Below are positions 1 through 47,460 of a stretch of 47,460 nucleotides of DNA, piece after piece. The notes beneath the pieces are model-generated. The model did no database searches. It saw only the letters and a program-made list of their open reading frames with translations, and was not told the origin of the DNA. Position numbers and translations under genes: made by a program. Each line of letters begins with the position of its first letter. Position 1 is the stretch's first letter. Source of the stretch: Phycisphaerae bacterium (GTDB taxonomy: Bacteria; Planctomycetota; Phycisphaerae; Sedimentisphaerales; Anaerobacaceae); contig JADHXR010000041.1 in assembly GCA_016782865.1 (NCBI GenBank), forward strand, positions 1-47,460. Direction: 5' to 3'.

Positions 1-265
1 GCGTCCCCGTGATTGCATTTTGCCTCCCACCCTAAAGATACTGTGCGATCAAAAAAACATGGCTCAGCCTAACACCAATGCCTGCGTGACGTGCACCGCT
101 GCCATAATTTTTTGGAAAGGATCTTTTTACACCGATCGGTTTATCAACCAGAGAGACCCACATTTTTCAGGATTTTTCTGAAAAACTAAAGATTTCGCGC
201 AAGATCGGAGATTTTTCCCCAAGAAGATAGTGAAAGCAATAAAAACTCATTGAAAGGGCAGAAAA
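1..265. other. Upstream region of the first gene, no gene seen
   Basis: I see no coding signal here. A small hairpin lies at 164-184 (7-bp stem TTTTCAG/CTGAAAA with an AT-rich loop), and the stretch from 165 to 250 is A/T rich, as expected for a leader or promoter region. No -35/-10 pair is convincing. The ribosome site GAAAGGGCAG sits just before the ATG at 266. Confidence 0.4.
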
Positions 266-2986
266 ATGGAACAGTTGAATGGTTACAGAATGAGATTGGT
301 ATTAGTTGGATGTGTAGTTGCTTTATTCGCCTTGAAACCCGTCAACATTCAAGCTCAAGACGGCAGGCCTATAGCAGATGCGGGATCATCTCGATACGCA
401 GGGCCAGACCCGATCGTTCTGGATGGAACCCGTTCTTATGATCCGGACGGTTCCGGCGCACTGAGTTACACATGGCAACAAATAAGCGGCCCATCCGTCG
501 TTATCATAGACGGAAACACCGCTACGCCCACAATTGCCGGATCCATACGACCAGATTCAGGAAGAGGAAAAGATCCGACACCTAAGCCTCAGGGTTTCCC
601 CCAGACAGACGAAGTTCAAGAATGCGAGTTCGAACTAGTGGTCTTCGATGGCGAGCTAACAAGTCTGCCCGATATCGTGAAGGTTGTCATTGTTCCGACT
701 TTTGGTGGAAGTACGATGGTATTGGAAAATGACTCCTTCGATCCTCAAAAACCAACGGTAGTGTTCTTCGACGGTGCATACAGTTCATCTGATCTTTCAA
801 AGGGGGGCAGGTCCTGGCAGCGAGGGGTAGGGTGGAAGGAGAGAGCGAACATAATTAGCTTCTCTCCCTACGTGGCTGACCCCGGCAGCCCCGTCGGATG
901 GTATACTGTTATGACTTTCTCTCGATGTGCTGACATGATTATTGTGTACCTGTCCGCCGTTGCGCCTGACTACAATCAACGCATTCAGACTATGGGTCAG
1001 AGCCTCGGTGGAATCCCGGCAATTGATGTCGCCCTGCGCCTTAACAAGATCTATGCAGACGCCCGATATGCGGTAAACCGTGTTAGCTTCCTTGATGCGA
1101 CCAACTGTTTGGCAGGCGGCGAGTATGCTGCAAGGGTCGCTGATTTCCTCGCGAGTCCCGTCGATGGCGAACAGTGTTGGTTAGAATCTTATTATGCTGA
1201 CACTCAAACCAACTATCGTAATGCGTTGAATGTTCACTTTGTAGCAGACGCAACCGTGAATTCTATACATGGGCTTCCTCGCGACTGGTATCGCCAGTCT
1301 CTTACACGGGAGGACATGAATGTATTCAAATCAGGAGTTATCGCCGGCGCATATTGGTCTGTTGTTGGGCCGGGCAAAAATCTTCAGCTCGCGTCAACAC
1401 CGGGCGTTGAGACATATAAGTTTACCTGGTATGGGAACGAGTTATCCGGCTATACGGATTTTCTTAATGAGTCATTGTACCCCGGAAGGCTGCCGGAACC
1501 TGTCACGCTCGTTGAACCTGTCTATACCGAAGACTCCAATGGCATCGTTTTGACCTGCAAGAGAAGTGAGAATGCAGTCGGTTATGAACTTCTGCTTGGT
1601 GCCGATCCTTATCGTGTTATGGATTACAGCATTATCTCTGATACCCCAGCCCCACCAAATTACGTCATTACCATGCTACCTTTTGAAGAAACCTGGTGGA
1701 CAATAAGAGTTCGTGACCAATATGGCTCCACTATCTATGCCGATCCGATTCCCCTCTACTACTTTGCTTCTAAGCCCGATCCTTCTGACGGTGCCTTACT
1801 TACAGTTACATGGGCGAGACTTAGCTGGACAGTGGGGATAGATACAGCTTCGCACAACGTGTATTTTGGTGACAATATTGATGATGTAAACGCCGGAGCC
1901 GAAGGTACGCTCCTGGCATCCTTGGGCCGATCTGCAGTAGGTGTTGCAGTTGATAATCTTATTGCGGAGACGACTTACTACTGGCGAGTCGATTCGGTCG
2001 AGGCTGACGGTACGATACATATGGGCGATGTCTGGAGCTTTACGCTTGCACCCCAGGCGGCCTATGACCCCATCCCGGCCGATGGCGCCGTGTTTATAAG
2101 CCCGGTTGTAAGTCTTAGCTGGGCGCGAGGTCTGGATGCGGCCTCGCACACCGTGTACATAGGCGAGAATCTCGGCGACGTGAACAATGCCACTGGGGGC
2201 ACAGCACAGTCGGAGACAACCTTTACGCCGGGCACTCTTGAATTAGACAAGACTTATTATTGGCGGGTCGATGAGTATGATGGCACAAACACTCACAAAG
2301 GTGATATCTGGAGTTTTGAAACTCCGCCCTTTATAGAGATTACCGACCCGAATCTTGTCGCCTGGTGGAAGCTTGATGGTGAATATTTCGATCTTGGCTA
2401 TGTCGTCGATCACTCCGGCCATAACCATCATGGCACTCCCCGAGGTGACGTGCACCCCGTGGAGGGGTATGATGGCGGTGCTATGGAGTTTGACGGCTCT
2501 GGTGACTACATTAACATAGACGGCTACAAAGGCATTAATGCTGACGCCAATGGTGTCCAGCCGGCATTCAGTGTCTCCGCCTGGTTCAAGACAACCGGTA
2601 ACGGTGAAATAGTAACCTGGGGCAGTCACTTTAGCGGTCAGAGATTCACATTCCGCCTTAATGAGGGTCGGTTGCGCACTGAGCATGGCAACGGAAATCT
2701 GCAAGGCGATACTGCATGCAACGATGGTGAATGGCACAACTTTGCGTTGACCGTACCATATGATGCCCCCTGTGACGACCCGGATACCGTAATCTACCTG
2801 GACGGCGTGGTTGACAGTAGGGTTTCGACCGGTACATCGAACACCTACGACCTCGTGGCCAGAGCAGATGTTATCATAGGCCGTAGCGCCACGAGCAGCG
2901 ACAGGTATTTCCCTGGGGTGATCGACGATGTCCGCATCTACGATGTGGCACTGAGCGCAGAGGAAATCGCAGTTCTAAGTCAATAG
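266..2986 (+). CDS. Secreted multidomain protein: PKD-like, alpha/beta-hydrolase-like, Fn3-like modules, LamG
   Basis: This is a 906-residue exported protein. Residues 1-30 form a signal peptide ending near NIQAQ. Next comes a PKD/REJ-like Ig domain (about 31-135; ADAG, LDGTRSYDPDG, YTWQQISGP). A region at about 150-385 resembles an alpha/beta hydrolase: it has a GQSLGG nucleophile elbow with Ser246, and the acid and His cannot be assigned by eye. Three Fn3-like modules follow (about 400-690); two of them carry the same TYYWRVD...GDxWSF signature. The C-terminal 200 residues are a LamG/concanavalin-like fold (LVAWWKLDGEY, DGEWHNFALTV, GVIDDVRIYDVALS). It probably acts outside the cell on, or while bound to, a glycan or ester. 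The start at 266 is preceded by GAAAGGGCAG; a longer overlapping frame at 250 is spurious. Its N-terminus (NGYRMRLVLVGCVVA) is nearly the same as in the next genes, which suggests one gene family or shared promoter/leader duplication. It lacks the dockerin-like tail of its neighbours. Confidence 0.8.
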   Translation: MEQLNGYRMRLVLVGCVVALFALKPVNIQAQDGRPIADAGSSRYAGPDPIVLDGTRSYDPDGSGALSYTWQQISGPSVVIIDGNTATPTIAGSIRPDSGRGKDPTPKPQGFPQTDEVQECEFELVVFDGELTSLPDIVKVVIVPTFGGSTMVLENDSFDPQKPTVVFFDGAYSSSDLSKGGRSWQRGVGWKERANIISFSPYVADPGSPVGWYTVMTFSRCADMIIVYLSAVAPDYNQRIQTMGQSLGGIPAIDVALRLNKIYADARYAVNRVSFLDATNCLAGGEYAARVADFLASPVDGEQCWLESYYADTQTNYRNALNVHFVADATVNSIHGLPRDWYRQSLTREDMNVFKSGVIAGAYWSVVGPGKNLQLASTPGVETYKFTWYGNELSGYTDFLNESLYPGRLPEPVTLVEPVYTEDSNGIVLTCKRSENAVGYELLLGADPYRVMDYSIISDTPAPPNYVITMLPFEETWWTIRVRDQYGSTIYADPIPLYYFASKPDPSDGALLTVTWARLSWTVGIDTASHNVYFGDNIDDVNAGAEGTLLASLGRSAVGVAVDNLIAETTYYWRVDSVEADGTIHMGDVWSFTLAPQAAYDPIPADGAVFISPVVSLSWARGLDAASHTVYIGENLGDVNNATGGTAQSETTFTPGTLELDKTYYWRVDEYDGTNTHKGDIWSFETPPFIEITDPNLVAWWKLDGEYFDLGYVVDHSGHNHHGTPRGDVHPVEGYDGGAMEFDGSGDYINIDGYKGINADANGVQPAFSVSAWFKTTGNGEIVTWGSHFSGQRFTFRLNEGRLRTEHGNGNLQGDTACNDGEWHNFALTVPYDAPCDDPDTVIYLDGVVDSRVSTGTSNTYDLVARADVIIGRSATSSDRYFPGVIDDVRIYDVALSAEEIAVLSQ

Positions 2987-3016
2987 ATCACTGAAAGACA
3001 GAAAGAAAGGTGTAGC

Positions 3017-4129
3017 ATGAAATTGTTGAATGGTTACGGAATGAGAATAGTGCTAATTGGAGTTGTGGCTGCCATTATGCTTGGAGGCAAGACTGCGAAC
3101 GCAGATTTCACCTTCGGTGAACCCACGAACCTTGGGCCAACTGTCAACAGTTCGTCTGACGAGGGATCGCCGAGTATCTCGGCAGATAGTTTAGAGATAT
3201 TCTTCGATTCAAATCGTGGCGGTGCTTCAGGTGGTTATGACTTATGGGTATCGACGCGACAAACGACATGGCAAATGACGGAGCTTGTCTGGGGTACACC
3301 AATAAATCTTGGGCCACCTATCAACACGCCCTTCTATGATCATCACCCCAGTATCTCGCTCGATGGACTAACGCTCTACTTTACCTCCGATCGCCCCGGA
3401 GGATATGGTGACCGAGACCTCTGGGTGACAACACGGTCTGCGACAAGTGAGCCTTGGTCAGAGCCAGTGAATCTTGGGCCAACGGTTAACAGTTCGTCGA
3501 GAGACGCTGCCCCGAGCATCTCGGCCGACGGACTGGAGCTTTTCTTCCACTCCAATCGGCCCGGTGGGTATGGTGACCAGGACATATGGGTAACGATCCG
3601 GGCAACTACCTCTGACCCTTGGGCCGAACCTGTGAATCTTGGACCAGGGCTGAACAGCTCGTCAAAGGATGGAGTATCGGACATTTCTGCCGATGGTCTG
3701 ATGCTTTTTTTCCGCTCTCAGAAATCCGGAACATACGGATCGGGCGATATATGGTTTTCAAAGCGAGCAACAGTAAAAGATGACTGGGGCATGCCGGTAC
3801 ATCCTGGGCCACCGATTAACACCACTGCTAGCGACTCTAGCCCCAACATCTCAGCCGACGGCTCCATCCTCTATTTTCATTCAGACCGCGCCGGAGGGCT
3901 TGGTGTCGACCTATGGCAGGTGTCCATCATCCCCATCGTGGACCTTAATGCTGACGGAATAGTTGATTCTGCTGACATGTGCATAATAGTTGACCAATGG
4001 GGAACAGATGATCCCTTATGTGACATTGGCCCAATGCCCTGGGGTGACGGCATCGTCGATGTCCAGGACCTGATCGTCCTTGCTGAGCATTTATTCGAGG
4101 AAGTCCCTCCGGTTGAATCGGTTAGATAG
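3017..4129 (+). CDS. Secreted five-blade PD40 protein with dockerin-like C-terminus, copy 1
   Basis: This 370-residue protein has a signal peptide (residues 1-29, cleavage near TANA-DF) and five PD40/TolB-type beta-propeller repeats. Each repeat is about 55-60 residues and is built on PSISADGLxLxFxSxRPGG, a DLWVTTR strand, and EPVNLGPTVNSS. The tail (about 312-360) is a pair of calcium-loop motifs like type I dockerin: DLNADGIVDSAD, and a modified second loop MPWGDGIVDVQDL followed by an AEHLFEE helix. PD40 repeats usually form extracytoplasmic propellers; dockerins bind cohesins or serve as sorting tails. The ligand is unknown. Start: AAAGAAAGGTGTAGC precedes the ATG. It is the first of five tandem paralogues on the same strand, 30 bp after the preceding gene, so co-transcription is likely. 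Confidence 0.85.
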   Translation: MKLLNGYGMRIVLIGVVAAIMLGGKTANADFTFGEPTNLGPTVNSSSDEGSPSISADSLEIFFDSNRGGASGGYDLWVSTRQTTWQMTELVWGTPINLGPPINTPFYDHHPSISLDGLTLYFTSDRPGGYGDRDLWVTTRSATSEPWSEPVNLGPTVNSSSRDAAPSISADGLELFFHSNRPGGYGDQDIWVTIRATTSDPWAEPVNLGPGLNSSSKDGVSDISADGLMLFFRSQKSGTYGSGDIWFSKRATVKDDWGMPVHPGPPINTTASDSSPNISADGSILYFHSDRAGGLGVDLWQVSIIPIVDLNADGIVDSADMCIIVDQWGTDDPLCDIGPMPWGDGIVDVQDLIVLAEHLFEEVPPVESVR

Positions 4130-4176
4130 AACGCACATAAAGACTAAAAGGACAATGTCGCATGAAAGTCTTCATC

Positions 4177-4291
4177 TGTCATGTCGAGCGCAGTCGAGAC
4201 ATCTGGTCACATGAGGGACTGGTTTTGCAATCGCAGCCAGATTCCTCCACAAAGTTTACCCTGAGCGAAGCCGAATGGGGTCGGAATGACA
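4177..4291. repeat. Foldback intergenic repeat between PD40 copies 1 and 2
   Basis: The element starts with tgtcatgtcgagcgcagtcg and ends with the near-complement ...gaagccgaatggggtcggaatgaca, so its ends (TGTCAT/ATGACA) are inverted. It fills most of the gap between two genes and produces spurious reading frames on both strands. From general knowledge, intergenic elements carrying 'GAGCGnAGTCGA' and 'CTGAGCGAAGC' cores are widespread in environmental genomes. I see only one copy in this window. Confidence 0.6.
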
Positions 4292-4318
4292 CACAAAGAA
4301 GAAAGGAAGGTGCAAGAA

Positions 4319-5437
4319 ATGAAATGGTTCAATGGTTACAGAATGAGATTGATGTTTGTTGGATGTGTAGCCGCTGTTGTGCTTGGCGGTGGAAGTACTA
4401 AGGCAGATTTCACCTTCGGAGAGCCCACAAATCTGGGGCCTACGGTCAACAGTTCAGCTCGTGATCATGGACCTAGTATCTCGCCAGACGGTTTAGAGCT
4501 TTACTTCGGCTCTCGACGCCCTGGAGGGTATGGAGCCACCGATCTTTGGGTAGCGACGCGGGCAACTAAAGACGACCCGTGGGAAGAACCTGTCAATCTC
4601 GGTCATCTGCTAAATACCGGGGAAACTGATTCCGGCCCGAGTATCTCATCGGATTGCCTGAATCTATACTTTGACTCCAGGCGCGCCGGTGGGTACGGAG
4701 AGAGGGATATATACGTAACGACGCGAGCAACAAAAAACGATTCCTGGGGTGACCCGATGAATCTCGGGCCAACTGTCAACAGTCAGTCTGCAGAAGCTCA
4801 TCCTACCATCTCGGACGATGACCTTGAGCTCTTTTTCTTCTCTGACCGACCTGGTGGTTACGGCAACTATGACCTATGGGTGACAACGCGGGCAGCTACC
4901 TACGACGACTGGGGCGTGCCGAAGAACCTCGGTCCGCTGATTAACAGTGCGGGTACGGAGTTTGGCACATGCATTTCATCCGACAGTCGAATTCTCTTTT
5001 TCGGCGGATACAATTGGCCCAATGGGTACGGTGATGTAGACCTATGGATCACGAGGCGAGCGACAAAAGACGACCCGTGGAGCCCACCGAGGAACGTTGG
5101 GCCCGTGGTCAACACGTATTCTGCAGAGGCTTATCCGAGCATCTCGGCTGATGGACGCACACTTTATTTCTGCGACTACGGCACTATACAGCGCCCTGGC
5201 GGCTACGGAGACGATGACCTATATCAGGCCCCAATTATCCCCATCGTTGACTTCAACGGCGATGGAATTGTCGACGCCGCTGACATGTGCATTATGGTTG
5301 ACCACTGGGGCACGGACGAGCCATTGTGTGACATTGGCCCGATGCCCTGGGGTGACGGCATCGTCGATGTTCAGGACCTGATCATCCTTGCGGAGCATCT
5401 GTTCGAGGAGTTTCCGCCGGTTGAATCAGTAGAATAA
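4319..5437 (+). CDS. Secreted five-blade PD40 protein with dockerin-like C-terminus, copy 2
   Basis: The protein is 372 residues from the chosen ATG at 4319, which follows GAAAGGAAGG. An ATG 33 bp upstream is in frame but lies in the foldback repeat and would put charged residues before the signal peptide (WFNGYRMRLMFVGCVAAVVLGG). The architecture equals its neighbours: five blades and a DFNGDGIVDAAD / PWGDGIVDVQDL tail. Blade 2 has SSDCLN in place of the usual SADGL, and blades 4 and 5 have insertions (GGYNWPNGYG, CDYGTIQRPGG). These changes show divergence after duplication rather than a recent identical copy. Function is unknown; extracytoplasmic binding is inferred from the family. Confidence 0.85.
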   Translation: MKWFNGYRMRLMFVGCVAAVVLGGGSTKADFTFGEPTNLGPTVNSSARDHGPSISPDGLELYFGSRRPGGYGATDLWVATRATKDDPWEEPVNLGHLLNTGETDSGPSISSDCLNLYFDSRRAGGYGERDIYVTTRATKNDSWGDPMNLGPTVNSQSAEAHPTISDDDLELFFFSDRPGGYGNYDLWVTTRAATYDDWGVPKNLGPLINSAGTEFGTCISSDSRILFFGGYNWPNGYGDVDLWITRRATKDDPWSPPRNVGPVVNTYSAEAYPSISADGRTLYFCDYGTIQRPGGYGDDDLYQAPIIPIVDFNGDGIVDAADMCIMVDHWGTDEPLCDIGPMPWGDGIVDVQDLIILAEHLFEEFPPVESVE

Positions 5438-5504
5438 ATCACACACTTTTAGCTGGATACAACAAGTTTCCTCTCCGGCCTGAGGGCAGAAAGGTAGGTG
5501 TAGC

Positions 5505-6602
5505 ATGAAATTGTTGAATAGTGACAGAATGAGACTGGTAGTAGTTGGATATGTTGCCACTCTTGTGCTTTGCGGTGGAAGTGCGAAGGCAGATTTCACC
5601 TTCGGTGAACCCACGAATCTGGGGCCGACAGTCAACAATTCGTCGAATGACCGTATGCCGAGCGTCTCGACTGACGGCCTAACGCTCTACTTTACCTCTG
5701 ACCGGCCCGGCGGCCATGGTAACCACGACATATGGATCACCGAACGACAAACGTCAGAACGAAATCCAGAGGGGTACTGGATTGAACCAGTGAATCTTGG
5801 GCCAGCGGTTAACACGCCCTCTACTGATAGTCACCCCAGTATCTCGCTCGATGGACTCACGCTATTCTTTGCATCCAATCGACCTGGTGGCTCAGGTGGC
5901 GAGGACCTCTGGGTGACAACACGGTCTACGACAAATGAGCCTTGGTCAGAGCCGATAAATCTTGGCCCAACGGTTAACAGTTCGTCGAGAGAGCTTGGCC
6001 CGTGCATCTCGGCTGACGGTCTGGAGCTTTTTTTCCATTCCAACCGATCAGGTGGGCAAGGTGACCATGACACATGGGTAACGACCAGGGCAACTACCTC
6101 TGATCCTTGGGCCGAACCTATGAATCTTGGGCCAGGCCTCAATGGACCGGCTATGGATGGGGGACCGGACATTTCTACCGACGGTCTGATGCTCTTCTTC
6201 CGATCTTATGGGGGAAGTAGTTACGGCGGGGCCGACATATGGTTTTCAAAGCGAGCAACAGTAAACGATGACTGGGACATGCCGGTACACCTTGGGCCAC
6301 CGGTTAATACCTCCGCGGAGGACTCCATGCCCAGCGTCTCAGCCGACGGTTACATCCTCTATTTTCAATCAAATCGTGCTGGCGGACTTGGTGGTTACGA
6401 CCTATGGCAAGCGCCAATCATTCCCATCGTTGATCTCAATAGCGACGGCGTTGTCGATGCTGCCGATATGTGCATCATCGTGGACCACTGGAGCACAGAT
6501 AATTCACTATGTGATATTGGCCCGATGCCCTGGGGCGATGGCATCGTCGATGTCCAGGACCTGATCGTCCTTGCCGAGCATTTATTCGAGGAAATCCCAT
6601 GA
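5505..6602 (+). CDS. Secreted five-blade PD40 protein with dockerin-like C-terminus, copy 3
   Basis: This 365-residue paralogue has a signal peptide (VVVGYVATLVLCGGSAKA), five PD40 blades, then DLNSDGVVDAAD and PWGDGIVDVQDLIVLAEHL. It ends right after the EF-hand helix (FEEIP), a few residues shorter than the other copies. Blades 2 and 3 are closest to copy 1 (PSISLDGLTL; ADGLELFFHSNR), and the first 35 bp of the coding region match copy 1 closely, so copies 1 and 3 are probably the nearest pair. The start is supported by GCAGAAAGGTAGGTGTAGC before the ATG. The gap upstream is 67 bp. Confidence 0.85.
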   Translation: MKLLNSDRMRLVVVGYVATLVLCGGSAKADFTFGEPTNLGPTVNNSSNDRMPSVSTDGLTLYFTSDRPGGHGNHDIWITERQTSERNPEGYWIEPVNLGPAVNTPSTDSHPSISLDGLTLFFASNRPGGSGGEDLWVTTRSTTNEPWSEPINLGPTVNSSSRELGPCISADGLELFFHSNRSGGQGDHDTWVTTRATTSDPWAEPMNLGPGLNGPAMDGGPDISTDGLMLFFRSYGGSSYGGADIWFSKRATVNDDWDMPVHLGPPVNTSAEDSMPSVSADGYILYFQSNRAGGLGGYDLWQAPIIPIVDLNSDGVVDAADMCIIVDHWSTDNSLCDIGPMPWGDGIVDVQDLIVLAEHLFEEIP

Positions 6603-6682
6603 TCTGGAAGGTTTGGCCTACCATGCTGACAATATGAACCGTTTCCTGTTTGAGCAGGGACAAGCTTTAAAGGAGAGAAAAA

Positions 6683-7768
6683 ATGAAAAAGACGATTTCA
6701 CTCACGTTGGTTTTGGCATTGTGTATGGTTGCGAAGGTTGCGAAGGCAGATTTCACCTTCGGCGAGCCCATAAATCTGGGGCCGACGGTCAATAGTTCCG
6801 CCGGTGATAACGCGCCATACATCTCGGCTGATGGGCTGGCACTTTATTTTCACTCTGTTCGCCCTGGTGGGTACGGCGACAAAGACCTATGGGTGACCAC
6901 ACGGCCTACGACAAATGACATATGGACAGAACCGGTCAACCTCGGCCCGACGGTCAACAGTTCCGCCGATGATAACGCGCCATGCATCTCGGCTGATGGG
7001 CTGGCACTTTATTTTGACTCCACTCGGCCTGGTGGATATGGCGAGGGGGACATGTGGGTGACGACACGGCTTACGACAAACGACCCCTGGACAGAACCGG
7101 TCAATCTCGGCCCAACGGTGAACAGTTCTGATGGGGAAGGCCGCCCGTGCATCTCGTCCGACGGCCTGTCACTTTACTTTAACTCCCCGCGTTTCGGTGG
7201 CTTTGGTTATAGCGACCTGTATATGACGACGCGGGTAACAGTAGAGGATGAGTGGGGGCCACCAGCCAATCTGGGGCCAACGGTTAACGCTCCGAATAAC
7301 GATATTACCCCGCGCATCTCAGCCGATGGGCGGTTGCTCTTCTTCACATCCTCCGATCGGCCTGGCGGATTCGGCCTAACTGACATCTGGGTAACAAGGC
7401 GGGAAACGATAAACGACGACTGGGGCACGCCGGTCAATCTTGGGCCAAACGTTAACAGCTCCGCAAAAGAGCCTGGCCTGGGTATCTCGACCGATGGCCG
7501 GACTATTTACTTCTACTCAGACCGGCCGGGGGGAGTGGGGGGGTTCGATATTTGGCAGGCGCCCATCATCCCCATCGTTGACCTCAACGGCGACGGAATC
7601 GTCGACGCTGCCGATATGTGCATCGTGGTCGATCATTGGGGTACAGATAACCAATTGTGTGACATTGGCCCGATGCCCTGGGGTGACGGTATAGTCGATG
7701 TCCAGGACCTGGTTGTCCTTGCCGAGCATCTGTTTGAGGAAATTCCGCCCGCTGGACCGGGCCGATAA
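6683..7768 (+). CDS. Secreted five-blade PD40 protein with dockerin-like C-terminus, copy 4
   Basis: This is a 361-residue paralogue. The signal peptide differs from copies 1-3 (MKKTISLTLVLALCMVAKVAKA) but the mature protein starts with the same DFTFGEPINLGPTVNSS. Blades 1 and 2 are almost identical to each other (DNAPYISADGLALYFHS / DNAPCISADGLALYFDS), a sign of recent internal duplication. The C-terminus is DLNGDGIVDAAD ... PWGDGIVDVQDLVVLAEHL. The ribosome site AAAGGAGAGAAAAA is strong. Copies 4 and 5 share the MKKT-type leader, so the array holds two signal-peptide subtypes. Confidence 0.85.
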   Translation: MKKTISLTLVLALCMVAKVAKADFTFGEPINLGPTVNSSAGDNAPYISADGLALYFHSVRPGGYGDKDLWVTTRPTTNDIWTEPVNLGPTVNSSADDNAPCISADGLALYFDSTRPGGYGEGDMWVTTRLTTNDPWTEPVNLGPTVNSSDGEGRPCISSDGLSLYFNSPRFGGFGYSDLYMTTRVTVEDEWGPPANLGPTVNAPNNDITPRISADGRLLFFTSSDRPGGFGLTDIWVTRRETINDDWGTPVNLGPNVNSSAKEPGLGISTDGRTIYFYSDRPGGVGGFDIWQAPIIPIVDLNGDGIVDAADMCIVVDHWGTDNQLCDIGPMPWGDGIVDVQDLVVLAEHLFEEIPPAGPGR

Positions 7769-7836
7769 ACCTAATGCGGAAGATATACATACAGTGTATG
7801 GCACGGAAACACTAACGATTTTGAAAGGGTAGCAAG

Positions 7837-9486
7837 ATGAAAAAGACAGTTCTACTCGTATTGGTTCTGCGTATGTCTGCCGAGATTGCCCATGCAGATT
7901 TCACCTTCGGCCAGCCCACGAATCTGGGGGCGACGGTCAATAGTCTGACCGACGACTATTTCCCGAACATCTCGGTTGACGGACTGACGCTCTACTTCCA
8001 ATCTCGGCGGTCTGGCTCGTATGGTCCCTACGACCTATGGGTAACAACGCGAAGAACAACAGACGATCAGTGGGGTGAGCCTGTGAATCTTGGACCGGTC
8101 GTCAACAGTTCGGCTCAGGACGGTGGACCCAGCATCTCGGCCGATGGCCTGTCACTCTACTTCCACTCCGTAAGGTCAGGTGTGGCCGATGTATGGGTGA
8201 CAACGCGCGCCACTACAAGCGGTGCCTGGCTAGAACCGGTGAATCTTGGGCCAACCGTCAACAGTTCGGCTAGCGACGTTTGCCCGAGAATCTCCAGCGA
8301 TGGCCTATCGCTCTTCTTTGAATCCGCCCGGGACGGCGGGTATGGCGGCCGGGATCTATGGGTGACGACGCGGGCAACGCTTGCAGACGCCTGGGGTCCA
8401 GCAGTCAATCTTGGGCCAAATGTCAACACGTCCGATGGTGAAGTTGGTCTTGATGTCTCGGCTGATGGCCTGGCGCTCATTTTTTCGTCCAATCGGCCGG
8501 AGGGATCAGGTGATTACGACCTGTGGGTAACGACTCGCTCAACTGTCTCAGACCCTTGGGGCCCAGCAGCGAATCTGGGTCAAGGGATCAATACGATTTA
8601 TGGGGAGAGCGGGCCGAACATTTCAGCCGACGGCCTTTCACTTTACTTCTGCGACTACAATCTCGCTAAACCAGGTGGGTCCGGAGGTATCGATCTATGG
8701 CAGACCCCCATCATCCCAATTGTTGACCTCAACGCCGATGGCATTGTCGACGCAGCTGACGTGTCCATCTTGGTTGACCACTGGGGTACAGACAATTCAC
8801 TGTGCGATATTAGCCCAATGCCCTGGGGCGACGGCACAGTCGATGTTGAGGATCTCAAGGTCCTTGCCGAGTATTTGTTTGGGGACATGCAATGTGTGGC
8901 TCACTTCAGGCTCGACGAGGCAAAAGGCAGTATCGCCAATGACAGCGCCAGGAACCGTGACGGCACAGTCCACGGCTACCCAGCTTGGCAGCTCACAGGC
9001 GGTGTCGACGGCGGCGCACTGCAGCTCGATGGTGTTGATGATTATGTTAGCACAGCCTTTGTCTTGAATCCGGCCGAAGGCGATTTCAGCGTATTGGCCT
9101 GGGTCAAAGGCGGCGCTGATGGTCAGGCAATCGTCTCTCAGGAAGGCGGCGTAAACTGGCTGATGGTCGATGGCGCCGGCGGAGCACTGAGGACAGATCT
9201 CAAAGTACCGGCTAAGGAAGGCCGAGGCGCCACTCCGGCCGGTCCACCTCTGATTAGCTCGGCCGTAGTGATCGACGGTGATTGGCATCGCGTGGGCTTT
9301 GTCAGGAACGGCGACGACAGGATTCTCTATGTGGACGGCAAAGAGGTAGTCCGTGACGCAGCCGTCGATCTGGAGCCTGCAACCGGAGGTCTGTACCTCG
9401 GTGCGGCAAGCAGCCTCGAACCGGGAACTTTCTTCTCCGGCCTGATCGACGACGTTCGCATCTACAATAGAGCAGTGAAGCCGTAG
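7837..9486 (+). CDS. Secreted PD40 protein with dockerin-like pair and C-terminal LamG domain, copy 5
   Basis: This 549-residue protein is the largest of the five. It has a signal peptide (MKKTVLLVLVLRMSAEIAHA), five PD40 blades (about 22-290), the EF-hand pair DLNADGIVDAAD / PWGDGTVDVEDL (about 292-345), and then about 200 residues of LamG/concanavalin fold. LamG signs are VAHFRLDEAKGSIANDSA, GALQLDGVDDYV, GDFSVLAWVK, DGDWHRVGFVRNG and GLIDDVRIYNRAV. The dockerin-like pair is therefore internal here, not C-terminal. The LamG domain resembles the one ending the gene at 266, so the array is bracketed by two LamG proteins. A relic of another gene tail follows immediately. Confidence 0.85.
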   Translation: MKKTVLLVLVLRMSAEIAHADFTFGQPTNLGATVNSLTDDYFPNISVDGLTLYFQSRRSGSYGPYDLWVTTRRTTDDQWGEPVNLGPVVNSSAQDGGPSISADGLSLYFHSVRSGVADVWVTTRATTSGAWLEPVNLGPTVNSSASDVCPRISSDGLSLFFESARDGGYGGRDLWVTTRATLADAWGPAVNLGPNVNTSDGEVGLDVSADGLALIFSSNRPEGSGDYDLWVTTRSTVSDPWGPAANLGQGINTIYGESGPNISADGLSLYFCDYNLAKPGGSGGIDLWQTPIIPIVDLNADGIVDAADVSILVDHWGTDNSLCDISPMPWGDGTVDVEDLKVLAEYLFGDMQCVAHFRLDEAKGSIANDSARNRDGTVHGYPAWQLTGGVDGGALQLDGVDDYVSTAFVLNPAEGDFSVLAWVKGGADGQAIVSQEGGVNWLMVDGAGGALRTDLKVPAKEGRGATPAGPPLISSAVVIDGDWHRVGFVRNGDDRILYVDGKEVVRDAAVDLEPATGGLYLGAASSLEPGTFFSGLIDDVRIYNRAVKP

Positions 9487-9502
9487 GTAATTGACGCACT
9501 GA

Positions 9503-9631
9503 CACAGCTACTCTTCGTACAGGCGTTTTGGGCTTGCAGACCAAACAACCAACGGCACCGAAGACATCTGGTGGATTCTCGAAGGCCAGGACTATCCCAG
9601 ATTGTGGTGGGAGTTGATTCCTGAAAACTGA
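9503..9631 (+). pseudogene. Orphan C-terminal tail (GLUG-protein-like), no start
   Basis: One open frame after an in-frame stop reads RRFGLADQTTNGTEDIWW and then GQDYPRLWWELIPEN before TGA. A short, Trp-rich GQDYPRLxWE ending is typical of long secreted planctomycete proteins with GLUG-type repeats. Nothing upstream in frame could encode the rest, so I read this as the surviving 3' end of a lost gene. The similarity is from memory and needs a search. Confidence 0.4.
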
Positions 9632-9711
9632 TATGGGCCAGTACCTTCGACATTTCAGGTGTATTTCGTCGGACGATTAGAGCGCCGGGATAAACCGGCA
9701 TGGAGTTGCGA

Positions 9712-9840
9712 ATGAAAGAGTCGTACAGGAAAGGCCTGGCGAGCCATCCTGGTCCCGAGTCATGCGTCGGTCGTCGCAAGGCGGCAGGCGAAGCGTTGAC
9801 AGGGACATGCTACAAACCACATAATACTTTAGCGAAGTGA
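9712..9840 (+). pseudogene. Small ORF resembling the leader ORF of group II intron maturase elements (relic)
   Basis: The 42-codon frame contains KGLASHPGPESCVGRRKAAG followed by EALTG. I associate this motif with short frames found just upstream of group II intron reverse transcriptases. No reverse transcriptase or domain V is visible downstream: the frame ends in the hairpin at 9827. I therefore treat it as a 5' scrap of a mobile intron. The identification is tentative. Confidence 0.3.
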
Positions 9841-9980
9841 AGCATTTCGCTAAAGCGGTTCAGGGTTCACAGTTCCAGGTTCACCGTTGATCGAAAGAAC
9901 TAGTTTTACCAGCCACCAACCCTGAACCGTGAACCTTCTAACCCGGAACCAACACTTTTGCCGCACACGGCTAAAGTGTT
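9827..9980. repeat. Cluster of three inverted repeats in the gap before rnr
   Basis: Three stems lie in a row. First, CTTTAGCGAA at 9827 pairs with TTCGCTAAAG ending at 9855. Second, GGTTCAGGGTT (9857-9867) pairs with AACCCTGAACC (9918-9928). Third, AACACTTTTGCCG (9951-9963) pairs with CGGCTAAAGTGTT (9968-9980), 13 bp with one mismatch and a 4-base loop. No U-run follows, so simple intrinsic termination is not obvious; foldback repeats are the better reading. The rest of the 9632-10097 gap holds no gene I can support beyond the relics listed. Confidence 0.55.
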
Positions 9981-10097
9981 ACCCTGACTCCAGATTCTTG
10001 CCGGCGCCAAAGTACAGAGCGTTTGATTAGACTACAGATATTTGCGGGAACCAGTCGATATAAGTACCGATGAGATGCCTTTTTATGAGAAACACAG

Positions 10098-12302
10098 ATG
10101 CCTGAAATATACAAGAAACAAATAATCAAACTGCTCAAGCACGACGATTACCTTCCGCAGAGGTTGGCGCAACTCGCCAAGGCGTTGGGCGTGGACTCCG
10201 AAGATTATCCGCAGTTCAAGGATGCGTTTGACCAATTGCGACAGGCCGGACATGTCGTGATTGGTGCGCGAAGTCTGGTCAGCCTGCCCTCGCTTTCGGG
10301 TCAAATCGTGGGAACGTTCAGGGCCAATCCAAAAGGGTTTGGTTTTATCACGCCTCTCGAACCCAACTCGCACGGGGATTTGTTCGTATCGCCGTCCGCC
10401 AAGGCCGACGCTATGACCGGTGACATCGTTTTGGCAAAGGTCAAACGCAAGGGTAAACGCGGCGGCGAAATGCGATGCAGCGGTGAGATAATCGAAATTC
10501 TCGAACGCGCACAGAACAAATTTGTCGGGACCCTGGTCAAACACCCCAAGTCGTGGCTTGTCGAGCCTGACGGCAAGAGTTTCTTCGACCCGATCACTGT
10601 CGACGACGTGGGTGCAAAAGGAGCCAAAGAGAAAGACAAGGTTGTGGTCGAGATACTTTCGTATCCGACGGAGAAATATCTGGCGCGAGGCGTAATCGTT
10701 GAAGTGCTCGGCAAGGCGGGGCGATACGCAACAGAGATAAAGTCGATAATCCACCAGTACCATCTGCCGGGCGAATTTGACGCCGAGTGCATCGAGCAGT
10801 CGCGCCGGGCGGCCGGCCGTTTCAATCCCGAAGAGTTGAACGGGCGCCAGGACGTAACGGACAAAGTGATCATCACGATAGATCCGCCCGATGCGAAAGA
10901 TTTTGACGATGCGATAAGTGTTGAAAAGGATGCCGACGGCAACTGGATCCTGGGGGTCCACATCGCTGATGTCAGCAATTTTGTCACGCCTGATTCGCCG
11001 CTTGACGTTGAAGCCAGGAACCGAGGAAACAGCGCCTATCTGCCGGCCAAGACCATTCCAATGCTGCCGGAGATTCTAAGTAACGGCATTTGCAGTCTCC
11101 AGCCGGACCAGAAACGCTTTGCCAAGAGTGCATACCTGACATACGACCGCGAGGCCAAAATCGTCTCTCGCCGTTTTGCCAATAGTCTCATCAATTCGAC
11201 GCAGCGTCTGACGTACGTGCAAGCCGACAGAATCTTGAAAGGCCACACGAAAGGCGCCGCGCCCAAAGTGATTGAACTTCTGAAAGACATGGAGACTCTA
11301 AGCCGGGCGATCGAAAAACGAAGGCGAAAGAATGGAATGCTGCATCTGGACCTGCCGGAAACCGAGTTGGTGATGGACAAGTCCGGCCGGGTAGTTGATG
11401 TTCATCCTGCCGAGGACAGCTATCCGCATACTATGATCGAGATGTTCATGGTCGAGGCCAATGACGCGGTAGCTGCGCTACTCGATAGACTCAACGTCCC
11501 TTTCATGCGGCGGATTCATCCGGAGCCCGATGCTATGAGCATGACGAATCTCACCAAGCTCGTGAGGGCATTCGGTTTCACTTTGCCGCGGCATCCCGAC
11601 CGCAAGGTCATTCAAGATTTGCTGGCTACCGTCAAAGGCGCCGATTGCTCTTTCGCCGTGAACCTGGCGGTCCTGCGCAGCTTCGAAAAAGCGCAATACG
11701 CGCCTCTGCATATAGGGCATTTTGCTTTAGCTTCGACCCATTACTGCCACTTCACCAGCCCGATCCGCCGATACGCCGACTTGATGGTGCATCGCGCCCT
11801 GGATCGCTATTTACGAAATGAGCCGGCCCTCAAAGAACAGGAGCAGAATCTGGCCGAAGTCGGCAAACACATCACGTTCACCGAGCAACGAGCAGAGGAT
11901 GCCGAGAGAGAGCTGACAAAGGTGTTGACTCTTCAGATGCTGGCCAAGAAGACCGGCGAGGAACTTGACTGCGTCATTAGCGGTCTGGCGAGCTTCGGCG
12001 TATTTGCGCAATCGAAGAAGTACGGTGTAGAAGGCCTTATCCGTATGGAAGATTTGGGCTCTGATCGCTGGCAATATGACTCGAAGGCCCAGTGCATCGT
12101 TGGGGAGCGTTCGGGACGCAACATCCGTTTGGGCCAGGCCGTCAAAGTGCGAATAATCTCTGTGAACGTTCCCGCGCGCCAGTTGGATATAGCCCCCACC
12201 GAGCCGCTGGTCGATGCTTCTCGACCAAAGAAAGAAAGCAAGACGCAGAAGAAGAAAAGCAAACGAGCAACGAAGCCCGCCAAGAGCAAGCGCAAAAAGT
12301 AA
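10098..12302 (+). CDS. rnr: Ribonuclease R (3'-5' exoribonuclease, RNB family)
   Basis: This 734-residue cytoplasmic enzyme degrades structured RNA from the 3' end. Domains in order: a winged-helix-like N-terminus (1-60), cold-shock/OB domains (about 68-240, with KGFGFITP), the RNB catalytic domain (about 247-590), and an S1 domain (about 640-715, GLASFGVFAQSKKYGVEGL). A Lys/Ser-rich basic tail ends the protein, as in many RNase R proteins. The active-site acidic motif DAKDFDDAIS sits at about 265-274, and the later RNB motifs HFTSPIRRYADLMVHR are intact. Length is normal for the family. The start has only a weak ribosome site, but MPEIYKKQIIKLL fits the family N-terminus. It heads a run of core genes on the + strand. 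Confidence 0.93.
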   Translation: MPEIYKKQIIKLLKHDDYLPQRLAQLAKALGVDSEDYPQFKDAFDQLRQAGHVVIGARSLVSLPSLSGQIVGTFRANPKGFGFITPLEPNSHGDLFVSPSAKADAMTGDIVLAKVKRKGKRGGEMRCSGEIIEILERAQNKFVGTLVKHPKSWLVEPDGKSFFDPITVDDVGAKGAKEKDKVVVEILSYPTEKYLARGVIVEVLGKAGRYATEIKSIIHQYHLPGEFDAECIEQSRRAAGRFNPEELNGRQDVTDKVIITIDPPDAKDFDDAISVEKDADGNWILGVHIADVSNFVTPDSPLDVEARNRGNSAYLPAKTIPMLPEILSNGICSLQPDQKRFAKSAYLTYDREAKIVSRRFANSLINSTQRLTYVQADRILKGHTKGAAPKVIELLKDMETLSRAIEKRRRKNGMLHLDLPETELVMDKSGRVVDVHPAEDSYPHTMIEMFMVEANDAVAALLDRLNVPFMRRIHPEPDAMSMTNLTKLVRAFGFTLPRHPDRKVIQDLLATVKGADCSFAVNLAVLRSFEKAQYAPLHIGHFALASTHYCHFTSPIRRYADLMVHRALDRYLRNEPALKEQEQNLAEVGKHITFTEQRAEDAERELTKVLTLQMLAKKTGEELDCVISGLASFGVFAQSKKYGVEGLIRMEDLGSDRWQYDSKAQCIVGERSGRNIRLGQAVKVRIISVNVPARQLDIAPTEPLVDASRPKKESKTQKKKSKRATKPAKSKRKK

Positions 12303-12323
12303 AGTTGACCTATGCTGAGACTG

Positions 12324-12505
12324 GGCTCTGTCTGGAAACTCCATCGTCGGGTGCGAGATCGAGCGGTTTTTCGCCTGGCAAAGCCTGTCCCGAGCGACGC
12401 CGAGGGAACTGAAGCAGGCGATATTGCTTGTATCGTCGATGCAGCCGGATGCAGTCAGGCGGAAAATAAGCCGCTCGAAGCCAGATCGAGTTTTCAGACA
12501 GAGCC
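12324..12505. repeat. 182-bp foldback element between rnr and efp
   Basis: The ends are inverted: GGCTCTGTCTGGAAACTC at 12324-12341 against GAGTTTTCAGACAGAGCC at 12488-12505 (17 of 18 pair). Inside, GAGCGG...CGCCTGGC pairs imperfectly with GTCAGGCGG...CCGCTC, so the whole unit could fold into one long imperfect hairpin. It occupies nearly all of the gap after the rnr stop and ends 25 bp before the efp promoter. It has no coding frame I believe, so it behaves like a MITE-type or REP-type element and could act as a transcript end for rnr. Confidence 0.65.
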
Positions 12506-12530
12506 TAACACAATTTGCCCCGTCGATCTC

Positions 12531-12559
12531 TTGACATTTCACGGTAACCCTGCAATACT
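12531..12559 (+). promoter_or_regulatory. Sigma-70-type promoter of efp
   Basis: A perfect -35 TTGACA (12531-12536) is separated by 17 bp from AATACT (12554-12559), which is preceded by TG in an extended -10 context (TGCAATACT). It stands 59 bp before the efp start codon and just after the foldback element. Confidence 0.7.
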
Positions 12560-12617
12560 GCCCCCTTACGGTCGATTAGTGAAAATTGATTACTGATTAT
12601 TTTTTTCGGAGCAGCAA

Positions 12618-13178
12618 ATGAGAGCATCTGAGATGCGAAAAGGTCAGACCGTCAAGATTGACGGTAAATTGTATGCTATTGTGGATTATCAGCACGTAAA
12701 GTTGGGCAAGGGTGGTGCGGTATTCCAGACAAAATTGAAAAGCCTGGCCGACGGTTCAATTCAGAATATCCGCCTGCGCGCAGAGGAAATGGTCGAAGAG
12801 GCGTATCTGGACAAGAGAAGTTACGAGTACCTGTATTCGTCCGGGAGCGAGCACGTTCTGATGGATACGACGACCTACGACCAGATCACGCTCGACGACG
12901 ACGCCTTTGGCGACGGGCCGAAATACCTGAAGCCTAACAGCCAGCTTCAGGTCAGCATGTACGAGGGCAAGCCCCTGATAATCACTCTGCCCAATACCGT
13001 GGATCTGGAAGTGACCGACACGCCGCCTGAGATCAAAGGCGCCACGGCGACAAATCAGAACAAACCGGCGACGATGGAAACGGGGCTTGTCGTTCAGGTG
13101 CCGGCTTTTGTCAAGATCGGCGAACTCATACGCGTGGATACGCGTACGGGCGAATATCTGACGCGAGTAAAGGAGTAG
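12618..13178 (+). CDS. efp: Elongation factor P
   Basis: EF-P binds between the P and E sites and relieves ribosome stalling at polyproline. The protein is 186 residues, the usual length, with three beta-barrel domains (KOW-like domain I, then two OB folds; the end GEYLTRVKE is the family signature). The modified loop is KLGKGGAVFQTKLK with Lys31 at the tip. The residue two before the tip Lys, often Pro (PGKG), is Leu here. A lysine tip implies an EpmA-like or no modification rather than rhamnosylation; the partner enzyme is not in this window. The start follows CGGAGCAGCAA. It has its own promoter at 12531, and secA follows after 64 bp. Confidence 0.93.
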   Translation: MRASEMRKGQTVKIDGKLYAIVDYQHVKLGKGGAVFQTKLKSLADGSIQNIRLRAEEMVEEAYLDKRSYEYLYSSGSEHVLMDTTTYDQITLDDDAFGDGPKYLKPNSQLQVSMYEGKPLIITLPNTVDLEVTDTPPEIKGATATNQNKPATMETGLVVQVPAFVKIGELIRVDTRTGEYLTRVKE

Positions 13179-13242
13179 GACGTTTGATGTCATTGTCGCG
13201 GCCGCAGGATCGGTGCTTTACCACAGATGACAGGAAAACACG

Positions 13243-16200
13243 ATGGCATTTGAGAAAGTAAGCAAGGCGCTTATAAAAGTCTTCGGCTCTCGCAACGAGC
13301 GGTTGGTCAAGGCTTATTCGGTGATCGCCGAGCAAGCCGGCGAGTTCGAAGAGCGAACCAAAAAACTCGACGACGAGGCTCTCAGGGCAAAGACTGCCCA
13401 GTTCAAAGCTGCAATAAAGGCCGGGACCGTGCCCGAGGATATCTTGCCCGAAGCATTTGCGGTCGTTCGAGAGGCGGCAAGACGAAATGTCCAGATGCGG
13501 CACTTCGATGTGCAGCTTATAGGCGGCAATGTCCTCTACGAAGGTAAGATCGCCGAGATGGCAACCGGCGAGGGCAAGACGCTGGTGGCGACATTGGCGG
13601 CATACCTTGTCCATCTGACCGGACGAAAGATCCACGTGGTGACGGTCAACGATTACTTAGCCAAACGAGACGCCGAATGGATGGCGCCGGTCTATGAATC
13701 TCTGGGACTGACGGTCGGAGCGATTCAGGCGGACATGGACAGCGCCGGCGACGAAAGAAAAGCTCAGTACGGCCGCGATATCACCTACGGCACAAACAAT
13801 GAGTTCGGGTTCGATTTTCTTCGCGACAATATGAAAACGTCGCTCGAGCGGATGGTGCAGGGCCCGCTGGAATATGCCGTGATCGACGAAGTCGACTCGA
13901 TTCTGATTGACGAGGCCAGGACGCCTTTGATCATATCGGGCCCGGCTTTCGATGATGTCACCAGATACGGCAAGGCCGACCAGGTGGCGAGAAAGTTGAT
14001 CGGCCTTCAAAGCAGCTATGATCGCTCGAAAAAGCAAATTGATTCCGCCGAGCGGACTATTGCCAATGCTCAGGGCGAATTGTCCGACGCGAAGAAGGGC
14101 AAAGACAGCAAGCGGATCGAGAAGGCTCAGAAGGTGATTGAGAAGAGCCAGGCCGAGCACGAAGCGGCGGCCGCTGCGCTCGCGCAGGCCACACAGTATT
14201 ACGAGGTCGAACACGATAAAAAAGCGGTGCATCTGACGCACGAAGGCGTCGGTGCCGCACAGGATATAGCCGGCGTGGGTTCATTTTTCACCGGCTCGAA
14301 TATGGAATGGCCCCATCTTCTGGAGCAGAGTCTGCGGGCCCACGTCACGTTTGAGCGGGAGAAAGACTACGTTGTCATGGACGGCAAAGTCATCATCGTC
14401 GATGAGTTTACGGGACGGCTGATGCACGGCCGGCAATGGTCCGACGGGCTCCATCAGGCGGTCGAGGCAAAAGAAGGCGTCAAGGTAAAAGAAGAGAGCC
14501 AGACGCTGGCAACTATCACGCTGCAGAACTTTTTCAAACTCTACGACCAGATAGCGGGAATGACCGGCACCGCCGTAACCGAAGCCGAAGAGTTCATGAA
14601 CATCTACAAGCTGGAAGTTATCGCAATGCCGACCAACGAGCCCTGCATCAGGGAGGACCGGGAAGACGCAATCTACAAATCGCTTGGCGAAAAATTCGAT
14701 GCGATAGTGGAAGAGATCCGCGAAGTGAGCATGGCCGGCAGGCCGGTGCTTGTCGGTACGATCAGCATAGAAAAAAGCGAGGCTCTTTCAGAGGCCCTGC
14801 ATAAGAAATTCGGTCTCGACCATGAGGTCCTCAACGCCAAGCAGCACGCAAGGGAGGCCGACATTGTCGTCAAGGCCGGTTATCAGCACAAAGCCCGGGA
14901 CGGTTCGATGCGCGGCAATGTCACCATTGCGACCAACATGGCCGGGAGAGGTACCGACATAAAACTCGGCCCCGGTGTTCTCTATGAGAACTTGGGGGAA
15001 GAAGACGATCCAAACGAGCGAGGCGTTAGGATCTGTACGCTCAAGCAACTAAGCACCGGCAACGTGATCCACCTCAAGTCAAATGACCCAATGTATCACG
15101 TGTTCCTAGGCGATGGTAAAGACAAGGATAAAACGAAATACGTCGGCGGAGAACACGTACTTGGCACGGAGCGCCACGAGGCCAGAAGGATCGATAATCA
15201 GCTTCGAGGCCGTTGCGGCAGACAAGGTGATCCCGGCTCCAGCCAGTTCTTCCTGAGCTTCGACGATGATTTGATGCGAATCTTCGCCCCGGAATGGACC
15301 GTCAAGGCACTTTCCTGGATCGGCTGGGAAGAAGGACAGCCGATCTATCACAAGAGAATAAGCAAAGGCATAGAAAAAGCGCAGAAGAAGGTTGAGGAGC
15401 GAAACTTCGACGTGCGCAAGAGCCTGCTCGAATATGACGAGGTGATGGATTATCAGCGAAAGATCTTCTATTCGCGCCGGCGCCAGATTCTGGCCGGGCT
15501 CAAGCTCAAGAACGTCATCGACGAGATGATCGAGGGGGCTATCGCAAAGAATTGTGAGACGATACTCGACAAAGAGTACCCGGCCAAGTGTGTCATCGAA
15601 TGGGCAAGAACTAATTTCGGAGCCGATCTTAAGCCGTCGGACATCGCCGACGCGAAGGTTCAGGACATCGAAGAACTCATCAAGCATCAGGCAAAGGGTG
15701 ACGCCGAGAACAACATATCGCTCTCATTGGGGGAATATTTTGAGGACTACAGTGCCCCGAACACTTGGGATATATCGGGTTTGTGCAAATGGGCCATGAG
15801 TGCCTTTCGAGTCAGTCTGAGCCCGAGCAAGGTCAAGCAGCAGTCACCCGACGAGATCCAGGAGCAATTGACTTTAGCTGCCGCCGAGCAAATCGACAAG
15901 AAGGACTGTTCGCAGTTGATCGAGTTTCTCAAGGAGGATTTCGCCGTTCGGACATTTGTCGACTGGGCGCGCGCGAAATTCGACATAAGACTCGACGTCA
16001 GCGAGTTGAAGGACCTCAAAGGTTCGCAAATCCGACAGCAGCTTTGTGAACAAACAGCAGCGAAGTACAAACAACGGGAAATTGAATATCCTGTCGAGTT
16101 TGCGATGAACATGGTTTACGGCCCGCAGGGAGCCAATGTCTATGCCTTTGAGACACTTGCCGAATGGGCCAACAGGAAATACAACGCCGGCCTGTCGGTG

Positions 16201-16890
16201 GAAAAAATACAAGATGCAAAGCCTCGTGCACTGCGCGATCAACTGCTTGAACTAAGCCGGAGCTTTAACGACGGCGAACTGGAACGAGAGCTTTCTGACA
16301 GAATCGCCCGCTCAAACCGCGCCGAGCTGGTGAGCTGGGCCAACGAACGATTCGGCGCCTCTTTGGCCGAAGAGGATCTGTCCGGCGACGGCCCGCAAGT
16401 TAAAGAAAAATTATCCGAGGTGGCGACCGAGTTCTTGCGATCCGAGCTTACCGACCTTGAAAAGTACGTTCTGCTCCAGGTTTACGACAGCACATGGAAA
16501 GACCATCTCTATTCGATGGACCATCTCAAGAGCAGCATCTGGATGCGATCCTTGGCCGAGAAAGACCCCAAGATCGAATACAAACGCGAAGGTTCACGAA
16601 TGTTCGAGGAAATGCTCGATACTATCGAGGACCGCGTTACGGATATCATTTTCAAGATTCGTCTTGAAGCCGGCGCCCGGGCCAGGAATGTGTGGAACGT
16701 GAGTCAGACCTCACACGATGAGGTCGGTCAATTCGCGATGGCCGAGCAACAGCGGGCCGCCGCCCAGGCGCCGCAGGGCGAGGTGAAGGTAAAGCAGATC
16801 AAGCTCGAAACGCCCAAGGTCGGGCGCAATGAGCCATGTCCCTGCGGCAGCGGGAAGAAGTACAAGAAATGCTGCGGGAAAGACGCATAG
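13243..16890 (+). CDS. secA: Protein translocase subunit SecA, long form with internal repeats
   Basis: SecA is the ATPase motor that drives preproteins through SecYEG. At 1215 residues it is far longer than the usual 800-950. Visible motifs: Walker A in [14 protein letters not shown] (about 106-120), [19 protein letters not shown], the helicase motif [13 protein letters not shown], and [19 protein letters not shown]. The C-terminus is the zinc-binding SEC-C motif [13 protein letters not shown]. Two insertions explain the length. A charged, Ala-rich coiled-coil-like segment lies at about 262-330 ([19 protein letters not shown] type sequence). Five W-A repeats follow at Trp787, 850, 908, 975 and 1032 in the helical scaffold/wing region. 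Catalytic motifs look intact, so it should be active. The start is supported by position and by [19 protein letters not shown], a normal SecA N-terminus. Confidence 0.95.
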
Positions 16891-16926
16891 GATAATACTG
16901 TTTTGTGAGATGAAAGGAGAAAGGCT

Positions 16927-18228
16927 ATGAACTGGTCCGAGGCTATTGTTGGCGCAGGTTCGCGCCGTCGCAGTAAATCGTGTTTCGAGGTATGGATCGC
17001 TGCGATCTGCCTGGTGATGTCGTTGTCGGTCGCGGCAAGCGGCGCTGAGGACTGGCCGCATTATCTCGGTCCCAACTTTGATCTCAAACCCGGCGTCAAG
17101 GAATTCACCGCGAAATCCGCGACCAAGGTTTGGGACGCGAAGGTCGGCACAGGCATGTGCTCGGTCACCATCGCTGACGGTCTGCTCTACACGATGGGCA
17201 ACGACGGCAAGAAAGAGGACAAGGACAAGAGCAAGGCGAAGGATTCCGTCTACTGCCTGGACGCCAGAACGGGACAAGAGAAGTGGACGTTCGATTATCA
17301 GTGCGTTCTCAAGCCTAACCTCCACCCGGGTGGCCCCAGCTCCACTCCGACCATCCACCAGGGCAAGGTTTATACGATCAGCAAGGAGGGTCATATCTTC
17401 TGTCTCGATGCCAAGACTGGCGAGAAGATATGGGAGGCATCGGCAGAGCAGTATCAGGTGAGAAAGGCCTGGTGGGGCTTCGCTGCTTCGCCTACCATCA
17501 TTGATGATGTTGCCATTTACAATGCAGGTGACAGAGGTTTGGCCTTGAACAAGAATACGGGCGACGTCCTCTGGAGGAGTGAGCAGAATGTCGTCGCTTA
17601 CGCCACACCCAAGCCTCTGCCCGCCGCCATGTTCGGCCGTCCCGCCGTGGCTTTGCTCACAAATCGAGAGTTCCTTGTTCTTGATCCGGCAACAGGTAAG
17701 TCGGTGGCGACCTACAAGAAGACGTGGCAGGAAAAATCGAACTGCAACGGCACGACTCCTTACATCTACAGGGGTCGGATGTATCTCGTTCACAGCGCGC
17801 ACGGCTTAAGCCGCCTGTCTCTGGACGGCAATGAGTTCACGCAGGATTGGCTGTCGGAGGATGCCAAATTCCCCAATGAGTGGTTCGCCTTCAACACGCA
17901 TGTGATCCGTGAAGGCAACATCTACTTTCTGACCAAAGGCCGCGGATCGACCGGAATGGGATTGATTTGTATCGACGCCGAGACGGGCAAACGCAAATCA
18001 TTCGACGACAAATACGACTTCGGGAATCTGCTCGGTGTTGGCGATAAGTTGATCATACTCAGCGAGAAGGGCGAGCTGATCTGGGGCGATCTGGGCAAAG
18101 CGTCTTTTAAAGAGACCCACCGGCAGAAGATTCTGGAGGGCCTCTGCTGGTCGAAGCCTGTTCTTCTCGGAGACTTGCTCTACGCTCGCGACGCCGAGGG
18201 CACCGTCGTCTGTCTCGAACTCAAGTAG
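16927..18228 (+). CDS. Exported PQQ-like (BamB-type) beta-propeller protein
   Basis: The protein has 433 residues with an N-terminal signal sequence (IAAICLVMSLSVAASGAEDW) after a basic stretch (RRRSK). The mature part is a WD-like propeller of PQQ repeats: VYCLDARTGQEKWTF, IFCLDAKTGEKIWEA, LALNKNTGDVLWRSE, FLVLDPATGKSVATY and LICIDAETGKR. In this superfamily the repeat is used in BamB (outer-membrane assembly) and in quinoprotein dehydrogenases. No Cys lipobox and no dehydrogenase residues are evident, so I assign a structural or binding role in the periplasm without choosing a partner. The ribosome site GAAAGGAGAAAGG is strong. It follows secA by 36 bp. Confidence 0.8.
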   Translation: MNWSEAIVGAGSRRRSKSCFEVWIAAICLVMSLSVAASGAEDWPHYLGPNFDLKPGVKEFTAKSATKVWDAKVGTGMCSVTIADGLLYTMGNDGKKEDKDKSKAKDSVYCLDARTGQEKWTFDYQCVLKPNLHPGGPSSTPTIHQGKVYTISKEGHIFCLDAKTGEKIWEASAEQYQVRKAWWGFAASPTIIDDVAIYNAGDRGLALNKNTGDVLWRSEQNVVAYATPKPLPAAMFGRPAVALLTNREFLVLDPATGKSVATYKKTWQEKSNCNGTTPYIYRGRMYLVHSAHGLSRLSLDGNEFTQDWLSEDAKFPNEWFAFNTHVIREGNIYFLTKGRGSTGMGLICIDAETGKRKSFDDKYDFGNLLGVGDKLIILSEKGELIWGDLGKASFKETHRQKILEGLCWSKPVLLGDLLYARDAEGTVVCLELK

Positions 18229-18482
18229 ACCGGCCGTCGCAGGTCGTCCGATATCATAGGCCATAGAGGTCTCGGCACCGAACATCTCAGTTATGATGTG
18301 AGGCAATGCGGGCGACTACGGGTACGTCCGTGTGAAACAACACTTCCGGGAAATGCCTGCTCATAAGGAAGTACAGGGCATGCTGCGCGAAAAGTTCAGA
18401 GATTCCGGCCGCAGAGCCGATGATAGAGTAATGGGGACCGATTTTCGCAAGACGATTGATATTGGCTGACAAGAGAAGGCAG

Positions 18483-19163
18483 ATGGCAGAGAGGCGAAGA
18501 AAAATGAGGCTTTTGCCTCTGATTATCATAGGGGCGGCGCTTGTAGGGGCGGCCTATTTGGGCCGGGCGCCATACAAAGCAGTTGCGACGATAGGCGAAC
18601 TTTTAGCCGAGAACAAGGATCTCAAGCAGGCGATAACCAACCTGACGGGTGAGGACCAGATAGGGTATGCGAAGGTCATCGCTCAGGGATTCAGAGACGG
18701 AGAGCTTTTTACGACCATAAAATTCGTAGAGACGGCCCGAGGCGACGAGCTGACGAACATCCTGGAGAAGGAATACACAATCGCCGGCGATGTCGTCCAC
18801 TTTGACGCCTTGATCGTGAAGTTCGGCAGCAAGATGGTCACCGACGGCCGGGCAAAGGCGCTGTATCTGTGGAGAAGGGTTTACGGCGAGAAGATGTCGC
18901 CTGCTGAGGGTTTTCCCATTGAGGAGCCGGGAGCAGAACCGAGAAGATACAAAGATATGCTCGAAGCGCTGCCGGTAGAGAAGAGGCATATGTTCTGGTC
19001 TAATATCTGGGACCTGGCAAACGATACTGAGAAACTCACCGCACATGATGTCGAGGCGATCTATGGCAACGCCATTTATAGCAAGCTAAGAAAAGGGCTC
19101 ATATACGTCTTCAAGATCAATAGTGCGGGCCAGGTTTATCCCCAAGTCGTTCCCGACATATAG
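18483..19163 (+). CDS. Unknown membrane-anchored protein
   Basis: I do not recognise a named family. From ATG 18483 the protein has 226 residues: a basic start (AERRRKM), one membrane segment (LLPLIIIGAALVGAAYLG), a coiled-coil-like stretch (GELLAENKDLKQAI), then a compact alpha/beta region (KFVETARGDEL, VHFDALIVKFGSKMV, ALYLWRRVYGEKM). This topology suggests a periplasmic domain on a single anchor. I chose 18483 over the upstream TTG (18456) because AGAAGG sits 6 bp before it; a third in-frame ATG lies at 18504. The stop codon TAG is the first three bases of the foldback element that follows. The 254-bp gap before it has short open frames on both strands, none recognised. Confidence 0.65.
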   Translation: MAERRRKMRLLPLIIIGAALVGAAYLGRAPYKAVATIGELLAENKDLKQAITNLTGEDQIGYAKVIAQGFRDGELFTTIKFVETARGDELTNILEKEYTIAGDVVHFDALIVKFGSKMVTDGRAKALYLWRRVYGEKMSPAEGFPIEEPGAEPRRYKDMLEALPVEKRHMFWSNIWDLANDTEKLTAHDVEAIYGNAIYSKLRKGLIYVFKINSAGQVYPQVVPDI

Positions 19164-19341
19164 CCCGAATTTCTCACAGCCCTCCGGCTGCAATCGCGTA
19201 TCTCATGCCATCTGGCTGGACTTGTCTTGATCCCCGACTTCGACGTATTTCAATACGCCTTCACCCGGCTCACTGCGACAAGTCCAGGATCTGTCACAAT
19301 CTACGCGATCTCGCTACGAAGTTTGTGAGAAATCCGGGCTA
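19161..19341. repeat. 181-bp foldback element overlapping a stop codon
   Basis: The terminal inverted repeats are 18 bp with one mismatch: TAGCCCGAATTTCTCACA at 19161-19178 and TGTGAGAAATCCGGGCTA at 19324-19341. A second inner pair, GGACTTGTC (19218-19226) and GACAAGTCC (19277-19285), and a central CGTATT/AATACG make the whole unit self-complementary. Its first three bases are the TAG stop of the upstream gene. It probably ends that transcript and may be a mobile MITE-type unit. Confidence 0.75.
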
Positions 19342-19513
19342 GCAGGCGACCTTTGTTCTCTGCGCTGCCTCGGACTCGATTCTGACCTGCCACTTCAGGC
19401 ATTTCACATATCCCCTTGATCTAACTGGGCTACGGTTCTTGATTGACGCTGGCCGGGGCGTCGGTTATTGTAGAGGCCGATGGTCTGATTTGTACTGTAA
19501 GGGATCTTGGAGA

Positions 19514-20734
19514 ATGAACGAAAGCTTCGGTTTTGACATCGCAGTGGTGGGCGGCGGCATTGTAGGTCTGGCGTCCGCCTATAAAATCACGCTGGCCCAT
19601 CCTGATATTAGCATCGCTGTGCTGGAAAAGGAGGACCGCGTAGCTGCACATCAGACCGGCCGCAACTCCGGCGTTATTCACTCGGGACTGTACTACCAGC
19701 CGGGCTCGAACAAGGCCAAAACCTGTGCCGAAGGACGCAAGGAGCTGCTGACGTTCGCCAAGAGGCACAGAATCCCTTATGATATTTGTGGAAAGGTAGT
19801 GGTCGCCACCCATGAAAGGGAGCGGGCCAACCTTGAAAAGATACTCCAGAACGGCCTTGAGAACGAAATAGAAGGGCTCGAAGAAATCGGTCCAGATCGG
19901 ATCAAGGAGATTGAACCGGCCTGCGAGGGTATTGCCGCGATATGGGTCCCAAGCACCGGGATAATTGATTTTGCCAAAGTCGCAGAGAAATTGGCGGATC
20001 TTGTAGAGAAGAAGAACAAGGGCAACAGAGTCCTGACTTCGCACAAAGTGACGGGTTTTGACAGGCACGATTTCTACACTGAAGTCCGAACAGACCAGGG
20101 CTCTATCGATGCAAAGTACGTTGTCAACTGTGCCGGCCTTCAATGTGATAGAGTTGCAAGATTGGACAATGTCGAGCCTGACATGAGAATAGTCCCGTTC
20201 CGTGGAGACTACTACGAACTCACAGAAGAGGCGAGAGGCAAAGTCAAAGGCCTGATATATCCTGTGCCCGACCCGGCCCTGCCTTTTCTTGGGGTCCATT
20301 TTACCCGCATGATTGCAGGCGGGGTTGAATGCGGTCCGAACGCCGTCTTTTCATTCAAGAGGGAAGGTTATGGCAAGACCGATTTTAGCCTGAGCGATAC
20401 TCTGGATGCCCTGTCTTATCCGGGGCTCTGGAGAATGTTCCTGAAGTATTGGAAATCCGGGTTGGGCGAATATGCCAGGGCGTTCTCAAGAAAGCTGTTT
20501 CTTCGGCAATTGCAGAGGCTCGTTCCCTCACTGGCCGACAGCGACATCAAGCCCTGCCGGGCCGGGGTGAGGGCCCAGGCACTCGAGCGCAACGGCAAAC
20601 TGATCGATGATTTTAGAATAGAAAGACAAGCGAACTCAATTCACGTCTTGAACGCCCCGTCGCCGGCAGCCACGGCATCGCTTGCCATAGGCGATTACGT
20701 AAACAAAATGGCCACGAAGTACTTCAAGTTGTAA
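19514..20734 (+). CDS. lhgO: L-2-hydroxyglutarate oxidase/dehydrogenase (FAD)
   Basis: This flavoenzyme of the DAO superfamily oxidises L-2-hydroxyglutarate to 2-oxoglutarate, passing electrons to oxygen or the quinone pool. The protein is 406 residues, normal for LhgO. The dinucleotide-binding motif is VVGGGIVGLASAYKI near residue 10. The family signatures HQTGRNSGVIHSGLYYQPGS, VNCAGLQCDRVA, FRGDYYELT, and the C-terminal GVRAQALERNG with NAPSPAATASLAIG are all present. The start at 19514 follows GGATCTTGGAGA; an upstream TTG frame adds only low-complexity residues before the fold. It stands alone, with foldback repeats on both sides. Confidence 0.92.
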   Translation: MNESFGFDIAVVGGGIVGLASAYKITLAHPDISIAVLEKEDRVAAHQTGRNSGVIHSGLYYQPGSNKAKTCAEGRKELLTFAKRHRIPYDICGKVVVATHERERANLEKILQNGLENEIEGLEEIGPDRIKEIEPACEGIAAIWVPSTGIIDFAKVAEKLADLVEKKNKGNRVLTSHKVTGFDRHDFYTEVRTDQGSIDAKYVVNCAGLQCDRVARLDNVEPDMRIVPFRGDYYELTEEARGKVKGLIYPVPDPALPFLGVHFTRMIAGGVECGPNAVFSFKREGYGKTDFSLSDTLDALSYPGLWRMFLKYWKSGLGEYARAFSRKLFLRQLQRLVPSLADSDIKPCRAGVRAQALERNGKLIDDFRIERQANSIHVLNAPSPAATASLAIGDYVNKMATKYFKL

Positions 20735-20918
20735 GGACTGTGCATGAAATAGATTCTCGAATTTGGGGCCCAAGTGTGCCGTAGATTTGGGTGCGATCGA
20801 TTGAGTGGAGCCGGAACTGTAGCTATTCTACAGTGAGGATTCCACGATTGAGGAGCAGCCGAAGATGCGGTGCAATTGCCCAGCCAAAACGGGAAGTTAT
20901 TTCATGCACGGTCCTAAG

Positions 20919-21041
20919 GTGAGGCTTGCCCCACCAATTTGGACATTCGATATTGGACATTGGACATTCATTATTCAAAGCCGATCGAATATCGAACAAG
21001 GAATGTCGAATATTGAAGTTGATCGGTGGGACAAGCCCCAC
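20919..21041. repeat. 123-bp foldback element before the CGGC-domain gene
   Basis: The outer stems are GTGAGGCTTGCCCCACC (20919-20935) and GGTGGGACAAGCCCCAC (21025-21041), 15 of 17 paired. Inner parts carry several copies of ATTGGACATT/AATGTCGAATATTG on the two arms. Together with unremarkable sequence at 20735-20918 it fills the gap after lhgO; it ends 27 bp before the next start codon. I see no gene in it despite open frames on both strands. Confidence 0.65.
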
Positions 21042-21067
21042 GCAAGACTTTAGGAAAAGGACAAAAC

Positions 21068-21499
21068 ATGGTAGATTTGAAGGACAAAGACTACGTAGCT
21101 ATAGTGCAGTGCCACATCGTAAAAGAACGTTGCTCCGGCTACAATTGCGAAAAGGCATTCAATGAGCGCACAGGCGGTTTTTCTGCTTACCCCAAGGACA
21201 AGGCGTATCGTATGCTCAATCTCACGTGCGGCGGCTGCTGCGGCAGGGCCCTGCAACGTAAACTAAGCAACCTGATCCGTCGGATAAAAAAGCAGGAGCA
21301 AATAGGAAAGGACCGCATTGTCGTGAAATTGGCTTCCTGCCTGACAAAAGACAACTTCCATTCTTCACCATGTCCGCACCTTGATTATCTCAAGAGCCTG
21401 ATAACAAAGCTCGGCCTGGACATGTGCGAGGACACGTACATATATGAGAAGTCCGAAAAGCGACGCAAGGAAGGTCTGTACAACGCCAGTAGCCGATGA
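21068..21499 (+). CDS. CGGC-domain protein (putative metal-binding)
   Basis: This 143-residue protein is named for its conserved Cys motif, here LTCGGCCGR with Cys54, Cys57 and Cys58. Other Cys residues (QCHIVKERCSGYNC near 15-27, ASCL, SSPCPH, DMCEDTY) are spaced as in CGGC-domain proteins, which are proposed to bind metal; no reaction is established. The start at 21068 follows AGGAAAAGG; an ATG 42 bp upstream lies in the foldback repeat. Its stop codon overlaps the priA start (ATGA), so the two are translationally coupled. Whether it helps PriA is unknown. Confidence 0.75.
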   Translation: MVDLKDKDYVAIVQCHIVKERCSGYNCEKAFNERTGGFSAYPKDKAYRMLNLTCGGCCGRALQRKLSNLIRRIKKQEQIGKDRIVVKLASCLTKDNFHSSPCPHLDYLKSLITKLGLDMCEDTYIYEKSEKRRKEGLYNASSR

Positions 21500-23871
21500 G
21501 CAAACACCGAACTGATACCTTGTTCGAGATAGAGGAGGCAGGCTCAGAGACTTTACGCGGCCACATAATCCGCGTGGCGTTTGAGTCGGCGGCGGATACG
21601 GAATTTGACTATCTTGTCCCGGATGAGATGTGGCCTGTTAGGGCCGGCCAGAGAGTTGAGGTTCCGTTTGGGAGGAACAACAAACTACAAAAGGGTTTCT
21701 GTGTTGAATCGGATGTTCCTGCCGAAGAGGCGTTCGGAAGCGCACAGCGAGGCATCCGGCTCAAAGCGGTCTCGCGCGTCGTTGACAAAGAGCCGTTAGT
21801 GGATTCTGAGCTGATGGCATTGGCTCGGTGGATTGGCGGTTACTACGTTTGCCCGCTCGGGCAGGTCCTGGCCGCAATTGTGCCGGCGGCGGTGAAGAAA
21901 GGGGCCGGTGTTAAGACACAGAAGTATGTTTATCTGACGATCGGCGTTGCTGATACCGAGAAGATCATCGGCGAATTGAAGGGCAAAAAGCAAAAACAGA
22001 TTGTCGCCTTACTTCGCCAGCGAGAGGCCTTTGGGCCTGATTCGGCTCTGGAGTTGCAGGGTGTCCTGGAGACAGCAGGTTGTGGCGCCCAACCGTTGAA
22101 GAGACTCACCGAGCGGGAAATTGTCAAGATAGGCCAAAAGACGGTATTGAAATCTCTGCCCGCCATTCCGAAGGCAATGGCAATAGGGACGCAGCCGCAG
22201 ATAGTCCTCAATGCCGACCAGCGCAACGTGCTCGAGTCGATCAAAGCTCAGATAGATTCAGACGAGTTCGGCGTCTCACTGGTTCACGGCGTCACCGACA
22301 GCGGCAAGACTGAGCTTTATGTCAGGGCCATCCGTCAGGTGTTGCACAAGGGCAAGAGTGCTATTGTGCTGCTGCCTGAAATTGCTCTGACGGCCCAGAC
22401 CGTTCAGAGATTCAATGAGCGGTTCCAAAAAATCGCCGTAATGCATTCGGGTCTGACCGCCGCGCAGCGAAATGTGCAGTGGCAAAAGATAAGGTCGGGC
22501 GAGGCTGACGTTGTGATTGGCGCCCGGTCAGCAGTTTTTGCGCCGCTATCGAACCTGGGTCTGGTCGTCGTCGACGAAGAGCACGAGCCCAGCTACAAGC
22601 AGGATACCGCGCCACGGTATAACGGCAGAGACGTAGCGATCAAGCGGGCACAGTTGGCGAGCGCGCATTGCATTCTAGGCAGCGCGACTCCGTCATTGGA
22701 GATGCTGTCGAACTGCCGGAGTAAGAAGCACTTCAACCTGCTGCATCTGCCCAAGAGGGTGATGGACCTGCCGATGCCCCAGATGAAACTGGTCGATTTG
22801 ACCCAGACGCCAATAACGCAAAAGGGCATGAATTTGCTGAGCGAGCCTCTGGGTCGGCATTTGAAAGAAATCCTGGCCAAGAAGGAACAGGCAATCTTGC
22901 TCTTGAACCGACGCGGCTACAGTAGTTTTGTGTTCTGCCCATCCTGCAAGCACACGGTTCACTGCCGCAACTGCGATGTGACGCTGACCTTCCACAAATC
23001 GAAAAAGACTCGCTACGAGCGAATGCGAACGGTCACCGGAAAGCACATGAATTACGGCTATGCGATTTGCCATTATTGCCTTGCACAAACGCTCGTGCCT
23101 GAGAAATGCCCGCTCTGCGACAAGGGATTCGCAATGATCGGGCTTGGCTCGCAACGGCTCGAAGAGGAACTGGCCAAAAAATTCCCCGATGCTCGTGTGT
23201 CGCGAATTGACAGCGATTCGATGGCGGGCAAGGACTATTACCGGTTGCTGAGAGATTTCGGCGAGGGTAGAATCGACATCCTGGCCGGTACGCAAATGCT
23301 TGCCAAGGGGTTGCATTTTCCGAACGTGACGCTGGTCGGCATTATCAGTGCAGATACGTGCCTCTATCTTCCGGATTTCAGAGCGAACGAACGGACTTTC
23401 CAGCTTATTTCGCAGGTGGCCGGCCGGGCCGGACGCTCAGCGAAGAAGGGAACCGTCTTCGTCCAGACATTCTTGGTCAACCAGCCGGCCATACGATTTG
23501 CCGTCGCCGGGGACTTTGACGGTTTTGTCAAGCAGGAACTGAGACATCGCGAGGCCTGCAATTTGCCACCGTTCTGGCGGTTGGCTGTCATCGTCATGCG
23601 CGACATGAAGTTTGACAAGCTTGAGGTGGCCAGCCAGCAGATGCGCCAAAGACTGGACACTATTGTCGGGCGCGAAGGTCTTGAGGCCACCGTTCGCGGG
23701 CCCATGCCGGCGGTGATCAGCCGAGTACGGCGATTCCACAGGATGCAGTTAATCGTACAGGCGCCGCAGGCGGCAACTATACAGCGGTTGTTTGCCGCCC
23801 TGCGGGCCGAGCGGCCTATTCGCCCGACGGTCAAAATTGCTATAGATATCGATCCGGTAAATCTATTATAG
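21496..23871 (+). CDS. priA: Primosomal protein N' (replication restart helicase PriA)
   Basis: PriA recognises stalled forks, unwinds DNA 3'-5' and starts reloading of the replicative helicase. The protein has 791 residues, normal length. An N-terminal 3'-binding domain is followed by the helicase core: Walker A in VTDSGKTELYVRAI (about 264), VVDEEHEPSYKQDTAPRYNGR (DEEH box plus the PriA-specific Tyr/Arg stretch given in part), LLNRRGYSSF, and motifs V/VI in VAGRAGRSAKKG. Zinc cysteines are CPSCKHTVHCRNC and CHYCLAQTLVPEKCPLC. An insertion of about 20 residues (KSKKTRYERMRTVTGKHMNY) lies between the two zinc pairs, where most PriA proteins have a short H-Y-C linker. The start overlaps the stop of the CGGC gene by the ATGA arrangement. 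Confidence 0.93.
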   Translation: MSKHRTDTLFEIEEAGSETLRGHIIRVAFESAADTEFDYLVPDEMWPVRAGQRVEVPFGRNNKLQKGFCVESDVPAEEAFGSAQRGIRLKAVSRVVDKEPLVDSELMALARWIGGYYVCPLGQVLAAIVPAAVKKGAGVKTQKYVYLTIGVADTEKIIGELKGKKQKQIVALLRQREAFGPDSALELQGVLETAGCGAQPLKRLTEREIVKIGQKTVLKSLPAIPKAMAIGTQPQIVLNADQRNVLESIKAQIDSDEFGVSLVHGVTDSGKTELYVRAIRQVLHKGKSAIVLLPEIALTAQTVQRFNERFQKIAVMHSGLTAAQRNVQWQKIRSGEADVVIGARSAVFAPLSNLGLVVVDEEHEPSYKQDTAPRYNGRDVAIKRAQLASAHCILGSATPSLEMLSNCRSKKHFNLLHLPKRVMDLPMPQMKLVDLTQTPITQKGMNLLSEPLGRHLKEILAKKEQAILLLNRRGYSSFVFCPSCKHTVHCRNCDVTLTFHKSKKTRYERMRTVTGKHMNYGYAICHYCLAQTLVPEKCPLCDKGFAMIGLGSQRLEEELAKKFPDARVSRIDSDSMAGKDYYRLLRDFGEGRIDILAGTQMLAKGLHFPNVTLVGIISADTCLYLPDFRANERTFQLISQVAGRAGRSAKKGTVFVQTFLVNQPAIRFAVAGDFDGFVKQELRHREACNLPPFWRLAVIVMRDMKFDKLEVASQQMRQRLDTIVGREGLEATVRGPMPAVISRVRRFHRMQLIVQAPQAATIQRLFAALRAERPIRPTVKIAIDIDPVNLL

Positions 23872-23872
23872 T

Positions 23873-23901
23873 TTGCAATCCGGCGCCGAATGTAGTATAT
23901 T
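23873..23901 (+). promoter_or_regulatory. Sigma-70-type promoter of tRNA-Pro
   Basis: TTGCAA (23873-23878) and TATATT (23896-23901) are separated by exactly 17 bp, starting 2 bp after the priA stop codon and ending 16 bp before the tRNA. The position and spacing support independent transcription of the tRNA. Confidence 0.6.
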
Positions 23902-23917
23902 TGCCGGACTGTTTGGC

Positions 23918-23992
23918 CGGGGAGTAGCTCAGTTTGGCCAGAGCGCTGCGTTCGGGACGCAGAGGTCGCAAGTTCAAATCTTGTCTCCCCGA
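23918..23992 (+). tRNA. tRNA-Pro (anticodon CGG)
   Basis: The cloverleaf is complete: acceptor CGGGGAG/CTCCCCG, D stem GCTC/GAGC, anticodon stem CTGCG/CGCAG with loop TTCGGGA (anticodon CGG), and T arm GCAAG-TTCAAAT-CTTGT with one G-T pair. The C1-G72 pair is typical of bacterial tRNA-Pro. Discriminator base is A and CCA is not encoded. The next 400 bp are unassigned and may be an old integration site, since tRNA 3' ends are frequent att sites; I see no repeat of the 3' end in the window. Confidence 0.93.
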
Positions 23993-24385
23993 TTAATGTA
24001 ACTTTTGGTGAGAGCGAGAATTAGGGAGACTTGACTTTTCGCTCATCCTGCCCTTGGGCTGTCCCAGTGTCATTTCAGTGTCAGTTTCTGAAACATTTCT
24101 GATACAACCCAAACCCGTCATCTCCGAGCTTGGCAACATGTGTGCTTCTCATAAATCGTGTAAGGGCAATGGAATACAAAAATGGCAAGAATTCGCAACG
24201 TATTCAGTGACCCTTCCTTATGTTTCAAAAGCTGAGCGGGACTTCTGGACTTTCGAGATTGGAGGGGGGATCCGCGACTTCGTCTTTCCAGGGTTCAGGA
24301 TTGCCAATCATGACACGCACCCTTGCCTATCCTTTGGAACTGACTCAGGACCCGGCAAGGATAACGGGGTAGTCGGAACTTGTTC
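23993..24385. other. Region between tRNA-Pro and the accessory locus, no gene supported
   Basis: An open frame of 111 codons runs on the + strand at 24054-24389, but it has no ribosome site, its composition is odd (many Ser, Pro, Cys) and I recognise nothing in it. A direct repetition, CAGTGTCA, occurs twice near 24065-24085. The stretch marks the change from core genes to accessory genes. Confidence 0.4.
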
Positions 24386-24413
24386 TTGAAACGATTGCAC
24401 GTTCGGCTATACT
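24386..24413 (+). promoter_or_regulatory. Putative promoter of the Tat-exported isomerase-like gene
   Basis: TTGAAA (24386-24391) and TATACT (24408-24413) are 16 bp apart. They lie 75 bp upstream of the start codon at 24488, with no other gene between. Confidence 0.45.
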
Positions 24414-24487
24414 ATACGGTGTAGCAATCGTGTATCGGCCCACGAGTGCCGGAGAGGGGAGTATTGACCGAAGAAAGGAGAGGTCAT

Positions 24488-25201
24488 ATGTGCCAATGTC
24501 ACGCTCGCCGTCCCTGTCATGGTTGCCACGCGGCTGTCAATCGCCGGCATTTCCTCAAAAGCATCGGACTAGCTGCGGCGACAACGCTCGGCGGGCTCAC
24601 GTCATCCACAAGGGCTGCCGACGACAAAACAGGAGGGATTCGCATCGCGACGGTCTTCTTGGCAAATACGAAGATCAGAGAGATTCTGAACGATGGCGGG
24701 CAGGGAGTCTGCGAGGCAATGCCCGACGACATGCTCAGTATGCTGATGGCCAGGATTCTTACTGGCCGACCTGGTTACGTGTCTGACCCGGCGCTTGATA
24801 CCTCGAAGAATCAGATCGTTTATGCTCACTGCGTGGCCACGACCAAGGTATTCGGTCCTGAAGGCAATCACAACAGCTTCAGGATTCGCACACTTCACAA
24901 CCGTGACCCGCGCGGAGCCTGTGGCCAATCATTCTTGCCCTCTGGCTATATGACGACATCCTTTCGCACAAATTGGCAGCAGAAGAAGCTAATCATCCAT
25001 CAGGCCAAGGCAGTGGGCAATCTCGATAGCGAATACGGATGCCGTACTCAGCTCGTCGCAGAAGTCCGCGGCGACATCGGCAAGTTGTTCGAACAGTGGG
25101 ACCGGTTTGGATGGCATCGAGTTACCGTCTACGGTGACGTCAAGGAGCCGCTCGCAGAATTCGGCAAGGCCTTAGGATTAGATATCATCGAAGAAGCGTG
25201 A
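24488..25201 (+). CDS. Tat-exported L-fucose/L-arabinose isomerase-like protein, internally deleted
   Basis: The protein has 237 residues. Residues 20-45 are a twin-arginine signal (NRRHFLKSIGLAAATTLGG). The part from about 75 to the end matches, from memory, the C-terminal domain of the L-fucose-isomerase-like family found in Planctomycetota: GVCEAMPDDMLSMLM, GRPGYVSDPALDTS, YAHCVATTKVFGPEG, IHQAKAVGN, WDRFGWHRVTVYGD. Full-length members have about 450 residues. The N-terminal isomerase domains are missing, and only a scrap (IRIATVFLANTKIREILN) links the signal to the C-terminal part. I infer an in-frame internal deletion; activity is doubtful. Before the RR motif is an unusual Cys/His string (CQCHARRPCHGCH) that includes a CxxCH. 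The start is fixed by AAAGGAGAGG; an earlier in-frame start has no such site. Confidence 0.6.
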   Translation: MCQCHARRPCHGCHAAVNRRHFLKSIGLAAATTLGGLTSSTRAADDKTGGIRIATVFLANTKIREILNDGGQGVCEAMPDDMLSMLMARILTGRPGYVSDPALDTSKNQIVYAHCVATTKVFGPEGNHNSFRIRTLHNRDPRGACGQSFLPSGYMTTSFRTNWQQKKLIIHQAKAVGNLDSEYGCRTQLVAEVRGDIGKLFEQWDRFGWHRVTVYGDVKEPLAEFGKALGLDIIEEA

Positions 25202-25332
25202 CGGGGCTGAGGGAATAATAGCTATGGGCGTTCTATTTGAGACCGTGGTTATGTCGGGAAAGGGGCAGAACTCCGACTGAGCCATTCAGGAAGGTAAGTG
25301 TATGTTTTCAGCAAGATAGAATAATTGCCACT

Positions 25333-25360
25333 GTGGTCCTATCTTGTCCTGACAAGCGCA
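25333..25360 (+). repeat. Dispersed repeat A, copy 1
   Basis: The sequence is GTGGTCCTATCTTGTCCTGA followed by CAAGCGCA. Related copies occur around the insertion sequence at 38149-38319 (inverted, two copies), 39783-39811 and 40137-40170. The rest of the gap 25202-25454 shows no gene. Confidence 0.55.
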
Positions 25361-25454
25361 GCCTGACCTAATTGACACCTGTTGCGTTGGCAGGGTTATG
25401 TCGTTGGCCAGTTTATGTTCGGCCACATGCGCCGATATCAGATGAGGTTAAAAT

Positions 25455-26321
25455 ATGCGATGTACTGTCATGAGCACTGCATCTGGAAACGCGGGTAGGT
25501 CATTATCTGCCCTTCATTTGTTCATTCTATTTGGTTCAGGTCTTCTCATATCCTGTCCGCAGAGAGGTTACTCTATCGATCTGTCAGTTGGCCTCGATAT
25601 ATCTCGCATTGAAACCAGCGGCGCAACCGCGGAGATCAGCGGTGAGAAATTGCTGATTCGAACAGAACCGGTCTCCAGACCCAGGATTGTCGTTAATGGT
25701 CCGGGTGGGAGATGGGATCTGCAAACTTCAACAAAGATATCAATGTTGGTCCGCAACACTGGAGATTCAACAATCAGACTGAGCTGTATCCTGGGTGATC
25801 ACGGCTGGAACGAGGGCATGCTCATTTTGCATCCCCGCGAACAGGAGACAATGGAGGTTTTGATTAGAGGGATGGTTCTGGAGGACAAGCATCCCCTGAA
25901 GGTGAACTTTGAAAATATGAACGGCACGCCGGGCGGTTATCTTCATCACTGGGTGAAATTCCACGCTGACAGCATGCGCAAACTCACATTCTCACTGCTC
26001 AACAACAATTCCAACTCGAGTTTCGAGATCAATAACTACGGGCCTTTTGCCTATGACGGCAACGACCTGGTCGGACATCCCTCAGTCCCGGAACCTTTCA
26101 GAAGCATCGGCGCCGTTGACGGTTCATTTGCACCTTTGTCAGATGTTCCGACTTTCCCACACTCCGTGGGGCCTGACAAGCCTGGTTGGATCTATTCGTG
26201 GGACAAAGAGAAGCACTTGAACTACGTTGACGAGAATAACAGAGATCTTACCCCGGATGAAATGCATGCCGAATGGGCGGTCAGGAAAATAGAGGAACTG
26301 GAGATACGTCCTGTATCGTAA
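25455..26321 (+). CDS. Chimeric exported protein: carbohydrate-enzyme N-terminus joined to a sulfatase segment
   Basis: This is a 288-residue open frame with a hydrophobic leader and possible lipobox (GSGLLISC). Residues about 30-185 are beta-rich (SMLVRNTGDSTIRLSCILGD, HPREQETMEVLIR, NGTPGGYLHHWVKFH, KLTFSLLNNNSNSSFEI) and resemble the N-terminal module of planctomycete agarase-like enzymes. From about residue 190 the character changes: GPFAYDGNDLVGHPSVPEPF, GSFAPLSDVP, and RDLTPDEMHAEWAVRKIEEL look like the middle of a family S1 sulfatase. The frame then stops, and a sulfatase C-terminus continues in another frame at 26293. The neatest reading is a gene fusion left by deletions, not a functional enzyme. 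Both identifications are from memory. Confidence 0.5.
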   Translation: MRCTVMSTASGNAGRSLSALHLFILFGSGLLISCPQRGYSIDLSVGLDISRIETSGATAEISGEKLLIRTEPVSRPRIVVNGPGGRWDLQTSTKISMLVRNTGDSTIRLSCILGDHGWNEGMLILHPREQETMEVLIRGMVLEDKHPLKVNFENMNGTPGGYLHHWVKFHADSMRKLTFSLLNNNSNSSFEINNYGPFAYDGNDLVGHPSVPEPFRSIGAVDGSFAPLSDVPTFPHSVGPDKPGWIYSWDKEKHLNYVDENNRDLTPDEMHAEWAVRKIEELEIRPVS

Positions 26322-26538
26322 TGGAAAAGAAGAACTCTACAACCATCAGAACGATTCCTATGAATGGGACAATCTGGCAGACGACGAAGAATATGGTGAA
26401 CAGAAAGAAGAATTGAAGGATCAGATGATGAATATCGTAGGAAAGGATTTGGAGACAGTTCAACGTGAAATCAAGATTGTTGGTGTCGTACGAAAACAAA
26501 TATGCTTTCCAACCGCGTATACGGGACATGTCAGATGA
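26293..26538 (+). pseudogene. Sulfatase C-terminal remnant
   Basis: After an in-frame TAG the reading frame gives NWRYVLYRNGKEELYNHQND and then SYEWDNLADDEEYGEQKEEL. The pattern W-RY-LYR-G-EELYdHrNDpyEWxNLA is the standard C-terminus of family S1 sulfatases. It has no start codon of its own and lies one frame off from the sulfatase-like middle segment in the preceding gene, so roughly half of the enzyme and the frame have been lost. Its TGA stop overlaps the ATG of the GH2 gene (ATGA), suggesting the ancestral sulfatase and GH2 genes were translationally coupled. Confidence 0.7.
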
Positions 26539-29498
26539 CAATTAGAAGAAAAAGCTGTATTTGTACTATTCTTGTAGCCGTCAGTCCGCTCCTGTTGTCC
26601 CAGGTCGGTTCCTTGGCGTCCACAAGTCATGAAGCAGTAGGCAATGCAAGGCAGTTGCAGTCGCTGGATGGAACATGGGAAATCATCTTTGATCCCCAAA
26701 ACCTGGGCCGCCAGGGCCGCTGGCATCAGCAACAGGTTTTCGCGGCGCATGCGAACCGGCGCGATATTCCCGTGCCGAGTTGCTGGGAGCTGATTGAAAA
26801 AGATTATGAAGGTGTCGCATTCTATCGTCGCACGTTTATGGTTCCGGAAAGCTGGGAAGGGAAAGTCATCCAATTGCACTTTGACGCTGTGAACTTCCTA
26901 TCCGAAGTCTGGATCAATGACCAGGCCGTGGGCGTTCACGAGGGCGGTTTCACGCCATTCGAGTTTCGCGTCGACAGCCTGGTCAAACCAGGCGAGGAAA
27001 ACACGCTGATCCTGCGTGTGGTCGGGCCGATCCTGCTGCAGAATAAGCAGGTGGACGGCATTGGGCCGATGGAAACTCCGCAATGGCGCGGCGCGATTAC
27101 AGGCGGCATCTGGCAATCGGTCCGATTGAGTGCTACCGAAGACATTTACGTAAAGGACGTTTTCATTGAACCGAAGATTTCCGACAACACCGCGACGTTC
27201 CACCTGGAGGTGGCGCACGCGGGAGAAAGAAACACCCCCGCTCAAGTCGAAATTGTCATCCACTCAACGAGCCGGCCTGATGAGGTCGTTTCACATATGA
27301 ACAAACGATCTGAGCTGATACCCGGCTCGAACAGGCAAAGCTGGATGCTGCAAATCCCCGACGCGGTCCGCTGGTCGCCTGACAATCCTCACCTTTATCG
27401 TGCCGATGTGAGCGTGGCGTACGGTTCTGGAGTTTGTGACCGATGGAGTGGGCGATTCGGGATGCGTGAGTTCACCATTAGCGACAAGAAGTTCTATCTG
27501 AATGGCGAGCCGGTGTATCTGAAAGCCACCTTTTTCGAGGGGCTGTACCCGGTGAAGCTGGCGTACCCCGACAGCCGCGAAATAGCGATCCGCGAAATTC
27601 AACTGGCGAAAGATGCCGGCTTCAACATGATCCGCCCATGGCGCAAACCTCCGCCACCGATGTGGCTCGATCTCTGTGATGAGATGGGCGTACTGACCGT
27701 GGGCTCTCTGGCCATTGAATGTATGGATTTTCCGGCCGAATCGGCCCGCCTCCCGGGGTGGGTGGAGAACGAGGTGCGTGAGAGTATCCTGCGCGACCGA
27801 AACCGCGCGTGTGTGGTGCAGTGGGAACTGTTCAACGAGCTGAAACGTCCGGTTCTCAAACAGTTGCTGCATCCAATGTCAATGCTTGCACGACAGCTTG
27901 ATCCGACGCGTTTGATCCTGGACGAGTCGGGCGGGTGGGCGCAAGGGGCAAACATGTATCTGCCCTACGAGTCTGAACCCACCAAGTTCAACGATATTCA
28001 CGACTATCCCGGACCTCAGATCAACGAGGAGGTTTACAGTAAGCTGATACTGACCGGCAGCAAAACTCATCAACAGATGCGGAAGATGGGACTGAGGGGC
28101 AGATTACCCGGAAGAAATGTTGTTCCGGGATTGATGACATTCTTTTCAGAATTGGGTTACGGCAGTCTGCCTGACCTCGTAGACAACAACGAGCGTTTTG
28201 AGGAAATTGGCAATCCAATTGCGCCGCCCTTCATCTACAATCGGCGCCTCGCCGACGAACACAGGCAGGCATTGAAGGAAAGCGGATTCGACAAGATTTA
28301 TCCCGATCTCAAGCAGTTCTGCCTCGATCAGCAGCAGATACATGGCACTGCGAACAAACGCATGATCGAAGCAGTCCGCTGCAACCGGCTTGTTATTGGC
28401 TACTGCGTTCACGCACTGACCGCCGGGGATTGGATTATGGGTGCAGGACTGCTCGATTTGTTCCGCAATCCAAAGACATATGCTTATGAAGGTACAAAGG
28501 CTGCAAACCAGCCGCGAATCATCGCCATCCGCATGCGTCCGCGTAATGTCTATTCCAAGCAAGGCACGCAGATAGAAATCACCGGTGTGAATGAACTGGA
28601 CCAGATCAAAGGAATTCTGAAGATAGAAATAGTATCCGATGACAACGGAACCATTTTCACAAAGAAAACGGACGTCAATATGATATCAGGCATCACTCGA
28701 CTTCTCAAAGAAGATCTCGATACAAAGGCGCTCGAAGGGACCTATACGGTAAGAGCACAAATCACTGCTGGCGATGGTGTGCTGATTGCCGATAACAAAT
28801 ACAGTTTCGATGTGTTTACTGAAGAACGGCTTGCCGCTGCCGGCAAGCGTATAGCGGTACTCGACCCGAGCAATTCGCTCAAGCCGTTCTTGAGAAAAGC
28901 GGGGATCGCGTTTGTAGAATTCGACGCGGGGACAGACCTGTCCCTTGCCGTGTTTGTTTCGCGCACCGAAGCGAACACGCCGGCGCAGAAGGTCCTTTTC
29001 GACAGACTAAAAGGATTCATCAAGGCCGGAGGTACGGCTGTCTATTTGCAGGGTGGAGGACCAAAAGCTCCCTGGGCCAAGGCCGGAGAAGCGTCGGCGC
29101 TGCTGCCTGTGCGCGTTCGTATGAAAGCCGCCATTGGCCTATGGCTGGGCATTCCGCACCTTGTGAACGATCATCCGTTCTTCGACGGCCTGCCGGTCAA
29201 CTGCATGATGGGCCCGGTCTACGAGAACGTCTGGGCTGAACATACACTGCTGGATGTTGACGCTGAACCGATCGCCGGCGCTATCGGCTTTGACTTTTCC
29301 CCTGATTTTGAATTAAGCAAGCGCCACTACTATGGGCCGGGTGATACGTGGTGGGGCAGCGACATGGCCATAGCTCCGGTCGGCAGCGGGCGCTGTATTC
29401 TGTCGCAACTTCGCCTGGTCGATAACCTCGGCACGGACCCCGTGGCCGACAAGATTCTGTTCAATCTGATTGAGTGGACGACGGCCGACCGCGAGTGA
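26535..29498 (+). CDS. Exported glycoside hydrolase family 2 enzyme
   Basis: This 987-residue enzyme has a signal peptide (MTIRRKSC...LLLSQVGSLAS). Domains: sugar-binding jelly roll (about 40-215: LDGTWEIIFDPQN, PVPSCWELI, GVAFYRRTF, VWINDQAVGVHEGGFTPFEF, GGIWQSVRL), Ig-like domain (to about 320), and TIM barrel (FYLNGEPVYLKATFF, then VVQWELFNE with Glu435 as the likely acid/base). A later Glu in FFSELGYGS may be the nucleophile. The last 250 residues hold an Ig-like strand set and a GATase-like or beta-galactosidase C-terminal fold (RIAVLDPSNSL, KAGGTAVYLQGGG). The exact substrate (beta-galactoside, glucuronide or mannoside) cannot be read off. I chose 26535 because it overlaps the upstream stop and starts the signal peptide; an ATG at 26502 lacks a ribosome site. 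Confidence 0.85.
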   Translation: MTIRRKSCICTILVAVSPLLLSQVGSLASTSHEAVGNARQLQSLDGTWEIIFDPQNLGRQGRWHQQQVFAAHANRRDIPVPSCWELIEKDYEGVAFYRRTFMVPESWEGKVIQLHFDAVNFLSEVWINDQAVGVHEGGFTPFEFRVDSLVKPGEENTLILRVVGPILLQNKQVDGIGPMETPQWRGAITGGIWQSVRLSATEDIYVKDVFIEPKISDNTATFHLEVAHAGERNTPAQVEIVIHSTSRPDEVVSHMNKRSELIPGSNRQSWMLQIPDAVRWSPDNPHLYRADVSVAYGSGVCDRWSGRFGMREFTISDKKFYLNGEPVYLKATFFEGLYPVKLAYPDSREIAIREIQLAKDAGFNMIRPWRKPPPPMWLDLCDEMGVLTVGSLAIECMDFPAESARLPGWVENEVRESILRDRNRACVVQWELFNELKRPVLKQLLHPMSMLARQLDPTRLILDESGGWAQGANMYLPYESEPTKFNDIHDYPGPQINEEVYSKLILTGSKTHQQMRKMGLRGRLPGRNVVPGLMTFFSELGYGSLPDLVDNNERFEEIGNPIAPPFIYNRRLADEHRQALKESGFDKIYPDLKQFCLDQQQIHGTANKRMIEAVRCNRLVIGYCVHALTAGDWIMGAGLLDLFRNPKTYAYEGTKAANQPRIIAIRMRPRNVYSKQGTQIEITGVNELDQIKGILKIEIVSDDNGTIFTKKTDVNMISGITRLLKEDLDTKALEGTYTVRAQITAGDGVLIADNKYSFDVFTEERLAAAGKRIAVLDPSNSLKPFLRKAGIAFVEFDAGTDLSLAVFVSRTEANTPAQKVLFDRLKGFIKAGGTAVYLQGGGPKAPWAKAGEASALLPVRVRMKAAIGLWLGIPHLVNDHPFFDGLPVNCMMGPVYENVWAEHTLLDVDAEPIAGAIGFDFSPDFELSKRHYYGPGDTWWGSDMAIAPVGSGRCILSQLRLVDNLGTDPVADKILFNLIEWTTADRE

Positions 29499-29530
29499 GG
29501 ACGTACACATTCAAGGAGAGCACGATCATC

Positions 29531-29544
29531 GCTAAATGTTTAGC
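29531..29544. promoter_or_regulatory. Possible operator palindrome
   Basis: GCTAAATGTTTAGC is symmetrical (6-bp arms, 2-base centre), the size and shape of LacI-family operators in sugar-acid operons. It lies 33 bp after the GH2 stop and 170 bp before the enolase-superfamily gene. No regulator gene is in this part of the window, so this is only a candidate. Confidence 0.25.
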
Positions 29545-29713
29545 CGCGTTGATTTGGGAGGGAAAGCAACAGAGTATTTGGAAAATAGGACCTTGCTAGT
29601 TAGACTACTTTGAGTTCAATGTGCGAAAGTGACAGCGTTACTTCTGGCCCGCGCAATCTTTGGTTGGTCGAACAGTGTTGAGTAGGATCGTATTTGGAAA
29701 GTCGTGAGCAATA

Positions 29714-30845
29714 ATGAAGATCAGTACAATAGAACCATATGTTGTCTGTCACAAATTGGAGAGAGAATTCTACTTCTCTCAATGGCAGTACGGCACGCGT
29801 ACGATTTGTTTAGTCAAGATTACGTGCGATGATGGAACGTTCGGTTGGGGTGAAGGCTACGGGCCGGCTGAGGTCATCAAGGCCGGCATCGAGTTCTTTC
29901 GACCCCTGTTGATAGGGCATAGTCCCCTGGAGACGGAAAGCCTTTGGCAAATGATGTATTTGCGCTCGTTGGATTATGCCCGCCGCGGCATATTGCTGTC
30001 AGCACTGAGCGCGATTGACGTTGCCTTGTGGGACCTCAGAGGAAAAATACTTGGTCAACCCGTATCGGTTCTCTTGGGGGGGGCGCCGTCGCCACTCAGT
30101 GCGAACGTATGCGTCAGGAATGTACTTTACTGAAACCGAATCATTGTCGAAAAAACTGGCCCAGGAAGCCCTTGGTTATAAGGAGCAGGGCTTCGATGCG
30201 ATGAAAATGAAGGTAGGCCTAAACATTGAGAAGGATATAGAGAATGTTAAGGCTGTCAGGCAAGCGATAGGCTCTGATATTGACCTGATGATAGATGCGA
30301 ATCATGCATATTCTCTCACTGAAGCCATGAAACTAGCCAGGGCCGTGGAGTCTTATCAGATATCCTGGTTTGAAGAGCCGGTGTCGCCGGAATACTATTC
30401 CAGCTACAGCCAACTGCGAAAAACGACCTCCATACCAATTGCCGGCGGAGAGTGCGAATACCTGCGCTTCGGTTTTCTGCACCTGTTTCAGCAGCAGTGT
30501 GTGGATATTGCCCAGCCTGACATCTGTGCGGCCGGGGGTTTAACCGAGGTCAAACGCATCGCTGATATGGCCTACACTTTCGGCGTGGACCTGGTGCCAC
30601 ACACCTGGGGGACGGGAATCGCCGTAAGTGCAGCGATGCATCTGATCGCGAATATTGACATGCCAGGTAGCCGATTGAATAACGCCGATGCCCTGATGGA
30701 GCTGGATCGGACGGAAAATCCCCTGCGGGACGAGTTGGTCCAGCCTACCTTCTCCCCTCACAACGGTCGTTTGCAGATCCCCAACGAACCAGGATTGGGA
30801 GTGAATGTTAATGAGGATGCTTTGAAGAGATATCTGCTGAAATGA
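29714..30845 (+). CDS. Mandelate racemase/muconate lactonizing-type enzyme, broken by a +1 frameshift
   Basis: This enolase-superfamily protein would be about 377 residues if the frame were intact. The N-terminal capping domain (MKISTIEPYVVCHKL, FYFSQWQYGTRT, GWGEGYGP) is read in one frame up to a run of eight G at 30076-30083. The barrel continues in another frame: VRTYASGMYF, KMKVG (K-x-K base), DANHAY, FEEPVS and GGECEY (three metal ligands), then AQPDICAAGG and VPHTWG. With seven G the two halves join as VLLGGRRRHSVRTYASG, the family sequence. The break is therefore one extra base, either a sequencing error or a fresh mutation. The N-terminus resembles 3,6-anhydro-L-galactonate cycloisomerase and galactonate/gluconate dehydratases. 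With GH2, a GntP-type permease and sulfatase relics nearby, a role in sugar-acid breakdown is a fair inference. Confidence 0.75.
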
Positions 30846-30878
30846 AATCTGTGTAGGAAATACCCTCCGGGACAAGAC

Positions 30879-32210
30879 ATGTCAATCGTGGCGTTGACCA
30901 TAACTCTGCTGGCTCTCATTCTCGCAATTTCGAAACTGCACGTGCATCCTTTTCTGGCACTTCTTTGTTGTGGACTTTTTCTGGGACTCGCCACTGGTAT
31001 GCCGATGGACAAGACTTTGGACAGTCTGCTCGATGGATTTGCCGGGACGCTCAAAGGGATTGGAATTGTAATGGTTTTGGGTGCTGTGATTGGCGAGATC
31101 TTGACCGAAACAGGAGGATCGTTTCGCATCGCTGAATCCACATTGCGATTGACTGGAGAAAAACGCGTTCCTCTTGCTATGGGTCTTACCGGGTATGTCA
31201 TTGCCATTCCTGTATTCGTAGATGTGGCCTATATCATGCTGCAGCCTATAACAGAGATGTTGGCCGTAAAAAGTAAAAGGACCATCATAGTCACGGGTCT
31301 CTCGCTCACCGCCGGATTAACAGCCACGCATGCGCTTTTGCCGCCTACGCCGGGTCCGCTCGCTGCGGCAGGACTTGTCGGCGCCAACCTTGGAAAAGTA
31401 ATCCTTATTAACGCCTTTGTGGCAGCTTTTTCGGTCATTGGCGGGCTCTTATGGGTTTTATTCGCCTGTGGCAAAATCGAACTGCCCTATGATCGTACTA
31501 TTCGAGACAAAGTCCTCCAGAAAGAGACTCTCCAGGAAAGAGCCTTTCAAAAACCCAGCTTGGTCTTTTCTCTTGGCCCCATCTTCCTACCTCTTTGCCT
31601 GATCACGCTGGCGTCACTGTCTCAAATCGATTCTTTTGCCATCCCGAAAAGCAGTGTAATTCAGTTTCTGGGAACTCCGGTTATAGCTTTGTTGATAGGC
31701 CTGGCCCTGGCCTCATTGTTGCTGAACAAGGGCAGTCGTATGCCGCAACTGCGGTCTATCGTGGAGCGGTCTATTGAAAAAGCAGCGGCTGTGATTATGA
31801 TCACTGGAGCCGGTGGCGCCTTTGGCGGCGTCATCAAGGCTTCGACCATCGGGTCGGATGTCTCAACGGCTATTACGGGTTCAGGTATTCCCGGTCTTCT
31901 GCTTCCCTTTCTGTTGGCTGCAGGTCTGACAACAGCCACCGGTTCATTAACGGTTTCCATGGTCACCACCTCCTCCATCGTAGCTTCAATGCTCGGATCG
32001 CTAAACCTGTCCCCGGAAATGGCCGTCGCCCTTATCGGCGCCGGTTCATTTTGTGTTTTTCATGCGAATGCCAGTTTCTTCTGGCTGTTGAACAGACTGC
32101 ACGACATACCGCCAAATGTGTTATATCGAACGTATACGCTGCAATCACTTTGCATGGGATTGTGCGGCCTTTTGGCAGTGATAATACTCCGTGTTGTTGG
32201 CGTACGATAG
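30879..32210 (+). CDS. GntP-family gluconate/sugar-acid:H+ symporter
   Basis: This 443-residue inner-membrane permease has about 12-14 hydrophobic segments. Family signs include IGIVMVLGAVIGEILTETGG, GYVIAIPVFVDVAYIML, LLPPTPGPLAAA, ITGAGGAFGGVIKAS, and GLTTATGSLTVSMVTTSS. GntP transporters bring in gluconate, galactonate, fructuronate and similar acids. It starts 33 bp after the enolase-superfamily gene, in the same direction, so transport and dehydration of the same acid is likely. The ribosome site is weak (GGGACAAGAC). Confidence 0.87.
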   Translation: MSIVALTITLLALILAISKLHVHPFLALLCCGLFLGLATGMPMDKTLDSLLDGFAGTLKGIGIVMVLGAVIGEILTETGGSFRIAESTLRLTGEKRVPLAMGLTGYVIAIPVFVDVAYIMLQPITEMLAVKSKRTIIVTGLSLTAGLTATHALLPPTPGPLAAAGLVGANLGKVILINAFVAAFSVIGGLLWVLFACGKIELPYDRTIRDKVLQKETLQERAFQKPSLVFSLGPIFLPLCLITLASLSQIDSFAIPKSSVIQFLGTPVIALLIGLALASLLLNKGSRMPQLRSIVERSIEKAAAVIMITGAGGAFGGVIKASTIGSDVSTAITGSGIPGLLLPFLLAAGLTTATGSLTVSMVTTSSIVASMLGSLNLSPEMAVALIGAGSFCVFHANASFFWLLNRLHDIPPNVLYRTYTLQSLCMGLCGLLAVIILRVVGVR

Positions 32211-32547
32211 CCTTTTTCAGGAGCGGAAAGACACCGCCAAGACCAGGTGACTTCTTTTAGAATCTGCCGAGCCGCCCATCAGACGCCCGGAGAGCAGAGG
32301 ACCACATTGACACGGTTATTGGTCGAACAGCAAAAAGTCATTATCAGTGGCTTGGGCAGGCACAGGCTTGAGGACTTGCATTTTTGAACGGGCTTTGGTA
32401 TCACAGGACGGTGAACATGGAAAGATGGAGTCAGAATTGATAGCGAATGCCAAATCCCGGCCAAATAGTCTTTCATCGCACAGAAGCGGTAAGCACATAG
32501 GCTACAGTTCCAAAAATATCAAAGTAGATTCATAAGGATGTAGTATC
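32211..32547. other. Gap between GntP and SSS transporters, no gene supported
   Basis: Open frames on both strands are short and without ribosome sites. The sequence GGTGACTTCTTTTAGAATCTG near 32246-32266 resembles the start of dispersed repeat B (39897). Only the AGGATG before the SSS start looks functional. Confidence 0.4.
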
Positions 32548-34134
32548 ATGGCTACGCTCGGATTCATCGATCTACTCATTATTGTTTGTTATCTGGTCAT
32601 TGTGGTAGCGATCGGCCTTTCCTTCGCCAGAAAGGAACGAACCAGCGAGAACTATTTCCTCGCAGGCCGCAGTCTGACGTGGCCGGTTATAGGAGCCTCG
32701 CTGTTTGCCAGTAACATCGGAACTGAACATCTCGTCGGCCTGGCAGGAGATGCACACCGTGTCGGACTGGTCGCAGGTGGCTTCGAATGGATGGCCTGTC
32801 TTTGTCTTGTTATTCTGGCGGTGGTTTTCGTACCACAGTATCTACGAACTCGCATCTATACGATTCCGGAATTTCTGGAAAGGCGGTTTAGTCTGACTGC
32901 CAGGATGTACCTGTCGGGCTATTTCACCGTTATGATTGTCTTGACCAAGGTCTCGATAGCCTTGTACGCCGGCGCCATTGTAATGGAACAATTCTTCGGT
33001 TGGGACCGTACAGCCGTTATGTGGGGCATTGGAATCTTCACAGCTTTTTACACTGCCATAGGGGGCTTGTCGGCGGTTGTCTACACGGATGTCTTGCAAA
33101 CAGTGATTCTCGTACTTGGAGCATCTCTGTTGACTGTAATCGGTCTGTCGCGTGTAGGAGGATGGTCGGAGTTTACAGCCTCTGCTCCTGAAGGCTTTTT
33201 GAGTATGGTAAAGCCGATCGATCATCCAGACTATCCGGTCACAGGATTTATGTTCGGAAACCTCTTTGTCGGAATTTTCTACTGGTGTATGGACCAGGTA
33301 ATCGTCCAGCGTGTTCTCGGTGCTCGCAATATCGACCATGGCCGCAAGGGCGCAATTTTCGGTGGCTTCTTAAAAATCCTGCCGGTCTTTATTTTTGTCC
33401 TTCCGGGCGTTATTGCAGTCGTGTTGTTCCCTGATATCGAACATGATAAAGCTTTCCCTACCTTAGTGTCGGAACTGCTGCCAGCCGGAATTAAGGGACT
33501 GGTACTTGCAGGTTTGCTTGCTGCATTGATGTCATCACTCGACAGCACCTTAAACGCTTCAGCTACACTTGTAACCCGTGATTTCTTCGTGCGTTTCACT
33601 AAAACCGAACCCTCGCAGACAGCGCAGATATGGCTCGGCCGAATTACAATTGCCGTGGTCGTCATTGCCGGTATTCTGTGGGCTCCGGTTATCGCAAAGG
33701 CCGACACAATTTGGAAATACCTCCAGATAGTCTCAGCCTATATGGCAGTACCTATAGCTGCTGCAGTTCTAACAGGTATATTGTGGCGGAGGGGAAATAA
33801 TGCCGGTGCCCTCAGCGCTATGGTCTTTGGCATTGCTGTAGGGATACTTATGATGGTCGATTCTATGTGGAAAGGGGGTCTAATACCAATTTTACAGACT
33901 CCGATTATGGCCTCATTTATGCATCGTTCTCTCGTCGCATTTTTGCTCAGCGTGGCAGTAATGGTCGTCGTCAGCTTACTCACTGCTGCCCCGCCCAAGA
34001 GCCGGGTAGAGGGAGTCTGTTTCGAGTGGTCGGGTTTTGCACCTGTCGAGAAAGTGCCGGTCTTTCGCGACTACCGACTCTGGATTGTGTTGTTGGTCAT
34101 TAGCGTTGTATCCTGCTGGATTGTCTTGCGATAG
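32548..34134 (+). CDS. Sodium:solute symporter (SSS family, SGLT-like)
   Basis: The protein has 528 residues and about 14 membrane segments. Signature stretches are NYFLAGRSLTWPVIGASLFA, SNIGTEHLVGLAG, FLERRFSLTARMYL, GGLSAVVYTDVLQ, MDQVIVQRVLGARN, and LAGLLAALMSSLDSTLNASA (sodium-site region). The set matches sugar-transporting SSS members (SglT-like) better than proline or pantothenate carriers. AAGGATGTAGTATC precedes the ATG. With the GntP permease it gives the locus two uptake routes, one probably for neutral sugars and one for sugar acids; substrates are inferred. Confidence 0.87.
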   Translation: MATLGFIDLLIIVCYLVIVVAIGLSFARKERTSENYFLAGRSLTWPVIGASLFASNIGTEHLVGLAGDAHRVGLVAGGFEWMACLCLVILAVVFVPQYLRTRIYTIPEFLERRFSLTARMYLSGYFTVMIVLTKVSIALYAGAIVMEQFFGWDRTAVMWGIGIFTAFYTAIGGLSAVVYTDVLQTVILVLGASLLTVIGLSRVGGWSEFTASAPEGFLSMVKPIDHPDYPVTGFMFGNLFVGIFYWCMDQVIVQRVLGARNIDHGRKGAIFGGFLKILPVFIFVLPGVIAVVLFPDIEHDKAFPTLVSELLPAGIKGLVLAGLLAALMSSLDSTLNASATLVTRDFFVRFTKTEPSQTAQIWLGRITIAVVVIAGILWAPVIAKADTIWKYLQIVSAYMAVPIAAAVLTGILWRRGNNAGALSAMVFGIAVGILMMVDSMWKGGLIPILQTPIMASFMHRSLVAFLLSVAVMVVVSLLTAAPPKSRVEGVCFEWSGFAPVEKVPVFRDYRLWIVLLVISVVSCWIVLR

Positions 34135-34156
34135 GACTTTATCGCAGCCGAGGAAT

Positions 34157-34342
34157 GTGACACAAGATGTTTCCGAACAGACCGACAGGGTAATTGAAAA
34201 TAGTAGAAAGTATGTGCTTCCAGAGGATATAGTACAACACAGCTTCGATATCACTCTGTTCCAACAAAAATTGAAAGAGGATATCACGGCAATCCATCGC
34301 GCTTTGGGAGAGGAAGATAGCATAGTAAAAGGAGAAGATTAA
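34157..34342 (+). CDS. Unidentified small ORF, possibly a gene tail
   Basis: From a GTG preceded by GAGGAAT the frame encodes 61 residues with protein-like composition: SEQTDRVIENSRKYVLPEDI, VQHSFDITLFQQKLKEDI, TAIHRALGEEDS. It is helical and acidic and has no signal peptide. It continues upstream without a stop into the SSS gene in another frame, so it could be the end of a lost gene rather than a complete one. I do not recognise it. Confidence 0.3.
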   Translation: MTQDVSEQTDRVIENSRKYVLPEDIVQHSFDITLFQQKLKEDITAIHRALGEEDSIVKGED

Positions 34343-34408
34343 AGAGGTCTTTTATGCCGTTCAAGAATTCCCATATCCTAAAACTGTCATGCTTAATTCT
34401 CATACTGC

Positions 34409-34650
34409 GTGTGGAAAGTCGAGTACTATGACCGCAAGAACTCTCGGGTGAAGACCCTCACCGCCAAAGGTTATCGAAAATACCTGGACAGTCCCGCGCG
34501 TGCACTGAGCATCGAAGCAAACCGCCGTTTCGGTTCCAACTGGAAACTGTCCTACGGGCCTGGGGCTTTCTCGGTTCGGCTGCGGATGATTCACTTTTCG
34601 ATGTGCGTGACGACGATTTCCTTCAGGTTGATCCGGCGTACTATTTCTAA
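34409..34650 (+). pseudogene. Fused tails of a LolA-like protein and an outer-membrane beta-barrel, frameshifted
   Basis: The first part, VWKVEYYDRKNSRVKTLTAK followed by GYRKYL, resembles outer-membrane lipoprotein-sorting (LolA-like) proteins. It runs directly into SIEANRRFGSNWKLSYGPGA. Then, after a -1 shift, it continues as FLGSAADDSLFDVRDDDF and LQVDPAYYF before TAA. A final aromatic Phe after alternating hydrophobics is the usual end of a beta-barrel. So two gene fragments have been joined and then frameshifted. Such genes are often neighbours in exporter operons, which would explain a single deletion. The stop overlaps the convergent M23 gene by a few bases. Confidence 0.45.
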
Positions 34651-36170
34651 TCGCCAGTCTCTACGCGTATATGCAGGTGAGTGACGGCCCGGTGACCGTG
34701 CCCATTGCTGCGCTCGACCGTGGCAATATAATTACCGGGCTTTTTGTAGCGATGCTTTGTGACGGCGTAGCCCTGCGGGTTGTGTACTTGAGCGTTGCCG
34801 TCCGATTGTACGGTAACTTTTGGCGCGCCGTCGCCGAAGTCCCAGACTTCGCTGTCTTGCTTAGTGCGGAAGCTGCGCACCTTGAAGGTGACTTCATCGC
34901 CGGGCTTAATGCCGAAGGTAGGGTAATAGGCGGCATGAATCGCGGGCGGCACCTGGTCGGGATGATTCCTGTCGATTATCTGGACCACGGCGAAGTCATA
35001 ATCAATATTACCTGATGCGTCGGTAATCTTAACGATCTCGTTGTACTCGCCGGGTTTGCCGTACACGCGTTTGATCTTCGCGCCCGTAGCCGAAGTTCCA
35101 TCACAGAACGTCCATTCGAATTTCTTGATGCTGCCGGCTCGGCTCCAGGAGCGGGCGGCGTCGAGTTCGACCGTCTGCCCGGCCCACGCCAGATGGTGGG
35201 GCCGGGCGACAGCGACAATCTTCGGCTCATACTGGCGCTGGTATGCTTCCCATGCGAAGGCGTAGGCATTCTGGATTCCCCACATACCGGACGGCTGCCT
35301 GCACTTTATGTCGAAATGCAGGTGTGTCCATCCGCCGCTGCCGCCTTCCTTTCCGAGGATGCCGATCTTCTCGCCCGTTCGCACATGCCGCCCGGGCTTT
35401 ACCGAATCGAGAATTTTATACAAGTGACTGTAACGATAGAACCAGCCTCGGTCGTCCAGTATGTAAATCACATCGTAGCGAATCTTAACCGGAGAATCTT
35501 CGTAGCCGGGCAGTTGTTCCTCACCCGCCGAGACCACCAACCCATCAGTGGCGGCAACCACGTCGACTAACCCCTCGGCACCGCCGAAGTCGAGCCCGTA
35601 GTGGTAGTAGATATTCTTGTTCTTCGGGATTTCGCCGCCGTCGACGAAAGTCGGCACATTTGCCATCTGCGTATCGGTCGCGAACCAACGCTGCTTCACC
35701 GGATAGACAAACGTGCCCGGTTCTACCAAAGGCGAACCGGCAGGCCACAGTCTTAGCCTGGCGTCCTTTTCAAGTCCCCATGCGTTCTGTTTGCTGCTGT
35801 TCTGCAGGTAGCCCTTAGTCACCGGGCAGTCGATCTGCACGCCGGCGATAGTCGTGGGCAGACGATACGTCGAGGAAACAAGCGAGACTGTTTTGCCGTT
35901 GACCTCAACGGTTGCTACCGCCCGGCGAACGGCGTTGCGAATGTCGTCCCGTGTCTCTTTCAGATCGAGCAGCTTGACAGTCGCCCGGGAGCCATCGCAA
36001 AGCTCCAAAGTCTGAGATTCCCCCGCGTTAAGGTCCGTCAATGCGACCAGAGGCTTGAGCTTCGCCGCTGGCCAGCCGCCCAGCGCCTCGGATTCAGGCA
36101 GAATCCCTATAAGCAAGCTGATAACTACTGTAAGAAAAAGTATTAACGTGCGTTGAGTGTGCAACATCAT
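34647..36170 (-). CDS. Exported M23-family peptidase with two PKD domains
   Basis: This 507-residue protein has a signal peptide (ILFLTVVISLLIGILPESEA). The M23/lysostaphin-type metallopeptidase core lies at about 185-310: the zinc motif HYGLDFGG (HxxxD), a VVAATDGLVVSAG strand, and GGWTHLHFDI (HxH). Such enzymes cut peptidoglycan cross-bridges or process murein. After it come two PKD/Ig domains (about 325-400: VELDAARSWSRAGSIKKFEW; about 425-505: WDFGDGAPK, HRYKKPGNYIATVE). Zinc residues are present, so it is probably active. It reads toward the + strand genes and ends inside the upstream relic. The start is the first of two adjacent ATGs after GGAAAGTGAGGTCG. Confidence 0.85.
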   Translation of the reverse strand: MMLHTQRTLILFLTVVISLLIGILPESEALGGWPAAKLKPLVALTDLNAGESQTLELCDGSRATVKLLDLKETRDDIRNAVRRAVATVEVNGKTVSLVSSTYRLPTTIAGVQIDCPVTKGYLQNSSKQNAWGLEKDARLRLWPAGSPLVEPGTFVYPVKQRWFATDTQMANVPTFVDGGEIPKNKNIYYHYGLDFGGAEGLVDVVAATDGLVVSAGEEQLPGYEDSPVKIRYDVIYILDDRGWFYRYSHLYKILDSVKPGRHVRTGEKIGILGKEGGSGGWTHLHFDIKCRQPSGMWGIQNAYAFAWEAYQRQYEPKIVAVARPHHLAWAGQTVELDAARSWSRAGSIKKFEWTFCDGTSATGAKIKRVYGKPGEYNEIVKITDASGNIDYDFAVVQIIDRNHPDQVPPAIHAAYYPTFGIKPGDEVTFKVRSFRTKQDSEVWDFGDGAPKVTVQSDGNAQVHNPQGYAVTKHRYKKPGNYIATVERSNGHGHRAVTHLHIRVETGD

Positions 36171-36536
36171 ATAACGACCTCACTTTCCTGTTCATCGGCG
36201 GCTACGGACTCGGGGGCAAATCAGATTTTAACTGGCTTCGTTTTGCACAATCAGGCCTCCGGAAATTGGCTTTGTTTTGCATAATAGCATACATCCGCAA
36301 GGTAGGCAACCCCACTGCCTATCGAGCCATTAGCGTTGTAAGCATTTTTTCTCGAATTCACGGACCGAATCAAAGTGAGACTGTCTTATTGGCTGCTCTG
36401 TCATGTTCTCACCACCGTATTTGGCGATCGTGAATTCATATTCTATACTTAAGGGTAGGAGGGTAGAGATGTCTGTGCGGTTCCTGCGTGCCCATTGCGT
36501 ATGCGCAGGCAGTTTGCATTCTGAGGAGTCGGGGTA
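36171..36536. other. Divergent region between M23 gene and pseudopilin; short direct repeat
   Basis: ACTGGCTTCGTTTTGCACAA (36231-36250) and ATTGGCTTTGTTTTGCATAA (36265-36284) are direct repeats differing at three C/T positions, 34 bp apart. The remainder (about 36290-36530) must hold the promoters of both divergent genes, but I cannot pick them with confidence. No gene is supported. Confidence 0.5.
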
Positions 36537-36974
36537 ATGATTAATAAGGGTGGTTTCACATTGATAGAGATCCTGGTTGTCGTGGTGCTCTTGGGCATCT
36601 TGGCAGTGGTTGTTGTCCCTTACATTTCGGGAGCCGGCGTAGAAACCAGGACTACAGCTCTGGCAACCGATCTTCGTAGAGTGCGTTCCCAGATAGAACT
36701 CTACAAGTTCCACCACAACGACCAACCTCCTGCAGCAACAGGCGAAAACCCCGCCGATTTCCTGCGCAGAATGACAACTCAGACCGATGCTAACGGGGAC
36801 CCAGGTGTTGACTTTGCCCCTTACCTGCAGAGTCTTCCTGTCAATCCCTTCAACGACTTGGCGACAGTCCGCATAGACGGCGCCGCTGCCGGCGCAAGCG
36901 CTGATGGCTGGAGATTCGACACGATAACCGGGGCTTTCCAGGCGGATGATTCTCCCGGGCACGCTGCGTTTTGA
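36537..36974 (+). CDS. Type II secretion pseudopilin (GspG-like)
   Basis: This is a 145-residue secreted pilin-like protein. The prepilin peptidase site is at the start, KGG|FTLIEILVVVVLLGILAV, with the Glu at +5 and a hydrophobic helix. The C-terminal globular part (DLRRVRSQIELYKFHHNDQP, YLQSLPVNPFNDL, DGWRFDTITGAFQADD) follows the major pseudopilin pattern, including the 'P-NPF' loop. GspG has 140-150 residues, as here. Other type II secretion genes are absent, so it is a stand-alone pseudopilin, common in Planctomycetota. The ribosome site is GAGGAGTCGGGGTA. Confidence 0.82.
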   Translation: MINKGGFTLIEILVVVVLLGILAVVVVPYISGAGVETRTTALATDLRRVRSQIELYKFHHNDQPPAATGENPADFLRRMTTQTDANGDPGVDFAPYLQSLPVNPFNDLATVRIDGAAAGASADGWRFDTITGAFQADDSPGHAAF

Positions 36975-37125
36975 CGCTCCTGTTGGCCTCGTCGGCCAGA
37001 CCTTGCTGCAGGACAGTTATCTTCCCAAAAGTCCAGATAAGGGCAAAAGTACCCCTTGTCATATTTGCATTTCTAAACCGCCTCGAAACACCCCTTAGAC
37101 TGCAGAATTTTGAGGGTAGTTTCAG

Positions 37126-37416
37126 TTAACTGTCCACGTTCAAGCAACTCGGACTTGCCGGCTTTTCCTTTGGCTCTGCCTCTTGGTCTTTCGCCGCCGT
37201 TTCATAGCGCAGTTTCTCGATCAAGTCCTTGATCTTGATTTTGGCCTGCTCAGAAAGTGTCGGCCAAGCCTTGACAAGCTCTCTCAATTCGGGGTATACT
37301 TGCATCGTTTTATCCAAGCTGGTGGACAGGACAGAACTTGTGTTGTCTGTAAGCTCTTTATTAACAAGGACTTTGGATTTACCGCTGAGGGGTTCGACTT
37401 CCCTATGGGGTATTCT
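37126..37416 (-). pseudogene. C-terminal tail of a lost gene (tentatively a site-specific recombinase)
   Basis: The minus-strand frame, open from a TAA, reads RIPHREVEPLSGKSKVL, NKELTDNTSSVLSTSLDK, PELRELVKAWPTLSEQ and KIKIKDLIEKL before the stop. The only candidate start is a TTG at 37317 with no ribosome site. The combination of a 'VEPLSGKSKVL' linker and a 'P-L--(V/I)--AWP-L' ending reminds me of the tails of planctomycete integrase genes. The catalytic domain, which should lie further to the right on this strand, is replaced by tadA sequence on the opposite strand. Small complete protein is the alternative. Confidence 0.35.
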
Positions 37417-37447
37417 TTATTGATTATTGACAATTGACTATTTCGCA

Positions 37448-37930
37448 ATGTGCAACGTCAAAGAAGATCAGCGGTTCATGCGGGCGGCCATAGACACTGC
37501 CGAGATCGCTGAGGAAAACGGCGATGTCCCCATCGGGGCGGTTATCGTTTACGAAAACCGCATAATCGCCCGGGCGTACAACCAGCGAGAGCAGTTGGTC
37601 GACCCGACCGCACACGCCGAAATAATCGCTCTGACGCAGGCCGCGGCGTCCTTCGAAAACTGGCGGTTGCACGGCTGTACGATTTACGTTACCTTGGAGC
37701 CGTGTCCAATGTGTGCCGGGGCGCTCGTGCTGGCCAGGCTTGACCGATTGGTTTTCGGCTGCGAAGACCCAAAGACCGGCGCATGCGGCAGTTTGTACAA
37801 TATAGTCGATGACAAAAGGCTGAATCACAGACTGAGTGTGGCTTCGGGCGTCCTCGCCGAAGAATGCAGTGAGCAGTTACAAAGCTTCTTCCAGAAGAAA
37901 AGGATCCAAAACAACAAAACTAAGAACTAA
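37448..37930 (+). CDS. tadA: tRNA-specific adenosine deaminase
   Basis: TadA converts A34 to inosine in the tRNA-Arg(ACG) wobble position. From ATG 37448 it has 160 residues, the family length. Zinc and catalytic residues are His56 and Glu58 in TAHAEII and Cys86/Cys89 in LEPCPMCAGA; the RLVFGCEDPKTGACGSLYN segment is also typical of TadA rather than cytosine or guanine deaminases. A TTG seven codons upstream is less likely. The extreme C-terminus (KKRIQNNKTKN) is encoded by a short AACTAAGAAC-type repeat just before tRNA-Ser. Confidence 0.9.
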   Translation: MCNVKEDQRFMRAAIDTAEIAEENGDVPIGAVIVYENRIIARAYNQREQLVDPTAHAEIIALTQAAASFENWRLHGCTIYVTLEPCPMCAGALVLARLDRLVFGCEDPKTGACGSLYNIVDDKRLNHRLSVASGVLAEECSEQLQSFFQKKRIQNNKTKN

Positions 37931-37958
37931 GAACCAAAAACTAAGAACTGTATCTTCC

Positions 37959-38045
37959 GGAGAGGTGTCCGAGTGGCTTAAGGAGCAGCCTTGGAAAGGC
38001 TGTGTAGGGCTTGCCCTACCGGGGGTTCGAATCCCCCCCTCTCCG
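37959..38045 (+). tRNA. tRNA-Ser (anticodon GGA)
   Basis: The acceptor stem is GGAGAGG/CCTCTCC with discriminator G. The anticodon loop is TTGGAAA between AGCC... and GGCT..., giving GGA. There is a long class II variable arm (TGTAGGGCTTGCCCTACC, a perfect hairpin) and a T arm GGGGG-TTCGAAT-CCCCC. All are diagnostic of tRNA-Ser. CCA is not encoded. It lies 28 bp after tadA. Confidence 0.95.
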
Positions 38046-38148
38046 TTCTTCTTTGAGTGGGTTCTGTAACTGCTTAGAAGTGAGTAGTTTGCGGAAGTGC
38101 TTGTCGGAAATGGGTGCCTGACTGTCCTGAAACTGTCCTACTTTCTGT

Positions 38149-38319
38149 GCTTGTCAAGCCAAAATAGGACCACTGTAGGATAGCAGAATACACCGTAAAG
38201 GCTCTCTGAAAAGTTCATGAATGGGACAGTTTGCGCTTGTCAAGCCAAGATAGGACCGCTGGAAGATGGCAGAATACACCGCAAGGGCTCTTTGAAAAGT
38301 TCATGAATGGGACAGTTTT
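38149..38319. repeat. Tandem direct repeat (two units of about 84 bp) containing dispersed repeat A
   Basis: Unit 1 spans 38149-38232 and unit 2 spans 38235-38319. Both begin GCTTGTCAAGCCAA and contain TAGGACC, GCAGAATACACCG, and GAAAAGTTCATGAATGGGAC. They differ at about ten positions. Read on the minus strand the left half is the same sequence as dispersed repeat A (25333, 39783, 40137). The array ends 29 bp before the presumed left end of the insertion sequence. Confidence 0.8.
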
Positions 38320-38347
38320 GGCCAGCTTGTGATCTTGATGCTGATCA

Positions 38348-39749
38348 ATTTACCCGGTACCAGGTAGACTATTCTCGGGCCATTCACTCAACGAGAGATC
38401 TTCTCCGTGTTTGGCAAGAGCAGGGGGGTGACACAACATAAAGACTACGCAACGCTCTTCAGGCGATAGCCAGTGACTCTTGTTTCTCGGAACAGATGTT
38501 GTTGAATGTTGCCCGGAACAGTTTTTGAATCACGCTGCGGTTTCTTTGGCTTCCTGTCGTAATAAACATCATCAGGTCGAAGTCCATCCAATGTCATGTG
38601 TGGACGCCAGGTGTTATACCAATCCTCGAACTCTTCACACAACGTAGCCAGATGATCGAAGCCCCTAATGAATGATACACATTTCAGCCATTCGTACTTC
38701 AAGGTCTTGATGACTCTTTCTGTGACAGAAATTGAACCATGTTTGCCTATTGCTCCCAGACGCGGTTTTATGTTCAAGCTGTCCAGTATTTCTGCAAAGA
38801 CGTCTCCTGTGAACACACTGCCATGATCCGAAATGATGTGTTTAGGTGGTCCATGTTTTTCAATGGCACCCTCCAAAGCATTGTTGATCCATCCGGCATT
38901 GCGCCCTTCAAGTGGAATAGCAGCCATTACTTTGCGGGAGAAATGGTCAATCACAACACAAACGTGAATGGGCCATTGTCCCCAACAGAAAAGCTCCGTG
39001 GTGTCAATAGACCAAACATGATTTGGGTACCAGGCAGGAATTGATCTGGCCTCCGTCTTCTCTTCCGTTTTCGTAGATGCAACGGGCAATCCATCAGGCT
39101 TTCGAGGTTTGGGCCTATTGAGGATGTTGCGAACCGTAGAGGCCGAAATGAAGATGTTCAGCAATGCCAGTTGATTGGCAATCCGAACACGTCCCCAATC
39201 AATGTTTGATTTCGTGATTTCCCAGACCAGAACTGCGATTTCCAGGGGTGTTTTGTTGGATGGAATTCGGGTGTGCCTCGTATCATTGACCTGATGGAGC
39301 CAACGGTAAAGAGTGGATCGGGAGATGCCCAGATGCTCTGTCACTTTTCGTCTGGCTATCCCAAAGGTCTCCATATGCCAGAGGATAAACAGTCTCTCTC
39401 GAAGCGTGTATCGCGGCTTTTTCTGTAGCTTTTGAATCCGCTTCTGGAGAATCGACACCTGGGATTCGAGCTGGTAGATCTTGTCTTTCAAAAAGAGGAT
39501 TTCCTTGTCTTTGGTGTCGGCGTCCATGGCAGCAAGGCGTTTTAAGCTCCGTTTCCGAACTGTGCCTGAAAATCGAGCCGCAATTACGACTGCCTTGATG
39601 ATCAGCGATACGGCAAAGGTGGTGATGTCGGGATGCTTGTCCATGATGTCTCTTTAATGCTCCTCCAAGGTATGCGAATACCTTCTTTGAGAGCGTAATT
39701 GTAGCATAAAATGGGCAAAACTGCCATCGGGAGGTTCAGCGGTGTAAAT
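38348..39749 (-). mobile_element. Insertion sequence with rve-type transposase (ends tentative)
   Basis: A single transposase gene on the minus strand is flanked by non-coding margins. Tentative ends are ATTTACCCGGTACC at 38348 and its imperfect complement GGTTCAGCGGTGTAAAT ending at 39749; only ATTTAC and a few further bases pair, and I found no clear target-site duplication. Repeats of family A lie within 40 bp of both ends. The boundaries need comparison with other copies. Confidence 0.5.
38445..39644 (-). CDS. DDE transposase, IS3/IS481-like (rve integrase core)
   Basis: This 399-residue protein has a coiled-coil-like N-terminal segment (KDKIYQLESQVSILQKRIQK, residues about 48-70), a helix-turn-helix (RKVTEHLGISRSTLYRWL), and an rve core: VWSIDTTELFCWG (first Asp), HIISDHGSVFTGDVF (second Asp) and VTERVIKTLKYEWL (Glu). 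It ends with a WYNTWRPHMTLDGLRPDDVY motif typical of integrase-core transposases. All three catalytic residues are present and the frame is intact, so it may still be active. It is one ORF, unlike the two-frame orfAB of classic IS3. Confidence 0.88.
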   Translation of the reverse strand: MDKHPDITTFAVSLIIKAVVIAARFSGTVRKRSLKRLAAMDADTKDKEILFLKDKIYQLESQVSILQKRIQKLQKKPRYTLRERLFILWHMETFGIARRKVTEHLGISRSTLYRWLHQVNDTRHTRIPSNKTPLEIAVLVWEITKSNIDWGRVRIANQLALLNIFISASTVRNILNRPKPRKPDGLPVASTKTEEKTEARSIPAWYPNHVWSIDTTELFCWGQWPIHVCVVIDHFSRKVMAAIPLEGRNAGWINNALEGAIEKHGPPKHIISDHGSVFTGDVFAEILDSLNIKPRLGAIGKHGSISVTERVIKTLKYEWLKCVSFIRGFDHLATLCEEFEDWYNTWRPHMTLDGLRPDDVYYDRKPKKPQRDSKTVPGNIQQHLFRETRVTGYRLKSVA

Positions 39750-39782
39750 GCTTGTTATCTATAACGTTAGATGAGATGTCAC

Positions 39783-39811
39783 GGTGGTCCTATTGGCCCT
39801 TGACAAGCGCA
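39783..39811 (+). repeat. Dispersed repeat A, copy to the right of the insertion sequence
   Basis: GGTGGTCCTATTGGCCCTTG followed by ACAAGCGCA; it matches the complement of the repeat at 38149-38319 across the core GGTCCTAT...CTTGACAAGCGCA. The repeats on the two sides of the insertion sequence are in opposite orientation. Confidence 0.6.
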
Positions 39812-39896
39812 TCTGTTCCTTCTAGCGTAGTGGAGTCCCTCGAAGCCAACGCAAACAGAGCGCCGTCTTCTGAGAGTGTAGAGTGCCAGAATTCTT

Positions 39897-40076
39897 CGAA
39901 AAGTCACTTCTTTTAGGAGCTGAAGAACCCCGCGATCTCCAAGTGACATTATGTCTCCAAAATGTCTCCGCGCATACCAATTTTGCCCGAAGCGAGTCCG
40001 AAAAAATGTCCTTCTTTTGCTGAAATGGGCAATTTGCGTGTGAAAAATAGTACGCGATCGTCTTCAATGTACGGGT
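39897..40076 (+). repeat. Dispersed repeat B, copy 1
   Basis: The unit starts CGAAAAGTCACTTCTTTTAG and includes CCAAAATGTCTCC and GCTGAAATG...TTCAATGT. The second copy, at 46868-47040, has the same order of blocks (CGAAAAGTCACCTATTTCAG, CCAAAATGTCTCC, GGCTGAAAAATG, TTCAATGTG). The whole gap 39750-40238 has no gene I can support; it is a patchwork of repeats A and B. Confidence 0.6.
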
Positions 40077-40136
40077 GAACTGTCACGAAGATCAGCCCTT
40101 CTTTAGGATACACGTGTTGGAAATCAGTTGCTCTGC

Positions 40137-40170
40137 GGTGGTCCCATCTTGCCTTAACAAGTACACCTGG
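40137..40170 (+). repeat. Dispersed repeat A, diverged copy
   Basis: GGTGGTCCCATCTTGCCTTA followed by ACAAGTACACCTGG. It aligns with copy 1 at 25333 with a few substitutions and is the most diverged member. Confidence 0.5.
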
Positions 40171-40238
40171 ATCCCATCCCACTAACATTCAAGGCGATTC
40201 TGCGGGAGCAGCAGCTACGGTCTACGAAATCACTGTTC

Positions 40239-41204
40239 TCAACCCCGTCGACGAGGCGCTAAAGACCCGCCAGTCCCGCCGGTCCGGAAGCTCTCCAGCA
40301 CAGCACGCACCTTGGCAAGCTGAATGGCGACTTCAGTATATTCATCTCTGCCAGCGTGGTGTTCCACGCTGTAGGAGCCTGGATAGCCGGCGTTCCACAG
40401 ATTCGACAGCTTCTCAACCAGCGGGCCTTCCACGATATTCCAAGCAATATGGGTATGACAGGTGTATGGGGCGGACTCACGGTCTGCCAAGTCCTTCTCC
40501 TCTTGGGTACCTGTCCATCCCCCAATATGAACGGAAATTCCAAAGCCGGGGTGATCCACTGCTTTAATGAGCTTTTTCATAGTGGGCCAGTAATCCTCCG
40601 GTCCCCAATGACTTTCAGCTCCCGTCTTGAACCCGTGGTCATATGCAAATTGCGCATACTCTTTGTACCGCTTGACAACGTGGTCAAACTGCTCGTTCGT
40701 AAATTCCCTTGCTGACCGATCTTTGCCGGCGCCGGCATCGATTCGCACGAACCGCGCACCCAGTACACTGGCCGCCTTGAGATGCGCCATTGCATTTTCA
40801 TAGTACGTCTGTCGCCGTGCGGGATTGTCGTCCCAGACTTGAGCAGAGTCAACGCACAAATCGGCCAGCACCATCTCGCGTTCGTCCAGCGCATCCTTCA
40901 CTTTCCTCAAAAAACTGTCTTCTAGAGTTGGAAGAAAGCCCCTCGGGCCGGTGGACCAGATATCCGCGGCGTTAAGCTTGTATCGGTACTTGCAGGTTTC
41001 CAGGTATCCGAAGACGCTCATTCTGCCATCAGCCAGGAGGTTCCGGAAAGAGTAAGAAAGGATTGAGATTTTCATCGGTCCCTTGGACGGACCCGTCACT
41101 CCAGATTGTGACGCTTGCCCGGTTGTGACCGGGCCAGACGCCATGGCCACAGCAGCACCAACAGTGGATCCAATAAACCCGCGACGATTCATGTTTGTTG
41201 TCAT
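40239..41204 (-). CDS. Tat-exported sugar phosphate isomerase/epimerase-like TIM-barrel protein
   Basis: The protein has 321 residues from ATG 41204, preceded by AGGAGATGTCAA. Residues 5-30 are a twin-arginine signal (MNRRGFIGSTVGAAVAMASG). The mature part is an AP-endonuclease-2/xylose-isomerase-like barrel: MKISILSYSFRNLL, LNAADIWSTG, VLADLCVDSA, GARFVRIDAGAG, KTGAESHWG and YSVEHHAGRDEY hold the usual Asp, Glu and His metal ligands. Members epimerise or isomerise sugars or inositols with a divalent metal. A longer frame to 41426 would overlap the next gene and place 74 basic residues before the Tat signal; I reject it. It is 124 bp downstream of the ceramidase-like gene on the same strand. 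Confidence 0.8.
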   Translation of the reverse strand: MTTNMNRRGFIGSTVGAAVAMASGPVTTGQASQSGVTGPSKGPMKISILSYSFRNLLADGRMSVFGYLETCKYRYKLNAADIWSTGPRGFLPTLEDSFLRKVKDALDEREMVLADLCVDSAQVWDDNPARRQTYYENAMAHLKAASVLGARFVRIDAGAGKDRSAREFTNEQFDHVVKRYKEYAQFAYDHGFKTGAESHWGPEDYWPTMKKLIKAVDHPGFGISVHIGGWTGTQEEKDLADRESAPYTCHTHIAWNIVEGPLVEKLSNLWNAGYPGSYSVEHHAGRDEYTEVAIQLAKVRAVLESFRTGGTGGSLAPRRRG

Positions 41205-41328
41205 TTGACATCTCCTAATTGGTATTTGAACGAACGGATCGTTTTCTGATATACCTTCGCGAATCCTTATACGGATCGTCCTGATACCTCGTAGACGGCG
41301 TTTCTTCGGATTGCTCACAGTAGTCGGG

Positions 41329-42618
41329 TCACAGTTCATGAAGCATCGCGATGGCCTTCTTGATGACTGTCTCTGCCGCTTGAGGTGCAAAGGGACTGCT
41401 CTTGATCTCGTACCCCCCTTCGACATACAGATGCTTTGGTGCGAGGTAGCCGGCCTCGCCGTTGCAGTGCGTAATCACGAAAGTATGCTTGTACGGGGAA
41501 CCAGCTTTGATCGCCATGCCGATTTCCGTCAGGACTTCGCCGCCCAGCCCAACAAAACAGGTCTCGCCCACTCGTGCGACGGTAATGTTGAGTGGGGTAG
41601 ACGGGCAATCTTCAGCGATAGTAAGTTCGCCCTTCCCTTTGCCGGGAAGTCTGAGCGTGACAAAGGCCGTTCCGATCTCTCCCGAAGCCACCTCTGCGTC
41701 AATATCACGAAGCACGTGAACCACTTCCTCGCCCAACATCGTTCCCAATAGTATGGGTTCGGGGATCCACCCCTGTTCGGTATTAAATCCCGTCAGCCCT
41801 TTGTACCAGGGATTTATATCCCCGGATGCTCCGGCGAATCCTGGAGCAATCGCATCGTGGCCTAGAATTCTTTCGATAAACTGCTCGGCAAGTCCAAGGA
41901 CATCTCCGCTAACAGTGTAGTTCTTACTGCCCAAACAGGTGGCATGGATCGCATAATCGAAAAGTGTCGCGACGATTCGACCATCGGATCTTGTCACCTT
42001 CATGACCAAGACCTCCTTGTCTGTAACGCCGTACGTGTTTCGTCCGAGCCTTATGGAGCTGTTTCCCGACGTGTCGAACACAAGCTGGCGACGATTCGAA
42101 CCAATCGGCGAGTGTCCGGCCGCTGTGCCGATGCGGACAGGCTTCATCTCGCTCAGGGCTTTGCCAACAATCTCTACCAGCTTGCCCTTCAGATTCTTTG
42201 TGTATTCGACGTTGTTCGGGTGTCCATTTTCCTCATCCATTGTCGGAGCCGGCCCGGCGTGAGTATGTATGCCGGTGAGGAAAAGCTCTGAAGGATCGAG
42301 TTCAAATTCCTTCAAGAGAACCTTGCCGATATGCTCAGAGGTTTCGCTGTAGAAACCTATCAGATCGGTTGAAACCAGAACGAGCTTTTTCTTGCTGTTG
42401 TCGAAGACAATAACGCGAGCAGACAGTTGATCGTGGACGCCCTGCGACAGTCCTTTTCGGCCGGCATAGCCCGACATCTGGACAGGTTCTTGTGGTGTAA
42501 TGTCAACCTTCGCGGTGCCGGCACGCAGAAGAGATGAATTTTCCCCGGACACCACAACAGAGGTTGTCATGACAATACACACAAGAAGGACTGCGACTAT
42601 TGAACCTATTCGCCTCAT
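41329..42618 (-). CDS. Neutral/alkaline ceramidase-like exported protein
   Basis: This 429-residue protein has a signal peptide (SIVAVLLVCIVMTTSVVVSG). The mature part matches the N-terminal catalytic domain of neutral ceramidases: LLRAGTAKVDITPQEP, VIVFDNSKKKLVLVSTDLIG, GIHTHAGPAPTMDEENGHPN (zinc His), DYAIHATCLG, FAGASGDINPW, and EVLTEIGMAIKAGSP. The true ceramidases have about 650-700 residues with a C-terminal Ig domain that is missing here. Short versions like this are frequent in planctomycete polysaccharide loci, where the substrate is unknown. It lies between the sulfatase and the isomerase, all on the minus strand, likely one operon. Confidence 0.8.
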   Translation of the reverse strand: MRRIGSIVAVLLVCIVMTTSVVVSGENSSLLRAGTAKVDITPQEPVQMSGYAGRKGLSQGVHDQLSARVIVFDNSKKKLVLVSTDLIGFYSETSEHIGKVLLKEFELDPSELFLTGIHTHAGPAPTMDEENGHPNNVEYTKNLKGKLVEIVGKALSEMKPVRIGTAAGHSPIGSNRRQLVFDTSGNSSIRLGRNTYGVTDKEVLVMKVTRSDGRIVATLFDYAIHATCLGSKNYTVSGDVLGLAEQFIERILGHDAIAPGFAGASGDINPWYKGLTGFNTEQGWIPEPILLGTMLGEEVVHVLRDIDAEVASGEIGTAFVTLRLPGKGKGELTIAEDCPSTPLNITVARVGETCFVGLGGEVLTEIGMAIKAGSPYKHTFVITHCNGEAGYLAPKHLYVEGGYEIKSSPFAPQAAETVIKKAIAMLHEL

Positions 42619-42671
42619 TATAGCTGGTCTTTCAAAGAAACCTTGTCGCTTTCAAAAGACTATTGCTCCAA

Positions 42672-44126
42672 TCAGGGTCGTGCAGCTTTCCAGCCTGATT
42701 TTAGGAGCGTGCTCAACTCGCCCACGACTTCAGAATATTGCGGGTCTTTGGCCAGATTGTTGAACTCGCCGGGATCGTTCTTGTGATCGTACAGCTCAGC
42801 GTGCTCTGGATCACCCCATTCAGCATAGCGCCACCTTTCTGTGCGCAAACTATGGTTCCTATCGCTCTGACTGGTAAAGGCAGCCTTCTTCCACGACCGG
42901 TCGGGGTCCTGCAATACCGGCCGCATGCTGGTCCCTTCGAGCCCCTCTGGCACATCTAGCCCCGCCAAATCAGCAAGCGTGGGATACATATCTATCAGTT
43001 CAACCATACGATTGCAGACTCTGCCGGTCTGCGCCGCGCCGGGCGCAGCTATCACCAGCGGCACACGCGCAGCATTCTCGAAGAGCGTATATTTGCGAAA
43101 CAGAAAGTGCTCACCCATATGCATCCCGTGATCCCCCCAAAGACAAATGATTGTCTTATCCTCTCTGCCAGCTTGCTTCAAGGCGTTCATTATGATCCCA
43201 ACACATGTATCCACATAGGAGATGCACGCATAATACGCGGCGATCACCTGGCGTTTCTCGGCTTTGCTCAACCATCGGTCATCCGTCGTGTTGAAAGCCG
43301 AGTAGTTGTGGGGAACATCAGTCAGATCATTCTCAGGATTATCCGGTAGAGCAATCGCTTTCGGTGGGTACATTTCAAAGTACTCGTCGGGCGCTCTCAA
43401 GTCATAATGCGGCGAATGGAATCCGACCGCCATAAAGAGCGGTTTGTCGGGCCTGGTTCTCAGTTCGGTCGCGACCGCCTGGGCTGTAGCCCCGTCCCGC
43501 TGCTGCTCATCCATCAGGCCGGTAGGTCCCCATTTGAGACTGCGTGCGATGTAGTGATCTTCGGCAAGCCAGTCCGGTCGCTTTGCCTGGGGACGCATCG
43601 CCGACTTTGTCGGTGCCTTGCTTTTTGCCCGCAAAGTCCTGTTCCACATTCGGTCTTCGCGCTGCTGAGCTTGCTCGGCGGCGTCCTTGAAGTAACGCTG
43701 ATGGTGGTGAATTTTCCCACAGATGACCGTCTCATAACCGTTGTCGCGGAAGTACTCAGGCAGCGTGAGCATACCGTCGGGGATTCGCCGTCTCCAGTCG
43801 ACGCTGTTGCCGAACACGCCAAGCGTCTCCGGACGCAGTCCCGTTGAGACCGAAGCTCTCGATGGGTTACAGACGGCAACTTGGCAGTAAGCGTTATTGA
43901 ACACCACGCCGCGTTTGGCAAGTTCGTCTATGTTCGGAGTCTTGACTACGGGATGTCCGTAGCAACCCATCAACGGAGCAATGTCTTCGATTGAGATGAA
44001 GATAATGTCCGGCCTCGTGCTGGAACTCCGTCGTCGCGCGTACGAGTCATCGAGCAAGACCTCCCCACCCAAAACGGTAACTCCTGTGAACATGCCGGCT
44101 CTCTTGAGGAAATCGCGTCGTCTCAT
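42672..44126 (-). CDS. Tat-exported family S1 sulfatase
   Basis: This 484-residue enzyme has a Tat signal (MRRRDFLKRAGMFTGVTVLG). The active-site motif is CNPSRASVSTG at residues 86-96; Cys86 would be oxidised to formylglycine. Metal ligands are visible in DIIFISIEDIAPLMG and in CLWGDHGMHMGEH. The C-terminus ends ELYDHKNDPGEFNNLAKDP, as in iduronate-2-sulfatase-like enzymes. Length and motifs are complete. A separate maturase is needed for formylglycine and is not in the window. The start follows AAAGGATAGACAG. It is the first gene of the minus-strand set and diverges from the CocE/NonD gene. Confidence 0.9.
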   Translation of the reverse strand: MRRRDFLKRAGMFTGVTVLGGEVLLDDSYARRRSSSTRPDIIFISIEDIAPLMGCYGHPVVKTPNIDELAKRGVVFNNAYCQVAVCNPSRASVSTGLRPETLGVFGNSVDWRRRIPDGMLTLPEYFRDNGYETVICGKIHHHQRYFKDAAEQAQQREDRMWNRTLRAKSKAPTKSAMRPQAKRPDWLAEDHYIARSLKWGPTGLMDEQQRDGATAQAVATELRTRPDKPLFMAVGFHSPHYDLRAPDEYFEMYPPKAIALPDNPENDLTDVPHNYSAFNTTDDRWLSKAEKRQVIAAYYACISYVDTCVGIIMNALKQAGREDKTIICLWGDHGMHMGEHFLFRKYTLFENAARVPLVIAAPGAAQTGRVCNRMVELIDMYPTLADLAGLDVPEGLEGTSMRPVLQDPDRSWKKAAFTSQSDRNHSLRTERWRYAEWGDPEHAELYDHKNDPGEFNNLAKDPQYSEVVGELSTLLKSGWKAARP

Positions 44127-44516
44127 AGCTGTCTATCCTTTCAACTCACCGGCCTAGACGGTGGTGAGTGAACACAAGCCCGATTTTCGTATATATCTTC
44201 ATAAACGGCAGCCCTGCACGCCACAATATGTCATTCTACCTGAATGATTTGGATCATTGCAACATCCTTGGTCGTTCAATCGGCTCAAATTACTAAAACC
44301 GCCCTTATATCCAACATTGTGGTACTCTCTCGATACACCTCGACCAGCGATTTCTTGTTACCTGTCCAGACTCGTCCCGAACAGCCGGTCAAATGGTATT
44401 GCCGCACTATGGGGTGTACAGAAAGGCACTGTGAGGTTAACATTAAGGCTTACACGTATGATGATAAAGCGCGTTTTCCATCGATACGTAGTATTGGCAC
44501 TGTAAAGGAGACAGCC
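44127..44516. other. Divergent intergenic region, no gene supported
   Basis: This 390-bp stretch lies between two divergent genes and must carry their promoters. The + strand frame of the CocE gene stays open back to 44244, but that part has no signal peptide, no ribosome site and unusual composition, so I exclude it. I could not choose -35/-10 pairs. Confidence 0.5.
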
Positions 44517-46550
44517 ATGGCTAAAGTCAAACTTCCTATCAGCAAGGCAACAGGAATGCTTCATTGCCAGCATGCTTGCCAAACAAGAATGGCCTGTGTT
44601 CTAGCTACCTTGTGCTTGTCACTGTGGTTCACTTCAAAGGTGCCCGCGCAGAGTGACATCCAGTTCCCGGCGAAATATCCCGACTTCCCTAGCGAAATGC
44701 CGACCAAGTTTCAACCGACAAACGAGGGATTCGACCACGAACGGCGAACCGTTATGATACCCATGCGCGACGGTGTGAAACTGCACACGGTGATTCTTAT
44801 ACCGAAAGAAGCCAAGTCGTCCCCGATGCTGCTCACCCGCACCTGCTACAGTGCCGACGAACTAACCAGTCACACCCAAAGTGCACATTATGGTCCGGTG
44901 CTATACGGTTACGACAACGCAGTGGATGTGATCGTCGGCGGCAACTATATTCGCGTCGTTCAGGACATTCGAGGCAAATATGGCTCAGAGGGTGATTACG
45001 TCTTGGCCCGGCCGCTGAGCGGACCGCGGAATCCAACGCCCGTGGACCACTCCACCGACACGTACGATACCATTGACTGGCTGGTAAAGAACGTCCCCGA
45101 ATGCAATGGCAGGGTGGGGCTATTGGGCATCTCTTACAACGGTTTTCTGACGCTCATGGGCGTGATAAACCCACATCCGGCGCTCAAAGTCGCCGTGCCC
45201 ATGAATCCGATGGTCGACGGCTGGCGCGGCGACGATTGGTTCCACAACGGGGCATTTCGGCAGCAAATGCTGTTCTATATGTACGAGCAAGAGGCGACAC
45301 GCGAGAACGAAATCAAGTGGTGGACAAGCCACTTTGACGATTACGACATGTTCATGGAAGCGGGCTCAGCAGGCGCATTGGCAAGGTCCCGAGGTCTCGA
45401 TCAGATAGGCTTCTGGCGAAAGATCCTTGCCCATCAGACGTACGACGCCTTCTGGCGTGATCAAGCAGTAGACCGCGTTCTGGCAGATCATCCAGTCAAG
45501 GTTCCGATCATGATCGTCCATAGCCTCTGGGACCAGGAGGATATCTATGGCGCACCCGCCGTTTATGCGGCAATCGAACCCAAAGACATCGATAACGACA
45601 GAGTCTTCCTGGTGATCGGTCCCTGGCGTCATGGTCAGATGATTGGAGAGGGAAGCTCGCTGGCAGCACTGAAATTCACTATCGATACCGCATACTACTT
45701 TCGCCAAGAGATTCTTCGACCCTTCCTGGACCAGTACCTGCGGGAAGACGCGCCGCAAGCCAATATAGCACCTGTTACCACCTACGAAACCGGGACCAAC
45801 AAGTGGCAAGAGTTGTCGGCCTGGCCCAGTTGTAGAAACGGCTGTGCGATCAAACCAACACGCCTTTACTTGAACGCCGATCTAAAACTGAACTTCAAGT
45901 CGCCGAGGAGTGATGATCCGGAATACGATGAGTTCATTTCGGATCCGGCCAAGCCGGTCCCCTACCGGGCACGACCGATTCAGCCCGTAGGCTGGAGCGC
46001 CAGCCATACGTGGCCTCAGTGGTTGGTCGACGACCAACGCGAGGCATCGGGACGCCCCGATGTTTTGGTGTTTGTATCCGACGTGCTGACGGAACCAGTA
46101 ACGATTAGCGGACGCCCGATGGTCAACCTAGTTGCTTCAACGAGCGGTACTGACAGCGACTGGGTTGTAAAGCTCATCGATGTATATCCCGACGAGGTTG
46201 CTGCCCAGCCGATGATGGGTGGCTATCAGTTGATGATTTCAGCTGACATCTTTCGCGGGCGCTACCGCGAAAGCCTGGAGACGCCACGGGCGATCACTCC
46301 CAACAAGCCGCTTAAATACAGCGTTGCCCTCCCGACGGCGAACCACGCATTTCGAGCGGGACATCGCATCATGGTGCAGGTCCAGTGTAGCTGGTTCCCA
46401 CTATACGACCGAAATCCCCAGACATTCGTTGATAGCATCTTCTTCGCCCAGCCAGCGGACTATCGAAAGGCCGTGCAGCGAATATGGCACTCGCCTGCTC
46501 ATCAAAGCTTTATTCGACTACCAATGGTTGTCTCAAAGTCAAAGAAGTGA
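44517..46550 (+). CDS. CocE/NonD-family hydrolase (Xaa-Pro dipeptidyl-peptidase-like acyl hydrolase)
   Basis: The protein has 677 residues from ATG 44517, preceded by AAAGGAGACAGCC. An N-terminal signal lies at about 30-55 (MACVLATLCLSLWFTSKVPA). The alpha/beta hydrolase domain is intact: GLLGISYNGFL (nucleophile Ser206), IMIVHSLWDQEDIYG (Asp) and VIGPWRHGQM (His). The family's helical cap and C-terminal jelly roll follow (VSDVLTEPVTISGRPMVNL, LPTANHAFRAGHRIMVQVQC). Members cleave esters, amides or X-Pro peptides (cocaine esterase, glutaryl-7-ACA acylase). An exported form points to breakdown of acylated compounds outside the cytoplasm. The substrate cannot be predicted. Confidence 0.88.
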   Translation: MAKVKLPISKATGMLHCQHACQTRMACVLATLCLSLWFTSKVPAQSDIQFPAKYPDFPSEMPTKFQPTNEGFDHERRTVMIPMRDGVKLHTVILIPKEAKSSPMLLTRTCYSADELTSHTQSAHYGPVLYGYDNAVDVIVGGNYIRVVQDIRGKYGSEGDYVLARPLSGPRNPTPVDHSTDTYDTIDWLVKNVPECNGRVGLLGISYNGFLTLMGVINPHPALKVAVPMNPMVDGWRGDDWFHNGAFRQQMLFYMYEQEATRENEIKWWTSHFDDYDMFMEAGSAGALARSRGLDQIGFWRKILAHQTYDAFWRDQAVDRVLADHPVKVPIMIVHSLWDQEDIYGAPAVYAAIEPKDIDNDRVFLVIGPWRHGQMIGEGSSLAALKFTIDTAYYFRQEILRPFLDQYLREDAPQANIAPVTTYETGTNKWQELSAWPSCRNGCAIKPTRLYLNADLKLNFKSPRSDDPEYDEFISDPAKPVPYRARPIQPVGWSASHTWPQWLVDDQREASGRPDVLVFVSDVLTEPVTISGRPMVNLVASTSGTDSDWVVKLIDVYPDEVAAQPMMGGYQLMISADIFRGRYRESLETPRAITPNKPLKYSVALPTANHAFRAGHRIMVQVQCSWFPLYDRNPQTFVDSIFFAQPADYRKAVQRIWHSPAHQSFIRLPMVVSKSKK

Positions 46551-46636
46551 GGACTGCCGCCCAAGAACCTTATAGGGCCGGTTTGAGCCTGACTTGCAGC
46601 AAAAGTTGATTTAAATCTCCAGTGAAGGAGCTAACA

Positions 46637-46858
46637 ATGTTCAAATTAAAGTTCTTTCTGGTGTTTGCGGGAATCTTCTTTTTGGGTGCTTGGTGCCAGC
46701 TACTTTGATCTGCTGGTCATCAGAAGGCAGACCTCATTGCCCGGCCCTTGCAGGGCCCGCCACAACTCTACTCGCCGTTGGAATGTGCTTGGAACAAGCC
46801 GCAAAAGGCCAAAGAGTGGCGAGCGGAACTGCCCCAAACAGAAGCTGTGGAAGAGTGA
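46637..46858 (+). pseudogene. Signal peptide fused to a TPR-kinase-type tail, interrupted by an in-frame TGA
   Basis: A good ribosome site (GAAGGAGCTAACA) precedes MFKLKFFLVFAGIFFLGA and WCQLL, a clear signal peptide. Then TGA at 46706 stops it. The same frame continues SAGHQKADLIARPLQGPPQ, LYSPLECAWNKPQKAKEW and RAELPQTEAVEE to a TGA at 46856. The 'AWNKPxKAxEWRAxLPQTEA' end is, from memory, the last TPR of large planctomycete Ser/Thr kinases. I read it as another gene with start and end kept and the middle lost, followed by a nonsense change. Rejected alternative: a selenoprotein. Confidence 0.5.
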
Positions 46859-46867
46859 CATCAGGCC

Positions 46868-47040
46868 CGAAAAGTCACCTATTTCAGGAGCCTAAGAAGG
46901 TCGCGAAGACACGGTGACAGTCTGACACCAAAATGTCTCCACAGACCTTGCTTTTTCCCGAATTTACGTCGCACACAGCCTACTTATTGGCTGAAAAATG
47001 CACTTTTCAGGATTTACATAGTGTTCAATGTGTAATTCGC
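46868..47040 (+). repeat. Dispersed repeat B, copy 2
   Basis: It shares ordered blocks with 39897-40076, though indels separate them. It carries no gene. Open frames on either strand over it are accidental. Confidence 0.6.
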
Positions 47041-47058
47041 GAGAATTGTAAGTACAAG

Positions 47059-47096
47059 ACAGGCCGGAGGTTGCAGCTTCCGGCCTGTTTGCTTTG
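47059..47096. terminator. Strong hairpin terminator
   Basis: ACAGGCCGGA (47059-47068) pairs perfectly with TCCGGCCTGT (47079-47088), with a 10-base loop, followed by TTGCTTT. It is the most convincing intrinsic terminator in the window, although the only open frame directly upstream is a relic. Confidence 0.6.
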
Positions 47097-47282
47097 ACTT
47101 ATACTTTGACTTGTCACAGGTGCCTTGTTGCGCCTTATTGCACAAGATCGGGCTGTATTTGCCTTTGGAATTGGTGCAGGCAGTCGTCAAATTGACGGAA
47201 AAGCTATTCAGTTGGGAGACAAAACAATGCACCTCATTGCTGCCGGATCTGTTCGACTTGGAGAGTACAAGATGCTCGGTCA

Positions 47283-47460
47283 CTTTTCGTCTGGCCCCAA
47301 CTGGAGAAGATACGTCAAATCATCGCCTCAGACGAACGCCCTAATCGTGCGAAGATCTCCCGGTGTGTGTGTGATGCATTTGGGTGGTACAAACAAGATG
47401 GCGGCCTAAAGGAGATGAGTTGCCGGGTCGCGTTACTACGCATGGAGCGTGATGGTCTGA
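47283..47460 (+). CDS. DUF4338 (DruA-like) protein, 5' truncated and cut by the window edge
   Basis: The frame reads LEKIRQIIASDERPNRAKIS, then RCVCDAFGWYKQDGGLKEMS and CRVALLRMERDGL. The pattern IRxIIxxxPxxxRxxxSrxvCexxxWyxxxGxLKeMxCRvaLLrLexdGL is the N-terminal part of DUF4338 proteins, which occur as IS-associated genes and as DruA of the Druantia phage-defence system. No ATG, GTG or TTG exists between the in-frame TGA at 47193 and the conserved part, so the 5' end is missing. The sequence runs beyond the window and completeness downstream is unknown. Confidence 0.6.

Follow-up and report, generated by a model that had tools for sequence, protein, structure and literature searches.

Near one end of a planctomycete contig, five neighbouring genes encode proteins of a single build, which raises the questions of what their common tail is for and how such an array arises. 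The window, meaning the whole stretch of 47,460 nucleotides analysed here, is contig C182 of a 7.25-Mb Phycisphaerae assembly (240 contigs, 84% complete). Its ORF list contains five adjoining genes on the plus strand, at 3017–4129 (D1), 4286–5437 (D2), 5505–6602 (D3), 6683–7768 (D4), and 7837–9486 (D5). The start of D2 is most likely 4319, since the shared leader begins there. Each product consists of a signal-peptide-like leader, five PD40 blades, and a 58-residue tail with a pair of EF hands; D1, D2, and D3 are without a LamG domain, and one is added in D5. This layout of leader, five blades, and dockerin-like EF-hand pair had been proposed from the letters alone and is confirmed, the blades by Pfam and a blade HMM. 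Pfam likewise placed LamG domains in D5 (PF13385, 9028–9480) and at the C-terminus of the preceding plus-strand gene (gene A, 266–2986), as had been claimed. Gene A begins with a PKD-like part that scores below the cut-off, and its unassigned middle looks hydrolase-like by eye.

The leaders of D1–D5 resemble signal peptides as judged by eye, and secretion is predicted on this basis. Two leader subtypes had been described, and these are real: over the first 57 nucleotides, gene A, D1, D2, and D3 are 75–84% identical among each other, but only 35–46% identical to D4 and D5, which carry the second type. The DNA of the first type forms a plus-strand cassette at 264–322 in gene A and again at 3015–3073, 4317–4375, and 5503–5561. 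Gene A thus has its leader in common with D1–D3, while its mature part is unrelated to theirs. As to the near-identical mature N-terminus, the string DFTFGEPTNLGPTVN is exact in copies 1–3, while copy 4 differs by one residue (T to I) and copy 5 by two (E to Q, P to A).

The propellers occupy 3113–3928 (D1), 4415–5236 (D2), 5601–6419 (D3), 6758–7567 (D4), and 7906–8712 (D5), as delimited by Pfam and the blade HMM and, in D4, by a structure model with pLDDT blocks mostly at 87–97. PF07676 (PD40) matched all five copies with E-values of 1.2e-25 to 3.4e-35, and the scores of 89–120 bits are far above the curated cut-off of 20.9 bits. With an HMM built from eight window blades, exactly five blades were counted in each of D1–D5, and these are predicted from the model to close into one ring. 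A model of D5 was weak in the tail and the LamG domain and was left out of further use.

We compared the propellers with known families. TolB was the top Foldseek match of the D4 propeller (E 1.2e-12) and has the PD40/WD40-like repeat family (PF07676) in common with it. However, TIGR02800 (TolB) scored at most 26.4 bits in D1–D5 against a cut-off of 343, and TolB is a six-blade propeller with an extra N-terminal domain, unlike the five-blade window proteins. GH62 and GH43 enzymes stood on top among the structural matches of D4. PLL-type propeller lectins also had rows in the Foldseek list, with no sequence membership shown for the window propellers. Tachylectin-2 is a symmetric propeller lectin with a potential site in each blade; such repeated symmetry, also seen in PLL lectins, may serve as a working likeness for D1–D5. 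The NCBIfam models for PorE and CHU_0125 matched the window blades with E-values of 6e-26 to 3e-52, but the matches cover the blades only, and the scores (90.9–130.3 bits for NF052230 and 148–178 bits for NF053607) stay well below the cut-offs of 600 and 620. PorE of Bacteroidetes is described as carrying a five-bladed propeller (PMC7463736); none of its other domains was found in the window proteins by Pfam.

The tails, at 3929–4102 (D1), 5237–5410 (D2), 6420–6593 (D3), 7568–7741 (D4), and, more diverged, 8713–8886 (D5), had been called dockerin-like. A profile of 26 diverse tails supported this kinship by matching solved dockerins (2y3n_B, E 8e-10; 4fl4_A, 9e-7; 1daq_A, 1e-6), in a search that also listed calmodulins, chains labelled 'Rab family', and a leucine-rich-looking chain. 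In contrast, the curated dockerin models were missed: PF00404 reached 10.5–16.5 bits in four copies (cut-off 22.9) and did not list copy 1, and the GC-type model NF041540 gave 19.9–23.5 bits (cut-off 29). We concluded from these profiles that the tail is kin to dockerins, though under their cut-offs. PF00404 itself passes its cut-off at 10 other places in the genome, three of which (on contigs C38, C81, and C203) are also tail matches. As in type I dockerins, the tail has two loop-helix units and a canonical first DxNxDG loop, which is complete (DxNxDGxxDxxD) with conserved D300, N302, D304, D308, and D311 in D4 numbering. It differs from them in its sub-cut-off Pfam score, its frequently internal position, and its second loop, which is expanded between D327 and D335 (DIGPMPWGDG) with D339 and D342 kept, so that only one of the two calcium loops typical of dockerins is canonical. 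The D4 tail was modelled moderately well (blocks of 61–77, the last block 39).

The sequence-only reading had noted that the window holds no cohesin. This was borne out and extends to the whole assembly, where PF00963 gave 0 matches, in a genome 84% complete and with a model that could miss a divergent cohesin. Across 118 sampled genomes of the order, PF00963 was found in 6 and the tail (E 1e-6 or better) in 56; tail and cohesin occurred together in two of the latter (G026 and G061). For freshwater Planctomycetes a cohesin-dockerin 'planctosome' has been proposed, in another planctomycete family (PMC6461901). Its dockerins resemble those of the window in being placed on planctomycete non-cellulase proteins, but the partner cohesin of that system was not found in the window's genome. 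In Limihaloglobus, the largest scaffoldin is reported to have two cohesins (PMC11557425). Our literature search found no work joining 'PD40' with 'dockerin'. Among 130 tailed five-blade proteins, at least 40 residues follow the tail in 54; the tail is thus often internal, which rules out a strictly C-terminal sorting tag.

The tail is far more constant than the propeller. Within D1–D5, amino acid identity is 0.84 in the tail and 0.57 in the propeller, with a median dN of 0.067 vs 0.373 and a median dS of 1.16 vs 1.68; these dN/dS values rest on the five window genes, the all-gene rows being void because the tail borders of C141, C207a, and C213c were wrong. Across 17 paralogues, identity is 0.72 in the tail, 0.49 in the propeller, and 0.48 in the C-terminal part (12 genes), and four-fold sites differ by 0.526, 0.635, and 0.59, respectively. 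That set left out C38 (the most diverged tail), the first gene on C198 (open at the start of the contig), the third on C102 (a stop inside the tail), C6, and a C236 fragment, and its C-terminal part, labelled LamG, comprises everything after the tail in the 12 genes, including C52a, which gave no LamG match. The tail is thus conserved mainly as protein, while its silent sites show some additional sameness. Since tail silent sites are also less diverged than those of the propeller, part of the sameness may stem from recombination. Gene conversion of the tails, likely as a part, is insufficient alone, because tail silent sites still differ at 0.43 (five genes) to 0.53 (17 genes). Between D1 and C102b, the tail is silently more diverged (15/62) than the propeller (20/236; p 0.0015), indicating that the two parts have different histories.

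We analysed where the blades vary in 308 blades with a period of exactly 55 residues. Variability exceeded 3 bits in seven columns (16, 18, 19, 32, 34, 41, and 42). Mapped on the modelled strands, these columns mark the DA/BC side: strands A and C carry them at the start, strand B at the end. On the AB/CD side no column exceeded 3 bits, and bottom-side columns 50, 52, and 53 were moderately variable (2.5–2.8 bits). Of the 120 listed homologues, 78 have five regular blades; when each blade of these was analysed separately, the 3-bit level was exceeded by 6 or 7 columns per blade, all on the DA/BC side. Hypervariability recurs at the same columns from blade to blade. The chance of all seven falling within the 18 columns of that side is about 1.6e-4, an optimistic figure since columns were assigned to top and bottom with the pooled entropies already known. 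Changes between paralogues favoured the variable side in the pairs D1/D3 (p 0.002) and D3/C102b (p 7e-5); in the closest pair, D1–C102b, the contrast between top and bottom was absent (14/89 vs 11/88, p 0.67). Based on general propeller topology rather than on coordinates, the variable positions of each blade are predicted to share one face.

Blades and tails of the genome were counted in ORFs of at least 80 aa from 32 genome regions plus the window, the choice of regions resting in part on a search that scored 150 of 355 candidates. The tail query gave 36 matches in the genome and the propeller query 33, with some genes matched several times. Both parts occurred together in 22 ORFs, 20 of them with exactly five blades; the other two have fewer, namely two blades in an ORF close to the beginning of contig C6 and one blade in a 169-aa ORF. 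Fourteen of the 20 continue for 136–210 residues after the tail and six, D1–D4 among these, for 0–8. LamG was found in seven of the eight Pfam-scanned members of the longer class, C52a being the exception. A LamG end is thus the common form of tailed five-blade ORFs in this genome, which does not support the view that copy 5 gained its LamG; unrooted counts do not tell gain from loss. The same kind of tail with LamG also occurs on other passengers, namely, among ten scanned proteins, three Kelch and two Reg_prop proteins, a SASA acetylesterase, and an M14 carboxypeptidase. Five-blade propellers, in turn, are found in two M56/BlaR1-type proteins, one with tail and LamG and one with ankyrins, and in a Ser/Thr kinase.

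The ends of these proteins appear to be exchanged. On a quick tree of 130 propellers (from 136 sequences), C-terminal types were assigned by length and motif without a domain search, more than 140 residues being taken as LamG (including C52a) and NP(T/S)TG as an I42 (chagasin) end. This gave 76 proteins with no such part, 40 of LamG length, 11 with I42, and three others. Pfam confirmed I42 ends in two proteins and a SnoaL-like end in one. By unrooted counts the C-terminal type needs 37 changes, and the starred branches alone require at least 12 for the LamG-length class. In all 200 shuffles the types were less clustered than on the tree (mean 46.9 changes), indicating that swapping is not free. 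At the other end, the D2 leader DNA had 18 matches in its own genome at E <1e-5, itself included, and DNA of this type stands in front of propellers, a Kelch protein, and a product that by eye resembles a beta-helix. The sequences thus show leaders and C-terminal parts in different combinations. In the third C102 gene, the tail is interrupted by a TAG, after which the frame stays open.

The five genes had been thought to have diversified by duplication in place. Their adjacency, common strand, and common architecture would suit local tandem duplication of one surface adhesin, and D1 and D3 fall within one 9-row clade. However, uniting all five in one clade lowered the log-likelihood by 337 and was rejected (p-AU 5.5e-10) on a tree of 51 rows, 34 of them metagenome rows chosen after the 130-propeller tree and the other 17 added to these, with a bootstrap that had not settled. 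The closest relative of D1 in its own genome is on another contig (C102, 86%), and D4 pairs with metagenome proteins (up to 86%). Local duplication of all five is refuted under the model and sampling used, and we consider this account of the array highly improbable.

In the same-genus genome G130 (78% complete), the neighbouring RNase R, EF-P, and SecA are 95.6, 95.7, and 89.9% identical to those of the window, and the best matches of the array members reach 49–55%. The point that related genomes might show the five genes apart is therefore answered in part: at this locus G130 carries different genes, and a search for orthologues of the five found none, in a genome that is 78% complete. Searches with gene A, D1, D4, and D5 (D2 and D3 were left out) found none of them near RNase R, EF-P, or SecA in 12 relatives. 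In five of these (G130, G131, G120, G057, and G126), glyA-TPR-rpsT precedes RNase R; in the other seven this order is different or not visible. In the genome of the window, glyA-TPR-rpsT is on contig C42, where rpsT is directly followed by an inverted 93% copy of a dispersed 128-bp repeat (window 9824–9951) and then by a Ser/Thr kinase-TPR gene. Homology with G130 resumes at window position 9991, 107 bp before RNase R. Judged from the sequences, insertion and inversion at dispersed repeats would both fit this difference. The array end may also be misassembled, C182 being a chimeric contig: the array lies within the first 9.9 kb in a MAG with 5% contamination, and GC3 is lower in gene A and D1–D3 (0.51–0.56) than in five neighbouring genes (0.65–0.71). 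Against this, GC is alike (0.51–0.57), and the 86% relative of D1 is on another contig of the same bin.

Taken together, D1–D5 are real and well-formed examples of five-blade proteins that are modular, turn over fast, are predicted to be secreted, and share a constant dockerin-like tail. The view of them as paralogous, predicted extracellular, binding-type proteins with such a tail and no recognisable cohesin is supported, and D1–D5 probably make up a kit of surface binding proteins that changes fast. The reading we prefer, at a probability of roughly 0.45, is that they are secreted five-blade modules for binding, each attached to one shared partner through its constant, calcium-dependent tail. 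The predicted propeller is the likely ligand-binding module, and its variable face would bind varied extracellular ligands. The near-constant EF-hand pair would dock, depending on calcium, to a single partner sited at the cell surface or in the matrix. Recombination at leader and tail would assemble new combinations, which would then be collected into arrays such as D1–D5. Whether this amounts to cohesin-independent docking in planctomycetes, with an expanded-loop EF-hand module plugging a recombination-assembled, fast-changing repertoire of five-blade binders onto one conserved surface receptor, is a more tentative proposal that we regard as rather doubtful. Under this same proposal, the ends (LamG, protease inhibitor, or other) would be swappable, and each lineage would have its own extracellular recognition set. 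The new sorting or docking system suggested in the sequence-only reading is no more than a possibility.

Folded by calcium, the tail might instead serve as a cap or spacer, sealing the propeller and providing a recombination seam, with its sameness reflecting folding and exchange at this seam. Such a role would suit the frequent presence of residues beyond the tail, its somewhat less diverged silent sites, the different histories of tail and propeller in D1–C102b, and the rarity of recognisable cohesins; but passengers of the Kelch, Reg_prop, esterase, and peptidase kinds have kept this tail as well, and the M, P, and W residues of the loop are conserved too, seemingly beyond the need of calcium ligation. 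We consider a cap or spacer possible, but on the unlikely side. That the propellers are soluble counterparts or decoys of a sensor-domain propeller in membrane proteins of the same genome is improbable. The five-blade versions in the two M56/BlaR1-type proteins and the Ser/Thr kinase point in this direction, as does the kinase-TPR gene beyond rpsT, on the other side of the breakpoint, though it has no PD40 match; however, only three such fusions were found, one of them itself among the 20 tailed proteins. Secreted enzymes of the GH43/GH62 five-blade fold would account for the top structural matches of D4 and for a precomputed PF04616 label on four of the 120 homologues listed out of 7598 matches. 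Yet the conserved residues recur in every blade, as expected for structure and not for one unique site, and the GH43 model matches no better than E 0.09 in the window, in a single copy; an enzymatic role seems very unlikely.

The tail is in 56 of 118 genomes of the sampled order and a recognisable cohesin in six. In D1–D5 the parts are cleanly separable: the tail is constant, the predicted face variable, and the ends swappable, and the locus is unlike that of a same-genus genome. A docking tail would imply a partner that serves the group as a general surface receptor; even without docking, the case still shows bacterial secreted proteins built by repeated module exchange. Beyond this genome, five blades and one tail were present in 114 of the 120 homologues listed of 7598 matches (7998 candidates scored), a constancy that is partly selected, the homologues having been chosen for matching a 361-aa query in similarity and length. 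A scan of genome contigs found only two relatives, in Gemmatimonadetes. The few of the 120 homologues with a named source include Sedimentisphaerales, Phycisphaerae, and Planctomycetota, one Nitrospirota, and one Zixibacteria.

Sequence comparison within the window's own genome showed that the broken rpsT-RNase R junction is flanked on either side by a copy of a dispersed repeat, intergenic and about 128-162 bp in length: one at 9824-9951 of the window, which holds RNase R, and one after rpsT in L230 on contig C42, with the two copies mutually inverted. A further copy of the window repeat (94%) occurs in region L110. Another dispersed repeat, forming part of the D1-D2 spacer (4156-4250), has copies of 94% and 75% on two other contigs (L125:5906-6000 and L101:10239-10384, respectively). 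Tail-bearing genes adjoin this repeat on those two contigs as well.

The third gene on contig C102 (L101:10290-11444 and beyond) has a TAG within the tail, past which the frame stays open; judged by its sequence, it is a naturally cut copy. A remnant 3' frame (..EGQDYPRLWWELIPEN) was read by eye at about 9549-9680 of the window, and several more of the regions fetched from the same genome contain copies of its DNA.

In the same genome, a domain scan revealed fusions of the five-blade PD40 propeller (L105:5837-9904, L109:4166-6826 and L102:4632-9065) to two M56/BlaR1-type proteins, one with ankyrins and the other with tail and LamG, and to one Ser/Thr kinase. Among the homologues listed for the 361-aa query, P0006, P0059 and others of 468-473 aa carry a chagasin-type I42 protease-inhibitor domain behind the propeller and the tail. 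Homologue P0011, labeled Nitrospirota and located on a 2.46-Mb contig, is 71% identical to D4 and was placed within D4's clade in the tree, possibly reflecting transfer or mislabeling.
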